From positions 3,596,001-3,660,000 of the forward strand of contig CP136061.1 in NCBI GenBank assembly GCA_032622095.1: a DNA stretch of 64,000 nucleotides, read 5' to 3'. The notes beneath the pieces were generated by a model. It saw nothing but the letters and a program-made list of their open reading frames with translations, searched no databases and was not told where the DNA came from. Shown one piece after another: positions 1-64,000 of this stretch. The position numbers and the translations under genes were made by a program. The stretch is from Siphonodentalium dalli (taxonomy: Eukaryota > Mollusca > Scaphopoda > Gadilida > Siphonodentaliidae). The stretch's first letter is position 1; each line of letters opens with the position of its first letter.

Positions 1-156
1 GGTGATGATGGTGGTGATGATGACGAGGACAACAATCATGATGTTAATGCAGATAATGACGATGGTGATGATAATAATGTTGCCAACGATGTTAATGTTG
101 ATGATGACGACGATAACGACAATTAGGATGACGATGATGATGGTTATGATGATGAC
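1..156. repeat. GAT/ATC trinucleotide low-complexity array
   Basis: Imperfect GAT repeats with GAC, GGT and AAT variants. The array begins right at the donor of exon 4 (first intronic bases, minus strand, are GTAAGTCATCATC). Its apparent poly-Met/Asp reading frames are repeat shadows. The same kind of array recurs at 7057-7430. Confidence 0.9.
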
Positions 157-160
157 TTAC

Positions 161-327
161 GTCCCGTCGAGATACCATTTGTAATTGAACGATGAAGCTT
201 TCTGTAAATCTGACCAGCTGCTGGAAATCAATCTCTGCGGTGTGAACCAGGACCCACGATCAGCGCCAACAGTGTTGAACAACAGCCATGCCACAATATC
301 ACCTCCAGTGTACAGGACGATGGCTGC
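161..327 (-). CDS. Exon 4: extracellular domain, continued
   Basis: A 167-base exon, 55 codons plus two bases. It starts at 327 after TATATATCCCAG and ends at 161 before a GTAAGT donor (160-155). It continues exon 3 in frame: an IVLY strand, a GADRGSWF segment and LISSSWSDLQ. The pattern of a hydrophobic strand, then G-D-x-x-x-W-F, then SSSW-x-DL reads as one conserved domain with exon 3. The first 42 bases of the exon, together with its acceptor, are repeated upstream in a 73-bp tandem array. In the extra copies the frame hits TAA soon after, so only the acceptor at 328-330 keeps the protein open. The following intron opens straight into a GAT/ATC trinucleotide array. Later exons lie outside the window. 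Confidence 0.7.
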
Positions 328-641
328 CTGGGATATATAATTATTATCAGTGTAACAACCATGCCACAATATCACCTCCAGTGTACAGGACGATGGCTGC
401 CTGTGATATATAATTATTAACAGTGTAACAACCATGCCACAATATCAGCTCCAGTGTACATGACGATGGCTGCCTGTGATATATAATTATTAACAGTGTA
501 ACAACCATGCCACAATATCACCTCCAGTGTACATGACGATGGCTGCCTGTGAAATATAATTATTAACATTGTAACAACCATGCCACAATATCACATCCAG
601 TGTACATGACGATGGCTGCCTGGGATATATCATTATTAACA
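286..641. repeat. 73-bp tandem repeat spanning the exon 4 splice acceptor
   Basis: About five copies at an exact 73-bp spacing: the marker CCATGCCACAATATC starts at 286, 359, 432, 505 and 578. The unit contains, on the minus strand, the end of intron 3 with its CAG acceptor and the first part of exon 4. Only the copy at the left edge runs on into full exon 4. Confidence 0.95.
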
Positions 642-1401
642 ATATCATTTAAATTTCACATACATTTATACATTATACATGTATGTCTAAGATACTGTAT
701 GCATATATGTACGGTTTATTGAGATTGAATAAATTCTAACTCTAATCATAAATAAACAACAGTCAATAGAACATGGGTAGAACAAGACGATGTATACCTA
801 TATTACAAACAAGATAGATTCATGACCAGTGTCAATAAAACAGTAGCTACAACTTATCGCCTATGATGTATGGGGAGATAGTTGCCTAGGATTTAGAATA
901 GATCTCGATTGAAAGGTTACAAGGACTAAATTATTGAAATTATGCCCCTTGGCATTGGTGAATGGAAACTCTAGTCAGTATAAAAACAATATGGTAACTG
1001 AATGGTGTATAATATCTGCGGTTGTTTCATATGAACGAAAACCTAAATCCAAAAAGGCTACAGGGAGGGGGGGGTCTGCAGAAAACTTCCAGACATAGGA
1101 CCCCGTGTGGGTCCGGGGTGGATTCCTACCGCCCACTGCGAGGGGTAAAAATCCTCTAATGTGGCACACTGTTTGCCGTGGGGTGCACCACGTGAGGTGT
1201 GGTGTAGGAGTCCTGGGGTACTATAGGGCGGTCGTATCACGCGAGGCATCGACCTTCGGAAACGACTTAGCTCATGGTCCTCTTTGGTCCTGGTTTCAAA
1301 CTCAATACTGGCGGTGCTATGCTGCTAAACTGCTAATTAACGAACAAATTAGGAAAAGAGAGTCTCAAACTCGATCCTAGCGCTGATATCAGAATTATTT
1401 A
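642..1401. other. Intronic sequence, no gene seen
   Basis: AT-rich to about 1050, then a GC-richer block (1050-1260) with a run of G and a small palindrome around GGACCCCGTGTGGGTCC. Open frames here have no protein-like content. Confidence 0.6.
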
Positions 1402-1841
1402 TTGACAGAAGTACAAAGTTGTATAAGTTTGAATCAGTAGCATTACATAATGGCGACTATCAACATGGTGCGTAATAAGTCAAGTGGGCATGTATATTGT
1501 CGCTTCGCATATATAAGAGAATGCATTAGCCTAACAAATGTTAAATTATTTTTTAACTGTTAAAGAATGTATAAGAAATAATGATAAAAAAATTGATAAA
1601 TAATGTAAGACTTTTTTTTATGATAAAATTGTTGAAGAAATAAGAACAAATTATAAACATTGGTATAGAATGTAAGAAATAATTATTTTAAAAAATGATT
1701 AAAATTGTTAAAGAATGTAAGAACAAATGATATATTTTTTTAAAGACTGTTGACAGAAGTACAAAGTTGTATAAGTTTTAATCAGCAGAATTATATAATG
1801 GCGAATATCAACATGGTGCGTAATAAGTCAAGTGGGCATGT
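1402..1841. repeat. Direct repeat pair (about 92 bp) around AT-rich filler
   Basis: 1402-1493 and 1750-1841 share about 90% of bases, both starting TTGACAGAAGTACAAAG and ending AGTGGGCATGTA. Between them is A/T-rich sequence with a loose repeat of AATGTAAGAA. Position 1505-1530 also carries a fragment of the dispersed palindrome found at 6350 and 57163. Confidence 0.85.
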
Positions 1842-2110
1842 AAATTATGTTGTTTATAAAAATATAGGTATATGTAAATTTCAATGTTTCCCAAAGAATA
1901 TATTGCGGTTATGTACTTCTGTACGCGATGGCATAGCCAGGAGAGCTATCTTCCGGCCGACCCCGTGTAATGATTATACATTGCGTTTCCTGGCTTGTGT
2001 ATGTGGGGCTCCACCCGCGCTCCAATCCCATTCTACATTGATCAGTAGATCAGACGCTCCGATTGGTGTGTTGTAACTGCATGCATAATCACGGATCTGA
2101 GTGGTGCTAT

Positions 2111-3010
2111 CACCCTAAATCTAGTTGGATAAGAAGTTATACAACAGTCAATCAACCGTTTTATGCCCACAGCACCTATCTACATTGTGTGAAAAGTTGC
2201 ATGACAATTTTGTTGGATACACTTTTACACAACGTTGCATATATATTTACTACCAACGGTTGTATGTTAATTATACAACGTGTTGGATGAAATTTCACAC
2301 AGCACTCAATCAACGTTAATTGCCCACAGCACATGTCTACGTTTATTGAACTGTTGGGTGTTGGGTAGAGTTGGGTAACATTTGTTGATTGGAAAGTTTA
2401 CCCAACGTTGATTGGAAAGTAAAATGGGGCAATACGTCGTGGATAGCTTTGCCGGTATAGTATACCTTTGTTATAATTATTCTTTGTACGATACACTGAT
2501 TATGTAGGATTTGTGTGTTGAGTGTATGAGTGTATGAGTGTACTACTTTAGTCAAATTAGTGCCGTCATGCAGCAGTTGTGTAACTTTGTAAACTTCAAA
2601 ATTTGGCAAATATAAATAAATATAAATAAATATACACTCAATACATAAAACCTACATAATCAGTGTATCGTACACAGAATAATTATAACAAAGGTATACT
2701 ATACCGGCAAAGCTATCCACGACGTATTGTCCCATTTTCCAGTCACTCAGGAGTTTTTTCACGCAGTCGTCCATCTTGTTTTGAAATATTTGGAGCCAAA
2801 AACTCGCATGCTCGCCCGCACCGGAAACGCGTTGCTATTGGATGACCCGGTCACGTGGCGGTTTTATCCAATGTTGTATGAAAGTAATACCACAGAAGAC
2901 AGTTCAGGCAATCAGTTGTGTACATCGTACTAAACTGTTGGATAATAAGTACACAACAAATTCGCACCCAACGAGTTGTATACAACGTTCATCCAACTAG
3001 ATTTAGGGTG
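2111..3010. mobile_element. 900-bp foldback element with nested inverted repeats
   Basis: The outer ends CACCCTAAATCTAGTTGGAT (2111-2130) and its reverse complement (2991-3010) form a perfect 20-bp terminal pair that continues less perfectly to about 35 bp. Inside, 2421-2528 and 2632-2738 are a second inverted pair of about 108 bp, nearly identical. Further short motifs are reused (for example TGCCCACAGCAC at both 2165 and 2320). No coding region is visible, so this is a non-autonomous DNA element. I could not settle a target-site duplication. Confidence 0.8.
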
Positions 3011-4148
3011 TACCTGAGCCTCGTGTGCACCAATTGTATTGGCTAGCAACTTCAGAACCCCTCTTTAGCAGCATAGTACGACTAGCGTCAAGTTTGAAAC
3101 TCTCTTTTCTTATTTCTATTATATTATATCCCCTAATTTGCAGAACACAAAATGCATAATCGAGTTGACTAATGGGTGAACTGTTGAACATCACCAACTT
3201 CAACTGGGGAACTTCAATCTGATCCTAGGTCTCCCATAGCAATTGAGGCCTAACAGAATGAGGTTCCCAGAGGGTGAATTTGTTTGGACATATGGGAATT
3301 CGCTCTGGCGTGATGATCTGGAAACAACGATGCAGCTTTTCAAATGAGAACACACGTGCATCCAACCAACTAGTCTACAAACAGCTCCGCATTTGAGGTC
3401 AGGAACATCTGCGAAGCACTTCCATTCGGCAAATATCGGCATTTTCCGTACCGTATATGAGATGGCTACCGATGAATGAATTTTCGCGCAACATCGCTGG
3501 CAACCTTGGACCGTTAAACATACGGTCAGGCTGTAGCATGTTCCACGGTACAAAACCGTTTAAGTAACTGGCAGACTGTAACCAGTAGCTGTCAGACCGA
3601 TGTATTTGTTACGGCTCAACACGGTTTAATTAATATCAAGACCGTAACAAATAAAGGTCAGACCTATGGTATTTTTCACGGGTCAACACCAATTGTTTGC
3701 TCTTAATTTACTAATTTACCGTAGAATTATCCAAGTTCCCATGGTGACAATATGATTTCCCGGTTGGCATTACGATTGATATGTTTTAGAATGGTCGAAA
3801 CTAGTATTATTCGTAACTGAAAAATACATCTTAGTTCTATTATTATCATAGTTTTGATGAAACGTAAATCTTTCAATGCATAAAGTGATAGCCAATACTT
3901 ATGAAACTTTGTAGTTTGCAGAGGTTCAAACTTGTTATCTGCCTCGTGGAATTTAATCCCGAAAAAGGCTGTACACGCGTGATGTGTTCACCTTTCGCTA
4001 ACTACTGTATAAATATGTCTGTAAATGAAAAACACGATTCTAGTAATAGCCGAAAAGCCAACGCATCAGTATTCAGTTACGAGTAATTCTAATTTTGACC
4101 ATTCTAAAATATATGAATCGGGATGCCATTTTGAGACATAAAAGAACA
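3011..4148. other. Intronic sequence, little structure
   Basis: No convincing gene. A small inverted pair built on ACCGTAACAAATAAAGGTC and its complement lies at about 3596-3661. The longer open frame at 3200-3553 (minus) has no recognisable feature. Confidence 0.5.
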
Positions 4149-4155
4149 GTTAAAA

Positions 4156-5528
4156 CAGGGGGGGGGGGCGAATTTTTTTTACGAGACGTGAGGTAGGGGG
4201 GTGGGTGGGTAACCAACCGAGGCCGGAAACAGTTTTTGACCACTTTTTTGGCATTTTGTTTTCATTGACATATTTTCAACTGTTTTAAACATATTTGTTT
4301 ATATGTTGTGGCTTGTTGCAATATGAGAAGCACTAATACATTCAATATTGATATAATTACCCCCATAAGTTGATATAAAATGGAAAAATAGTGAATATTG
4401 TGGGGGTGGGTCCCAAAATTTTCATTGACTTTTTTTGCGCGCAAATTTTTTTTATTGTGTCTGTTTCAGCTTGCTTGGCAGTTTTTATATTGAAAATTGT
4501 CTAGTTCACGGTGTAGTTCAATAAAAAAAATACTTCAGATAGCTCTAGGGTAGGGTGAACTTAATGCAGCCTGACAATATCAGCTATAACAACTCATGAC
4601 AGAATATTACAATAATTCTTATACTTCATGACAGTCTCTTTACTCATACAGTTAGCTGATGCATGAGTGTAATGTATGAAATAATGTATCAGAATAATGT
4701 ATAGTTAATAATATATAGTAGACACAGGTAGACATATAATAGTAGATCAAGAGTACAGCCGGTATACTGTAAACAGAAGACCAAATTGGAGTTATCTTCC
4801 CTACACCAACACAATGACGTTACGCTTACTGTGACCTCGTCTCCACGGTCACGTCACTAAAGTGCACATCCGTGTATATGGATTTCGCACTAAATTGACC
4901 ATCCGCGTTCAAACTCAAAGGGTTAAACATTATTTTAGGCCTAGCCAATCCTAAGTCGTAATGCGAGGTCGGGTCGGTGCAGGCATTCATAAAAGCTAAT
5001 TCGTATACTGGTTCATATGCACATTTTCCTTTTTGGTATTACTATAGGCTCTAGGCCTACTAGTTGATGCTGGTTGATGTCTGAAAAAAAGTTAAATTGA
5101 ATTTTGTGTAATTGTTTATTCTATTATAGGCCCTAACACTGGCCCTAGTTATTTTTTGTTGTCATTCCAGGGGATTCAACATATTTTTTATATACTCACA
5201 CAGATGAATAGGCTGGGTTATAAATTTACCAATATAATCACATCATATTCTACCTTTGTTCGATTGCTTAGAGTTCAATTTTGCACATGTTTGTAACAGG
5301 AAGTCAGCTGAGGAAGTAACATTTAATTTGGTCTTTCAAAGAAGGGACCAATATAGAGCGGTTGGTCGTTACAGAGGGGACCAATATAAAGTTTTGGGGT
5401 TTTGGGGGGTGGGTGTCTAAAATTTTATGAAAAAAAAAAGGAAAGGGTGGGTGGGTGTAAATAAATGGCAATGTAAAAAAAAAACACCCCCACGTCTCGC
5501 AACGTTTTTACGCCCCCCCCCCCCCCTG
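4156..5528. mobile_element. Non-autonomous hAT-like element, 1.37 kb
   Basis: The left end is CAG followed by a G run and CGAATTTTTTTTACGAGACGTG. The right end is its imperfect reverse complement, closing with a C run and CTG. Both ends are flanked by the 7-bp direct repeat GTTAAAA (4149-4155 and 5529-5535). CAGG...CCTG termini with a duplication near 8 bp fit the hAT superfamily. No transposase is present; G-rich strings recur just inside each end (4195-4210, 5395-5455). Confidence 0.75.
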
Positions 5529-5536
5529 GTTAAAAC

Positions 5537-6349
5537 TCAAATTTATGTACATGTACAATTAGAACATCTTAATGTCATCTTTTTTGGTAACATGTAGGGC
5601 GTGAAATTGTCCAGTCACTTGTAAACACAGTTTTTGTTTTAACAGGTGAATCCGTACATCACGACAGTATATCAACAACAGCTAGTTGGGATTGAAACCT
5701 TCAAGACAACAGCAGATCCCGTAATGAATGCGCGCGATGATTTGGCGACAATATTCTCCTACATGTATAGTCTCACATTTTTCGATGAATTTTGACAGCA
5801 TGATGCATCAAACTATGTATACTTGTATCACGACACTTGGTATCCATATCCGTGAGTCAGCCAATGATGGTTTGATAAGAACATCCAACCAATAGTGCAC
5901 CCCCGGTCCGTAAATTGCCGTAATAACTTGGCGATAACATGGCTAATGACGACAATGTCTCATATATACACGTTTCAATGAAAATTGATGAACACGGGAT
6001 GAATCGGTCTGTGTAATTGTAATAGTGGTACATGTAAGTTGGAATTATATATGTGTGATCATCCGTCATTGCGAGGCGTCAGTTCATTGTTTACGGTGTT
6101 GTTGTTGTTGAAATTGAAGCTCTTGTGAATTAATCTGGTGCGTACAGTATATACTCTCGTGTAAATGTACATGCATGTGCTTTGAAACAATCAGAACACT
6201 GTCAACTGGACTGAACAGTTCAAGTGTCAACATTCTAATAGCTGTTATGTAAATAGTATGTTGTTATTGATATTGTTGCCACCAGTGCATGACATCGAAG
6301 CCCTTGTTAATTGTACCTGTATCCCCCTGTGTCAGTATTTTTTTGCGAA
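5537..6349. other. Intronic sequence, no gene seen
   Basis: Unique-looking AT-rich sequence. The frame at 5857-6069 (minus) has no protein-like features. Confidence 0.5.
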
Positions 6350-6528
6350 AACCCTGTGACGATGCATTCTCTTGGGTATGAGAGTCTTCCTAGGGCGCCT
6401 CACATTTATAAGAGAATGCACTGGCCTAACAATATTTACCCTTATCTTGTAAGCCAGTGCATTCTCTTATATATGCGTGGCGCCCTATGGGCGACTCGCA
6501 TACATAAGAGAAAGCACTGACACAGGGT
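6350..6528. mobile_element. Dispersed palindromic element, copy 1
   Basis: Built from four alternating-orientation copies of a motif around TAAGAGAATGCACTGGC, with outer ends CCCTGTGAC / GACACAGGG. A related copy is at 57163-57322 and a fragment is at about 1505-1530. It has no coding sequence and resembles a miniature foldback element. Confidence 0.75.
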
Positions 6529-6529
6529 A

Positions 6530-7056
6530 TGTAATGCTGCACCAGCGCAGCTCCCATCATGATAGGGTTAAAATAATGTTTGCCAAATTCTTTTAGAAAT
6601 TGCCGAATTCTATCAGTTTCTGCAACATTGAATCTTATATGTCAACAAAATTAATGTGCCAGAAAACTAATACATCTATGCATATAAAACGCACCTGCAC
6701 CACAGCTAACTACGTGAGAAGTAAAACTCGGTATATTTCCACATGTAGCGATGCTACCGATAATTACCTATAAATAACAAGCAATTATCTCGTACGAGGG
6801 GGGGGGGGGTCGGACAAAATTTTCAGGGACGTATGCTGATTTTTTCCTGATTTTTAACTCTCATGTCGTTGGCTCTGGCAAAGATGCAGTTTTTAGACAT
6901 GTTGCCGTTCATATTCTGGTGGTTTTCTATGACGAAATACCTGAAAAATTACCTGCCAAATTTGCCAGTGTGTCAACACAGCCTTAGTGGGATGAGAAAA
7001 AACAAATTACCACGATTTTGATGAGGACGGCATAGGCGTTGTCAGGACGATAATCA
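6530..7056. other. Intronic sequence, no gene seen
   Basis: Contains a G homopolymer at about 6799-6809. Nothing else stands out. Confidence 0.5.
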
Positions 7057-7430
7057 CTACGATGACAAGATGAAGATGATTAGGTCGACGGCGCTGAAGG
7101 CGACGATACTGATGATGACTGCATTGTATGATGACGATGATGACGACAGCAACGACGACGATCACGTCGATTATGATGATGATTATGATGTTAATGATGA
7201 AGTTGTTGGTGATGATGAGGATAAAGATGACGGCGACGACAATGATGATGATGTTGATGGTGTTGATGATGATGACGATGATGCTGACGAATAATGATGA
7301 TGATGATGATGGTGATCATGATGATGATGGTGATCATGATGAGGATGATGATGATGAGGATGATGATGATGTCGACGACGATGATGACGATGAGGATGTT
7401 GATGATGGTGATGATGATGACGATGATGAT
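7057..7430. repeat. GAT trinucleotide array
   Basis: A long imperfect GAT/GAC array. The acidic poly-Asp reading frames across it are repeat products, not a gene. Confidence 0.9.
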
Positions 7431-7446
7431 CTAAGTGACCACATTG

Positions 7447-7615
7447 TATATATAAGGATTAACTGTCATGTGGACTGTTTTTATGGAGTTGTAACGGTGA
7501 GGTAAGTGGACATAACTTGTGTAAAACCCGAAGGGTTTTACATACAAGTTATGTCCACTTACCTCACCGTTACATCTCCATAAAAATAGTCCACATGACA
7601 GTTAATCCTTATATT
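7447..7615. repeat. Near-perfect hairpin, arms about 80 bp
   Basis: Left arm 7447-7529 and right arm 7533-7615 pair almost completely around a three-base centre (GAA at 7530-7532). It abuts the GAT array. It may be a foldback mobile element. Confidence 0.85.
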
Positions 7616-8038
7616 TATATACATTTAGCGAAAAAGCCGCTTTTGTAAATATATTTAAATCGAAAAGTGTATCGTGACAAGATCAGCCCAAAATACCCAA
7701 TAGCACCCTTGGCAAAAGTTAATAGGAACAATTTCTCTTCATGTTGAAACCCGATGATGTATTAAGTCAATCCTGCGCGAGTCAAAATGCGCCCAAAGCA
7801 TTACGCGTTCGTCTTTCCAAACCTAATGACGTATCGATGGTGTTATTAGCTTGGTGTTATGAGGCGTTACGCATTCACCGAGAACTAACTGCAACTAGCC
7901 ACGTGGGCGCCGACCAATCAGAATGCTGGATTTAGTGATGACAACACTTAGTGTGTAAATATATGTACATATCCATGTACGCATTAATTTGCAGCGTTGA
8001 CACTTAAAGCATACAAGATGTAAAGGTGGAGTACTTAC
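7616..8038. other. End of intron 3's 5' portion, no gene seen
   Basis: Directly downstream of exon 3 on the minus strand. The plus-strand frame at 7741-7935 shows no recognisable domain. Confidence 0.5.
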
Positions 8039-8199
8039 TTTAATGATCGAGCCCGGAGTCCGCCAGTCGTTAACCACCCTGCTCCTGTATACATCGTTGC
8101 AGCCCGGGCCCGTGCAGATCTCCAAGTCGTTATACCACTCATCGAGAACGTTGACCCCTGTTTCTTTGTGAACCCCAAATACCAGCTCCATTCTCCTAT
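8039..8199 (-). CDS. Exon 3: extracellular domain, first half
   Basis: A 161-base exon. The acceptor is CTCTCTACTTTAG and the donor is AAA|GTAAGT at 8038. The exon adds two bases to the codon opened by exon 2 and then 53 codons, beginning RRMELVFGVH and ending PGSIIK, phase 0. Key features are a conserved-looking ELVFGV strand, a WYND segment, a C-x4-C pair (CTGPGC) and a VVNDWRTPG turn. Codon and amino-acid make-up are clearly protein-like compared with neighbouring sequence. Its end joins exon 4 directly in frame, making a continuous beta-rich stretch. I believe this is the first half of an extracellular domain found after PAN modules in some molluscan predicted proteins, but I cannot name the family. 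A later acceptor at 8197-8196 would change the phase and break the join with exon 2. Confidence 0.7.
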
Positions 8200-8380
8200 C
8201 TAAAGTAGAGAGAACGGATGTAGAATGACGTCACATTTACGAATGTTAACTGTTGCATTACGGTGAGTGCATCCACAGGGACGTGTCGTTAAAAACGAGT
8301 AACAAATATAAATAATTTTTAACATCTAAATTAAAAACGGGCGCACCACTTTAACAAACGCAGCGCTATTGATATAATCT

Positions 8381-8714
8381 GTTACAATAAGGGAGTTAAC
8401 TATTTCCAAATCCTCGTCACTTCTAACGGCTATAATTCACAAACGCCTGAACTACGTCCTAATACTCCGACGCCAATGGATCGAGTAAAAGCTATATTTT
8501 ACAAATCTGGTACACCACTCTGGGATAAACTGTTTGACTATTTATAATACAGACGACGAACAACACAATCACTGAGAACACCGGCTCGATGTCCACGCTT
8601 TTACTATATTTTTACTCGATCGATTGGTGTTGGAATTTTAGGAATCGGTTCAGGTGTTTGTGAATTATTATGGAGAAGTGAGAAAATATTCGAAATAGTG
8701 AACTCCCTTGTAAC
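8381..8714. mobile_element. Foldback element, 334 bp
   Basis: Left arm 8381-8500 and right arm 8606-8714 are imperfect inverted copies with ends GTTACAA and TTGTAAC. They share GGGAGTTAACTATTTC and a run centred on TTCACAAACGCCTGAAC. A spacer of about 105 bp separates the arms. No coding region. Confidence 0.75.
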
Positions 8715-8932
8715 GTAATGCCTATATACATGTATGGCTATATGTTATCTCACATGACTATCTAGGCCGTATCCGTGCTTGTGATTTGGTTGATTGATTC
8801 ACTATTATCGATAGCGTCGTCCACGGCACGATGGTGGGCCTCCTAATTTTAGCACACCCACTATCGCTTGGAAAATCCAGAAATATATTTTTAGCATGCC
8901 CACCATTCCGGGGAGATAATTTGAACTCCGCA

Positions 8933-9845
8933 AGAGTAGAATTCTTCCCTCGCTAAGATCCCCCGAAGATTGCCGGGGCGAATCGGTATACCTCGGCACA
9001 AAAGTAGAGTGATTGTGGAAATAACTATCACAACACATGAATGAAAAAATAATATCCAGTAATTATATGACCTTTAATTATATATCAATATTATTATTAG
9101 AATAAGAAAACGATCATTCTGGTTGCTGCATCATATATCTAGGCTAAAATAAACCAACGTTTGATAAATAAATAAATCGCAATATCGTCACTACTAGGGT
9201 TGAACCAGGAAGGAGCCTAGTCTCACTATAAGCTGTATATTTAATTTTTGTTTAAAATTCAAATGTTTCTGAAATTAATAAAATAAAACACTTTTTTAAT
9301 AATTAAAAGAAATTTATTAAAATCACGAAAATAAAAACTCGCAGAGTGGCACTCATATATACCGTAGTTACACCACATCTTTAAACTTAAACGCCTCGCA
9401 CAGTTTTTATGAACCCTACTCTAAAAATAGTTTTTGAATGTCGTGGAATGTCAATAAATTATGACTGATTTTCCCCAGAGACTAACGGAACGTTATTCTA
9501 ACGTTGTGATCTTTTCTGTTCTGTTAAGGATATCCCTCCTTTTTTTCACATTTATACATGTTAAAATAAAAATTTAAAACCTAGTTTTATTAGTAAGATC
9601 ATCATATATACGGTTAAGATATGTAGGTAAAAGTTGTGTTGCGTTGTGTGAATTTAGAGTTATTCCTCCTGTATCTGGGATTTCAGTCAACCGAGTCCCG
9701 TTCGACTGTTTCCGGTGGATCTTAGCGGGAATATTCGGGGGATCTTAGCACCGAGTCATGTTCGGGAATCTTCGGGGGATCTTAGCACCGAGTGATGTTC
9801 GGGAATCATCGGGGGATCTTAGCGAGGCAAAAATTCTAGTATTGC
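8933..9845. mobile_element. Inverted-repeat element with internal 37-bp tandem
   Basis: The ends CCTCGCTAAGATCCCCCGA (about 8952-8970) and its inverse (about 9807-9826) sit in arms of about 45 bp. Next to the right arm, a 37-bp unit containing CGGGGGATCTTAGCACCGAG is repeated about 2.5 times (9735-9830), so the terminal motif is multiplied on one side only. No coding sequence between. Confidence 0.65.
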
Positions 9846-10771
9846 TCCGTCTCCCTGCAAAAGTTCTGTCCGAAATGTCTTTGTAATGGACCACTAGAGC
9901 ACAATAACTTATCGTAAGCAAATTGTTTGTGTTATATGTGATGTTTTCTCAATTTTTGGTGACGATTTATCATGTTTTTCCTTGCCATTGTTCACAATGT
10001 CAATTTCCTAAGTTCGCACTACAGTTTTTCTAAACGAAATCTTCAGTTTGTTTTCGGTAAACAAAAAAGTATTGTTTTGATCTGACGGCATTGTTTAACA
10101 ACTACGATGTCTGCTTTCCATTGCTTTCGAAATAAGTGGAAATGGTAACAATAACTTATGAAGAAGAAGAAGATTTAAGATTTGCACAGTTAGAAGCCAG
10201 ACAATTTATTGAAGCCAATTTGACCATGCAGCAAAACAAAAATAATGAAACAATAAAATTCACACTGGAAATGCTAAAATCTTTCTATGATTAAAAGGAC
10301 ATACATTAAATATGGGATGTGGGACAACACGGAGAACGTTCGATAAAATAATAATAAATATTGCCGGGATTGTCGGTGATTATGCCAAAATAGTGGTCCT
10401 CGCTGCCTTAAAATATAATTAAAATACTATAATTCATCACCATTTGGAACGTCTGTGTCTCAGAAATGCCCATGTAGAAATAGAAAACAGCTTAAATCAT
10501 AGAAAGATTCCCCCGTTGTGGCTCCCAGAATGCAACAAAATTCAAACAAAAATGTATTTTCAATGGAAGGTGAATAACCATATCTTTAAGATATAGAGTT
10601 ATTCCCCATCCATTGAAAATAATTGACGTCGAACATCAATTCTGATTAAATTTAAGCACAAAAACACGGCAATAACTCAACAAAAACAACTTGTTCACAG
10701 TTTATTACACCGGATAAGTTGATAATACCATGTTTTAGCTTCCTCTGTCAAATGGTATACAATATGGCATA
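9846..10771. other. Intronic sequence with a 66-bp hairpin and a 50-codon ORF
   Basis: A palindrome at 10556-10621 pairs TTTTCAATGGA with TCCATTGAAAA around ATATCTTTAAGATAT. At 10142-10294 a 50-codon plus-strand frame, starting MVTITYEEEEDLRF, is acidic and looks mildly protein-like. It has no splice context or known motif, and I do not call it a gene. Confidence 0.4.
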
Positions 10772-11816
10772 TCTACTATATATTTTGAGAACTACGTATA
10801 TAAATATATATATATATATATGTGTGTGTGTATATATATTTGTCCTCTATAGACTCGAAAACGGCTGGCTCGATTGAGCTCAAACTTCCCATCTAATGGT
10901 AGAAGCTCTGAGCACTCATTCTCTACTCCCAATCATCAAAATCACCGTCCTCGGAACTGCGGGCGTTAAGGCAGGCACGCTCGTTATATTGACCAAATTT
11001 GGCGTTGTTAACCGAGTAACGCTCTTTATTGCCATCGGCGTTGCTAAACGGTCACCTGTGCGTACGAATGCGTACGAAACTACGGATGCAAAACGCACCG
11101 GAACCGGAATGCATTTATCTTTATTAAACAGGCACAAATAACTCATTGGAAAACAACAAATGCGTGTCGTGTGATTCTTATGTCTGTCGTTCCTAGGAAC
11201 GGGGGAGATTTTCATCGAATCACAAAACGCACCGGAACCGGAATGCATTTATCTTGATTAAAAATGCAGAATTAACTCATTGGAAAACAACAAATGCGTG
11301 TCGTGTGATTCTTATGTCTGTCGTTCCTAGGAACTGGGGAGATTTTCATCGAATCATACCTCTTTTAGGGACGGGGGAGAATTTCATCGGGTCAGTTTTT
11401 CCGCCCTAGGGACGGGTACCATCATTTCTCTTGATTAAAAAGGCAGAATTAACTCATTGAAAAACAAAAAATTAAATTAAAACAAAAAATGCGTGTTGCG
11501 TGATTCTTATGTCTGTCGTTCCTAGGGAGGGGGGGAGATTTTCATCGGGTCAGTTTTTCCGCCCGATGTACCGTAAATCATACCTCTTTTAGGCAAAAAA
11601 TTAAAAAAGGCAGAACTAAAAAAAATATATATATATATAAATGGCATGGGTCTGACCAACCACGCCAGTGGCGGGCTAATCTGCTAGCCCGCCGAAAAGG
11701 CAGAATTAACTCATTGAAAAACAAATAATTAAAAAAGGCAGAATTGAAAAAAAACAATTAATTAAAAAAATGTCATGTTTCGGACCAACCACGCCAGTGG
11801 CGGCCTAACCTGCTAG
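10772..11816 (+). mobile_element. Helitron-like element A (non-autonomous)
   Basis: Helitrons move by rolling-circle replication, make no target duplication, start with TC and end with a GC-rich hairpin followed by CTAG/CTRR. Here the 5' end is TCTACTATATATTTTGAGA after a host A. The 3' end is ACGCCAGTGGCG...CTAACCTGCTAG (11791-11816), where CGCCAGTGGCG is the hairpin. A second, internal end-like motif lies at 11663-11693. No Rep/helicase coding is present. Confidence 0.75.
11091..11575. repeat. 134-bp tandem repeat inside Helitron A
   Basis: Two clear copies start at AAACGCACCGGAACCGG (11091 and 11225), followed by a third, rearranged copy from about 11410. All contain TCTTATGTCTGTCGTTCCTA. 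Confidence 0.85.
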
Positions 11817-12565
11817 TCTACTATATAATTTGAGACTTCCGTAAATATATGTGTTTGTCCTTTAAAGACTCGAACACGGCTGGACCGATTGAGCCCAAAC
11901 TTCCAATCTAATGGTAAAAAACCACGGGAATGGTCGTCGCGGCGTTTTGGAGAAGCTCCGACCACCCGTTATTCACTCCCAATCATCAAAATCACCGTCA
12001 ACGGCACTGTGGAAGTTAATCGGGTTGATAGTTAAAGAGCGTTCCTATCCGCAGTGTAGTTGATAAAGAGCGCATGGGCGTAATGTGATGCTTACGTCTG
12101 GGTCTGGGCGTGTGTGTGTAAGACTGTATCCAGACATGAGCGTGTTGTGTGACAACATTCCCAACACCTAGCAGGGACAAATACTTTCGAGGTAAATACA
12201 CGTGGTTGTGAATGACGTCACGCCACGTGGATCCAGGCGGAAGTTAACCTGGCCCTTCCGATGCCGCGTACGTTATAGTGATACCGGAGTTATAGCGTGC
12301 GCGTTATGTTTTTTGACTGACCGCAGTGCCCGATTCGCCTAATGTGAACATGTTATCAACTGTTACGGCATCCCGTGGCCCACGGCAGTCAATTGCCGTG
12401 TCGAATATTGAAGCCTACTGATCAATTCAATGTCAAATCGGGTAAAACTGGCGGATTTCGTCCTTTTACACCTAGGTGCAGCATACGTGTCTCGGAAGCT
12501 GTTGAAATTGCTTTTTCGAACAAAGCCATGAGACGAACTACGCCAGTGGCGGGCTAACCTGCTAG
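11817..12565 (+). mobile_element. Helitron-like element B, head-to-tail with A
   Basis: It begins TCTACTATATAATTTGAGA at the very base after element A's CTAG. It shares A's first 190 bp or so (GACTCGAACACGGCTGGACC region) and ends in the same hairpin and GCTAG at 12541-12565, followed by T. It is shorter than A and lacks A's 134-bp repeats. Confidence 0.75.
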
Positions 12566-12795
12566 TATTTTATATATGTGATCTGGAGGTTCGAAAATTA
12601 AGTGGGCCTTTCGTCAATTGTGGGCTTCTGACAACGTTGGTAATCGTTGAGAGTCAAGACGGCTCACAAACGGGCTCGAAGAAACCCCAATCGCTCATAG
12701 TGATACCACTGCGTGAAAATTACATTTTAATAATAAAATTTAATCTCAAAGTTGATACAATTGCATGCCTAGTGGGTGAATATTGCTATCTATAT

Positions 12796-12871
12796 GTCGT
12801 CTTCCATTATATTTGTCGTCTGTCATTATAGTTGTTGTCTGTCATTATATTTGTCATCTGCCATTATATTT
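12796..12871. repeat. 19-bp tandem repeat, four copies
   Basis: The unit is GTCGTCTGTCATTATATTT with one to three changes per copy. Confidence 0.9.
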
Positions 12872-14557
12872 GTGACTCATGTCTGTTTATTGACGCATAC
12901 TCAATGCTTCTTGGTGAACCGAACTGTTTCTGGTCCAAGACTGCGAAAACCTGGAAACTTAATAACCTAATCCCGTTTGCCACACTCTCCATTAAAATAA
13001 AGATGAGTCGAAGGTACAATGGTCAATGTATACTCTAGTACTCTGAGCAACATTCCATTCTGGATATAGAATGCCATCATTGGAAAAACTGCTGCCGTAA
13101 CTATAGGAATGCGAATGAATTCGAGGAAATGTCATCGAAGAAACGATATAATTCTATATGTCGATGTACTCGGCAGAAGAAATATGAAATTCGGTGACAC
13201 TCGATTGTTTGATATCAACCCTATTTACTCCAGTGTGTCATTTATGGGATGTTGATATCAAAGACATGGTAACTATCGCATGAGTTTTCCTCAGTTCCTA
13301 TAAGCCGCCTATACTGCATTATTCACTGGCACTTAGGAGATCGGTATCACAAAATCTAAGTACATCATAAAAACCCGAACGACAAAATGGAGTGCAACGA
13401 ACAACACACTTGTGTACAGAGGATGAATAAGCCAACAGCGGTATATGAATTTCCTATAAGACCAACTTTAATAGCCCGGAGTCTCAATGTAATATTTATA
13501 ATCGGATTTCGTTTGGATTTTTCATCTGTTTTCTAAATTCTCTTTCGTGATTGCGAATAATTTTTTATGCCTCTATTCATGTCGGAATGGGAAATTTGGT
13601 AAATGTATTAGTAAATTTTAAGTAACAACATAGTCCATACACCGATAGTCACTTATGTGAATTTATGAGAACTAAGATTTTCGCACGCTTAAGCCGACAT
13701 CACAGTAGCCATCTTTGAAACCATTATCAAACATTGAGTTTCGTCATAGAGAACTATAATGTGCAAGAATGTGAGCGGTAACATACGTATATACAATTGC
13801 ATCTTTACCAATTCCAACGACATGATGAGAAAACTTTCTGTCATTCCACATGTCACGGTGCTACTCACATTATTTTGCCTTCAAACAAATGCACAGCTGA
13901 TTTATTTTTTGTGTGAGATCATTGAATGATAATTACAGGCAAAGTTGCGTAGCATTGTTACAAGTGGAACTACATTGTTTATACTTGTAGCGTGTATAGT
14001 TAGTTGTGGTATTATATATTTCATTATCTACCATTTCCTACGAAATTCCCTGATACAATTGGCGATAACGAATTGACGATAAAAACATCTGTATCGTTAC
14101 TGCAGTTGCGATACAAGGCGCTCGTGACGTCGTTGACTGGTTCGAAATCATGAATGAACTGACGTCACATCAATCGCGTGAAAAATCAAAACGACATTCC
14201 AACGTATATTCTTGCGTACTATAAACAAATCGTTCCAAGGGTTTAACATTATTTGATTGCCTACCATCATGGGTATTATGGTATAACATATCACAAAGTA
14301 TCTAATATGTATTTGTTCAGTATTTATTATAATTGTAAGAGATTGTGTCCATTGAATACAATAACCGTTAACTTGCAGGTTGAGAGAATTTAGCAAAGCG
14401 AGCTAACCGCGTGACACAGATATCTTTGCAGGTTGGGATAATTTACTCAAGAAAGCTAATCGTCGGACATAAATTCAACAGTTTTGGCATTTAAGAAACT
14501 CCTAAAATGTAATTTATGCGGTGGATTATGTCACCCCAATGGTAGATAAATGTGTTA
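12872..14557. other. Intronic sequence, no gene seen
   Basis: No repeat or coding structure beyond a short duplicated motif (TTGCAGGTTG) near 14376 and 14428. Confidence 0.5.
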
Positions 14558-14711
14558 TATACACAATGTGTTTGTAACGATTCAAGTATCGCGACTCTGC
14601 TAGTTTTCGTGGCCATATAGCGACTCGGCGACCAAGGTCGCCCCGTCGCTATATGGCCACGAAAACTAGCCTCGTCGCGATACATGAATCGATACAAATA
14701 CATTGTGTATA
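14558..14711. repeat. Near-perfect hairpin, arms about 77 bp
   Basis: A palindrome centred at 14634/14635 (GCGACCAAGGTCGC), with arms running out to ATACACAATG and its inverse. A 149-codon minus-strand frame (14491-14940) runs straight through it and is therefore not credible. Sequence just outside (CGTGACCGAGTTT) recurs near 20038. Confidence 0.85.
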
Positions 14712-15046
14712 CATCAGGGCCACTAAACTCGGTCACGTGATGGGTAACGAAACACTCATAACAAATAGCTAATTCTCGCTTCCGATGCTTATTTCTCGAG
14801 AGCAACAAATATTCTTGTTGTGCCATAATAGCGAAAGAAGAACTATACATTTTTTGTGTCCATTGAACAAAGCCGTTTTTAGAAATATAGTCCCGTATAA
14901 AGCTGATGCGTCGCACAAATTTCAATCTCTTATTTTTCACCCATTTTCGCGCTGGTGGCTTTTATTGATAACGCCAACACATTTATCCCAATTTCACCAG
15001 TAAGAAGCATATGAGCTTTATTTAGAGCATTTGGCCATCCGGTATA

Positions 15047-16178
15047 AGGGTGCATTTACATTGCTATATAACTGCACATAGATCTACACGCAGACTAGTG
15101 TAAACGGGTTGATATAGAAATGCACACAGAAAGAAAACGGTAATTGTTCGTGTGAGCAAAAATCGTGTCCGCTATACGTCACGGTCAACGCCGAAGCACT
15201 GCGACAGGCAAATCTGTTTTGATTAATTGTTACTCGGGCTTAGCGAATGTGTTTTAGTTTTCGTTGTCATTTCAACCCGTGTATTTCGAATATTGAACAC
15301 GGACAGGGACGTGGAAACTTTGGTCAAAATTTTCAACAGTTGGAAATTTCATACCTGACACGACATTAGCTGTAATTTCCAAACCAACAATAGGTTGAAA
15401 ATGATCTTGTAGTTTGATTTTCAAACATTTTATTGGGGGGGGGGGGTTATTGTTTTCTGACCAATATTTGCATAATCTCCTACTTTTTATCAAAATTTTG
15501 GGCTGGAATGGCCATCAGCTGGAAATTTTCCAACCTTATCATGGGGGCGGGTGTCAGGTTTGAAATTTCAGACACTTGGAAAGATTGTGTCCTGATCCCT
15601 CCCGGTGGCCAGTCAAAAACTGCTAGTTAATTTAATAAAACAATATTGTCCTACATTTGGTCAACATTGTCATTGGAATTGTCATCAGTTGAAAATTTTA
15701 CTACATTTGGTCAAATAAAGTGTGTTGTAGGGTGGATACCCATTCCATACAGATCCAAAATGGCCACCGCCCAGATGGTGTCAAACAGGAGACCTATATA
15801 TATAGTTGATCACCTGAAATCCTAAATATTGGTGGAATCTCCATCTAAAGCTATATGTGTGCTCTCTAGCCTCTATTTGTGTATACTGTTGTTTATTGTG
15901 TATTCCTATGCGATTTTCATTCTTTCTTCGAACCATTATCAAGTGGTATAAGGATACACTTTAAATACATGCGGCACATACCATATCGCTGTTGTCTGCT
16001 GATGGTAGATCCATTTTTATGTCTGGCCTATACTGAAACGACTCGTAGTGAATTGTCAATTACCAGAGTACTGATAAGCGCGCGTTCACTATAGTAATCA
16101 TATTGTGATCACAGTAATGCGCGACACGTGACTTCATACAGATCTGTATACAGTTCTGTATCAGTGTAAATGCACCCT
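15047..16178 (+). mobile_element. 1.13-kb TIR element, copy 1
   Basis: The ends AGGGTGCATTTACA / TGTAAATGCACCCT form terminal inverted repeats that extend weakly to about 40 bp (through AGATCT). The other copy is at 28903-30039 in reverse orientation. Both carry a G (or C) run and long open frames that break differently between copies, so no coding is inferred. It is a non-autonomous DNA transposon. Confidence 0.85.
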
Positions 16179-18395
16179 AATAGACAAAAATTGAGAAACA
16201 TATTCCTGCATGATTTTCAAAATATATCTTGCAAATTTGGGCATCTATCCCATCTCTGTGCCTTCAAATGCAATATTGGTAACGCTCGGACAACAGACGA
16301 GGCATGATAACGCCCACACAGTAATATAATATCAACTAGCTTTATTCATATGGAACAAAGCCGAGAACGCCTAGGAGCAATGCACGATTCTACTATCGGA
16401 AAATATAACAGGGATAGCATACAAATGGAACAGATCCATTTTTACGATCTATTATATCTACTTACAATAGCAACAAAGGAACGAATTCCCCGTTATATAC
16501 AAAATTAATCTGTAAAACATGTCATTATTAGAGCTGTTGGAAAACAATATTATAATGCAACCCAAACCTAATTGTGTCCAGAAAAAACTTAATTGTTATG
16601 GAGCACAATCGGAACCAATACATGTTTTTCGAGGCACTGATTGTTGGTCTTTATTCGGCAATGGGAGATGGTCAAAGTTGTAATTTCCAATTTCACCTCG
16701 CAGATAAAAATTCACAAGTGTAAATACTCCAGTTGTACCCCTCTAGTTGTAGTTATCCACCTAATCCCCCACGTTTCCCAATAGGTGGGAAAGTCCACGT
16801 CACAATCGAAACTTTAAGAACATATTCTAATCTATATATCTCAAACGACATAATTATATTATACTATAAAGAATGGCGGAAACTCAAACTATCGGTTCAA
16901 TCTCAACACATATTCGGTCTGAAGTATCTGGATGCTGCTGCCTCTTATATCACCACGACCCAACGGTACATTTGACTCCTCACCACAGATCAGAGTTACA
17001 ATTGTTGCATGTTCGTTCACATATACATTCCACACCATTTTATTCAATAACAAAATTACCATAGGTCGTTTGTTGAACTTGGTATCTGAACATTTCCCAT
17101 CAATGATAAATTCAATTCCTGTAATTTCCTCTAGAATATATTCTAAAATGCATCCAAGGAACATAAAGTAAAACCTGTCGCTCAACAGAACTAAAAGATG
17201 TAAACTAGTATGCATAAAGATCAGGACTGCCATATGCACACCTCGCAGAAAAACACCGACGTCCTAAACAAAGAGACAAGGGATAGATGTTATTGTTAAT
17301 ATGACGAATATATTGTCTAGACCGTCAAAGATATCTGCGGACTCCTAAAAAAGCCAACTAAGTCAAAGCTAGTAGGAAACTTGTTCAATGATATAATTCG
17401 AACTATTTGGCATTCGGGGTACTAGTATTCGTAAGTATATCAGAACGTTGATATAATTTTGGACCAAATGAATTTATATTTCGAAACTCTGTAACCAGGT
17501 CTGGCACATCCTGAAATGAATAAGTATAGTTATATTTATCGACAAGAGTTGAGTGTGGATATCGCCGTTTCGTGAATTTGATGGAAGGTGCATAACGAAC
17601 ATAACGTATTTTACAAAAATGAACAAAACAGCGTCGCAGAAGATGGTACCATGCATGTTTGTTTCTCCGTGCATTTGAATGATTAATCATGGTGCCATAT
17701 GTCATGGCAATGAAGTCAATTAGCACTCGCATTGGTATAGATATTGCAATTGTGTTGGGTATAAAATCATATATATTAATTGAAGACCAGTATCCGAAAA
17801 CGCTTCTATCAATTAATATTGATTTTATTTCGAATAATTTATTATAAAATGAGATGATTTGATGGGACACTTTATTGTTCTAATTTAGAACGAACCATTC
17901 AGGCCATACCATATAACGATCGATATCTTTAGGGTGTTCCCATATCTATGCTCCGAACGTCAACTGACCCAGATTTAATGTTTGTATTGTGTTATTACAT
18001 AGTTATAAGCGATAATGAGTCTAATTAACGTTTATTTGTGACAAAATTACACAATAACATTGCTGGTCTCTGTTAACAGTAACCACTGTTGTTCGTTAGC
18101 TAAACGACCACACGTGTTTAGTCCAGAACATATTCGAAATATAATCAATATTAATCAATAGAAGAATTTCTTGATTTGATTCATGTCTAATATTTTATAC
18201 TTTATACCCGGTGACGATATAACACATGTTTACACAGAGATAGACCATCTTTAATGTCACTTAGGGAGGCATAGTTGTGCGATTATTGAATAAAAAAGCT
18301 TGCGCAAAAGGCTGAACAGAATTGTATATGGATAACGTTCATTTGCTGCCGTATTGTTGAGATTGCAACATGACTGTGTATAAGCGAGATCACTG
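16179..18395. other. Intronic sequence with two unexplained minus-strand ORFs
   Basis: Frames at 17403-17870 (155 codons) and 16889-17239 (116 codons) lie in tandem on the minus strand. The first is rich in Tyr, Ile, Arg and Asn; the second contains ICGEESNVPLGRGDIRG. No domain is recognised. Given the AT content, one ORF of the first size by chance in 64 kb is possible. Nothing else is seen here. Confidence 0.3.
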
Positions 18396-18601
18396 AGTCG
18401 CGGCTATATTGAATTCGTGCAGCCCCCTCCCCATTCCGCTGTTTAAGTGCTACAGGTCAAAGTTCTGGAGGTGCATTCGATGTATATGGAATCAGGAATA
18501 TTCCATATAAGTTCCTTATATGGAATGCACCTCCAAAACTTTGACCTGTAGCACTTAAACCGCGGAACGGGGGCTGGATGAATCCAATATGGCCGCGACT
18601 T
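18396..18601. mobile_element. Foldback element, 206 bp
   Basis: Arms run from AGTCGCGGCTATATTGAATTC to its inverse at 18580-18600, pairing through GTGCTACAGGTCAAAGTT. A loop lies near 18490-18525. Confidence 0.8.
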
Positions 18602-18931
18602 GTCAAATTTAACAATACCATGCACTTGAATATAACTATAATAGTTGAACGTAGGATTCGCCAAACCTGCATGATAATACTTTGCCTTATTAATTAGATA
18701 TGACATTTTTGTCCAGAACGGCCTGTTATCGAACTATGTGAATATCGCTTCAATTTGCCCTTAAACCGAGTAATATAATTTTATCACACATCCGAGTAAT
18801 ATAGTTTTCACGACATGCGATAATTTATCTACTTCACTACTAAATAACGTGTAAATATCGATTTGGTGACGTCACTCATATGAAAGAGTTGTCAGTTACT
18901 AAGGCACTAAAAGGCAATCTAATTAATAATT

Positions 18932-19078
18932 AGGATATTACTTGGTTGGTTTGATAGTATAGGCCTGATATCAACCATCGATAACCTCATTTCAGTCTTC
19001 GGCCTTCGGTCTCAGGCTGATATGAGGTTACATCGGGATGATATGGGGCCTAATATCAACCAACTAAAAAATATCCTC
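18932..19078. mobile_element. Foldback element, 147 bp
   Basis: AGGATATTA...TAATATCCT-type ends with arms of about 70 bp and the centre CTTCGGCCTTCGG. Confidence 0.8.
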
Positions 19079-20477
19079 TAAATAGTATGATGCTTTCATC
19101 AGATGTACACGCATGTGTACTTCAAAATGTATAAAAAATAGTCCCCATGCAATACATCAAATGACTCTTAAATGGGTATGAATATATGCACACATTTGGT
19201 TTCTTTCAGACGCATATATATAGTTATGCATGTTGTTAATAATAAACACATCCCTGGACATATAATCTAGAAACTATAATAAAGAATTATTGTGTAACTT
19301 AATAAGATACTTTAATCAGTTAAGTAAAGAACTGTCGATCGTTTGATAACATGCATGAGTAAGAAAATGGCAACGTTTCGTTCCGTTTATTCGCTTCCCC
19401 ACACTTTCCTGAGTAGATTGTTCGCATGACACCATATGCACACTTCTTTTGAAAATTTGGTAGTGATGACTCTGTCATTGCGACATATATAACTTGTGGA
19501 AGATATAAAAATCATTCTCACGTAAGAAAATAGTCAACTCATTATATACGCTGGCTAAAATGGATCGAAACTGGTGTGAAAATGTGAATATCCGTGTGTG
19601 ACGTGAGCGTTACCCGCAGTATGGGCGTTACCTTTTTTATATAACTAGGTTTATGACAAACAATTGTTAACAATTTGCCAACAAGTGCATATTAAAAATA
19701 TTCCAGAGACATTTTGTTTCTCGTGCACTATTTAAATGAATAGTTTAGCTCCGGTTAGCGACTTATTGAATTGACGATTAAAGTGAAATTGTTTGAGCGC
19801 AATCGCAACTTGCTATACGTCGAAAATAGGCAAGTTAAACTAGTTGGGAAGGCATCACGAAGAACTCGAAACATCTAATGGAAATTTATCTAATCCTTCC
19901 ATTTTATTTTTTTTACTCCGCCTTCTCTCTGGTGGGTCTACTAGTGGTCAATTGAACAACACAGTTATACAGAACTCAGTACTTACTTTGAGGTGATAAA
20001 TCCGTCGGCCATTTGTACACTAAAAATAGTAACCACGTGACCGAGTTTGGTGGCCCTGTACATGTATATATAACACATATGTATCAGCAACAAAATGCCA
20101 GGCAAATATGCGAGTGTGCGAACGCAGCATCTGAGTCCCGACAAATGCTTTAATCTCCACTATCGAAACAGTGGGATATCTTTTGTTAAATTTATTACTA
20201 TTATAACTTATGTAATTTAATCACGCCCCCTCTGCATTCACACAACTAGCTTCCGTAAGAATCAGTACAAATCGCGATACGGTTACACGAACGTTTCCGA
20301 CGTTCATCAGGTAATAACTGAAGTCGACACTTCATAAAAAGCGATTAACACCTACGTCACTTCAAGCCGATTGTGTGCACGCGCTCGATGTATGGGGTCC
20401 ACTCCACAAAAAGCGACGAACCACACATACGTCATTTCAAGCTGAGTGTTGTTATTCGAGACTGTGATGGAATGTGA
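19079..20477. other. Intronic sequence, small direct repeat
   Basis: About 45 bp starting AAAAAGCGA occurs twice (about 20337 and 20407). No gene seen. Confidence 0.5.
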
Positions 20478-21105
20478 ACAACTTGATGGCATATATAACC
20501 AAAGTTCATAACTGTGGTTCCCCCGGTGTTGAGTGTTTTGGTTATCGCATACTTTTTGCGTAATGTATGTTTACATAACAATATGTATTACCTACAATTG
20601 TTGTGGTAGTTTTGAAATGTTGATAAAGTTATTATTATATATTAATTTTCTATTAAAATGTAATGGTTATATGATTATAATAAATGACTGGCAGAACGAT
20701 TGGGGTCATTGGTTTTGACCGGCAGACTAAATTTGCGAGTATCCGGAACTGGACAGTCCGCCCTGCTGCGGGGTGTGCGCTACATGACTTAAAGGCACGG
20801 GTGGACTTGGTTGTAGGTTATAATTTAGAAATAAAATAATAGTATAGCATAGTAATATCAGTGCGATATTATCCACAAAACACACTTTGTGTGAGCCGAG
20901 AGTTTGTTTTTATACAGAAGCAACACAGTGACGATTTTTTAGGAGAGTGAACCATTCAATACCGAAATCTCGAGGGGCGAAGATTAGCGAGCGGGATGTT
21001 ATAAACAACTTGATGGCATTTATAACCAAAGTTCACATACTGTGGTCCTCCCAGTGTTGAGTGTTTTGCTTATCGCATGCTCTTTGTGTAATGTTTATTT
21101 ACATA
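20478..21105. repeat. Direct repeat pair, about 100 bp
   Basis: 20478-20580 and 21004-21105 both run from ACAACTTGATGGCAT to TTTACATAA with about 85% identity, 526 bp apart. TTAAAGGCACGG at 20789 resembles the start of the TTAA-flanked element at 28329. Confidence 0.8.
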
Positions 21106-21416
21106 AAACAGAGTACAAACATGACACTGACATGCAATTTACGCGATATTTAAGAGATTGGTATAAGAACAATGTTTGTCTAAAATATAATATTCTTTCT
21201 GTTTATGGCGGTTTTAACGGGTGTGACTATTTTAACAGAAATACCCACACACCGCCAACGCTTATCGTATCTTTAACACTGTCTATACTCAATTGATTCT
21301 CCAAAATCAGTTAAAAGTGTAAATTGGAATGGACTAATATTGATTTGTATAGATATTGAGATGATAAAAGCAGGCGATAGATAAATAAAAGTGCAGAAGG
21401 GGCCCCATTTATTGAG

Positions 21417-21471
21417 GGAAATGTTTAGATAATAAATTCAACAAACGTAAACTTATTATCTGAACATTTCC
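21417..21471. repeat. Short hairpin, 19-bp arms
   Basis: GGAAATGTTTAGATAATAA pairs with TTATTATCTGAACATTTCC around a 17-bp loop. Confidence 0.8.
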
Positions 21472-21672
21472 TATGGGAACTAATCATCGCTGATGCTTTA
21501 GTATAGGAAGAGTTGAACACGAGAACATGTAGCTATACAAGTTTGGATCTCTCAACCCATCGTACAAGTTTTCTGACAACAGACGGTAGAGTTCACATTG
21601 AAAGCATTTTCAATTTACCAAGAGTGTATATGTACTTTTGGAACAAACTGCAAATAGTGATTCCCTCAAATT

Positions 21673-21838
21673 GGAGAATAATCGATTATCACTAATGCAT
21701 GGTATAACCGATTGGAGAATAATCGATTATCACTAAGGCACAGTATAACCGAATGGAGAATAATCGATTATCACTAAGGCACAATATAACCGATTGGAGA
21801 ATATTCGATTATCACTAAGGCACAGTATAACCGATTGC
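21673..21838. repeat. 41-bp tandem repeat, about four copies
   Basis: The unit begins GGAGAATAATCGATTATCAC; copies start at 21673, 21714, 21755 and 21796. Each holds the palindrome AATAATCGATTATC. Confidence 0.95.
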
Positions 21839-22027
21839 GTTCAGATTACACAAGGCTGCTCCTTTTTTGTTTAGAGAGTGGCCGTTTCTCTTAGATCACT
21901 TCAGGTGACGCGGCTAGATTCTATTTGCCCTATGCATGAACCGCTTTATCTCCTCCGTGGTCGTGACACATACGGGCAAATGATTTCCTCACTGAACGGA
22001 TGTTGTTTGTATTTAATGTATATCAAA

Positions 22028-22108
22028 CCCCTCTCTCTCTCTCTCCCTCCCGATTTCTCACTCACTCACTCACTCATGCTCTCTCTCTTTCTCTCTCATC
22101 CTCTCCCT
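22028..22108. repeat. CT-rich microsatellite
   Basis: CTCTCT, then CACTCACTCACTCA, then CTCTCT runs. Confidence 0.9.
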
Positions 22109-24394
22109 TAACTCCCGTATTACCCATATCTCAATTCTAAATATGTAATAACATTCCAATCAAACAAAAACTATATATCCCGTCTGCTTTACATCAAGTG
22201 ATAGTTCCGTCACATACGTTAACATTTATTCCACGAGGAGAGGACTTTAAAAAAAATCATGTTATTTGTTGTCCAATCCTCTTTCTAAATGACTATTAAT
22301 CTATATGTGTAGGCTACTCTTGTGAAACCATATTCCTACTTCCTGATTGTACGGGACGTTTGCGTATTCTGGTTCTGAATCTATCAATGTGAAAACGTTA
22401 TGTTGGTCATAAGAGATTACATAGTTAACATAGTTTTAGAAATTGAATTCTGTGTTAAATAAGGTATAAAACACGCCACTTCTGAAAATTTATATATCGA
22501 CATGCCACGAACCCTTGTATAAATAAAATGGCACTTATTGGGACGAAGGAGTGTATTGGGGATTATCACCGTTGCGGCCGTTATGCCATATTTACAGGCG
22601 GTAAAATTACATCAAATGGAAATCAATATCTCAATTCCAAAATACTAGACGTCGCTCCAACATAAATGCATGTATTTTTCGATTTTATATATAATATTTC
22701 AGAACCAATCATTTACCAACGCAAAAAAATAAATGTCACGTTTCTTTTCAAATAAGTCGAATGAAAATTAATATGTCAATTCTAAATTAATAGCGATGTA
22801 TATTTAACATCACATTTCATGTTCATCCAATCTGATTTAGATTATCAGTTTAGTTAACCATTAATCCAGAAAACAACACTAAAACCAAATTCACCGTTTG
22901 ATTTATCATTAGCGAGTTTGCGATACCCGTCGGACGGGTACGGGTACCGGTAGATCCAGGTAGATCGGTGAAAATCGTCACGGTCATTTGCGTACTTTGA
23001 ATGCAGCACATAAAGCGATAGGGATTTGGAACGGGTAGATGTATCCCATTGACTGGTAGTCTTTCGCTAAAGTGTTCTCACTCAAAAGTACATTAGTTCT
23101 ACGAAATAACAGTCAGCTATGCATTAATCTATTTATTGCACGATTTCATTGCCAAATCTCATTGATACATTTGTCATTTAAGCCATGTTTTATGTTCAAA
23201 GTATCGAGGCGGCTTCTAACACTAAGATAACTATGGAACGCCGATTTGTTTACTGACAACTGTCTTCACTCAAGTAATGACATGTTATGATTAAGAGAGT
23301 GAGTTGGCGGTGCTATACGCAGTCTCGACACAGGGACGTAAGTATGGGGGGGGGTCTCCGCGTTGAGGAGGTGTGTCCACCTTCAAATTCCCAACTATAC
23401 ACCCCCTTAAACCACACCATGCAAACAGAGGTTTGTGCGTAATTCAAATTGTGCACGCCGTTGGGCTCTGACCCCCCCCCCCCAACTGATCCTTCACTGT
23501 CGTGAATATTATTGTGGACTGTTCTAAATGGATCAGTAGTCTTGTTGCAGAAGTCATGTGATGGGGGGGGGTCCACCTTGCCGACCATGCAGTACGAGAA
23601 CAGTTTTGTAGATATGAACCTGGAAATTGCAAAATCATAACATCTAGTGGTCTAACACCAGGCACAAATTAATGATCAGTATTGACGAGCCACTGAATGT
23701 GGTTAGACCAGGGCATACCAGGTCTACCATGGTTCGGTCTGGTGTGAGAACGTTTTGAAATCTGAACTTGAAAATTTATAAATTATTGACTTTCCTCAAG
23801 CTTTACATTTGTTGGATATTTCCAACTTAACTGCTGGCCATATAGCCCGAATGTTTTTCTGCCAAAAGTAGGAATATTTGCAAATGTTGGTCTAAAACTA
23901 TAAAAAAAATCCCACTAATACATTTTTGGAAAATCAAATTGAATGACAGAATAATTTCAACGTATGTTTTGGTGTGTTAGGTATATGCAATATCCAACTG
24001 TTGACAAACGTTGGGGTGATACACCCCACCCTCTCGCCACGTCCCCTATCGACCCTTTGTGCGTGGGCATAAGTACACCGTGAAAGTGTTACACGATTGA
24101 ATACAACCGTTCAGTTAGTGTACCTTATGTGGTGGTGACTGATTTCTCATTTTAATATAGATATTTGACTTTTGAACGGACATGGCGCATTTGAACCCCA
24201 AGACTGTTGTAGTTGCCGATAGTGACACCAAATACTGATATACACACCTCATACTCGGCACAATCTTACCGTCATCAGAGCGACTTTTAGCTGTTTTCTT
24301 TGTTTCGCATAGACGTGAAGCAAACGCTCTTTATTCGAACCATATAATGAATAGTGTACCATTAAACACCCTTTATATTTAACAAGTTTGATTT
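22109..24394. other. Intronic sequence with G/C homopolymers
   Basis: Runs of nine or more G or C at about 23346, 23471 and 23562 have similar GTCC/GGAC flanks. No gene seen. Confidence 0.5.
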
Positions 24395-26028
24395 GTATAC
24401 GCCCGTTTGAAAAAACGGCCGCATTATAGTATTGGTCTGTCCGTCCGGGCGTCCGGGCGTCCGTCCGTTAACCTGGTTTCCGGATGATAACTTTAGTTAG
24501 AGTGAACCAAATTCAATAAAATTTGGTATGTGGGTTTCTTAGCCGAAAAGTAAGTTCAAGTTCGAATTTGGGTTCCGCCCGCCAATTTTCACCGGAGTTA
24601 TGCCCCTTATTTGACGTTTTTTGACTTAGAAAATCCTTGATATTTGTTGTCCGGATGATAACTTTAGTATAGTTTATCGGAATGAATCCAAATTTGGTAT
24701 ATTACTTTCTCCCACCAAAACACAGGTCAAGTTCGAACTTGGGTTCTGTCCGACCATTTTTGGCAGAGTTATGCCCCTTTTTCGACTCAGAAAATTCTGT
24801 TTTTCTTATGTTTTTTGGTTTCCGGATGATAACTCGATTTTGGAATGTTTATACGCAAAACCCGTTTTTTTTTGTGGATTACATATATCGAAATACAGCT
24901 AAAGTCCGAATTTCGTTTTAATCCGATAATTTTTGCGAGAGTTATGGCCCCTTTTTTGACGTAATTTGACTTAGAAAATTCCTGAAATTTGTTGTCCGGA
25001 TGATAACTTTAGTTAGAGTGAACCGATTTCAATCAAATTTGGTATGTGGGTTTATTAGGAGAAAAGACAGCTCAAGTTCGAATTTGGGTTCCGTCCACCA
25101 ATTTTCACCGGAGATATGCCCCTTATTTGACGTAATTTGACTTAGAAAATCCCTGAAATTTGTTGTCCGGATGATAACTTTACTAGAGCTTATCGGATTC
25201 AATGATAATTTGGTATATTACTTTCTCCCACCAAAACACAGGTCAAGTTCAAATTTGAGTTCCGTCCGCCAATTTTTACCAGAGTTATGCCCTTTTTTAC
25301 CAGTTTCCGCCGACCCAAGAGAGGGGGTATTTTGCACGCCCAGTGTAGCTCTTGTTCTACCTACATCCGGGTATAGACCCAGACAAATATCCAAGTTCTT
25401 GTGATGCATATTCCCTTGCCCGACCCTTCGAAAGATTCCAACCCATTACCAGTTATATGACTAAATATTCCCCAACTAATATAAGGGGCAATTTCGGTCT
25501 TATATCTGACTAAAAGTGCATGCATGTAGGACATTCTTGGACCCTGGGTCTAAACCAACACATTTTACACCGAATAATGGTTGGATTATTAAATTAACGT
25601 AATTGTATATTTGTGCTATCATAACATATTTTCTCAGTCAGAAAATTCCATCTGTTCTAGACGACACTCGAATGGTCTGGGAAATTACTTATGAAAGCTA
25701 ATTATTGAAAATGTTACCAAAATGTGTCAAAGAAAGACGCCAACCCCTTTCACTTTCGCCTCGTCCCTGGTTAATGCAATCCATTATCCATGCAGATGTC
25801 CATCATATAACCATAACAGCAAGTATAACGTCGGCCAAGAAAGCGAATGCGGATAACGATTTCTCTATATCATATATATTGTGCTGCAATTGGCTCACCA
25901 TACACTACCCGTCGATATGCTTAATTCTACCCGTAAAACAGTTTGCGATTTCAAAACGGGTACCGGTACGGGTAGCTACAAGTACCCGTACCGGTACCCG
26001 TACCCGTTTTAAATCGCAAACTCGCTAT
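22905..26028. repeat. Distant inverted repeat of a CGGGTACCGG palindrome
   Basis: TAGCGAGTTTGCGAT at 22911 is followed by GGGTACGGGTACCGG. The inverse arrangement lies at 25944-26028, which is itself a hairpin with KpnI-like GGTACC strings and AAAACGGGTACCGGTACGGG arms. The two blocks could bound a 3.1-kb element or be two members of a dispersed palindrome. Confidence 0.55.
24395..25310. repeat. About 170-bp tandem array with higher-order structure
   Basis: TTGTCCGGATGATAACTTTA (or a variant) starts each of five units at about 24476, 24642, 24820, 24990 and 25160. Units 1 and 4 match each other best, as do units 2 and 5 (CTTTCTCCCACCAAAACACA), giving an A-B-C-A-B order with a super-period near 515 bp. 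A (GTCCGTCC)n stretch precedes it. Confidence 0.9.
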
Positions 26029-26996
26029 TATCTTTCGACAATCTACATGTAAAATACGATTAGATGAATGACGATTATAAATAAATGTAACATCGAATTG
26101 GTAAATTCTTGGGTTTGACAAAATCGAAAATGTTTAAAGATATCTATTAGTTTAATTGACATATTAATCGATACCTATTTAATATCATTCGACGTATTTG
26201 GAATTGACATATTAATCGATACCTATTGATTTTAATTCGACGTATTTGAAAAGATACTAGATAGTTATTTTTGAGTGACGCCTATATATTAAATTGTGTC
26301 ATCATTATTTCCCGCCTGTTCACCATTGGTTATACTATATACGATAGAGTTCTCTCCCATCACATGCCATTAACAGCGCCCTCCAACGACGTTTATTAAA
26401 TATTGCGTGACATTTGTAAAAATTTGATTTGTCTATTGGTGATAATATATACGATACAGTTCTTCATAATATTGACTGTTATTTCGTTGTTATGTGTCCC
26501 CTATTTATTTTGAAAGGATGTCTATTAATTTAAACTAAAATATATTGATTTATCATTAACAGGCTCCCTTCGGCCTGCGGCCTTAGTGCATATAAGAGGC
26601 CTGCCCTGTGTGCGCCTTGCGCACATTTTGATCGTAGACGGAAGCAGCCCCATGTGTGCGCTTCGTGCACATTTAAATCGTTAGCAGTTTGATTTAAAAA
26701 ATTCCGCTCCTTGCTTAAATTAACAAAAATTATTTATATTTTTTGTTTTTATTAAATTTATTTTAATCACAATTTTGATCAACTAACGCCGTTATAACCT
26801 CCGCCAGGGTAACCCGATCCACCACACCTAATTTGGTTGAAATCGATCCAGGGTTTTGGAGAAAAGTCAGACGGACAGTCAGATCCTACTCTTGATATAC
26901 AAAGACTAGTGTTTTCACAAATGTATACAGTAAGTTTGGATGGATAACTATTCGTTTTCATTTGATTTATTTGAAAAGATACGTGACATTTATTTA
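25311..26996. other. Intronic sequence, minor repeats
   Basis: TTGACATATTAATCGATACC occurs twice (26157, 26206). GTGTGCGC(C/T)T pairs occur near 26609 and 26655. No gene seen. Confidence 0.5.
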
Positions 26997-27181
26997 AGCG
27001 CTGGCTGGTACATTATTCTTTTTGACATAATCGTTATAAAATAGAAAAACACATGCATTCGCTGGCTGGTACAATATTTTGTTTGAAATATTCCGTCATA
27101 AAATAGACAAACACATGCATTCGCTGGCTGGCACATTATTTTGTTTGAAATATTCATTCTAAAATAGAAATACACATGCAT
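26997..27181. repeat. 61-bp tandem repeat, three copies
   Basis: The marker GCTGGCTGG starts at about 27000, 27061 and 27123. Each copy ends in ACACATGCATT. Confidence 0.9.
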
Positions 27182-27452
27182 TGCATTAATTTGGAATTGA
27201 TATGTTGGTTCCATTTGACGTATTTGTTACAAATTGGCCACTCATACATATCACGCCGTTGTCAGTTTTCGGACAGAGACCACAAAAATTGTTAATTGTA
27301 CCAGGAAATCAGTCCAAATCACTCCGCTGCGCGTAGAAACCACAACTCCTGGAAAGCAAGTGAAAAATTCGCCCAGAAACACGAATCATGTTACCTTCGT
27401 GAAATTTGTGTGGATCACATATCAAAAACAAATCACGTTTTATAAGTATTAC

Positions 27453-27549
27453 CTTCTTCCGACACACCTGTGGAACCACCATGCGTCTTCTGCCATTTGG
27501 TAAGCAGTGTATCGTCTTTGTCGAGACCAACGTGACTAAAATCTTCATC
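27453..27549 (-). CDS. Exon 2: acidic linker (candidate)
   Basis: A 97-base exon on the minus strand. The acceptor follows a pyrimidine-rich run ending TTTTTCTTGCAG, and the donor is AAG|GTAATA. Read in the phase left open by exon 1 it gives 32 codons with no stop, starting DEDF and rich in Asp, Lys, Thr and Gly, then one base that completes a codon with exon 3. I do not recognise the peptide; it would be a linker between the PAN domain and the next domain. A different minus-strand frame is also open across the same bases (27309-27572), but it runs over both splice signals and looks like a shadow. The exon is short, so chance is possible. The phase match on both sides (0 in, 1 out) is the main support. 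Confidence 0.45.
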
Positions 27550-28074
27550 CTGCAAGAAAAATATAGTGGCAAATTAGGTAAAACGCCGAAGACATGCCTA
27601 AAAAATCCAAATCTGATAACGTTTACGCATCATTTCATCAAATGGGTATAGGGCTCTTTACTGTGTATGTTCTTTGTTCCGAATGTACTTTATTTTCCGA
27701 AAGAATGAAGATGGTTATTTTTCCGGCGGTTCTTTATTCCGAAAGGATAACGAGGGTTTCAAAAGCATTTAGGAATGTATACACAATATTCAAAACCCAA
27801 TATCAAACAATTAAACATGTCCCATCCGATTAGACTTAACAAGAACAACATTATTTGCATTGTCTTTTCTGTCTTAACTCGAAAAACAATTATTCCGAAC
27901 TTATAGGCCCATTCATGACATATTTGTTACACAATATTTTAGTGTTCTGACAGGAACCCAAACCATGATTCATGGTTTGTCTTAATTTTTGCCTTTCAAT
28001 TCTGAGATCCGTTTTATGCTCATTTCAATTTCAACTTTTTAAATACAGTATTTTAATTCCAACATTTGAGCTTT

Positions 28075-28890
28075 TTGTAGTAGATTTAAAATATTAAAAT
28101 AAAACTATTAAGTAAGAATTGAAATATAAAGTTAGAGTTGAATTAAAATATAAGAATCAAAATATGAAGTAAGAATTAAAATATGAAGTTAAAATTAAAA
28201 TATGAAGTTAGAATTAAAATGTAAAGTTAGAATTAAAATATAAGAATTAAAATGTTAAGTTAGAATTAAAATATTAAGTAAGAATTAAATGTAAAGTTAG
28301 AATTAAAATATAAGAATTAAAATGTTAAAGGTACGGTTGGCCTTGGCGGTGGGTATCCTGTGAAAATATTTCCAACCGTCAAAAACCGCCACAAACGGAA
28401 TGAACATCAAAATGTAGACAGACTTTGTCCGTATACAAATAAGAAATATCGCATAAACAGTATGTTATTGTCATATGGTTGACCATTGTTATGTAAACAA
28501 AAGCATAACAAGTTACTTTTCTTATGTTTGTTTATATTATGATGGTAAACATAAAGAGCGTTCTTTGTGGGTGAATTCCTTATATGGAACTAATAAAGAG
28601 CGTTTATGCCATTTGTGTGTGATTAGTCAGTAGCATTGTGCTGTCTTCTGTAACACAATCAGGCTCTTGCTTAGGTAAAATATAGTAGGTCTTTATGATA
28701 ACATGCTGTTTACGCGATGGTCGTGGTATATATGAACGAAACTGTTTGCGTTTTACTGTTTTTTCTGTTTACGGTGATTGGAACAAATATGAATATTTTC
28801 GACAACTAAGGCCTCACGTGCCTTTAAGTTAGAATTAAAATATTAAGTAAGAATTAAAATATTAAGTTAGAGTAAAAATGTGAAGTTAGG
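28075..28890. repeat. AAGTTAGAATTAAAATAT minisatellite, split by an insertion
   Basis: An 18-19 bp A/T-rich unit fills 28075-28328 and resumes at 28824-28890. The two halves are separated by a 495-bp element flanked by TTAA. Confidence 0.85.
28329..28823. mobile_element. TTAA-flanked element, 495 bp
   Basis: Inserted into the minisatellite with TTAA on both sides (28325-28328, 28824-28827). The ends AGGTACGGTTGGCC and GGCCTCACGTGCCT are imperfect inverted repeats. TTAA targeting suggests mobilisation by a piggyBac- or Kolobok-type transposase. No coding. Confidence 0.75.
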
Positions 28891-28902
28891 ATTGTAACCA
28901 TA

Positions 28903-30039
28903 AGGGTGCATTTACACTGATACAGAACTGTATACAGATCTGTATGAAGTCACGTGTCGCGCATTACTGTGATCACAATATTATTACTAATAGTGAACGC
29001 GCGCTGATCAGTACTCTGGTAATTGACAATTCACTACGAGTCGTTTCAGTTTAGCCAGACATAAAAATGAATCAACTATCAGCAGACAACAGCGATTTGG
29101 TATGTGCCGCATGTATTTAAAGTGTATCCTTATACCACTTGATAATGGTTCTAAGAAAGAATGCAAATCGCATAGGAATACACAAGAAACAACCGTGTGC
29201 ACAAATAGAGAGGATAGAGAGCACCCATATAGCTTTAGATGGCGATTCCACCAATATTTAGGATTTCAGGTGATCATCTATATATCTATAGGTCTCCTGT
29301 TTGACACCATCTGGGCGGTGGCCATTTTGGATATGTATGGAATGGGTATCCACCATACAACACCCTTTATTTGACCAAATGTAGTAAAAATTCCAACTGA
29401 TGACAATTCAAATGACAATGTTGGCCAAATGTAGGACAATATTGTTTTCTTAAATTAACTAGCAGTTTTTGACTGGCCACGAGGAGGGACCAGGACACAA
29501 TCTTTCCAAGTGTTGGAAATTTCCAACCTGACACCCGCCCCCATGATAAGGTTGGAAAACTTCCAGCTGATGGCCATTCCAGCCCAAAAGTTTGATAAAA
29601 AGTAGGAAATTATGCAAATATTGGTCCGAAAACAATACCCCCCCCCCCCCCAATAAAATGTTTGAAAATCAAACTACAAGATCATTTTCAGCCTATTGTT
29701 GGTTTGGAAATTACAACTAATGTTGTGTCAGATATGAAATTTCCAACTGTTGAAAACTTTGACAAAAGTTTCCACATCCCTGTCCGTGTTCAATATTCGA
29801 AATACACGGGTTGAAATGACAACGAACACTAAAACACATTCGCCAAGCCCGAGTAACAATTAATAAAAACAGATTTGCCTGTCGCAATGCTTCGGCGATG
29901 ACCGTGACGTATAGCGGACACGATTTTCGCTCACACGAACTGATACCGTTTTCTTGCTGTGTGCATTTCTATATCAACCCGTTTACACTAGTCTGCGTGT
30001 AGATCTGTGTACAGTTCTATAGCAATGTAAATGCACCCT
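28903..30039 (-). mobile_element. 1.13-kb TIR element, copy 2 (inverted)
   Basis: Same family as 15047-16178, about 90% alike by eye over the whole length and reversed. Both have TA-rich flanks (ATA before the left end, AATA after the right end), so target duplication and element ends cannot be separated. Confidence 0.85.
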
Positions 30040-30079
30040 AATAACCCTCCATATCAAACGACCAATCGCCGACTAACAT

Positions 30080-32236
30080 GCACTTGTCTTTGAAATGATT
30101 GTTTTGCGGTTTTGTTCTTTTATGTTGAAAAAATGTAAATGGTTGGTTAATGCAGACTGCTTCGGTTTTACATCATTGCGTTCTGTTTTATTTAAATGGG
30201 ATGGCCTAGCCGCAATTTGTTTTATCGGTGAACCGGTGTTTGTGAATAGTTCCTGTTTATTATTAATCATATTCGATCGCTGCGGAAGCTTTATGCAACC
30301 GATGTGTTCTTTAAGTCTGCGACAAACATATCAAAAAAGAAAAGCTTTGTGATCGACCCGCCAACCAACTCGAAACCTCGCTATATATAATTCATTCTAC
30401 ATAATTACGAATATGACCGTGGCAGCTACAGAGTCAATAATCAATATTACATCGCAGTCACTATATGATTTCATCGCTTTTACAACCATCCATTGATGGC
30501 CATGAAACAAACGTGTTCATATTTGTCCCACACGTAAATATCATGACAACCCTAATTAAATTCTGTTATCTTGGCAATTTATCATTTTCAAAATGAATAA
30601 GGTTGCTTGGTTCAGTATGTGCGCTATCATAAACATTGAGTCATCTTTTCAAACATATTTGATGTCCAGTCTGGGAATCGTCCCTGCATCGCTGAGGTTG
30701 TATCGTCCCAGTCAATAAAGTACATTATTTTCAATAAACTCTTGTATTCCCCATTCCTGTAGTGTCATCTCGTTGTGAGACGCTCGACTAGATTTAGAAA
30801 CACGTCATAAGAGTAATCATTCCCATGTGGCGCATGGCATTATATAACCAATTTTACCGACTGAGACAACTTAATATATTAATCATTTGGATCATATTAT
30901 AAAATATTGTGGTAGCTTGCACCCATATGGATAAATGGCAAAATGATGTTCCATTTCGTTGGAAGATAACTCCGATACTAAAGAACCATCCCTTTAAATG
31001 GAACCGAAATGTGTTAATACATGTAACGTGTTTTGTTTTAAGTTTCTAAAACAACTGCCATTAACAAGCGCGTGTAAATCATATCAACTTTGTTAATATT
31101 GTCATTGTTAATAACTCTCCAATGACGAGATATCGCATTTCACTAACCAGTGTTGTGTAAACATTACTTATACAGTGGCATTATCGATCAACGTCAAATT
31201 AATCAAATAAAACATCAAATCAAAATGTAATCAAAACTTGGCGGCAAACACTGGGAAAGGTCAACGCATTGACAATTTTCTGAAAAATCACACTTAGACT
31301 AAACTATTTGAATTTACTATGTGATTGGGGATGTTTTTGACAAATCGCTGAAATAGTTTTGTTTACATAACATTTGTTTCAACACACGAATTCGTTTATT
31401 GGAGCGCTATCAACTATTAATATTAGAACACAGTGTGTCTATTCTCCTTGTACTTCTTGGTGGTGATGTTTACAGACTTTTATAATTTGTTTCACATTAC
31501 CCACTGTGGATGTCTTGGTTTCCTTTAAATGTTATATCTATGTTCCAATTGAAACAACTTGCATTTGTTCAGGATCCAGCAGGTTGCACATATATAGGAA
31601 TGACGTTGCCTGTTATCAAGTTGGTTATACAATAACTTACATGTATGGCGACTTCGTCATCTACGCCCACTCGGTCACCATATTCCTCGTCATCTTAATT
31701 CAAGTCACGCAGCTTAATAATATGCATGAAATGTATCACTGACTACTTGGCTTTCATAGCTAATCTTACCAAAAACAAATCGTTTGTTTAAACATATTTT
31801 ATCAGCTAAAGCTAATTGGGTCAAGACACAAGTTAAAAAATACATTAAGCGATCAGTTATCAATGCTTCGTTGTAAATGGAAACTTAAAATAATTGTTCA
31901 AACGACAAGGACACGTTCAAACGACCAATTGCCGACTGAAAATTACGTGGTGTCATCTTCGTGAGTTAGTGTTAAATGGTTGATTAGCAGTATTTTTTTT
32001 ATGTAAATAAAAGATTGGTCAATCTATTGGCGAAATTTATTATTTCAATTCTTCGACATCCACATTGTTATCTAATTCCTAGCTATATTTCGTACGTATA
32101 ACATTGTACGTATAACTCGTATAAATCCGAGCAGCCACATACAATATTACCACTTGAACATATCAGTACCGGAACTACAGCCGGTACCGCGACACCACTC
32201 CCGGTACCGATAGGTCTGAAACCGCCGAAACTGTGT
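30080..32236 (+). repeat. 2.1-kb dispersed repeat, copy 1
   Basis: Matches 45305-47437 in the same orientation with small indels throughout. Both end in a GGTACC-rich stretch and GAAACCGCCGAAACT-type sequence. Open frames inside do not survive in both copies. It may be the non-coding part of a retroelement: here a LINE reverse transcriptase remnant follows at once. Confidence 0.85.
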
Positions 32237-33560
32237 CAAGTCTGAATGTATAAGAACCTGAAACATTTTATACGCATGAAAAATGAACAATCAAACTTTT
32301 TTGAATGTAGCAATGGCCTAAACAGGGTGACAATTTGTCACCTCTGTTATACGCTCGTTACGTGAATGATATAGAACGCTATCTGAAACGAGCCCATTGT
32401 GATGGTGTACTTTTATCAGATTTTGAAAACGAGCTAGTTATAACACTCATTATGTTGATATACGCAGACGACACCGTACTTTTATCACATTTTTCTGACG
32501 GTCTTCGGTATGCTCATGATAAATTTTCAAACTTTTGTGAGCAGTGGGAACTGAACATCAATCTATCAACAACGACTGTGATGATATTTGGTAGAAAACA
32601 CAACACGTTATTTAATGGTATATTTAAAATCGGATAGTGCAAACTTCAATCCGTCGATAATTATACATACCTCGGTACCACGTTTCATAGAAACTGTTTG
32701 TTTTCCATTGAAAGAGTTACCCGATGTGAGAGGGCAAAAAGGGTTATGTTTGAACTTTTGAATAAAATGAGAGTAAACAAACTAATGATTGAAAGCACGC
32801 TAGAAGTATACGAAAAATCAATAGTACCGATATTGACTTATGGTTCTGAAATATGGACCATGAAAAGTTATCTTGTTTCGAGAAGATTGAACTATGGTTT
32901 TTGAAATTCTTACTAAAACCGAGACAATCTACAGCTTCTGCCTTTGTATATATCCGGAGAACTCGGAATCTTTCCTATTAAAATCAAAATCCGTTCCTTG
33001 TCATATTGGGGGGGACTATACTTACATGATTTGTAATATAGTGCCAATTATGCTTTATTATATTATGTTCTCATGCTTTTCTGCCTCAGGTGTAAACAAC
33101 CCATACTTTGAATAGGCTAGGGATTCCGGGGGTGGGATACACCAAGAAATATCAAGTCTTGGAAGTTTCAAATTCTTTATCAAACAAAGATTAGAAGATG
33201 AATTTCTATAGAAATGGAGAGGAGTGATATCAAACTCCAATAAATACTCGTTCTATAGAATCATAAAACCCATTTTTAAACGAGAAAAATACTTGACATC
33301 GCCACACTATAGTACTCTGCCATTACTTGAATTTCGCACACGAAATCACAATCTTCCATTTGAATCAGGTACTTGGAGCAACACAGAATACTCAGAGAGT
33401 ATGCACCCTATGTTCAGAACACATTGGGGACGAATGCCATATTGTTCTAGAACGCAAACGTTTACACGAATTAGAATCAGAATCAGAATATTTCATTTTA
33501 CGACAAATAAGTCCATACGTTAATCAATACAAAGTACCCAAGAAAAGAAATGAGATGTCA
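32237..33560 (+). pseudogene. LINE ORF2 remnant: reverse transcriptase and C-terminal zinc-knuckle-like region
   Basis: This is a decayed non-LTR retrotransposon protein. Starting near 32290 the translation reads FFECSNG, then after a one-base shift KQGDNLSPLLYARYVND, a reverse transcriptase block. YADDTVLLS, the catalytic motif with the two Asp, follows at about 32461-32487. After an in-frame stop at 32635-32637 the frame continues with NYTYLGTTF and, at 32698-32904, the thumb-side IVPILTYGSEIW segment. Further frameshifts follow, and at 33320-33480 comes the C-terminal part (TRNHNLPFESGTW, then CTLCSEHIGDECH). The 5' half (endonuclease) is missing, as is usual for 5'-truncated LINE copies. 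Clade not determined. It lies on the strand opposite to the host gene, within intron 1. Confidence 0.9.
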
Positions 33561-33619
33561 CATGGAGGCGACATGACCTATAATGTCGTCTTCTTGTCGC
33601 CACCAAAACATAAAGTTAA

Positions 33620-33952
33620 AGGGGAGGTCAAGTGACCAATTTTGAATGGGGATTTCCATGCAAATCTGCGGAGCAAAAGTTAGAGTCGCACCTACTTCTG
33701 AGTGTGATTTGATGTGCATGGTATTGGAAACAACAGGAATATATATCTGGCGGGTCCGCTTGGAACTTGTTCCATTATAATGTTGGTGTATTTATTTTTG
33801 AATTTTATAATTTACCAAGCGGACCCGCCAGATGAATAACTGTTATTTCCAATACCACATCAAGTCACACTCCGAAGTATGTCCAAATCTGTAACCTTTG
33901 CTCCCAGATTTGTATGGAAATTCCATTCAAAATTGTTCACTTGACCTCCCCT
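33620..33952. mobile_element. TTAA-flanked foldback element, 333 bp
   Basis: The ends AGGGGAGGTCAAGTGA / TCACTTGACCTCCCCT lie between TTAA (33616-33619) and TTAA (33953-33956). Arms of about 145 bp pair through GGCGGGTCCGCTTGG. No coding. It inserted just beside the LINE remnant. Confidence 0.9.
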
Positions 33953-33956
33953 TTAA

Positions 33957-34705
33957 TTCATCAAATTGAATATTTTAAACTAAATCCGGTCCTATGACAT
34001 GTGAGGGCTGGTATAACCAACTGTTTTATATCATGTTCAAGATACATTTATACGTTAGCGACTAGAGTATCTTAACAAATTATTTCGATTCCAATATAAT
34101 TGCTTAGTATGAAATTTTAATATATATAAAGGTGAGGGGTTGAAATAATTTTTTATTTTTTTTTTATCATTTCGGGACAAGAACTGCTAGAATAATTAAT
34201 AATTTCACACAACACCCCAATCGCCAAAATAGCTTGTCTTGACTCCATAATGTTGAGTTAGATGCTTGAGCAAGATTACCGTCACAACAACTCGTCATAA
34301 GTACCAGATACAATGGAGTGTTGGGAAACGCGCGGCTGACCCTTAATGAATTGTTGAATTAAAGTTTGGTGAGAAATACATAGGGAATTTAAACGATGAG
34401 TCGCGTGAAGTCAATCACGTGCTAATACGTTTATTTGCGTTCGATGCAGCATCGTGTTACTGTAGTTATTGCCAAATTGTTAGCAATATAAATTCATTTT
34501 GGCTGATAATGATCAAAATCAAACAATATGCAAGCACCCCGCATTGACACATGGACAGTTGCTAACAGCCTCTGCAAACCACACCCTGGTTTCTACGACC
34601 CGCGTATAGAAATAATTTTGGTGGTGGTCTAGGGATCTATTAATCCGAGATAAAACTTTAAATCTGCGAAAATTTGGACATCTGTTATTTATTCATGTTA
34701 CTTAC
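33957..34705. other. Intron 1, 5' part
   Basis: AT-rich, with a T run at about 34150-34165. No gene or repeat seen. Confidence 0.5.
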
Positions 34706-35017
34706 GTTTAGGTCGAACTTTATCATGTAGTTTCCATCGGCCGTTCCACCAGACGTCCCCAATTCCAGATCGTATAGCGAAGTTCCATACAAGTGGCAAA
34801 CTCTGTAATTTGAGTTGTACGTACTTCCTGTGCAATTTCGATGATACAGACAGAGCTTGGAACATCTGAGGATGTTAGCAGCAGATACACTCATAACCGG
34901 TGTACCTACGGGCGTACGACCCGTATCTAATTCGGGAAACTTGTTCCCGCATGAGTTTAAATGTCCACGGACTCCAAACAGAAAAGCAGTAACCAGAATT
35001 ACCCGAGCGACTTCCAT
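34706..35017 (-). CDS. Exon 1: signal peptide and PAN/apple-like domain
   Basis: This exon has 104 codons from ATG (35017-35015) to a GTAAGT donor whose G is 34705. Residues 1-18 form a signal peptide: short basic start, hydrophobic core VILVTAFLFGV, small residues at the likely cleavage site after RG. Residues 23-98 look like a PAN/apple domain. Cysteines fall at 23, 52, 56, 62 and 74, and the stretch with C52-x3-C56-x5-C62 followed by an aromatic-Asn pair and VCHLYG matches the helix and strand pattern of PAN modules, which bind proteins or carbohydrates. Two NCT/NYR-type surface positions include one possible N-glycosylation site (N61-C-T). The product should enter the secretory pathway. 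Reading past the donor adds only a few codons before a stop, as expected for an intron. The start is the only Met ahead of the hydrophobic core. Confidence 0.8.
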
Positions 35018-35050
35018 CTTCCACGCGGGCTGTTGAATGCCGACTGTACC

Positions 35051-35060
35051 CTATAATACT
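35051..35060 (-). promoter_or_regulatory. Possible TATA-like element upstream of exon 1
   Basis: The minus strand reads AGTATTATAG here, 34-43 bases upstream of the ATG at 35017. If it is a TATA box, transcription would start around 35,025-35,030 with a very short 5' leader. AT-rich matches of this kind are common, so support is only positional. Confidence 0.2.
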
Positions 35061-37251
35061 GGTCCGAGCTTGCCTATATGAAGTACCGTGAATGCCTCGC
35101 TGAAGTGTTGTTAAGTGGTAATCCTCTCCCGCCCGATGCCATGTACAGAGATGAAATTGGTTTGATCACGCCGTACCATTGGGTGGGGACGTAAATGTCT
35201 GTCCCGAGTACAACCATGTGTGCACGATAAATAACCCTACAATGTGATATGATGCTGGGTGGTCCTGCTGAATTGCTATGCTACTGAAATGTTCATCAGC
35301 TGTAAAGTTACAAACTTAACAGGAATATCAATTATCAAAATGTATTTCTCTACCATTGTTTACCATGTTTAAATTCAGTACAGACAATTGCTACCTCGGG
35401 GCAAACCTTAAATCCAAATATATGTTAGTTAATGTGCAGTCTAATTCGCCACTTTGTATTCAAGATTAAGAATTACACCAGAATTAAGCAAATAATATGG
35501 AATTTGTAGGTATAAAGCTGCGATGCTAGTTATCATCCCCTGATGCTTAAATATCAAGACATGCCATTAGTGAATATAACACGCCTCAAAGTGTACGTTA
35601 CGCCGCGATATAGGCGCAATGGAATGCAAGGATATTGCAGCGCATCCAATGTGATAAAATTATGCTCGTCATGTAAGAACGATGGTTAAGTCGTGATGGA
35701 GAGGGCAGAGGGTATTGGGTAAACGAATGCGATTCTTGACCAAATACATGATGCTGAGAATATTATCTAACTTAAAACCCACCCATCGAACTGTCATTGG
35801 AGCCAACTATCCAATTGGCGTGGGCTGCAGCTCTGTCTTGATTACCTGAGTATACGCCCACAGTTCAGCACGGACAGTTATCGTTGTCCACGACTAAAAG
35901 TAATATGTTTCACTTATTATTTAATTCGAATCCGGACTTGCCAGTTGAGGGACGTTTCCTCAGAAGATTGCCGTTGGGCTGTGGATTCGGCTACAGTGTG
36001 AGCTATATATTTATATCCAATTTTATTTGTTTATTTTTTCTTTCTTGATTTAAAGATCCCCCATCCAATTCGACATCAAATAAGTTAACATTCCATAAGA
36101 CATTTAGCAGGCAATAAAACATGAAAAATAATGGCAATCGACGATGGTCGTTGTACATATGCATCACCAATACAGCACCACACGAACCATCCAAAATAAT
36201 GTGATCGGAATTAGCATAAATAGCTTATTTTCGCAAACTATCTTCACTTTTCATCGTTGGATGATAATGAAGTAATAACGCTATTTATAAAATGTGATTT
36301 TTCGAATATTCTGGCGTCGAACAGCACGAAACCTGGTAAAACTGCTTCAGTATTAAGAAGTCGAAATCACACAAGAAGCTTGCATACATTGGTATACTGA
36401 TTATTTCTCATTGTTTTCTGATGAAGCTTATTGAATTTCCAATTATTATCTGAAAGACACTTACTAGCTTGAATTCTACATATCATTTGACTTATAGTTT
36501 ATACACAGTGACGTGGCTATACGTGTGGCTCAGAGCAGTATGACAATTAAATTTCGCACACCCATCCCCTTCGGGTTAGATGTTTCAAACTGAATGATAT
36601 CCTAACATATCCAGTTACTGGACAATTATAACATGACATGCGCCACCCCCGTGGTTGGTAAATTCTCAGCAGTCCCATCGTGTATGCATGATTCCCAACT
36701 TTCCCACCACCACGATGACCATAATATACCTTTAAGTATCACCCCCCAGAAGTTAACAAATGGTCAATGCACACATGTATAACCTGTGTTATTTTCTTTG
36801 AAACAGTATACAATCGCACAAATAGTGCCTATATATCGTTCGTTCAATAAAAGTGAAATAAAGATCACAAGCGCCCGGAGGGCGCGCGTGGTATCTATTT
36901 CACTTAAAAATCGGACGCCGTGCTTATAACATATTTATGACACCCAATCAACCTGAGAAACTTACAATCAGTGATGTGTTTCTGTTACCAATTAAATGTG
37001 TGGTCAGTCTTACAAACATGGTCCGGTGAATACCATATCAATACCCCATGGTCGGTATTTCGCCCTGACTGTTCAACGCATTGCATTTATGCCGAACATG
37101 ACAAGTCAAATTACTTTTGTGTTTATCGTGGATTAACTAGAGAGCACACTACACTTCTACTCTATTGTGCATTATTCCTAGGTATCGGATTTATTTATTC
37201 CATACACTCCAAGTCGGATTTATAATATCACAAACAGCACTTTCGACAAAT
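35061..37251. other. Upstream flank of the PAN-domain gene
   Basis: No exon-like or repeated sequence found. It may hold regulatory DNA for the minus-strand gene, but no site can be supported. Confidence 0.4.
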
Positions 37252-37813
37252 GTAAGTTATTCAATGGGGTCCGGTTACTGACCTTTATTTACTGTAAATA
37301 TCGGTTATTTCTTGTCTTCGCTGCAAAACGGTCTGTCGTTGATTACATTTGTTCATTGTGTTGGTGAGATGGGGTACTAAATTTGCCACTGTTAAGGATA
37401 GTAACTGCAGGCGTTTACCGACAAAGCAAATGCCCATTTAATTTATCCGAATACCCGGTCTGAAATTTTAGTATGGCGTATACTCCTCGGTATTACTTTA
37501 ATTAATTATTTAAATATTAACGTTTATATATTTCGCACGACGTATCGCCCATGTCTTCCATGTCGCTACGTCGCTGTATCTGCTCGATGTGACAAAACAT
37601 GGTATCACAGCCCATATTAGTAATGCCCACCTCGGTCGAAAAATAACTTGTTTGAATGGACGGGAGTACATAATTGGTCAATCAAGGTGTGCGCCGCGAA
37701 TACAATGCATAAGCTTGTTGTAATCACGACAGTCCGTTTGATAGAACAGGCGACGACTTAAAGATCTTTACAGTAAATAAAGGTCGGTCACCGGACCTCA
37801 TTAGATAACTTCC
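37252..37813. mobile_element. Inverted-repeat element, 562 bp
   Basis: Arms 37252-37361 and 37697-37813 are imperfect inverted copies. They share GACCTTTATTTACTGTAAA and an AAACGG-CTGTCGT-GATTACA region. No coding between. Confidence 0.8.
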
Positions 37814-37989
37814 GTTGGTCGAGGGCTCATTGGCGTGTTATAAATAGTTGATTAGTCATCGGCGACGTAGCTAGAGGCCTCCGTGAATTTTCCAGCTGCA
37901 CCCCCCCCCTTTTTAACCAGGCCGAACTCGCAATGTTGCGTAATTCTTTTTGCTTCCCACCCTGTGGCTTGGAGTTTCCTAACTGTACC

Positions 37990-39560
37990 TACTGTGTCAG
38001 GATAAAATAAGGTTTCCATGGCAACGGCACCAAATATTTGGAGAAAAGTTGAAAAAGGCCACTGTTGAGAACCAACGAGCCTTGTGTTTGAAGAAATGGT
38101 GTTATCTCATAGTGCCAATAGGGGTCCATCAAACGGACTGAGCCACTATCACATATAGTGTCAAGGTCAATTACTAAGGTCAAGGTCATTGGAAAAAATG
38201 TGATATTTTGGTCTATTTTTTATAATTGTCTCATATTCCGCTACCACTAGTGACTTAGTCTTAAGAGCAATCACCATCGTAATGCACTAAAAGTAGGGCG
38301 AAATCACGTTGTCCAATTTGATATGTGATGCATTACTACAGTAACTGTCAACAGGTGACAGTATTTATTTGATACATAATCACATTTTAAGTACTAATTT
38401 ATAATGTATTTGTGGCAGTACGAACGTCACGATACAATACCCTGAGACCATCAGACCAAATAAATATGATTTCGTGACTTTAGCACTAAAACATGAAAGC
38501 GCCGAAAGCGACAAAAAGTGCTCCATTACGGCGCACAATTTGTCGCCTGTGAAGTCGCGCCGAAACATGCGCTAACATCGCACATTCTGTCTCTTTCGGC
38601 GCGTTAGTAATGGCGCACCTTTTGTCGCTTTCGATGCGCGCCGAAAGCGCCATTTGGAAGTGGTCCTAATAGTACTCCATAAACATGACACTTCACCATA
38701 TGAGTTGCTTAGTTATAGTGGAAACGTTTTGGATGTGGATGTCTTGGTGAGGGATCATGTATCAGGATAAAATCTGGTTTCCATGGCAACGGCATAAAAT
38801 ATTTGGAGAAAAGTTTTAAAAGCCCATGTTGGTAACCTGATGAGTCTTGTGTTTGAAGAAAAGATGTGAACGCATAGTGCCAATAATGGTCCATCAACTG
38901 GACTAGGACATTGTATATATAGGGTTGCTAAGTCAAGGTCATTGGAAAAAGGTAATTGTACATATTCTTTTTATATATTTCTCATATTCCGCTACGCATA
39001 GCACATGTGTTAGTCATAAAAGCAATCCCCTTCATAATACAAACATTTGAACACCATCACCACGTTCAATTTGGTATGATATACTTGATACAAGACGATC
39101 ACAGTCAACATGTCACAACATTTATAGTTTATATTTAATCACATATTAAATTTTATAGTATTTGAGGCAGTACTTAAGTCACGATGCATTACCCTTTAGA
39201 GACCATCAGACCAAAATAAACACGATTTTTTTACTTTAGTAACTAAAGCACTATACTTCACAAATATGTTGCTTAGTTATAGTGGGAACTTTTTGGATTG
39301 GGGTGGCTGCATGTGTCAGGATAAAATATGGTTTCCATGGCAAAATATTTGGAGGAAAATTGAAAAAGCCCACTGTGGAAACCCGATGAGCCTTGTAGTT
39401 ATTCAAATACAAAAGTCACGATCCAACTCCGAATTAAGGGACCATCAGATCTAAATAAACACGATTTTATGACTATATGTTTATGTTTATTCTAAAGCAT
39501 GAAACTTCACATATTGGATGCTCAGTTATAGAAGCACACTTTTAGGATGTGATGTCCGAT
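37990..39560. repeat. Three direct copies of a 550-770 bp repeat
   Basis: The marker TGTCAGGATAAAAT followed by GGTTTCCATGGCAA begins copies at about 37994, 38763 (ATCAGG variant) and 39314. They share CAAATATTTGGAG, AGTCAAGGTCATTGGAAAAA and TTGCTTAGTTATAG. A fourth copy lies inverted at 44330-44690. The third copy is shortened. Confidence 0.85.
38497..38680. mobile_element. GC-rich foldback insertion with 8-bp duplication
   Basis: This segment is absent from the sister repeat copies. It is flanked by AAACATGA on each side (38489-38496, 38681-38688). Its GC-rich arms GCGCCGAAAGCGACAAAA and inverse contrast with the AT-rich surroundings. The right end has about 30 bp beyond the palindrome. 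Confidence 0.7.
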
Positions 39561-41854
39561 GGGGGAGTTGTATTTCAAGGTCAGAGGACAAAGGTCAAAT
39601 ACCAAATGCCATAATGAAAACATAACTGCTGTTTTGTTGTGGCTAAATACTATGATTTATACTATATACCCCACAATAACTTTCAACCATCGCAAATCTG
39701 CATATCAGTGCCCTAATGTATTCAGCTAATCAGGATAGTCCACATGGGGGTAACTAGCTAGGGTTCGATGGGCTCGTCCACTGGGAAGGACAATGCTCTA
39801 TTGTGCGACGATGCACTGTCTATACTATGCACGTTATCGCAACATACATGACATTGTGTGTTACCAAAATTACATTAATGCCATATTCGAAAAATGTAGC
39901 AAATAATAATTTCGGTTTTATATAGCGCTCAGTAATATTGTTCTAAGACGCTTTTAAATATTACACTATTAGCCCAGTCATTTGTACAAGCCAGCCTATG
40001 CACTGGTTGCAGTCATGATATTGTGTACATGTTCTGCTATAGTTTGCTCAGAACGAGATATAATACTCACCAGTATGACAATCTGACTGGTACTGGTACT
40101 CGTTTAACGCACGAATGGTGCGAAGTCGACACAGTACGAGCGACCTTGCACGTCGCTCAAAGCGGCCAAGCCAATGTTGTGTGAATTCACAATAAACCAC
40201 CGGCGGGCTGCGAACTCATTTATCTGTGTTGACGGCGAAGACACACTGAGCACTGGACCACCGTGCTCCATGTGACATATTTTCGATTTACAGAAGAGAC
40301 AAAAACATCCGATTCAAGTTCGAAGCAGTCTGAGTCTTCTCTTAGGACGCTTACGCTCAGTAGGGAATCTCGCTGAAGAATCGGCAGGAGACCAGGACCA
40401 TTCGTACTTAACTATTGGGAAAAACATATCCTAGTTAGAACAGTTGGAGTCTATTCTTGTGATGCTTGCGCTTAGTGGGGGTCGCGATATTTGGTTCGCG
40501 AATTGAAGAATCGGCAGGCATCCAGAACCGTTCGCGCGTACTGAACTATTGGCGTTAATCCACTCAGACAATACTTGCATTGTATATACATATGTCGTAC
40601 ACGAACCACCCATGCAGTGGTTCGTTTATAGCTCATGGGAGGGAAATGAAAGTTAATGATTCATAGTGTTCGTCATCAAGAAGCCTGAACGTTGTGTTGT
40701 GCGATGAGTCCGCCACCAGGTCATGCAGGGCTAATATCGCCCCATCCAATGCGCACCCGCATCAATTATGCCGTTGCAATCACACGACGAACCCGCCTTA
40801 ATGAAACACTGGCTACGCCTATGATAGTCCACATATGTCAATGTTACTAACGGGGGAAATGGTTTCTGGGGCCAAATTAGGATATATTTTATAACACGAC
40901 CACACAGAGTCAATATTACAGAGAGGAATTATCATGCATCTTTTACCATATTCTCACATCTAACTGGGATCAATGCACATTCCTAATCCTTACATATCGC
41001 GGGGTCCCTTAAGAATAGCATGAATCATGACTATAGTATCTAAAGCATGAAACTTGGCATATTGGTCGAGTGACCTCAAGCTGAACATTGTTGGAGGTGG
41101 TTACCCGGATGGGATGAGATTGATCAAGGTCAGGTCAACATAATCTATGTCAACATTTTCCCCCTGATACTTTTATCATTTGTAGGTGTTTCATTGAAAT
41201 ATGGGATATATTGAACTTTCTCCGACAGCTTGGACCATTTATAAAACCCGGCTGGCAAATAACTTGAACAACCACAATTTGTTATATGTTTTTCATTGTC
41301 TCATTCAAATACCCAAGCAAACCATGGAATGCTACTACAAGACAGTGGGGTACGTGCTATCAGGCAGTGTGTATTATTATGAATATAAAGTGGCCTATGG
41401 CACCACGAATTGAGGTAATATGATGCTTTCCGACTCTTAGGATTTGGCGAAAAGGCTACTGGCGTAATGTGAGGTCTCAGCCGTAGACTATTTATACAAG
41501 ATGGTCAATTGATGACTGTTGAGTCGCCCGCCTGACTGTAAAGACTGAAAATACTCGGACTCTGAAGATTACAACAGTTAGAACATGTCAAAATCACTTA
41601 AGTAGTTCTAAACAGGGACGTCGCTAGATGGTCCCCGTTCAGTAGTGCGGTGTCCACCTTGAGACTTTCAAATGCAAGCCCGACCCCCAACATAGTCCAC
41701 AGGATGTCCCTCACAACTGGATCAAACATACTCCCAAGTTCGTAAAATTCCTTTGCACATCCCCCTTAAATTGGAAGTGATGCCTCCAACATGACATGCC
41801 CTCTTCCTTTTTAATGGCCGACACCATTCAAACATATTTGATTCCCAACTTTCC
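39561..41854. other. Intergenic sequence with one 120-bp direct repeat
   Basis: About 40325-40430 and 40440-40560 share GAAGAATCGGCAGG and neighbouring sequence. No gene seen. The frames at 40431-40613, 40731-40913 and 41201-41413 have no recognisable features. Confidence 0.5.
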
Positions 41855-42600
41855 ATGTACCCTAAAAACCCAAACGCAATTTCTTGACGGGTCGGACCCA
41901 TTTTAACAAACCTAACCCAAGGACCTTCCATACTATATATAGGCTAAATATTACTGATGGCTCTTGAGAAAATGTTTAAGAATAACTATTGAGGAAAATA
42001 GTTATGTCCCTGGCTCCGCCCATATTGGACACTGACCCAATTTGAACAAATCTGAATCAGTCACCCAAGGTTCCTTACCAAATACAAGCTGAATAGGCCT
42101 GATGGTTCTTGAGAAGGTGTTGTAAGAAATACTATAGAGGGAAAGAGTTATAAACCTGGCTCCACCACTATTTGACCTGGTGATCTCATTTGAACCAATC
42201 TGAATCACAGTCGCCCAATGTCTCTTCATCCCAGATGTAAGCTGAATATGCATGATGGTTCTGGATAAGAAGACATCTTAAGAATTACTATGGATAGAAA
42301 AGTTATGTCCCTGGCTCCGCCCTTATTTGACCTGGTGATCCAATTTGAACAAATCTGTATAACTGTAACCAAAGGATCCTCCATACCAAATATAAGCTAA
42401 ATGGCCCCGATGGTTATTGAGAAGATGTTTTAAGAATTACTATGGACAGGAATAGTTACGCCCCAAGCTTGGTCCCTTTTCGACCCGGCGACACCATTTG
42501 AACAAATCATAATCCCAGTCACCTGGGGACAATATCCACAATATATATAACTCAATTCTGACTTGCGGTTATTGAGAAGATGTTGACGGATGGATGAGGA
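41855..42600. repeat. About 150-bp tandem array, five copies
   Basis: GTTATGTCCCTGGCTCCGCC or a variant occurs at 42001, 42148, 42302 and 42454, with a first unit from 41855. Each has a TTTGAACAAATCTG core. Copies are 75-85% alike by eye. Confidence 0.85.
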
Positions 42601-44329
42601 GTGATAAAAAGCATCCACCCCATCAAGTTTCCCATATGTAACTACCCAATAACACGGGTATTTATTTGTAATGGCCTAACTGTCAGATCCACACTTGGGG
42701 CAACAGTTATATCTATGAATATACAATATTGATCATTTGGATTGAAACAAATTAGTTATCATACACCATTACGAACATTCAACAGGGCTGTCACACCCAG
42801 CAGATTTAATTTCAATTAAAGCTGATATGCACTGTTTTGTTAAAATTGGAGAATCATTGACATTGGAATCTCATTTGTTGAAAACTGCTGGCTGGCTGGC
42901 GGGATTTAGTAGTGCAAAGAGTAAAATCCAAGATGGCTGCCGGCGGCCATGTTTTTGTTCAAAAATCGTTCACATTCGATAACGTACATCCAAACATGAA
43001 CCTGAACATGACTGTAAATTGTAAGAAGATTTATCCAATAATGTTGGCTGCAGAGTGTGCAAGATGGATTCAAATAAAAATCAAAATGGTTGCCATATTT
43101 TAAAACTAATTTCGGGTGGAAAATATTGCTCCCATGCAGATATCACCACGAACACACACATAGAGTATGTTGATGATCAGATGAGGGAAGTGGCTTGTAG
43201 GTGTAAGTTGAGCTAAAAAGAGGGGATAGTTGGGATAGTTAAAATTAAGCAGAAAGGTATGATAGTGTTGTTGGGGGTGTCAAAGTTGCCAAAACTATTG
43301 TTTACACCCGCTTGTATTTATATTTTTAAAAATCTATAAAATCCCAAATATGATCTCTGTCAGTTGCCCAAATTGTAAAAATGGTAAATCTCCCATATAG
43401 TTGTGATATTAGAACCATGGAGACATATGTTGGAGGTCATTCACCCCAGTCATATTGTATATTGTACCATAAGATATTGCAATCTATGATTCTCAGACTT
43501 TTCGGAGGTACCGTGTCCAAGAAGGTAATAAAATAGTCGGGTGGATTCATTTGATAAAATGTTCATTCGGGACAAGGTATTCGACAATCACATATTGTAC
43601 ATATTTGACAAAAAACTAGAAACAACGGTGTCTTACATGTGAATTACATTTTCCAATTTTATGTAATTAATGTCATTCGCATGGCATAAATTACAGAGTT
43701 CTATATCTAAGCTACGGTCATTGAGTAATGGAATATTCTTAATCATATTTTCATGATAAATCTTTGTCTCATTCAGCTGGTGATAATATTTCGTTTACTG
43801 GTAATCTTATTAGGTGATCAATCAAGAATTTGAGACCTTATACAATTAACATTTCGGAGCAATCTTCCAGAAATATATTTTGAATAATGTGGTACGCATC
43901 ATTGTCGCGAAATTCTTCTGTGATTCTAACCATAAAACGAGCAGATGTGTGTGAATGAAGAGAATATTACCTATTCCTATTCCATCCTCCTGTGAACAGG
44001 ACACTCAAAAGTGACCAATTTGATAACATTTGGAACAGTTCTATGGAAACAGAAGCATTGTATCCACCACTCAACATGTTTGTATGGAAAAGTATGACTA
44101 AGTTGTACAACGCAGTGGATTGTAATCTATATTTCTGATCGAAATTGAGATGGTAGTAATACCGCAAAAAGTTCACTAAAATGACAATTTGGACAGTATT
44201 TGTGCTAATGGTTGCTATGGAAACGATATTATATTCTATACATATCCACCTTTGCGAAGTGAATGAACCTCTCATATATGAACAGTTGTTAAAATTGATT
44301 TCAATCGAAAATTTTACAGTTGCCATGAT
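42601..44329. other. Intergenic sequence, no gene seen
   Basis: AT-rich. The frame at 43967-44326 (minus) runs toward the inverted repeat copy and has no domain. Confidence 0.5.
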
Positions 44330-44690
44330 ATGTGTAGCGAAATATGAGACAATAATGAAAAAAATGGACCAATATATTACATTTGTCCAATGACCTTGAC
44401 CTTAGCAATCGGCATTTACCTTATATGTCTAGCGGCCCCGTCCGTTTGGCGTCAATATCATTTCTTTGAACACAAGGCTCATTGATTCCCAACAGCGGAC
44501 TTTTTCAACTTTTCTCCAAATATTTGATGCCGTTGCCATGGAAACCTAAATTTTATTCTGACAGAGGTCCTCCCACCCGGGCACCACCTTCAAAAAGTTT
44601 TCCTTATAACTAAGCAACATATACTTGAAGTTTCATGCTTTAGTCACTAAAGTCACAATATGGCAATTTTTTTTATCTCAGGGACCCCAC
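44330..44690 (-). repeat. Inverted copy of the 38-39 kb repeat family
   Basis: The reverse complement shows the GATAAAAT...GGTTTCCATGGCAACGGCAT core, CAAATATTTGGAGAAAAGTT and CATTGGACAAATG-type sequence of the copies at 37990-39560. Confidence 0.8.
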
Positions 44691-45304
44691 TATTAATACT
44701 TCTAATAGTGTAGAAAATATTGTATAGTCGTTATCAAATTATGTAATTTTTCGACCAAAAGCGTGTTTGGGGGAGGGATAACACAAATCCAGTATCTCGC
44801 AAACCGTTCAAAACGTATGTTAACTTCTTTCTACATATGCTTGTCAGATAATTACTACACCAAATGGTTTAAATATTGCGACATTATTGCAATATCCGTT
44901 TGCATGATAATGTTTGAAAAACAAATATTTCTGTGAAAAAGAGCTATTTTTCAGCATAAAATAAATGTTTCCGTTCCAAATGGCAGGAAAATCCAGATTA
45001 ACAAATACTGTTTTCCTATCAAGTAGAGATATGGTATAATGTAATCATTTTAACACCAACAATGTTGGCAAATAAGTTAGAACTTATAGCCACAAGGCTC
45101 GCCTTACCGAAATCGTTAATTTCTGGAAAAAGTCACTGGTGGGTATACTTCATCGTCGATTTGACAATAGCCACTCCGATTCCGTTCTTTTTCACTATCA
45201 TTTCCATCAACAATATATATTTCTCCTTCAAAAACTGTTGGTTTCAACTCGTTCTATCGTGGGTAGGGGTACCCGACCACATTTGGCGTTTGGCCGCTAC
45301 ATTA
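44691..45304. other. Spacer between repeats
   Basis: No repeat partner and no supported gene seen. Confidence 0.4.
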
Positions 45305-47437
45305 TTGTCTTTGTTTAAAATGATTGTTTTGCTGTTTTGTTTTTTTTATGTTGATATAATTTTTAAATGGATTGTCAATGCAGACAGCTTCAGGTTTACA
45401 TCATTGCGTTTTGTCAGTGAATCGGTGCTTGTTGATAGACGCTGTCTATTATTTATCATATCCGATCGCCATGGTAGCTTTTGCAACCGATGTTCGTTGT
45501 CTGCAACACACATACCAAAGAAGGAAAGATTTGTGACCGACCAGCCTACCAACTCGAACTTCGCTACATATCATCATACATAATTAGGAATATGACCGTG
45601 GCAACTACAGAGTCAATAATCGATATTACATCGAAGTCACTATATGATGTCATAGCTTTTACAACCACCCATTAATGGCCATTAAACACACGTGTTCTCT
45701 GAATTATATTTGTCCCACACGTAAATATCATGACAACCCTAATTTAATTTTGCAACTTATCATGTTCAACATGGATCAGGTAGCTTGGTTCAGTATGTGC
45801 ACTATCATAAACATTGAGTCATCTGTTCAAACATACTTGATGCATTTAAAGTACATGTGTACCTTATTTTTAACAAAGTCGTTTATTCCCCATTCCTGTA
45901 GTGTCCTCTCGTTGTGGGACGCTCGACTAGAATTATAATCATATCATAAGAGTAACAACTCCCACATGGCGCATGGCATTATATATACGAATCTTACTGA
46001 CTTAGACAACTCCCCCCTTTGGTCACGGATATATAATATAGTGATCGTGTAGATCATATTATAAAATATTGTGGTCGCTTGCACCAATATGGATAAATGG
46101 AAAAATGATGTTCTATTTCGTTGGAAAATAACTCCGATACCAAAGAACCATCCCTTTAAATGGACTCGAAATGGGTTCATGAGTAATACATGTAACATGT
46201 TCTGTTTTTAGTTTCTAAAACAACTGCCATTAACAGCGCGTGTAAATCATATCAACTTTGTTCTTATTGTCATTGTTAATAACTCTCCAATGACGAGATA
46301 TCGCATTTCAAAACAGTGTTATGTAAACATTACTTTTAGAGTGTCATTATCGATCAAAGTCAAATTAATCAAATAAAACATCAAATCAAAATGTATTCAA
46401 AACTTGACGGCAAACACTGGGAACGGTCAATGTATTGACAAATATTCTGAACAACCACACTTAGAATAAACTATTTGAATTTACTATGTGATTGGCGATG
46501 TTTATTGACAAATCGCTGAAATAGTTTTGTTTACATAAAATTTGTTTCCACACACGCATTTTTTTATTGGAGAGCTTATCAATTATTAATATCAGAACAA
46601 AGTTTATCTATTTCTCCTTGTTGTTGGTGATGTTTTACAGACTTTTAGAATGTTTGCACATTACGGACTGTGGGTGTCTTGATTTCCTTTAATTGTTTAT
46701 CGATGTTCCAACTGAAACAACTTGCATTTGTTCAGGATACAGCAGGCGGCACATATATATGAATAACGTTTTCTGTTGTCAATTTGGTTATAAAATAACT
46801 TATAAGCACGGCGACTTCATCATCTACGCCCACTCGGTCACCATATCTTTTAGAATATTCCACGTCATCTTAATTCATGTTACGCAGCATAATTATACGC
46901 GTGAAATGTATCGCCGACTATTTGGCTTTCATAGCTGATCTTACCAAAAACAAAGCGATCAGTAGGTTTAAATGTATTTTATTAGCAAAAGCTAAAGGGA
47001 TCAAGACACCAGTTTAAAAATAACTTAAGCGATCAGTTGGCAATGCTTCATTGTAAGATAGAAACTTACAATCATTGTTCAAACGTCATGGACACGTTCA
47101 AACGACCAATTGCCGACTGCAAATTACGTGGTTTCATCTTCGTGAGTTCGTATGAAATGATTGTTTTTTAGTGTTTTTGTTTTTGTTTATAAATTATTGG
47201 TCAATCGATTGGTGAAATTAGTTATTTCAATTCTTCGACATCCACGTTGTTATCTACTTCCTGGCTTAAGACCAACCTATATTTCATACCTGTCACACTG
47301 TACGAAAAACTCATAAACATCCGAGCAGCCATATACAATATTACCACTTGAATATATCAGTACCGGAACCGTCCCGGTACCGCGATATCACACCGGAACC
47401 GCCCCGGTACCGATAGGTCTGGAACCGCCGAAACTTC
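45305..47437 (+). repeat. 2.1-kb dispersed repeat, copy 2
   Basis: Direct copy of 30080-32236 (for example CAGACTGCTTCGG versus CAGACAGCTTCAGG near the start; CTTGCATTTGTTCAGGAT in the middle of both). The 173-codon frame at 45062-45583 begins upstream of the repeat and is not conserved in copy 1. Confidence 0.85.
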
Positions 47438-47468
47438 GAGAGGCCTGATCGCGACTTAACATCAATAA

Positions 47469-47660
47469 TACTTTAACCTCTATGAATATGTTTCTGTATA
47501 CAATGCTGGATTCGACCTTCGTATATTGAAATGCGATGCTATTGCACAAAATGACCTATCCGGGATATTTCTAGAACGTGATCATGATATGACTTCAAAT
47601 ATAATATGTTCGCCATTTTCACAATCTTGGACTCAACATTTTCGTACAGACATGAATTAA
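47469..47660 (+). pseudogene. Protein-like open frame, 63 codons (unknown)
   Basis: This is an open stretch from a TAA at 47466 to a TAA at 47658, with no early Met. The translation has a balanced protein-like make-up (NAGFDLRILKCDAIAQNDL, later SPFSQSWTQHFRTDM), unlike the Ile/Tyr/Asn-rich shadows around it. It begins about 30 bp after the 2.1-kb repeat ends. A second short frame at about 47850-47943 (MFEAMIIDDEIMEMFEEVLL, then a stop) may belong to the same remnant. It could be a terminal exon or a decayed mobile-element protein. Function unknown. Confidence 0.35.
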
Positions 47661-47726
47661 GATTGTACGGCAGTTGATCGCCATGGGACGACTACATCAA
47701 ATGTAAGAACTTTTAGACTCAGACTC

Positions 47727-47750
47727 AGACTCAGACTCAGAAATGAATGG
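47727..47750. repeat. AGACTC hexamer, four units
   Basis: Perfect short tandem repeat. Confidence 0.9.
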
Positions 47751-48193
47751 ACTGTCATTATATGCCAGCCATGGCACATGATTGCATATCGACATATACT
47801 TGATCGGGGTTCACGATTATAAATCGAATGATACTAAAGCCCAATAACACGTGGCACGCGAGATTATGTTTGAGGCTATGATTATTGATGATGAAATAAT
47901 GGAGATGTTTGAAGAAGTGCTTTTAAATAGCGTTCCCCTATAACCAACGTTGATCAATTGTGGTGTTGTAATGTTTTTCGTCAAAGTGCGTTCTATTTGA
48001 GTTACCACCGTTCCGACTTATACGTGTAGTACAATTATTTTCTGGTTGAATAAATGTTTTGTCAGTGTTCATCGACTAACAAAATGGCACAGTGATATCG
48101 CATGGTCACTGAAATTATGATAAACTCCAGGATCCCAACTAATGTAGATTTCCTCCAATTCTCAACTTTAATGCACAGTATATTTGAAACAAT

Positions 48194-48484
48194 TTAAATA
48201 CAAATCAATCCATGATTTTCGCGAGGTCTATCCCCGAGGAAATAGCGACATTTGTTCACTTCATTCTTCAACTCGGGTCAATATATTAGGTCCCATGCAG
48301 TTACAACATTAAAATTAGAACGACTGGACATTTCCAAAATAACATGCATGACGCTCAACGGTTCAAAGCCATGTAACTCCCTTGGCTTTACATCATCGTT
48401 GTCAGAACCAGGTGTGTTTCGCCTGGAAACTATTTCACTAGCCGTTGAAATCACTTACCCGATAAATCTATTAAACCGACTCTG
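48194..48484 (-). pseudogene. Decayed minus-strand coding-like frame
   Basis: One minus-strand frame of 97 codons has only two internal stops (TAA near 48456, TGA near 48285). Between them lies a 58-codon stretch with protein-like content (ASEIVSRRNTPGSDNDD, then MHVILEMSSRSNFNVV); after the second stop it goes on as PELKNEVNKCRYFLGDRP. The pattern suggests a once-coding sequence with later nonsense changes. I do not recognise the family. A transposon protein or retrogene fragment is as likely as a host gene. Confidence 0.3.
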
Positions 48485-48774
48485 ACAAATCACAGACAGG
48501 TATTGGTTGAAAACGTCGCACTTCAGTGTTGGACAGACTATAACTCAATTTATTTCATGGGATTATATTATCCAATTGCAGGTGTAGTTTTTGGCATATA
48601 GATACAAGTCAAAGACACATACACTGAAAGAACTACTTATTCGTGTGCCAGAACTAAATGGGTAGATGTTGTGTAGATACGTCCCGCATTTGTTCATATC
48701 AGATGAACGAGTAGAATGGATCGGGAGGGATAGTGATATTCAGGACATGGAGGCATATGGAGAGATGGCTATGG

Positions 48775-49915
48775 ATAAGTCCTGAATACAAAGATATAGG
48801 CGCATACACATTTTCTGTGACGGGCCCTTAATATTTTGAACCCCAGATTGGAGCCCGTGTGGAGAAATCCTAAGTCAGCTATACCTGAGTCATGCCCGAA
48901 TGCAAGAGGGTCAAGATTTGCCCCAACGTCTATAATATATCTCCAGAATCCAAAAGTATATGAACACAGACATTCTCTATGCTGGTCCCTTAAATGTTTG
49001 AACCCCAAATGGGAGCATGTGCGGAGAAATCCTAAGTCGGCTATTACCTGAGTCATGCCCGAATGCAAGACGGTCAAGATTTGTCCCAACATCTATAATA
49101 TATCTCCAGAATCCAAACGTATATGAACACAGACATTCTCTATGATGGCCCCTTAAAAGTTTGAATCCCAAATGGGAGCATGTGCGGAGAAAACCTAAGT
49201 CAGCTATACCTGAGTTATGTCCGGGTGCAGCAGGGTCCAGATATACCCCAACGTCCATAGTATACACCCAATATCCAAAGGTATAGGCCCATTCACATTT
49301 TTTTATGATGGTCCCTTAAATGTTTTAATCCGACATTGGAGAAGACCTAACTCAGCTATACCCGAGTCATGTTCAGATGCAGGCGTGTCCAGATATGCCC
49401 CGACATCCATAATATATGCCCAGAATCCAAATATATAGGCCCATACACAATTTCTACGATACCAGAGTCATGATCTGATGCAGGATGGTCCAGATATGTC
49501 CCAGTGTCCATCGCATATGCCCAGAATACAAACGTATAGGCCCATACATATTTTCTATCATGGGCCCTTACAATGTTTGAATCCCAAATTGGAGCCTGTT
49601 CGCAGGAAACCTAAGTCAGCTATACCTGGCACATGTCCGGTGGCAATGGGATCCAGATATACCCCAACATCTATAGTATATGCCCAGAATACAAACATAT
49701 AGGCCCATTCACATGTTTTGTCATGGGGCCCTTACAAGTTTTAACCCCAAATTGGAGCCTGTGCAGAGAAAACCTAAGTCAGCAATACCTGAAACATGTC
49801 CGGGTACAGTAGGGTCCATATATGCATAGTACACACACAGAAGCCAAACGTATAGGCACATTCACATTTTCTATGATGGGCCCTTAATAGTTTGAACTCA
49901 TAATTTGAGCCTGTG
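48775..49915. repeat. About 150-170 bp tandem array, seven copies
   Basis: CCAGAATCCAAA-type markers lie near 48951, 49121, 49270, 49422, 49525, 49685 and 49848. Units share CCTAAGTCAGCTATACCTGA and TTTGAACCCCAAAT. Several antisense and sense open frames across it are products of the repeat. Confidence 0.9.
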
Positions 49916-50700
49916 TCAGGAAACATCATAGATAAATAATAATTTTGATATAAGTTTAGAAATTGGTAAACATAGATAACTCATATTTTAATATCATAAG
50001 TTTTGAAATTGTTATACAATTGCTTCAAAATCATTAATTAACCCAAGTAATTTTGTTCACCTCTGCCTAACCGTACCAATCGATCTACTGGTTTCTCTTG
50101 CGAGAGTGAAAGGAAACAAAAAATTACCCGGTCTGTCTCGGTCTGTCAAAGACCCTTCTATTGAGCCAAGAAACTTCATAGATAAATAATATTTTTAATA
50201 CGATAAATTTAGAAACTGGTTTGTCACACCCTGTACCAGTCATATCAGTTTGTCACATGATTCCCAAATAAAAATCATTCTGTCTCGGCCTATCCCTGAC
50301 CTTTCTATTGAGCTAGTAAACATAGATAAATAATATTTTTAATATGAAAAGTTTAGAAATTGGTTTGTCCCACCATGTACCAGTCAAATAAGTTTGTCCC
50401 ATGATTCCAGAATAAGAACCGATTGAAAATCAGTCTGCCTCGGTCTGTCCCAGACCTTTCTACTGAGTCAGGAAACATCATAGATGAATCATATTTTCAA
50501 TGTGAAAAGTTAATAAATTGCTTTGTCAAACCCTGTACCAGTCAATTCAGTTTGTCCCATGATTGCCAAATAACAATTGCTTCAAAATCAATATGTCTCG
50601 GTCTGCCCCAGACCGTTCTAGTGAGCTAGGAAACATCATAGATAAATAATATTTTTAATATGAAAAGTTTATAAATTGCTTTGTCACACCCTGTCTGTCC
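49916..50700. repeat. About 155-bp tandem array, five copies
   Basis: Units share GAAACATCATAGATAAATAA, then GTTTAGAAATTGGTTTGTC and TCTCGGTCTGTCCCAGACC. It abuts the previous array directly. Confidence 0.9.
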
Positions 50701-50704
50701 CAGT

Positions 50705-51560
50705 TAGAAAGATCAAGTATATATCTACTCAGATGACAGTGAACAAACTGATTCTACTGGGACAGGAGCGAGACAGAAATAAAAATCAAGTCGATTACTC
50801 AGAAAACATGAACCAAACTGATTCTGCTGGGACAGGAGGGATACAGAAACAAATTCAAGTAGGTTTACTCAGGGAACATGGACCGAAATGATTCTACTGG
50901 GACAGGAGGGAGACAGAATAAAAATCAAGTATATTTACTCAGAGAACCGGGACAGAACTAATTCTACTGGGACAGGGGTGAGACAGAAACAAAATCAAGT
51001 AGATTTACTCAGAGAACCGGGACCAACTAAGCTGATTCTACTGGAGAGGAGTGAGACTGAAAAAACAACAAGTAGATTTACTCAGAGAACATGAACCAAA
51101 CTGATTCTACTGGGACAGGAGGGAGACCGAATAAAAATTAAGTAGATTTACTTAGAGAACATGAACCAAACTGATTCTACTGGGACAGGAGGGAGACCGA
51201 GAATAAAATCAAGCAGATTTGCTCAGAGAACACGAACCACGCTGATTCTACTGCGACATGAGTGAGACAGAAACAGAATCAAGTAGGTTTACTCAGAGAA
51301 CCGGGACCGACTAAGCTGATTCTACTGGTACAGGAGTGAGACAGAAAACAAAATCAAGTAGATTTGCTCAGAGAACTGGGACCAAACTGATTATACTGGG
51401 ACAGGAGTGAGACAGAAAAAAACATCCAGTAGATTTGCTCAGGGAACATGGACCAAACTAATTATGCAGGGACATGAGGGAGACAGAAACAATCATCAAG
51501 TAGATTTACTCAGAGAACAGTAAACAAACTGATTGTAATGGGACAGGAGCGAAAAAAAAC
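50705..51560. repeat. About 70-bp tandem array, twelve copies
   Basis: The unit contains TGATTCTACTGGGACAGGAG, GAGACAGAAAC and AGTAGATTTACTCAGAGAAC. The GGGACAGGAG-GAGACAG core is the reverse complement of the CTGTCTC-CTGTCCC core of the preceding array. Confidence 0.95.
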
Positions 51561-52059
51561 TATATACTATTTTTTTTCTGTCTCGGCTTGTCCCAGGACT
51601 TAATACTGAGACGAATATACCTACCTATTTTATGTTGGGCACGTTTCTGGTCATATATGAGTCTGACATGATCGACGTGACAAATTAACACTAACAGTAA
51701 CGTTACATTGCAGCATCATAAATCAATGGGTGTACTCCATTCGCACAATTAGGCGAGGTGTTTTTTTTAATTGTTCTAATTATAGGATTTTTAAAGAATG
51801 GTCCCCTAACCTCCACCAAACTCATCCACCCAATATGAAATTTTTACCTATGTACGGCCAAAGTTAATTCATTGTGGTGTTTTATTCTCTCATACAAATG
51901 TCAGCAGTTATTTAGTCAGATTACGTTATATGAGTTATCTCCCTTCCGGATTAGCATAGATATGCGATTTGCTATATATAATCCTATACGTGTCCCTTGG
52001 TGTCCGGTTAATATGTTTATTAAAATTTAATATGGGCGGGTTAGATATCTAGAGAATAT
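51561..52059. other. Intergenic sequence, no gene seen
   Basis: It contains one more CTGTCTCGGCTTGTCCCAGG motif at about 51577 in the orientation of the 155-bp array. Otherwise unremarkable. Confidence 0.5.
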
Positions 52060-52208
52060 CTACACTTTTTGGTTGGATGTGGTAATTATCTCATGAGTGA
52101 TGACAAAACAAATGAATTTCCACGAGTGGCTCTGGCACGAGTGGAAATTCATTGTTTTGTTTTTGTCATCACGATGAGATAATTTCCACATCCAACCAAA
52201 AAGTGTAA
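52060..52208. repeat. Near-perfect hairpin, arms about 67 bp
   Basis: CTACACTTTTTGGTTGGATG pairs with its inverse at 52188-52208. The arms run through AATGAATTTCCAC to a centre at about 52130. Confidence 0.85.
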
Positions 52209-52736
52209 ATGCTCTGTTTATTATCTGCTCCGCTCAGTTGGCCCATGGCTCAACTCGAAAGAAGAGTAAAAAGTGCTAATTTTTATACCCAAGCAGAGTC
52301 ATGATAATAAGATTGTGCATATAAAAATTGTTCCACATTTTCAGACAGATTGGTTGATGGCTAAATGGGCTAACGTCACCATAGAATGTATAACAAATAA
52401 ATTAACTAGTCACATATTGTAATGTGTTTAACTCTAGTTCAATGTGATAATATCTCGTCTAGTACTTTTAATTTTAGCGCAGATGGATACGAGTGAGATA
52501 TCGATATCTCACTATACGGATAACGGTTTTTGTCTGAGGCAAAATACTACTGCTTGATAGTTTAGCATATAATAAATGTTTATATCTAACGCAATGCGAA
52601 TCAGGTGACCAAAACTATAAGATGTGTCCATTTGTATGACTGCACATTAGAGTGGTTATTTCGGACGATTAAGTAAGTAAGTAATGCTTTATTCTCAGCC
52701 ATTATACATGGTACACGAGAAAACGTATATATGTTA
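52209..52736. other. Intergenic sequence, no gene seen
   Basis: A short AAGT repeat lies at about 52670-52683, just outside the transposon. Confidence 0.5.
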
Positions 52737-53149
52737 CAGTCAATATGTCAAATCAGTCATTTGGCAAAATGTCTAAAATGTTCAGTCATTTGGTGAAATG
52801 CCTGTGACCGCCAGTCATTTGACCAAATGCCTAAAATTTTCAGTCATTTGGCCAGATGACTGAAATTCACTGCCCTGAATTTGACAGATTGCCTAAATGG
52901 TAATTTTATTTGTAGTCAATATGTCAAATTGGCCAAATGACTTAATTTTATTTTAGTCAATATGTCAAATTAGCCAAATGACTGAAAATCACCGACCTGA
53001 ATTTGACAGTTTGCCTTATTGGGAATTTAATTTTTAGTCAATATGTCAAATTATGTATAAACATTACTTTTTTTGTTTTGTTGATGAACGAAGTGTCACA
53101 GCGAAAACGTGTTCGACCAATGACAAAGAGTGTGGTTGTTAGGTTGATA

Positions 53150-53290
53150 TTGTCAACCAGAAACGACGACTCCTCAACCAGAAACGACGACTCCTCAACC
53201 AGAAACGACGACTCCTCAACCAGAAACGACGACTCTTCAACAAGAAATGACGACTCCTCAACCAGAAACTACGACACCAGAAACTACGAA
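53150..53290 (+). repeat. 21-bp coding minisatellite
   Basis: Unit CAACCAGAAACGACGACTCCT, about six copies, encoding QPETTTP in the transposon ORF frame. Repeats of this kind slip easily. The minus-strand frame across them (53139-53657) is a shadow. Confidence 0.9.
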
Positions 53291-53789
53291 TCAACTGGAA
53301 CCAACGAGCAATATAGCCAAGAAAAGAAAACTTGCAATTACAGCACAGCAGGAACAAGCCGAACGTGTGGTAAAGCGAAGCCGGGTGATTCTGAAGGATG
53401 CATGTTCCGTTGGTGACAACGTGGAAGTTCCCATTCCATATGTTGACAGGGGACGTGGTGATCCAAGAAACATTTTGGGTGTTATCACAGCTGTAGACAA
53501 TGGACAATATACCATAGGTTGCCCTTCGAGTATTCCGAAGGGAAAATACAGTCGACACCAGTTTGATGTATGTCCCCAGCGGCTTCTGAGTGAATCGGGC
53601 ATCAACGGTGATAGCAGTGTGTCCCTTCGACAAGCCAACAAAAAAGAGTCTCAACACGGTGGTCAGGGTTTCGTGAAGTGCACTTGCAATGGACCTAAGA
53701 GATATAAGAGTAAGCGATGTGCTTGTTTCAAGAATAATGTTCTATGCAATAGTAGATGTCATAAGAGTGTCAATTGTTCTAATAAATGA
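53247..53789 (+). CDS. C-terminal fragment of an integrase-like transposon protein with CXC domain
   Basis: 180 codons from the first Met; the frame is open back to a TGA at 53145-53147. Residues 1-25, and the codons before the Met, are a QPETTTP heptad encoded by a 21-bp tandem repeat. A basic segment KKRKL / KRSR may be a nuclear localisation signal. Residues 54-105 (VGDNVEVPIPYVDRGRGDPR, then YSRHQFDVC) resemble the small domain that follows the catalytic core in KRBA2/SCAND3-like integrases of Ginger-type transposons. The tail (residues 140-180) is cysteine-rich with CTCNGPKRYKSKRCACFKNN and further CxxxC spacing, like a tesmin/TSO1 CXC motif that binds zinc and DNA. The DDE catalytic core is absent, so this cannot act as a transposase. 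It may bind element ends. The family assignment is from memory. Confidence 0.7.
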   Translation: MTTPQPETTTPETTNQLEPTSNIAKKRKLAITAQQEQAERVVKRSRVILKDACSVGDNVEVPIPYVDRGRGDPRNILGVITAVDNGQYTIGCPSSIPKGKYSRHQFDVCPQRLLSESGINGDSSVSLRQANKKESQHGGQGFVKCTCNGPKRYKSKRCACFKNNVLCNSRCHKSVNCSNK

Positions 53790-53831
53790 TAATATTTTGT
53801 GTTGCATGTTTTGATTATTCATTTTTGTTAT

Positions 53832-53837
53832 AATAAA
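53832..53837 (+). terminator. Polyadenylation signal AATAAA
   Basis: Lies 43 bases after the stop codon of the transposon ORF. A further AAATAAATA follows at once. Confidence 0.5.
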
Positions 53838-54377
53838 GATAAATAAATATGAAATATCGTTCAGTTATTTAAATAAAAACCCATAAATACTCTTCAGTCA
53901 TTTGGCCAAATGACTGGTGGTCAATTTCAGTCATCTGGCCAAATGACTGAAACTTTTAGGCATTTGGCCAAATGACTGGCGGTCACAGGCATTTCACCAA
54001 ATGACTGAAATTTTAGGCATTTGGCCAAATGACTGATTTTGACATATTGACATATATACTATATACAAATTAGAATTTTCCAGGGTTTGTTCCGAATATT
54101 GGAACGTACTGTAATTACAAGTAGACATAGATAAAATACAATGCAGAAACCAATCAGTTGCGATCCAATTTTGCATTATCATGTCCGGATTAGAAAAATC
54201 AAATTTCGACAGACCTATATAAAGATTCTAAGCGAACTAAAAAACGAAATTACATTAGGTATACATCATGATCAATATATAGTGCGCTGTTTTGTCATTG
54301 TTTTTTTAAACCAAGATGTAAATAACGATGTACCAATATCACGCACATGATTATTATCTGTAATGAAATTGAGTTAT

Positions 54378-54590
54378 ATAATATATATACACACTTGCAT
54401 ATACATATATATATATATATATATATACCACACACATACATACATATCATCACATACATATAAACACACATACATACATACACCTACGCACACATATACA
54501 TACACATACATATATATCAATACACATGTATTTATATACACATATATTCATATATATATATACGCCTACACATACGCATATGTATAATGG
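54378..54590. repeat. TA/CA/CATA microsatellite
   Basis: Mixed (TA)n and (CATA)n runs. Reading frames here are Tyr/His/Thr artefacts. Confidence 0.9.
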
Positions 54591-54783
54591 CATACTCGTT
54601 ATTCCTTATGAAAACTTGCATGTCTAAATCACGTAGAAACCATAAAAATAGCAACATAATATGCATCGTTTTACTATGAATGAATAAAATACGACGTGAT
54701 CTTCACATATATGTATGTCTGCATGTTCACACATACAGACGCACACACATATAAGCACCACGCTCGCCAACTAATTTGAATAG

Positions 54784-55236
54784 TTATTTAAATTGCTTCA
54801 ACCCGATTTTTATCAAGTTAGAAAGTTTTTTGAGCTTCATTGTTTCAGAAGAATTTAATAAACCATAAAAATACTCTCGCGATGGATTTTGCCAGATCGA
54901 TTCGTCAATATATTTCATCCGGCATTCACGTAATTTTGGACAAACTATTACAAAATGATATTCGTCGCACATGGTGGCGCCACATAACTGACAGGAGCCA
55001 ATTCATAAAATCCTTTTATTTTGGTTCTTAGATTTTGCCCACTTCATAGTCTCAACGCATAATCTATGATTTGAGGTACGAATTCTCGGTAGCGAGATAA
55101 TTGAATTAAAAGGACATTCAACATAAAAACGACTAAGTGAAAGACATTTTTTCAAGTTACGATAGAATTCTCTTCGTGACGATTGAGATACTATTCCACT
55201 GACAAAAAAATTGTCAAATAGTGTTTTTTTCTCGGC
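54784..55236 (-). pseudogene. LINE ORF2 C-terminus
   Basis: A minus-strand frame of about 150 codons with a single in-frame TGA at 55003-55005. It reads TLFDNFF, REFYRNLKKCLSLSRFYV, then RTSNHRLCVET. After the stop it continues with CQLCGATMCDEYHFVIVCP, a C-x2-C...H-x4-C zinc-knuckle-like motif, and ends with a Lys-rich tail and TAA at 54784. This layout (SNHxLxxETG, CxxC, DExHFxxxC) is the standard C-terminus of non-LTR retrotransposon ORF2 and matches the tail of the plus-strand remnant at 33320-33480. The reverse transcriptase is missing, so it is a 5'-truncated copy. Confidence 0.8.
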
Positions 55237-55254
55237 CGTTTGGATTCACATCTC

Positions 55255-55780
55255 TTCGAATGTAAGTTTATTTTACATTGATATTGGCAACTACTCTTTG
55301 TTGAAAATTCAACCACGTGCATTGCATTATAGAACATATTTTCGGACATCACCAATAATATGAATTACAATCCCTTTCGGTCTTTGAATGTAAGTTTATT
55401 TTACATGTATATTCTGCAACTATTCTTTGTTGCAAATACAACCTCTACATTTCTTTATATAACACATTATCGGATATCACTAATAATATGAATATCAATC
55501 AATTTCGATCATTTTGTTGACCATTTATGAGGGATTATTTTTCAAATATGGCATACCAGTACTGTGTGAGTCATTTGTGTAAATGTTAATTCTGTCGAAA
55601 GTCATGCAACTTATAGCATCTATTGTAAATATTTGCTGAATTTCAATCTCTTTCGGCCATTTTGTTCACAGTTATGAGGGGTTAATTTTCAAATATGGCC
55701 TATCAGTATGTGTAATTTGTACATATGTCGATTCAATGTAAAGTCGTGTAAAGTATATCGTCTATTGTTAATATTCTATA
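55255..55780. repeat. Degenerate tandem repeat, unit about 127-150 bp
   Basis: TGTAAGTTTATTTTACAT starts at 55261 and 55388. TCATTTTGTTGACC/CCATTTTGTTCACA with TTTCAAATATGGC recurs at 55510 and 55662. Confidence 0.75.
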
Positions 55781-57162
55781 TATTTCGATACGATCATATC
55801 GTGGACACCATGTTGAATTGTGAATTTCCCCCAAAGAGAATTTCAGTGGATTTTGGATATATTTTTCTACAGTGTCATCCGCACGGAATGACACCAAAAC
55901 CGCCGTGTTAACAATTGCTTCAAGGTGATACGCCCATTGACCAAACTATTACTGGCGTGGCAACGGATCCGGAACCGAATGCTAACAGCGCCTGAAATTT
56001 CCCAGATGTCGCTCATCCATCCAATGATCAACAGGGCTGGCTCGATGTCTGCTCTGCTTCGGTGATTACAGACGGCCAAGGTGTCAAACGACTGTGATCA
56101 AGAGGCGTATGATCTATACCTCTCGTGCAGAAGAGTAATCGGCCTCACGCCCTCACCCAGGTGTGTACTCGGTGCGTACAGGGCGTCTGACGACTGTGAC
56201 CAAGAGATGACATTATACAGTTGTCGCCCGCTGTCGAGGGAGACATTGGGATGTGTCACCCGCCTGTGAACGGAATGTCGCCAGAGGAACGCAGCTCCGA
56301 GGGAGACATGCATTCAGTTCTTGAGCTGGTGACAAATCTCATTATACCTCATATTAAAAGCCTATGTTAATTTCCCATATGGTGTGATTTTACAATTTGC
56401 AATGTTTCCCGCCCATGAAACATTGCCGGTCACCATTTTATGCAATGTTTACCGCTCCGACCGAAATAGTCCGAACATGTTCACGGAAGCACCCGAACGA
56501 AATTTTATGAGGTATTTTTACCGTGACATTCAAATCGGAAACCCGAAATCGCCACGATTCAAACGACTTCCGCATTTTTCAAAGTAAACATCATGGATGC
56601 CGGTGTCAAATCGAAGCGATTCGCGGATGTTTCACTCGATGATTACATTTTCGGAACTGGTTCCTCGGGGAGACAATCCGCAATGTTGCCCTCGGGCCAG
56701 GTCACCATTTTTATAATGTTTCCAGAGAAGAAGGGCAACAATTGGTTTGTTATCCGATTACTCTAGAGACAAATTCCTTGTCATTCACATGCACGATGTT
56801 GCATGAGTCATCGCATTGCACGAGTGCTTTCTCAACATTCGTTACTTATATTCACACTCAACTGACAAAAGAGTGCGTGGAAGTTTAATCTGCAATTGCA
56901 AAGCAAGTGTGTGTTTGTCATTTCGACAAATGCCATAAGAAATAGTGTCTACTTGAGTGCATATACGGCATTTGGGGACCATGTTAGATCTCATGTTTTC
57001 TTTGACCAATCGGTGTGAAATTTGGTGAGTCGTCTTTTACGATGGGACACATTGGACGCGTGGTTGAAAAGTTAAAAACGCGCCAAAAACGTGACCGAGT
57101 TATACACAGACACACGCACATATACACGACGACTGGTTATATATATATATATGTATATATAT
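55781..57162. other. More GC-rich block with CpGs, 55.9-56.8 kb
   Basis: Base composition rises compared with the surroundings, and CG dinucleotides are frequent (for example 56445-56570 and 56595-56700). It could be a promoter-proximal region or a young insertion. A possible gene start at 56593 is listed separately. Confidence 0.35.
56593..56766 (+). CDS. Short ORF, possible first exon or element N-terminus
   Basis: 57 codons: Met, a Lys-rich start, KRFADVSLDDYIFGTGSSGR, then MLPSGQVT and a stop. A GTCACC donor-like site after PSGQ (about 56700) could end a coding exon. The K-R-F-A-D-V-S string recalls the N-termini of KIAA1958-like (Crypton-derived) proteins common in invertebrate genomes, but the likeness covers only about eight residues. 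ATG context (AACATCATGG) is acceptable. It sits in the CpG-richer block. It could equally be chance. Confidence 0.25.
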   Translation: MDAGVKSKRFADVSLDDYIFGTGSSGRQSAMLPSGQVTIFIMFPEKKGNNWFVIRLL

Positions 57163-57322
57163 GCGAGTCTCTCATAGGGAGCCTCGCATATATAAGAGAA
57201 TGCACTGGCTTACAAGGTCAAGGTAAATATTGTTAGGCCAATGTATTCTCTTATATATGCTAGGCTCCATATGGGATACTCGCATATGTAAGAGAATGCA
57301 TTGGCACAGGGTTTCCGCAAAA
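57163..57322. mobile_element. Dispersed palindromic element, copy 2
   Basis: Same family as 6350-6528: TATATAAGAGAATGCACTGGC and its inverse, ATTGGCACAGGGTTTCCGCA at the right end. Confidence 0.75.
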
Positions 57323-58330
57323 TTTAAGGAAGCTCCAGTCATGGAAGGGTTAATGGCCAGATGCACGTTTTGCCAAAATGTCCTTGTATTTAAAAATGTA
57401 TTTTTTCCAAATCCGTCAGGAATTTCTATTTAAGAGCCATCGACCCAATGGATATTATAAACTCATTTACTTTACTTATATGGCACGAAAAATAGTTGAA
57501 ATTTCAATCAATTATTGGGCTCAGATGTGTTCTGGGTCGTGGGTTCATAACCAAGTTATAGCTGACCACTATATCTCTTAACACTGTGGCCTAATTCAAG
57601 TTGATAGCTCCCTGCTGGTGTTGACCACACTGTATATCAAGGTTTATATTTATTAGGCGGGAATATCTGGGACTGATTTAGTCTTCATTATAATATATGG
57701 GGCTATGATCCTATATTATGCAATTAAAAATCTAACTCAACATTATGATACCAATGATGCCTCCACTCGAGCCAAGACAATAAGCTATTTTGTGATTTGA
57801 GTGTTGTGTGGAAAAATTAATTATTCTGGAACTTCTTGGTACCGAAAGGGATAAAAAAGAATTTTATATTGTCAATCTCTCAAGTGTTTTAAAATCCATT
57901 GTTTTTATCGTCTCTTTATTATTATTCAGATATATATTTTTTTCCCCTGGATGTGTGCAAAACGTGCGTCTCCCACCTAAAGACCTGCTGTTGGGGTATC
58001 GGTTGGGTAGATGGTGCATTTGGACCGAATGCACTCCCGCTACTCTTCAATGATGGCCTTTACGCCCAGAATCGTGGGTGAGAGTTATCATTGCTCGTAT
58101 AACTTCGGATGAGGTTAAATGTATGGTTTGCGTATATGAATATAGAGGGTAGCCTTTCACAGGCATGCTGATATCAGAGGTTCGTTAAATGTCAAAAAAC
58201 GAGATTTATAAGTAAACAAACCCTTATTTTCCAAAGGATTTCGATTTGCCGCACAATCAGAAATTGCATGCAAACAATACAATAACCGATCGTATCGTCA
58301 CTTTACCCTTTTCTATCACGGTAGGTGATA
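57323..58330. other. Intergenic sequence, no supported gene
   Basis: The frame at 57808-58053 contains a Cys-rich alternative reading (57950-58080) but no recognised motif. Confidence 0.4.
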
Positions 58331-58496
58331 TTTAAGAAATGAATGTAGTGGGTGTGTGTGTGTTATTGGGGGATACAGTACTGTGGTCGTTGGGGTACAT
58401 TGTGTAAACAGCTAAGCTAAACTAAATGTACCCTCAACGACCACGGCGCAGTATCCCCCAATAACACACACCCATGCAGTACATTCATTTCTTATA
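58331..58496. mobile_element. Foldback element, 166 bp
   Basis: AAGAAATGAATGTA...TACATTCATTTCTT, arms about 70 bp, pairing through TTATTGGGGGATAC and GTGGTCGTTG. The loop is at about 58405-58425. Confidence 0.85.
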
Positions 58497-59680
58497 TTTA
58501 TAGAATTTTGATTATTTATTCCCATAACAAAGCTGAGTGTATTCTTGTTTATTTCCACAAAATGGCGGATAATTTGAGAACAGCCCACGCAGCACATTAA
58601 GTCAGTCCGATATTAGATTTTCAAACGCTTAACTGCGATAACGTGGTCGATATAAATAACTGACTTCAGATGCAATTCAGCTGAACTTTGAAAACACGCC
58701 CAATTATTCTGCTGACAGCTTTTAGTGATCATGTCAGATTGGGTCAACAATTTGTAAATTCCTGTTCGTGATACACTCAAGATATATCTGAATTATTGGG
58801 ATGTAAACTAGGTGACCCAATTGGCAGTTGACCAATCACCAAACAAGATTTAGTGTATCGCGGACAGACTATGTAAATATATCATTTTGAAGACAGATTA
58901 AGCATTCATAGGTTCTCGTGAATTCCCGGGCTCCACGTGTACATCTTTTGAATGAAAGTCCGTTATAGAAGAGTTACCGAAGGGGACTCGGTCCGAAAAA
59001 CAGCATCAACCCAACCAGCAGCTGTTCTGGACCGAGAAGACTTGGTCTAATTAGGTGAGCGCCCAGGACCCAAAAATGGCCGTATTTAAGAAGTTTGATA
59101 TACCTATGGTACTTAAGCGATTTGTATATGTCATATGAAAGGTTAGATTATATGCTACAAGATAGGACCTGTCAAAATAATTTGAAAGTGGTGCGGTAAC
59201 CATGGAAACGGTAACCCGACTTCCATGAAATTAGCAATATTTTAGCCACTATCACAATAATATACAGTTCTTGTTTTACTGTTCCACTAGAATGAGGACC
59301 AAATGTGTGTTGTATTACGACAGTCTCATTTTACAAACTACCCTATGCATTCAGACTTCATTCGCTTCTCTTTTTAATGTTTATCTGAAAATGTTCGTCA
59401 TTTTGGTGTGATTTAAGTGATTTAAGTGTTTTGTTTATGGGGAAACTGGTGAAAATTGGAATGACATTCCTTTTTGAGAATGACAGTTTATCTATCAGAG
59501 TGTAATATTATTTGAATTCACAGGAATGACAGCATGGGATGTGTGGGAAGTTTTTGTTTAGGGATTTTGGGCTAACGATGTAATGACATTGGCAACGTAA
59601 TGGCATCACGTGAGCGTCCAAACACCTTGTCGAAACCGGATAGAGTATTAATTACATAGTGGAGCAGCAGAGACCAGAAA
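58497..59680. other. Intergenic sequence, no gene seen
   Basis: Nothing stands out beyond a small near-palindrome GGACTCGGTCCG / GGACCGAGAAG around 58983-59040. Confidence 0.45.
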
Positions 59681-59799
59681 ATGGTCTTATTTTTTGTATT
59701 AGTTGAATCATGTCGCCAACCACCAAGCCGTATTATATATCAAATTGTTCGCACGGATATGGGAAATATGAAAACTGAGTTAGCCAGAAACCTAAATAT

Positions 59800-60812
59800 G
59801 TGCGAACAGAGATTTTTTGGGGGGGACCACTTTTTTTGTATATATATGATATCAGTGAAAACTGGAATTGAGCTGCAGGAATAACATATCACGTTACTTT
59901 TTGTTGGAAACTCATCTAAACTGTAGACTATGCATGGTCATGCTCACATGTTGTAAGTGTTTCTTGTGCTATCGTAATGTTCTAGGGTTCGTTTTGGGGT
60001 AAAAATCACAATTTTGTTGTGATAAATGAGAGAATTCTGGAATCCACCCAAACATAATATACGTCGTCATTGGATGCAATTTTATAGCTTTATTTATATA
60101 TACTTATGTTTTCAATGTGATTAATCTACATAATTCGTCAAGTGTAAACATATTTTATTGCATAATAACGCAACGTGATTGAGACACAAGTTTTGCATTT
60201 TTTTGGGGCAGAGGTTTGCACATTAAGGTGTTTAATTCAAGTTTAAACCGCGATGTCGAGGTTATGTATAATTGGACAGCCCTAAATATGTTCCGGTTTT
60301 TGTGTACTATTCAAAGTAGTATCTCCAAGGAGGAGTTTCTCGAGGTTAATATATTGTACACCCAGCGCATCAAGTTGGCCAAACAACAAACATAGTTGGT
60401 CTGAATAAAATGGTGTAGTTATTGGGATTTCGGTTGGAAATTGGGGTGGTCGTCCTGTTCATCCGGCATCTATTGTTTCGGATATGTGTTGCGGTAGGTG
60501 TCACAATCCTCAACATCACATGGTTGCCGACTATGGATTTTATCATTCATCATGATCAGTGCGAACTGCATGTTCTTTCTTTTTTGGGGGACCACTTTTT
60601 CGAATATAAAATCAGTGAAAACTGGAATCCAGCTCTAGAAATAACAGTTGACCTCATTTATGGTCGCTGATTCAATTAGACAATATTATATGGTGAGTTG
60701 CATATGGTATGTGAGGTTTATGGTGTGAATAAACATTTTAGTGTTTATTTTGGCCATTTTTTTGTGTTGAAACATGAGAGAATTATGGAATCCATCAGAA
60801 CGTAATATACTG
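59800..60812. repeat. Diverged direct repeat, about 250 bp, offset about 755 bp
   Basis: 59819-60061 and 60583-60810 share GGGGGACCACTTTTT, ATCAGTGAAAACTGGAAT and ATGAGAGAATT(C/A)TGGAATCCA in the same order. Reading frames across them are not conserved. Confidence 0.75.
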
Positions 60813-61322
60813 ACATCTCTATATAATGCTAGTATGTTTGTAGAAATTATTTAGCGCTATCGAGTAACAGAGGGAGATTAATTGCATTTAGTATAACACG
60901 GTGTCATTGAATATTAAAGTTATATATCATTTTGCGCATGTACACGCGAACACAGCGGTTATTGTTATATACATAATTATAGTCAATACAATACATCCAT
61001 ATCCATACCATGCGATGCATTTCAAATGTAAAATAATACGTTTATGTTCATTTTCGGGACAAAATAACTAGGCCATTGTCCATACTGCGGATGTTTTTAG
61101 TAGAGAAATGCTCGGAAAACATTCGGCACCAATTGTGTGAGTGACATAAAATATATAAGCTTCAAATTAAACCCAGTAGCCCAACATCCGAATAGCGTGC
61201 GGTTCTTTTGTGAGATCGAAATGTGTCGAAAACGGGTATGATTTTCTCTGCTGCATTGAACATGTATCAATGGAATTAACAACATTTATCTCAAGTCTCT
61301 GCATACATTTGAAGGCATTTAC

Positions 61323-61373
61323 CTCTTTAGTTCTCACGCTAGCTGTGTAAGCCACCCCGTCATCTCCCTGCTG
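61323..61373 (-). CDS. Candidate 51-bp micro-exon
   Basis: Acceptor TATGGTATAG, donor GAG|GTAAAT. It gives 17 codons (QQGDDGVAYTASVRTKE), phase 0 in and out. It would follow the exon at 62773-62882 after a 1.4-kb intron. The first three bases could be skipped by using the next CAG. Support is splice signals and phase only. Confidence 0.22.
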
Positions 61374-62772
61374 CTATACCATAACACCGACGGCGTGTTT
61401 CCGGCCATATATCAAGTACCAGACCATATTTCCCCAGGATTGTTTGGGTCGTTAGATAGTACCCCGTTTTTCCATAAATGGTGGTAAGCATATAATTATG
61501 TTGACGCAGTGAGGATAATCTGTTGGAGTGACAGTTCCAACTGGTCTAATGAGCCGGGACGTGTGCGTAATTTGATAAAAAATCAACACCTGCATGAGCC
61601 ATGAGAGCAAGAGCCCTGGGCAAGCAAGCAACTTCGACCTTTTCATTAGGATTAGATATAGTGTTATGAATGTACAATGTTTTTTTTGGTAATGAGTTTC
61701 TGTCGCTACTGCCAGAAATAATGTATTTCCGCTGGAGAAAAGTACTAGACGCTCGCGAAAACAAATAAATAAATATATTTGTCCAGTATCAATATAAAAA
61801 CGCTAGATATTCTCTGTGTTGTTATCCCAATAACGCGATGTCGCACTGTAATGCTCTGTTCGCGGCTGTTTGCGATTGTTATTATTCATTGGTAATTCGC
61901 CGAACGTACACATGTACATATAGAGCTCAGCCTCTAACGTCTATAGCTCGAACGGCTTCTTATTTATTAGCACAACTCAATGGTAATTTAATCTTCCTAC
62001 AGCAATGTGCAGGCTAAACTATATGTATACATGGTATGTCATTGGATTTTCGGTGGGTTGCCTAATTACTCAATATCAACTTTGCTTCGACCATAAATAA
62101 TCTCATATATAACTTATTTTCAAACACACGAAATAGGCCCATACAGGGATTAATTGAATCTGAATTAAGCTCTATATGAACCTAAATGGGACACGATCAA
62201 AACAGTCGTATACATATATGCTCATATGGGCACTATTTAATCTACTTTTTTCATCGACACGGCCTACCAGTTAAACTCTCTTTATCATGTGTTTTAACTG
62301 CGGCCCGCGCCATTCAACGGAATATGAGTATGAGCGGGTACAAGCCCTAAAATAGCTTATTTCAGAATTAAATAAGTTTCATATGTGAATATGTAGGTCC
62401 TATATGAACCTATTTGCATGAGGATATGTTGACACATTATGGCATCAACATTTAAAATTTAGCACCGACATTTGGTTGCTGGTCATTCATGTTTCGACGA
62501 AACATTTTATCGCTGTGTTTGGAGTAAGGCAATTACGTTACTGACACATCCGAGGCAACCACTTATAGTCAGTGGCCTATAGTTACTCTCAGTTATTGTA
62601 AGTTTATGCCGAATCTGGCTCCAATATAAACCCTATCCAATATAAATGTGTACCAATACATATCGGGATTTAAATGCATGTACACAATGAATACGTGCGA
62701 CGTGTAGTCAATTAATTGGTGCATGTTCGAGAATAAGAACATAAGAACTAAGAAAATGTCAGAAATCCTTAC

Positions 62773-62882
62773 CAAATGTCCTTGTGGCAGTGGTATCTCA
62801 GCGGAGCGATGGGATATTTCGAGAATATCAGCAATAACGCCCAGAGGGTTAATGTGTACATTTGGTGGTTTATACCATAATT
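62773..62882 (-). CDS. Candidate exon of an unknown minus-strand gene
   Basis: From an acceptor CACATGCAG (62883-62885) to a CATTTG|GTAAGG donor at 62772 there are two bases plus 36 codons with no stop. The peptide (LWYKPPNVHINPLGVIADIL, then EISHRSAEIPLPQGHL) is protein-like, with Pro, His and Glu spacing unlike the shadow frames nearby. It leaves in phase 0, the phase needed by the micro-exon at 61323-61373. The acceptor has a weak pyrimidine tract and the protein is not recognised. The plus-strand frame 62723-62917 overlaps it and looks less convincing. Confidence 0.3.
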
Positions 62883-62913
62883 CTGCATGTGGATGGCCGT
62901 TTTCAAGGGCAAA

Positions 62914-64000
62914 TTAGATATGGCAAGGACTGTGAGCAGAATAGAACAGAGTCATCCATATGCAAGTATAAATGGATTTTTATCTTGTTTACGCCTAGTT
63001 TATTAATACGCCGAATCAACGATCTGTTCTGGCGAAATCAAGATTGTATTATCAAATACTTCAATCAGATATAAATTATTCATTATTCTGAAAGTGACAT
63101 ATAGAGCAGATCGCTGATATCTGATTACTCGTCAGTTTAACGCATTTTTCATAATCGTTGCAATAACTTCATAAAATATAGATGCCTGTTTGTTCCGAGA
63201 TAAGGGTCTGTTTTAGACTTTGTTTCGATTGTTGTCATGACGCCATTGTCCGACATCCATTAATATGCACTACAAGTGAAACGCTATGCAATCAAGCGTC
63301 TGAAATTCAACAATTCATAAGAATGTCTAGATGTGTTCCAGATATTTTATGATGTGCAGACGTTGATGCACAGTGTTGATGACCGGTGTGCGCCCAAGCT
63401 GACAGAACGTACCCTATACATCGCTATATTGGACTATATGGGTCCGGTGTAAAAGGTCAATACGACTTTAAATGACTAAAATATAAAATTAGTCGCACCG
63501 ATTCTGATAGACGGGTACTATATGAATTCAAATCTGTAATATTCCCATCAATTTGTCAAGCAGTTTGGGCGCCTAAACAGTCACAGCACTTTAGGTCTTG
63601 TGAGATATCGTTTGAGTTGATAGACATGCAAATAATTCACTGATTGGCTTGATGCACTGATGACAGTTATGTTCTAGCCATTAATAGTCACATTAATGTT
63701 TGAGACAGTTGCTCACTCTTTTTCCATACACACGATGATCCAGGCTTTAGTTAGATCAGTGCAAGTTTATTTATTTCAGTTATATAATTTTCGAAGCTTC
63801 TTTCCGAAGGGTGTCGGGAAATAATTTTTCCACGCCACTGTTACATATGCAACATGTCATAGCTTAATATCATCTCCGCTGAGGCCCATATGAGGTCTTT
63901 AACCGTTAAATAAGGTCTATCTCTTCCTGTAACACGTTTTATATTGATTCCTGGGTGTAAAATAATACATGTGAATCGAAGACCCCTGCCATTAAACGCT
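62914..64000. other. Right-end sequence, no gene seen
   Basis: AT-rich, with no repeat partner inside the window. Upstream exons of the candidate minus-strand gene could lie here or beyond, but none is supported. Confidence 0.4.

Follow-up and report, generated by a model that had tools for sequence, protein, structure and literature searches.

A minisatellite of 73-bp units lies across the boundary between intron 3 and exon 4 of a gene in the window (the whole stretch of 64,000 nucleotides that was analysed), and places four decoy acceptors upstream of the authentic one. We consider, with a probability of about three in four, that this array is a tolerated splice-boundary minisatellite of the "mirage" type, of which Canestro 2002 is reportedly the original paper, and that splicing takes place mostly at its last acceptor. 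In the scenario that we favor, 73 bp spanning the end of intron 3 (31 nt) and the start of exon 4 (42 nt) would have been duplicated in tandem in one lineage of the gene family and then multiplied. The four upstream copies would be full-strength-looking yet unproductive acceptors, splicing at any of them adding a stop far enough before the exon 4/5 junction for decay to be predicted. The array would be tolerated since enough transcripts take the last, authentic acceptor, the sole one that precedes the full exon.

Gene model and anatomy of the array

Read from the sequence, the gene holding the array lies on the minus strand of the window, and so do its exons, introns, and acceptors given below. 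Its authentic exon 4 (161-327, 167 nt) is entered in phase 0 and left in phase 2, reads AAIVLYTGGDIVAWLLFNTVGADRGSWFTPQRLISSSWSDLQKASSFNYKWYLDG plus 2 nt, and is followed by a GTAAGT 5' splice site at 155-160; the label "exon 4" comes from the first-pass annotation, and the number rests on earlier exons (exons 1 and 2) that were not located here. Upstream, exon 3 (8039-8199) ends with ...RMELVFGVHKETGVNVLDEWYNDLEICTGPGCNDVYRSRVVNDWRTPGSIIK and a phase-0 donor, AAA|GTAAGT, at 8038-8033; between the two exons extends intron 3 (328-8038, 7,711 nt), whose 3' end contains the four decoy acceptors. Exon 5 begins about 2.0 kb downstream of exon 4, beyond the window, at C1:3594161 descending; its match is to a distant paralog located on a different contig (E ~5e-9, among ten pieces compared), and the phase-2 junction between exons 4 and 5 is open in frame when read by eye. 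Exon 4 thus appears to be an internal exon, because its apparent stop codon, TAA, sits within the phase-2 GTAAGT donor. We also considered exon 4 as the last coding exon, terminated by the open-frame stop at 157-159, and this was ruled out by the family-wide phase-2 GTRAGT-like donor and by the in-frame exon 5. For exons 1 and 2, upstream pieces of compact paralogs, compared mutually (the L018-L019 pairs left out) and with the window, gave only exons 3 and 4 as plausible family exons.

At the exon boundary, TRF reports a single array at 281-641 (period 73, 4.9 copies, 95% matches, score 645), in good agreement with the first-pass annotation, which had claimed five repeats of a 73-bp unit at 286-641. 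Read on the minus strand, the unit consists of the last 31 nt of the intron and the first 42 nt of the exon, and the five acceptors of the window are spaced by exactly 73 nt. The printed units also bear out the claim that each one carries a CAG acceptor with the first 42 exon bases: every copy carries C[A/C]CAG followed by the exon start up to ...GCATGG, with few substitutions between copies. The authentic copy departs from the decoys past GCATGG, and the full exon 4 stands behind the last acceptor alone. This authentic CAG (328-330) comes last, on the 3' side, among the five acceptors of the pre-mRNA, and an AG is found at this place in 45/45 family loci. In the order of the pre-mRNA, it is preceded by decoy 1 (578-622; CAG at 620-622), decoy 2 (505-549; CAG at 547-549), decoy 3 (432-476; CAG at 474-476), and decoy 4 (359-403; CAG at 401-403), each with its exon-like 42 nt (359-400 for decoy 4). 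The window array has, therefore, the direct tandem repeats across an intron-exon boundary by which mirages are defined, and the splice signals expected within their units are also present, the AG being found in all 20 decoys of the three loci described next.

Three loci carry such an array: the window locus L007 (C1:3.596 Mb), L008 (C1:1.78 Mb, inverted relative to L007), and L009 (C1:75.8 Mb, array at C1:75831766-75832711), with 5, 5, and 13 acceptors, respectively. L007 and L008, which lie about 1.8 Mb from each other in opposite orientations, are almost identical, with 15 mismatches in 2,002 flanking bases; they result either from a segmental duplication, inverted and recent, or from a misassembly of haplotypes. 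In the L009 array, a period of higher order is superimposed on the units and spans about four of them (293 bp, 95% matches), which suggests expansion by several units at a time. Other tandem repeats, with 28-bp units, lie downstream of exon 4 at L007:3373-3427 (2.0 copies) and 5836-7858 (68 copies) and at L009:3916-4163 (8.9 copies), all given in gene orientation.

Predicted outcome of splicing at the upstream copies

The first-pass annotation had taken the extra copies for decoy acceptors, and two results speak for it: they score like authentic acceptors and each of the 20 leads to a stop. Using a scoring model built from 42 single-acceptor loci, a small set of related sites, we obtained 10.2-12.7 bits for the decoys and 11.5-11.8 for the authentic sites of the array genes (10.6-12.7 vs. 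11.8 in L007 and L008). As yardsticks, the median of the 42 single sites is 10.5 (leave-one-out), and, among 90 AGs taken from 2.3 kb of intron 3, the highest score is 9.7.

According to the nonsense-mediated decay rule, a stop codon is recognized as premature when it lies more than ~50-55 nt upstream of an exon junction. Reading from each of the 20 decoys, we reached a stop in frame that precedes the exon 4/5 junction by 67-990 nt, i.e., all of them have the stop distance of NMD-coupled unproductive splicing. In the window, the first three decoys read into TAA, as the first-pass annotation had it for all the copies, at 402, 329, and 256 nt before the junction for decoys 1, 2, and 3; decoy 4 reads into TGA, at 186 nt. 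The annotation had also supposed that use of a distal acceptor would truncate the protein. This is not expected with an internal exon: because exon 4 appears to be internal and a further junction follows each stop at 67-990 nt, the predicted outcome of decoy use is nonsense-mediated decay and not a stable truncated protein.

The same facts would be expected if the array acted as a rheostat, in which the decoys compete with the authentic site, a share of the transcripts decays, the copy number sets this share, and the output of the paralog is lowered. Indeed, the decoys score as strongly as the authentic acceptor, in all 20 the stop precedes the next junction by 67 nt or more, all 20 keep their AG, as a functional reading would also predict, and the copy number varies among paralogs (5/5/13). 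We nevertheless hold this explanation to be unlikely. The few coding changes seen in the decoys look neutral. Between L007 and L008, 7 of 168 sites differ in their exon-like parts, which gives 4.5 nonsynonymous and 2.5 synonymous changes by path averaging, near the neutral ratio, seven changes being too few for proof. These two near-identical loci both have five acceptors, and the L009 decoys have accumulated frameshifts and nonsense codons, although such changes would be harmless to a poison site. Moreover, PMC3087553 and PMC3902484 report that lancelet mirages with splice signals do not disturb regular splicing. A graded form, in which serial acceptors divert a fixed fraction of transcripts per copy to decay, the levels of the 5- and 13-acceptor paralogs are graded accordingly, and heritable or somatic tuning arises by unequal exchange, seems to us slightly less probable again. 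As judged from sequence, nothing in the present analysis favours the tuning of splicing by copy number that the first-pass annotation had put forward. If the decoys did compete, the array would constitute a simple DNA-level dial on expression.

The way in which the copies change was followed by comparing them within and between loci. Among the 20 decoys, 8/21 columns vary in the -20 to -1 region, 10/43 in the exon-like part, and 9/11 further upstream, the copies being homogenised. Between L007 and L008, the decoys differ at 9/292 sites, significantly more than the flanks (15/2,002; p=0.0018), so that the units turn over faster than their flanks, though both loci have five acceptors. Exon 4 itself is identical in these two loci (0/171), which is not significant against the flanks (p=0.62).

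A third explanation would be that a decoy produces a real alternative isoform, i.e., a shorter protein ending in AAIVxYTGGDIVAWLLHC. In all eight decoys of L007 and L008, the frame stays open as far as nearly the same stop, as such a protein would require; against this, an internal exon makes that stop premature, and decay should follow. Furthermore, three of the 12 decoys of L009 are shifted out of frame by a one-base deletion, two have a TGA at codon 14, and the decoy residues vary at codons 5, 6, and 9. We judge this isoform to be improbable.

The exon family, constraint, and origin of the array

Exon 4 belongs to a large, dispersed family. Searching the genome with its protein gave at least 45 loci at E 0.01 or better, and with that of exon 3 at least 26 matches at the same threshold; matches lie on C1, C2, C3, C4, C7, C8, and C9, with intron phases 0 and 2, and the exons have in common the motif AWLLFD..G....SWFT..RL..SSW.DLP. 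Placing the exon start by protein alignment, we found an AG exactly at this position in 45/45 loci (CAG in 33), and, because of this, exon 4 appears real as far as sequence can tell. A phase-2 GTRNG-like donor is found 155-184 nt past the exon start in 38 loci, and a weaker phase-2 GT occupies the expected place in six of the seven others (L020, L023, L027, L030, L031, and L039); in L020 it is GAG|GTACAG, and the downstream piece of this locus, L063, gave the exon-5 match. L011 is the sole locus of the 45 without an in-phase donor, its GTAAGT being out of phase, and it also has an in-frame TAG. Pfam searches gave nothing significant for exon 4 alone (best, DUF1604, E 0.15), nor for exons 3+4 or other paralogs (6 proteins), nor for exons 3+4+5, and PDB sequence searches gave no meaningful match. 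There is presumably a vague likeness between the family proteins and uncharacterised proteins of lophotrochozoans.

The array, used as the query of a genome-wide DNA search, gave seven loci (ten match rows, best candidates scored), each of them an exon-4 locus of the family. The presence of the same array at non-exonic loci, which the first-pass annotation had named as the mark of an ordinary satellite, is thus not what was found, no match falling outside the exon family among the best candidates scored. This bears on the idea that the array is an ordinary satellite, or an assembly artefact, with no gene around it. Tandem arrays are common in this genome, those of period >=20 covering 9.5% of the window, in 24 separate blocks, and, in two further sets of pieces from the genome, 5-6%, and L007 and L008, as near-identical inverted copies, could come from haplotype misassembly. 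On the other side, 45 homologous loci, that of the window exon included, have matching splice signals, and a third, diverged locus, L009, has its own longer array, leaving this idea, already mostly refuted, about as improbable as a decoy isoform. For the P450 loci (best 20), only the repeat coverage was used, and they were unsuited to a survey of exon boundaries because they matched over most of the profile in one open frame.

In the other 42 of the 45 loci, TRF places no array over the exon start; around the exons in 35 other paralogs, arrays of period >=20 cover 0 of 30,987 bases, and exon 3 shows none in the nine pieces checked. At the wider array densities, chance alone would put 2.5-4.3 of 45 exon starts inside arrays, arrays being rarer near the family exons. 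The presence of an array over the exon start in 3/45 loci, probably with one origin, needs no special cause.

We then consider whether the tolerated minisatellite that we favor is compatible with genes that still encode their protein. Between L007 and L009, exon 3 and codons 1-51 of exon 4 show 12 changes in 71 synonymous sites and 8 in 238 nonsynonymous sites (dN 0.034, dS 0.191, p=0.00025 for the counts). A dN of 0.060 and a dS of 0.242 (p=0.037) are obtained for codons 15-51 of exon 4, the part that only the last acceptor puts in frame. Intron 4 differs at 126 of 1,506 aligned bases (three pieces, two overlapping by 57 bases). The nonsynonymous rate of exons 3 and 4 together is below that of intron 4 (8/238 vs. 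126/1506, p=0.006), while no such difference holds for the exon-4 tail alone (5/87, p=0.55); synonymous sites, for their part, outpace intron 4 (p=0.028). Coding constraint is then weaker than the dN/dS test suggests, because, with intron 4 as the yardstick, the exon-4 tail appears unconstrained and synonymous sites evolve faster than the intron. The 324 exon bases compared contain no gap, and the intron alignment has 121 gap positions; at the start of exon 3, just before the compared bases, L009 lacks three bases, in phase. All this points to a partial coding constraint in the array-bearing genes, and the full exon 4 is probably still made, which would account for the array being tolerated.

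Concerning the origin of the array, the paralogs L010-L013, with one acceptor each, likely represent the pre-array state. The intron end of L010 and of L011 is ...GTTGTACACA..., and GTTGT is present in their exon from base 42, so that GTTGT occurs in both the intron end and the exon. At the array junction, exon ...GCATGGTTGTT is joined to intron ACACTGTTAATAA.... We infer that the tandem duplication took place between the short GTTGT matches of the native intron end and exon, which would explain the unit, with one base in excess; what stood natively at the breakpoint is uncertain, because the intron ends of L012 and L013 lack GTTGT. The array is likely older than the split between L007 and L009, because both share the junction.

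Relation to known repeats at splice sites

The closest counterparts of this array are the mirages of amphioxus genes, described in PMC3087553 as minisatellite-like duplications of intron-exon boundaries. In PMC3087553 and PMC3902484, they are reported in Adh3, in the globin genes BflGb6 and BflGb9, in PGBD5 (added by PMC3902484), and in troponin C, with unit lengths of 10-160 bp and AG/GT signals in many units. BflGb6 repeats the 3' end of an intron together with the 5' part of an exon, with 6 and 3 units in two haplotypes (PMC3087553), i.e., the same parts as in our minisatellite-like repeat across an intron-exon boundary. RT-PCR suggested that mirages leave regular splicing undisturbed (PMC3087553), and PMC3902484 says likewise for Adh and troponin C. 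Unlike what is described there, the present array lies in another gene, each of its decoys adds a stop, and array-free paralogs of the same family show the likely starting state.

A step in intron or exon gain, in which the units would become new exons or introns, has been proposed for lancelet globin genes (PMC3087553) and, although our units have acceptors and a weak internal GGAG|GTGATA as a possible donor (by eye, unscored), this is the least probable reading here, the possible donor being altered in several units (GGAGCT, GGATGT) and the resulting 25-nt exon shifting the frame.

The tolerated minisatellite is, hence, a further well-documented example of a mirage, and its mechanism is not new. 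Our literature search gave no earlier description of the array of the present gene and, among the titles, none that we recognised as a non-lancelet acceptor array of such kind, which does not imply absence from print. The array probably extends mirages, described to date in cephalochordates, beyond lancelets. Moreover, it offers a natural experiment on acceptor choice, with near-identical serial 3' splice sites that differ mainly in the exon sequence that follows, and array-free, 5-acceptor, and 13-acceptor versions are found together in one genome and one gene family, whose paralogs suggest the duplication breakpoints.

Two other systems can be compared with it. The minisatellite of the interferon-induced 6-16/IFI6 gene, said to supply multiple splice donor sites (Turri 1995), resembles the present array in that a tandem repeat multiplies a splice site; it differs in that the site is a donor, not an acceptor, and its unit is reportedly much shorter than 73 bp. 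Reed and Maniatis 1986 is said to have dealt with competition between duplicated splice sites followed by different exon sequences, an arrangement like the one described here; their substrates were engineered constructs, whereas the present array is natural. Elsewhere in the window, a larger minisatellite, with ~70-bp units in 11.8 copies, occupies positions 50708-51549.
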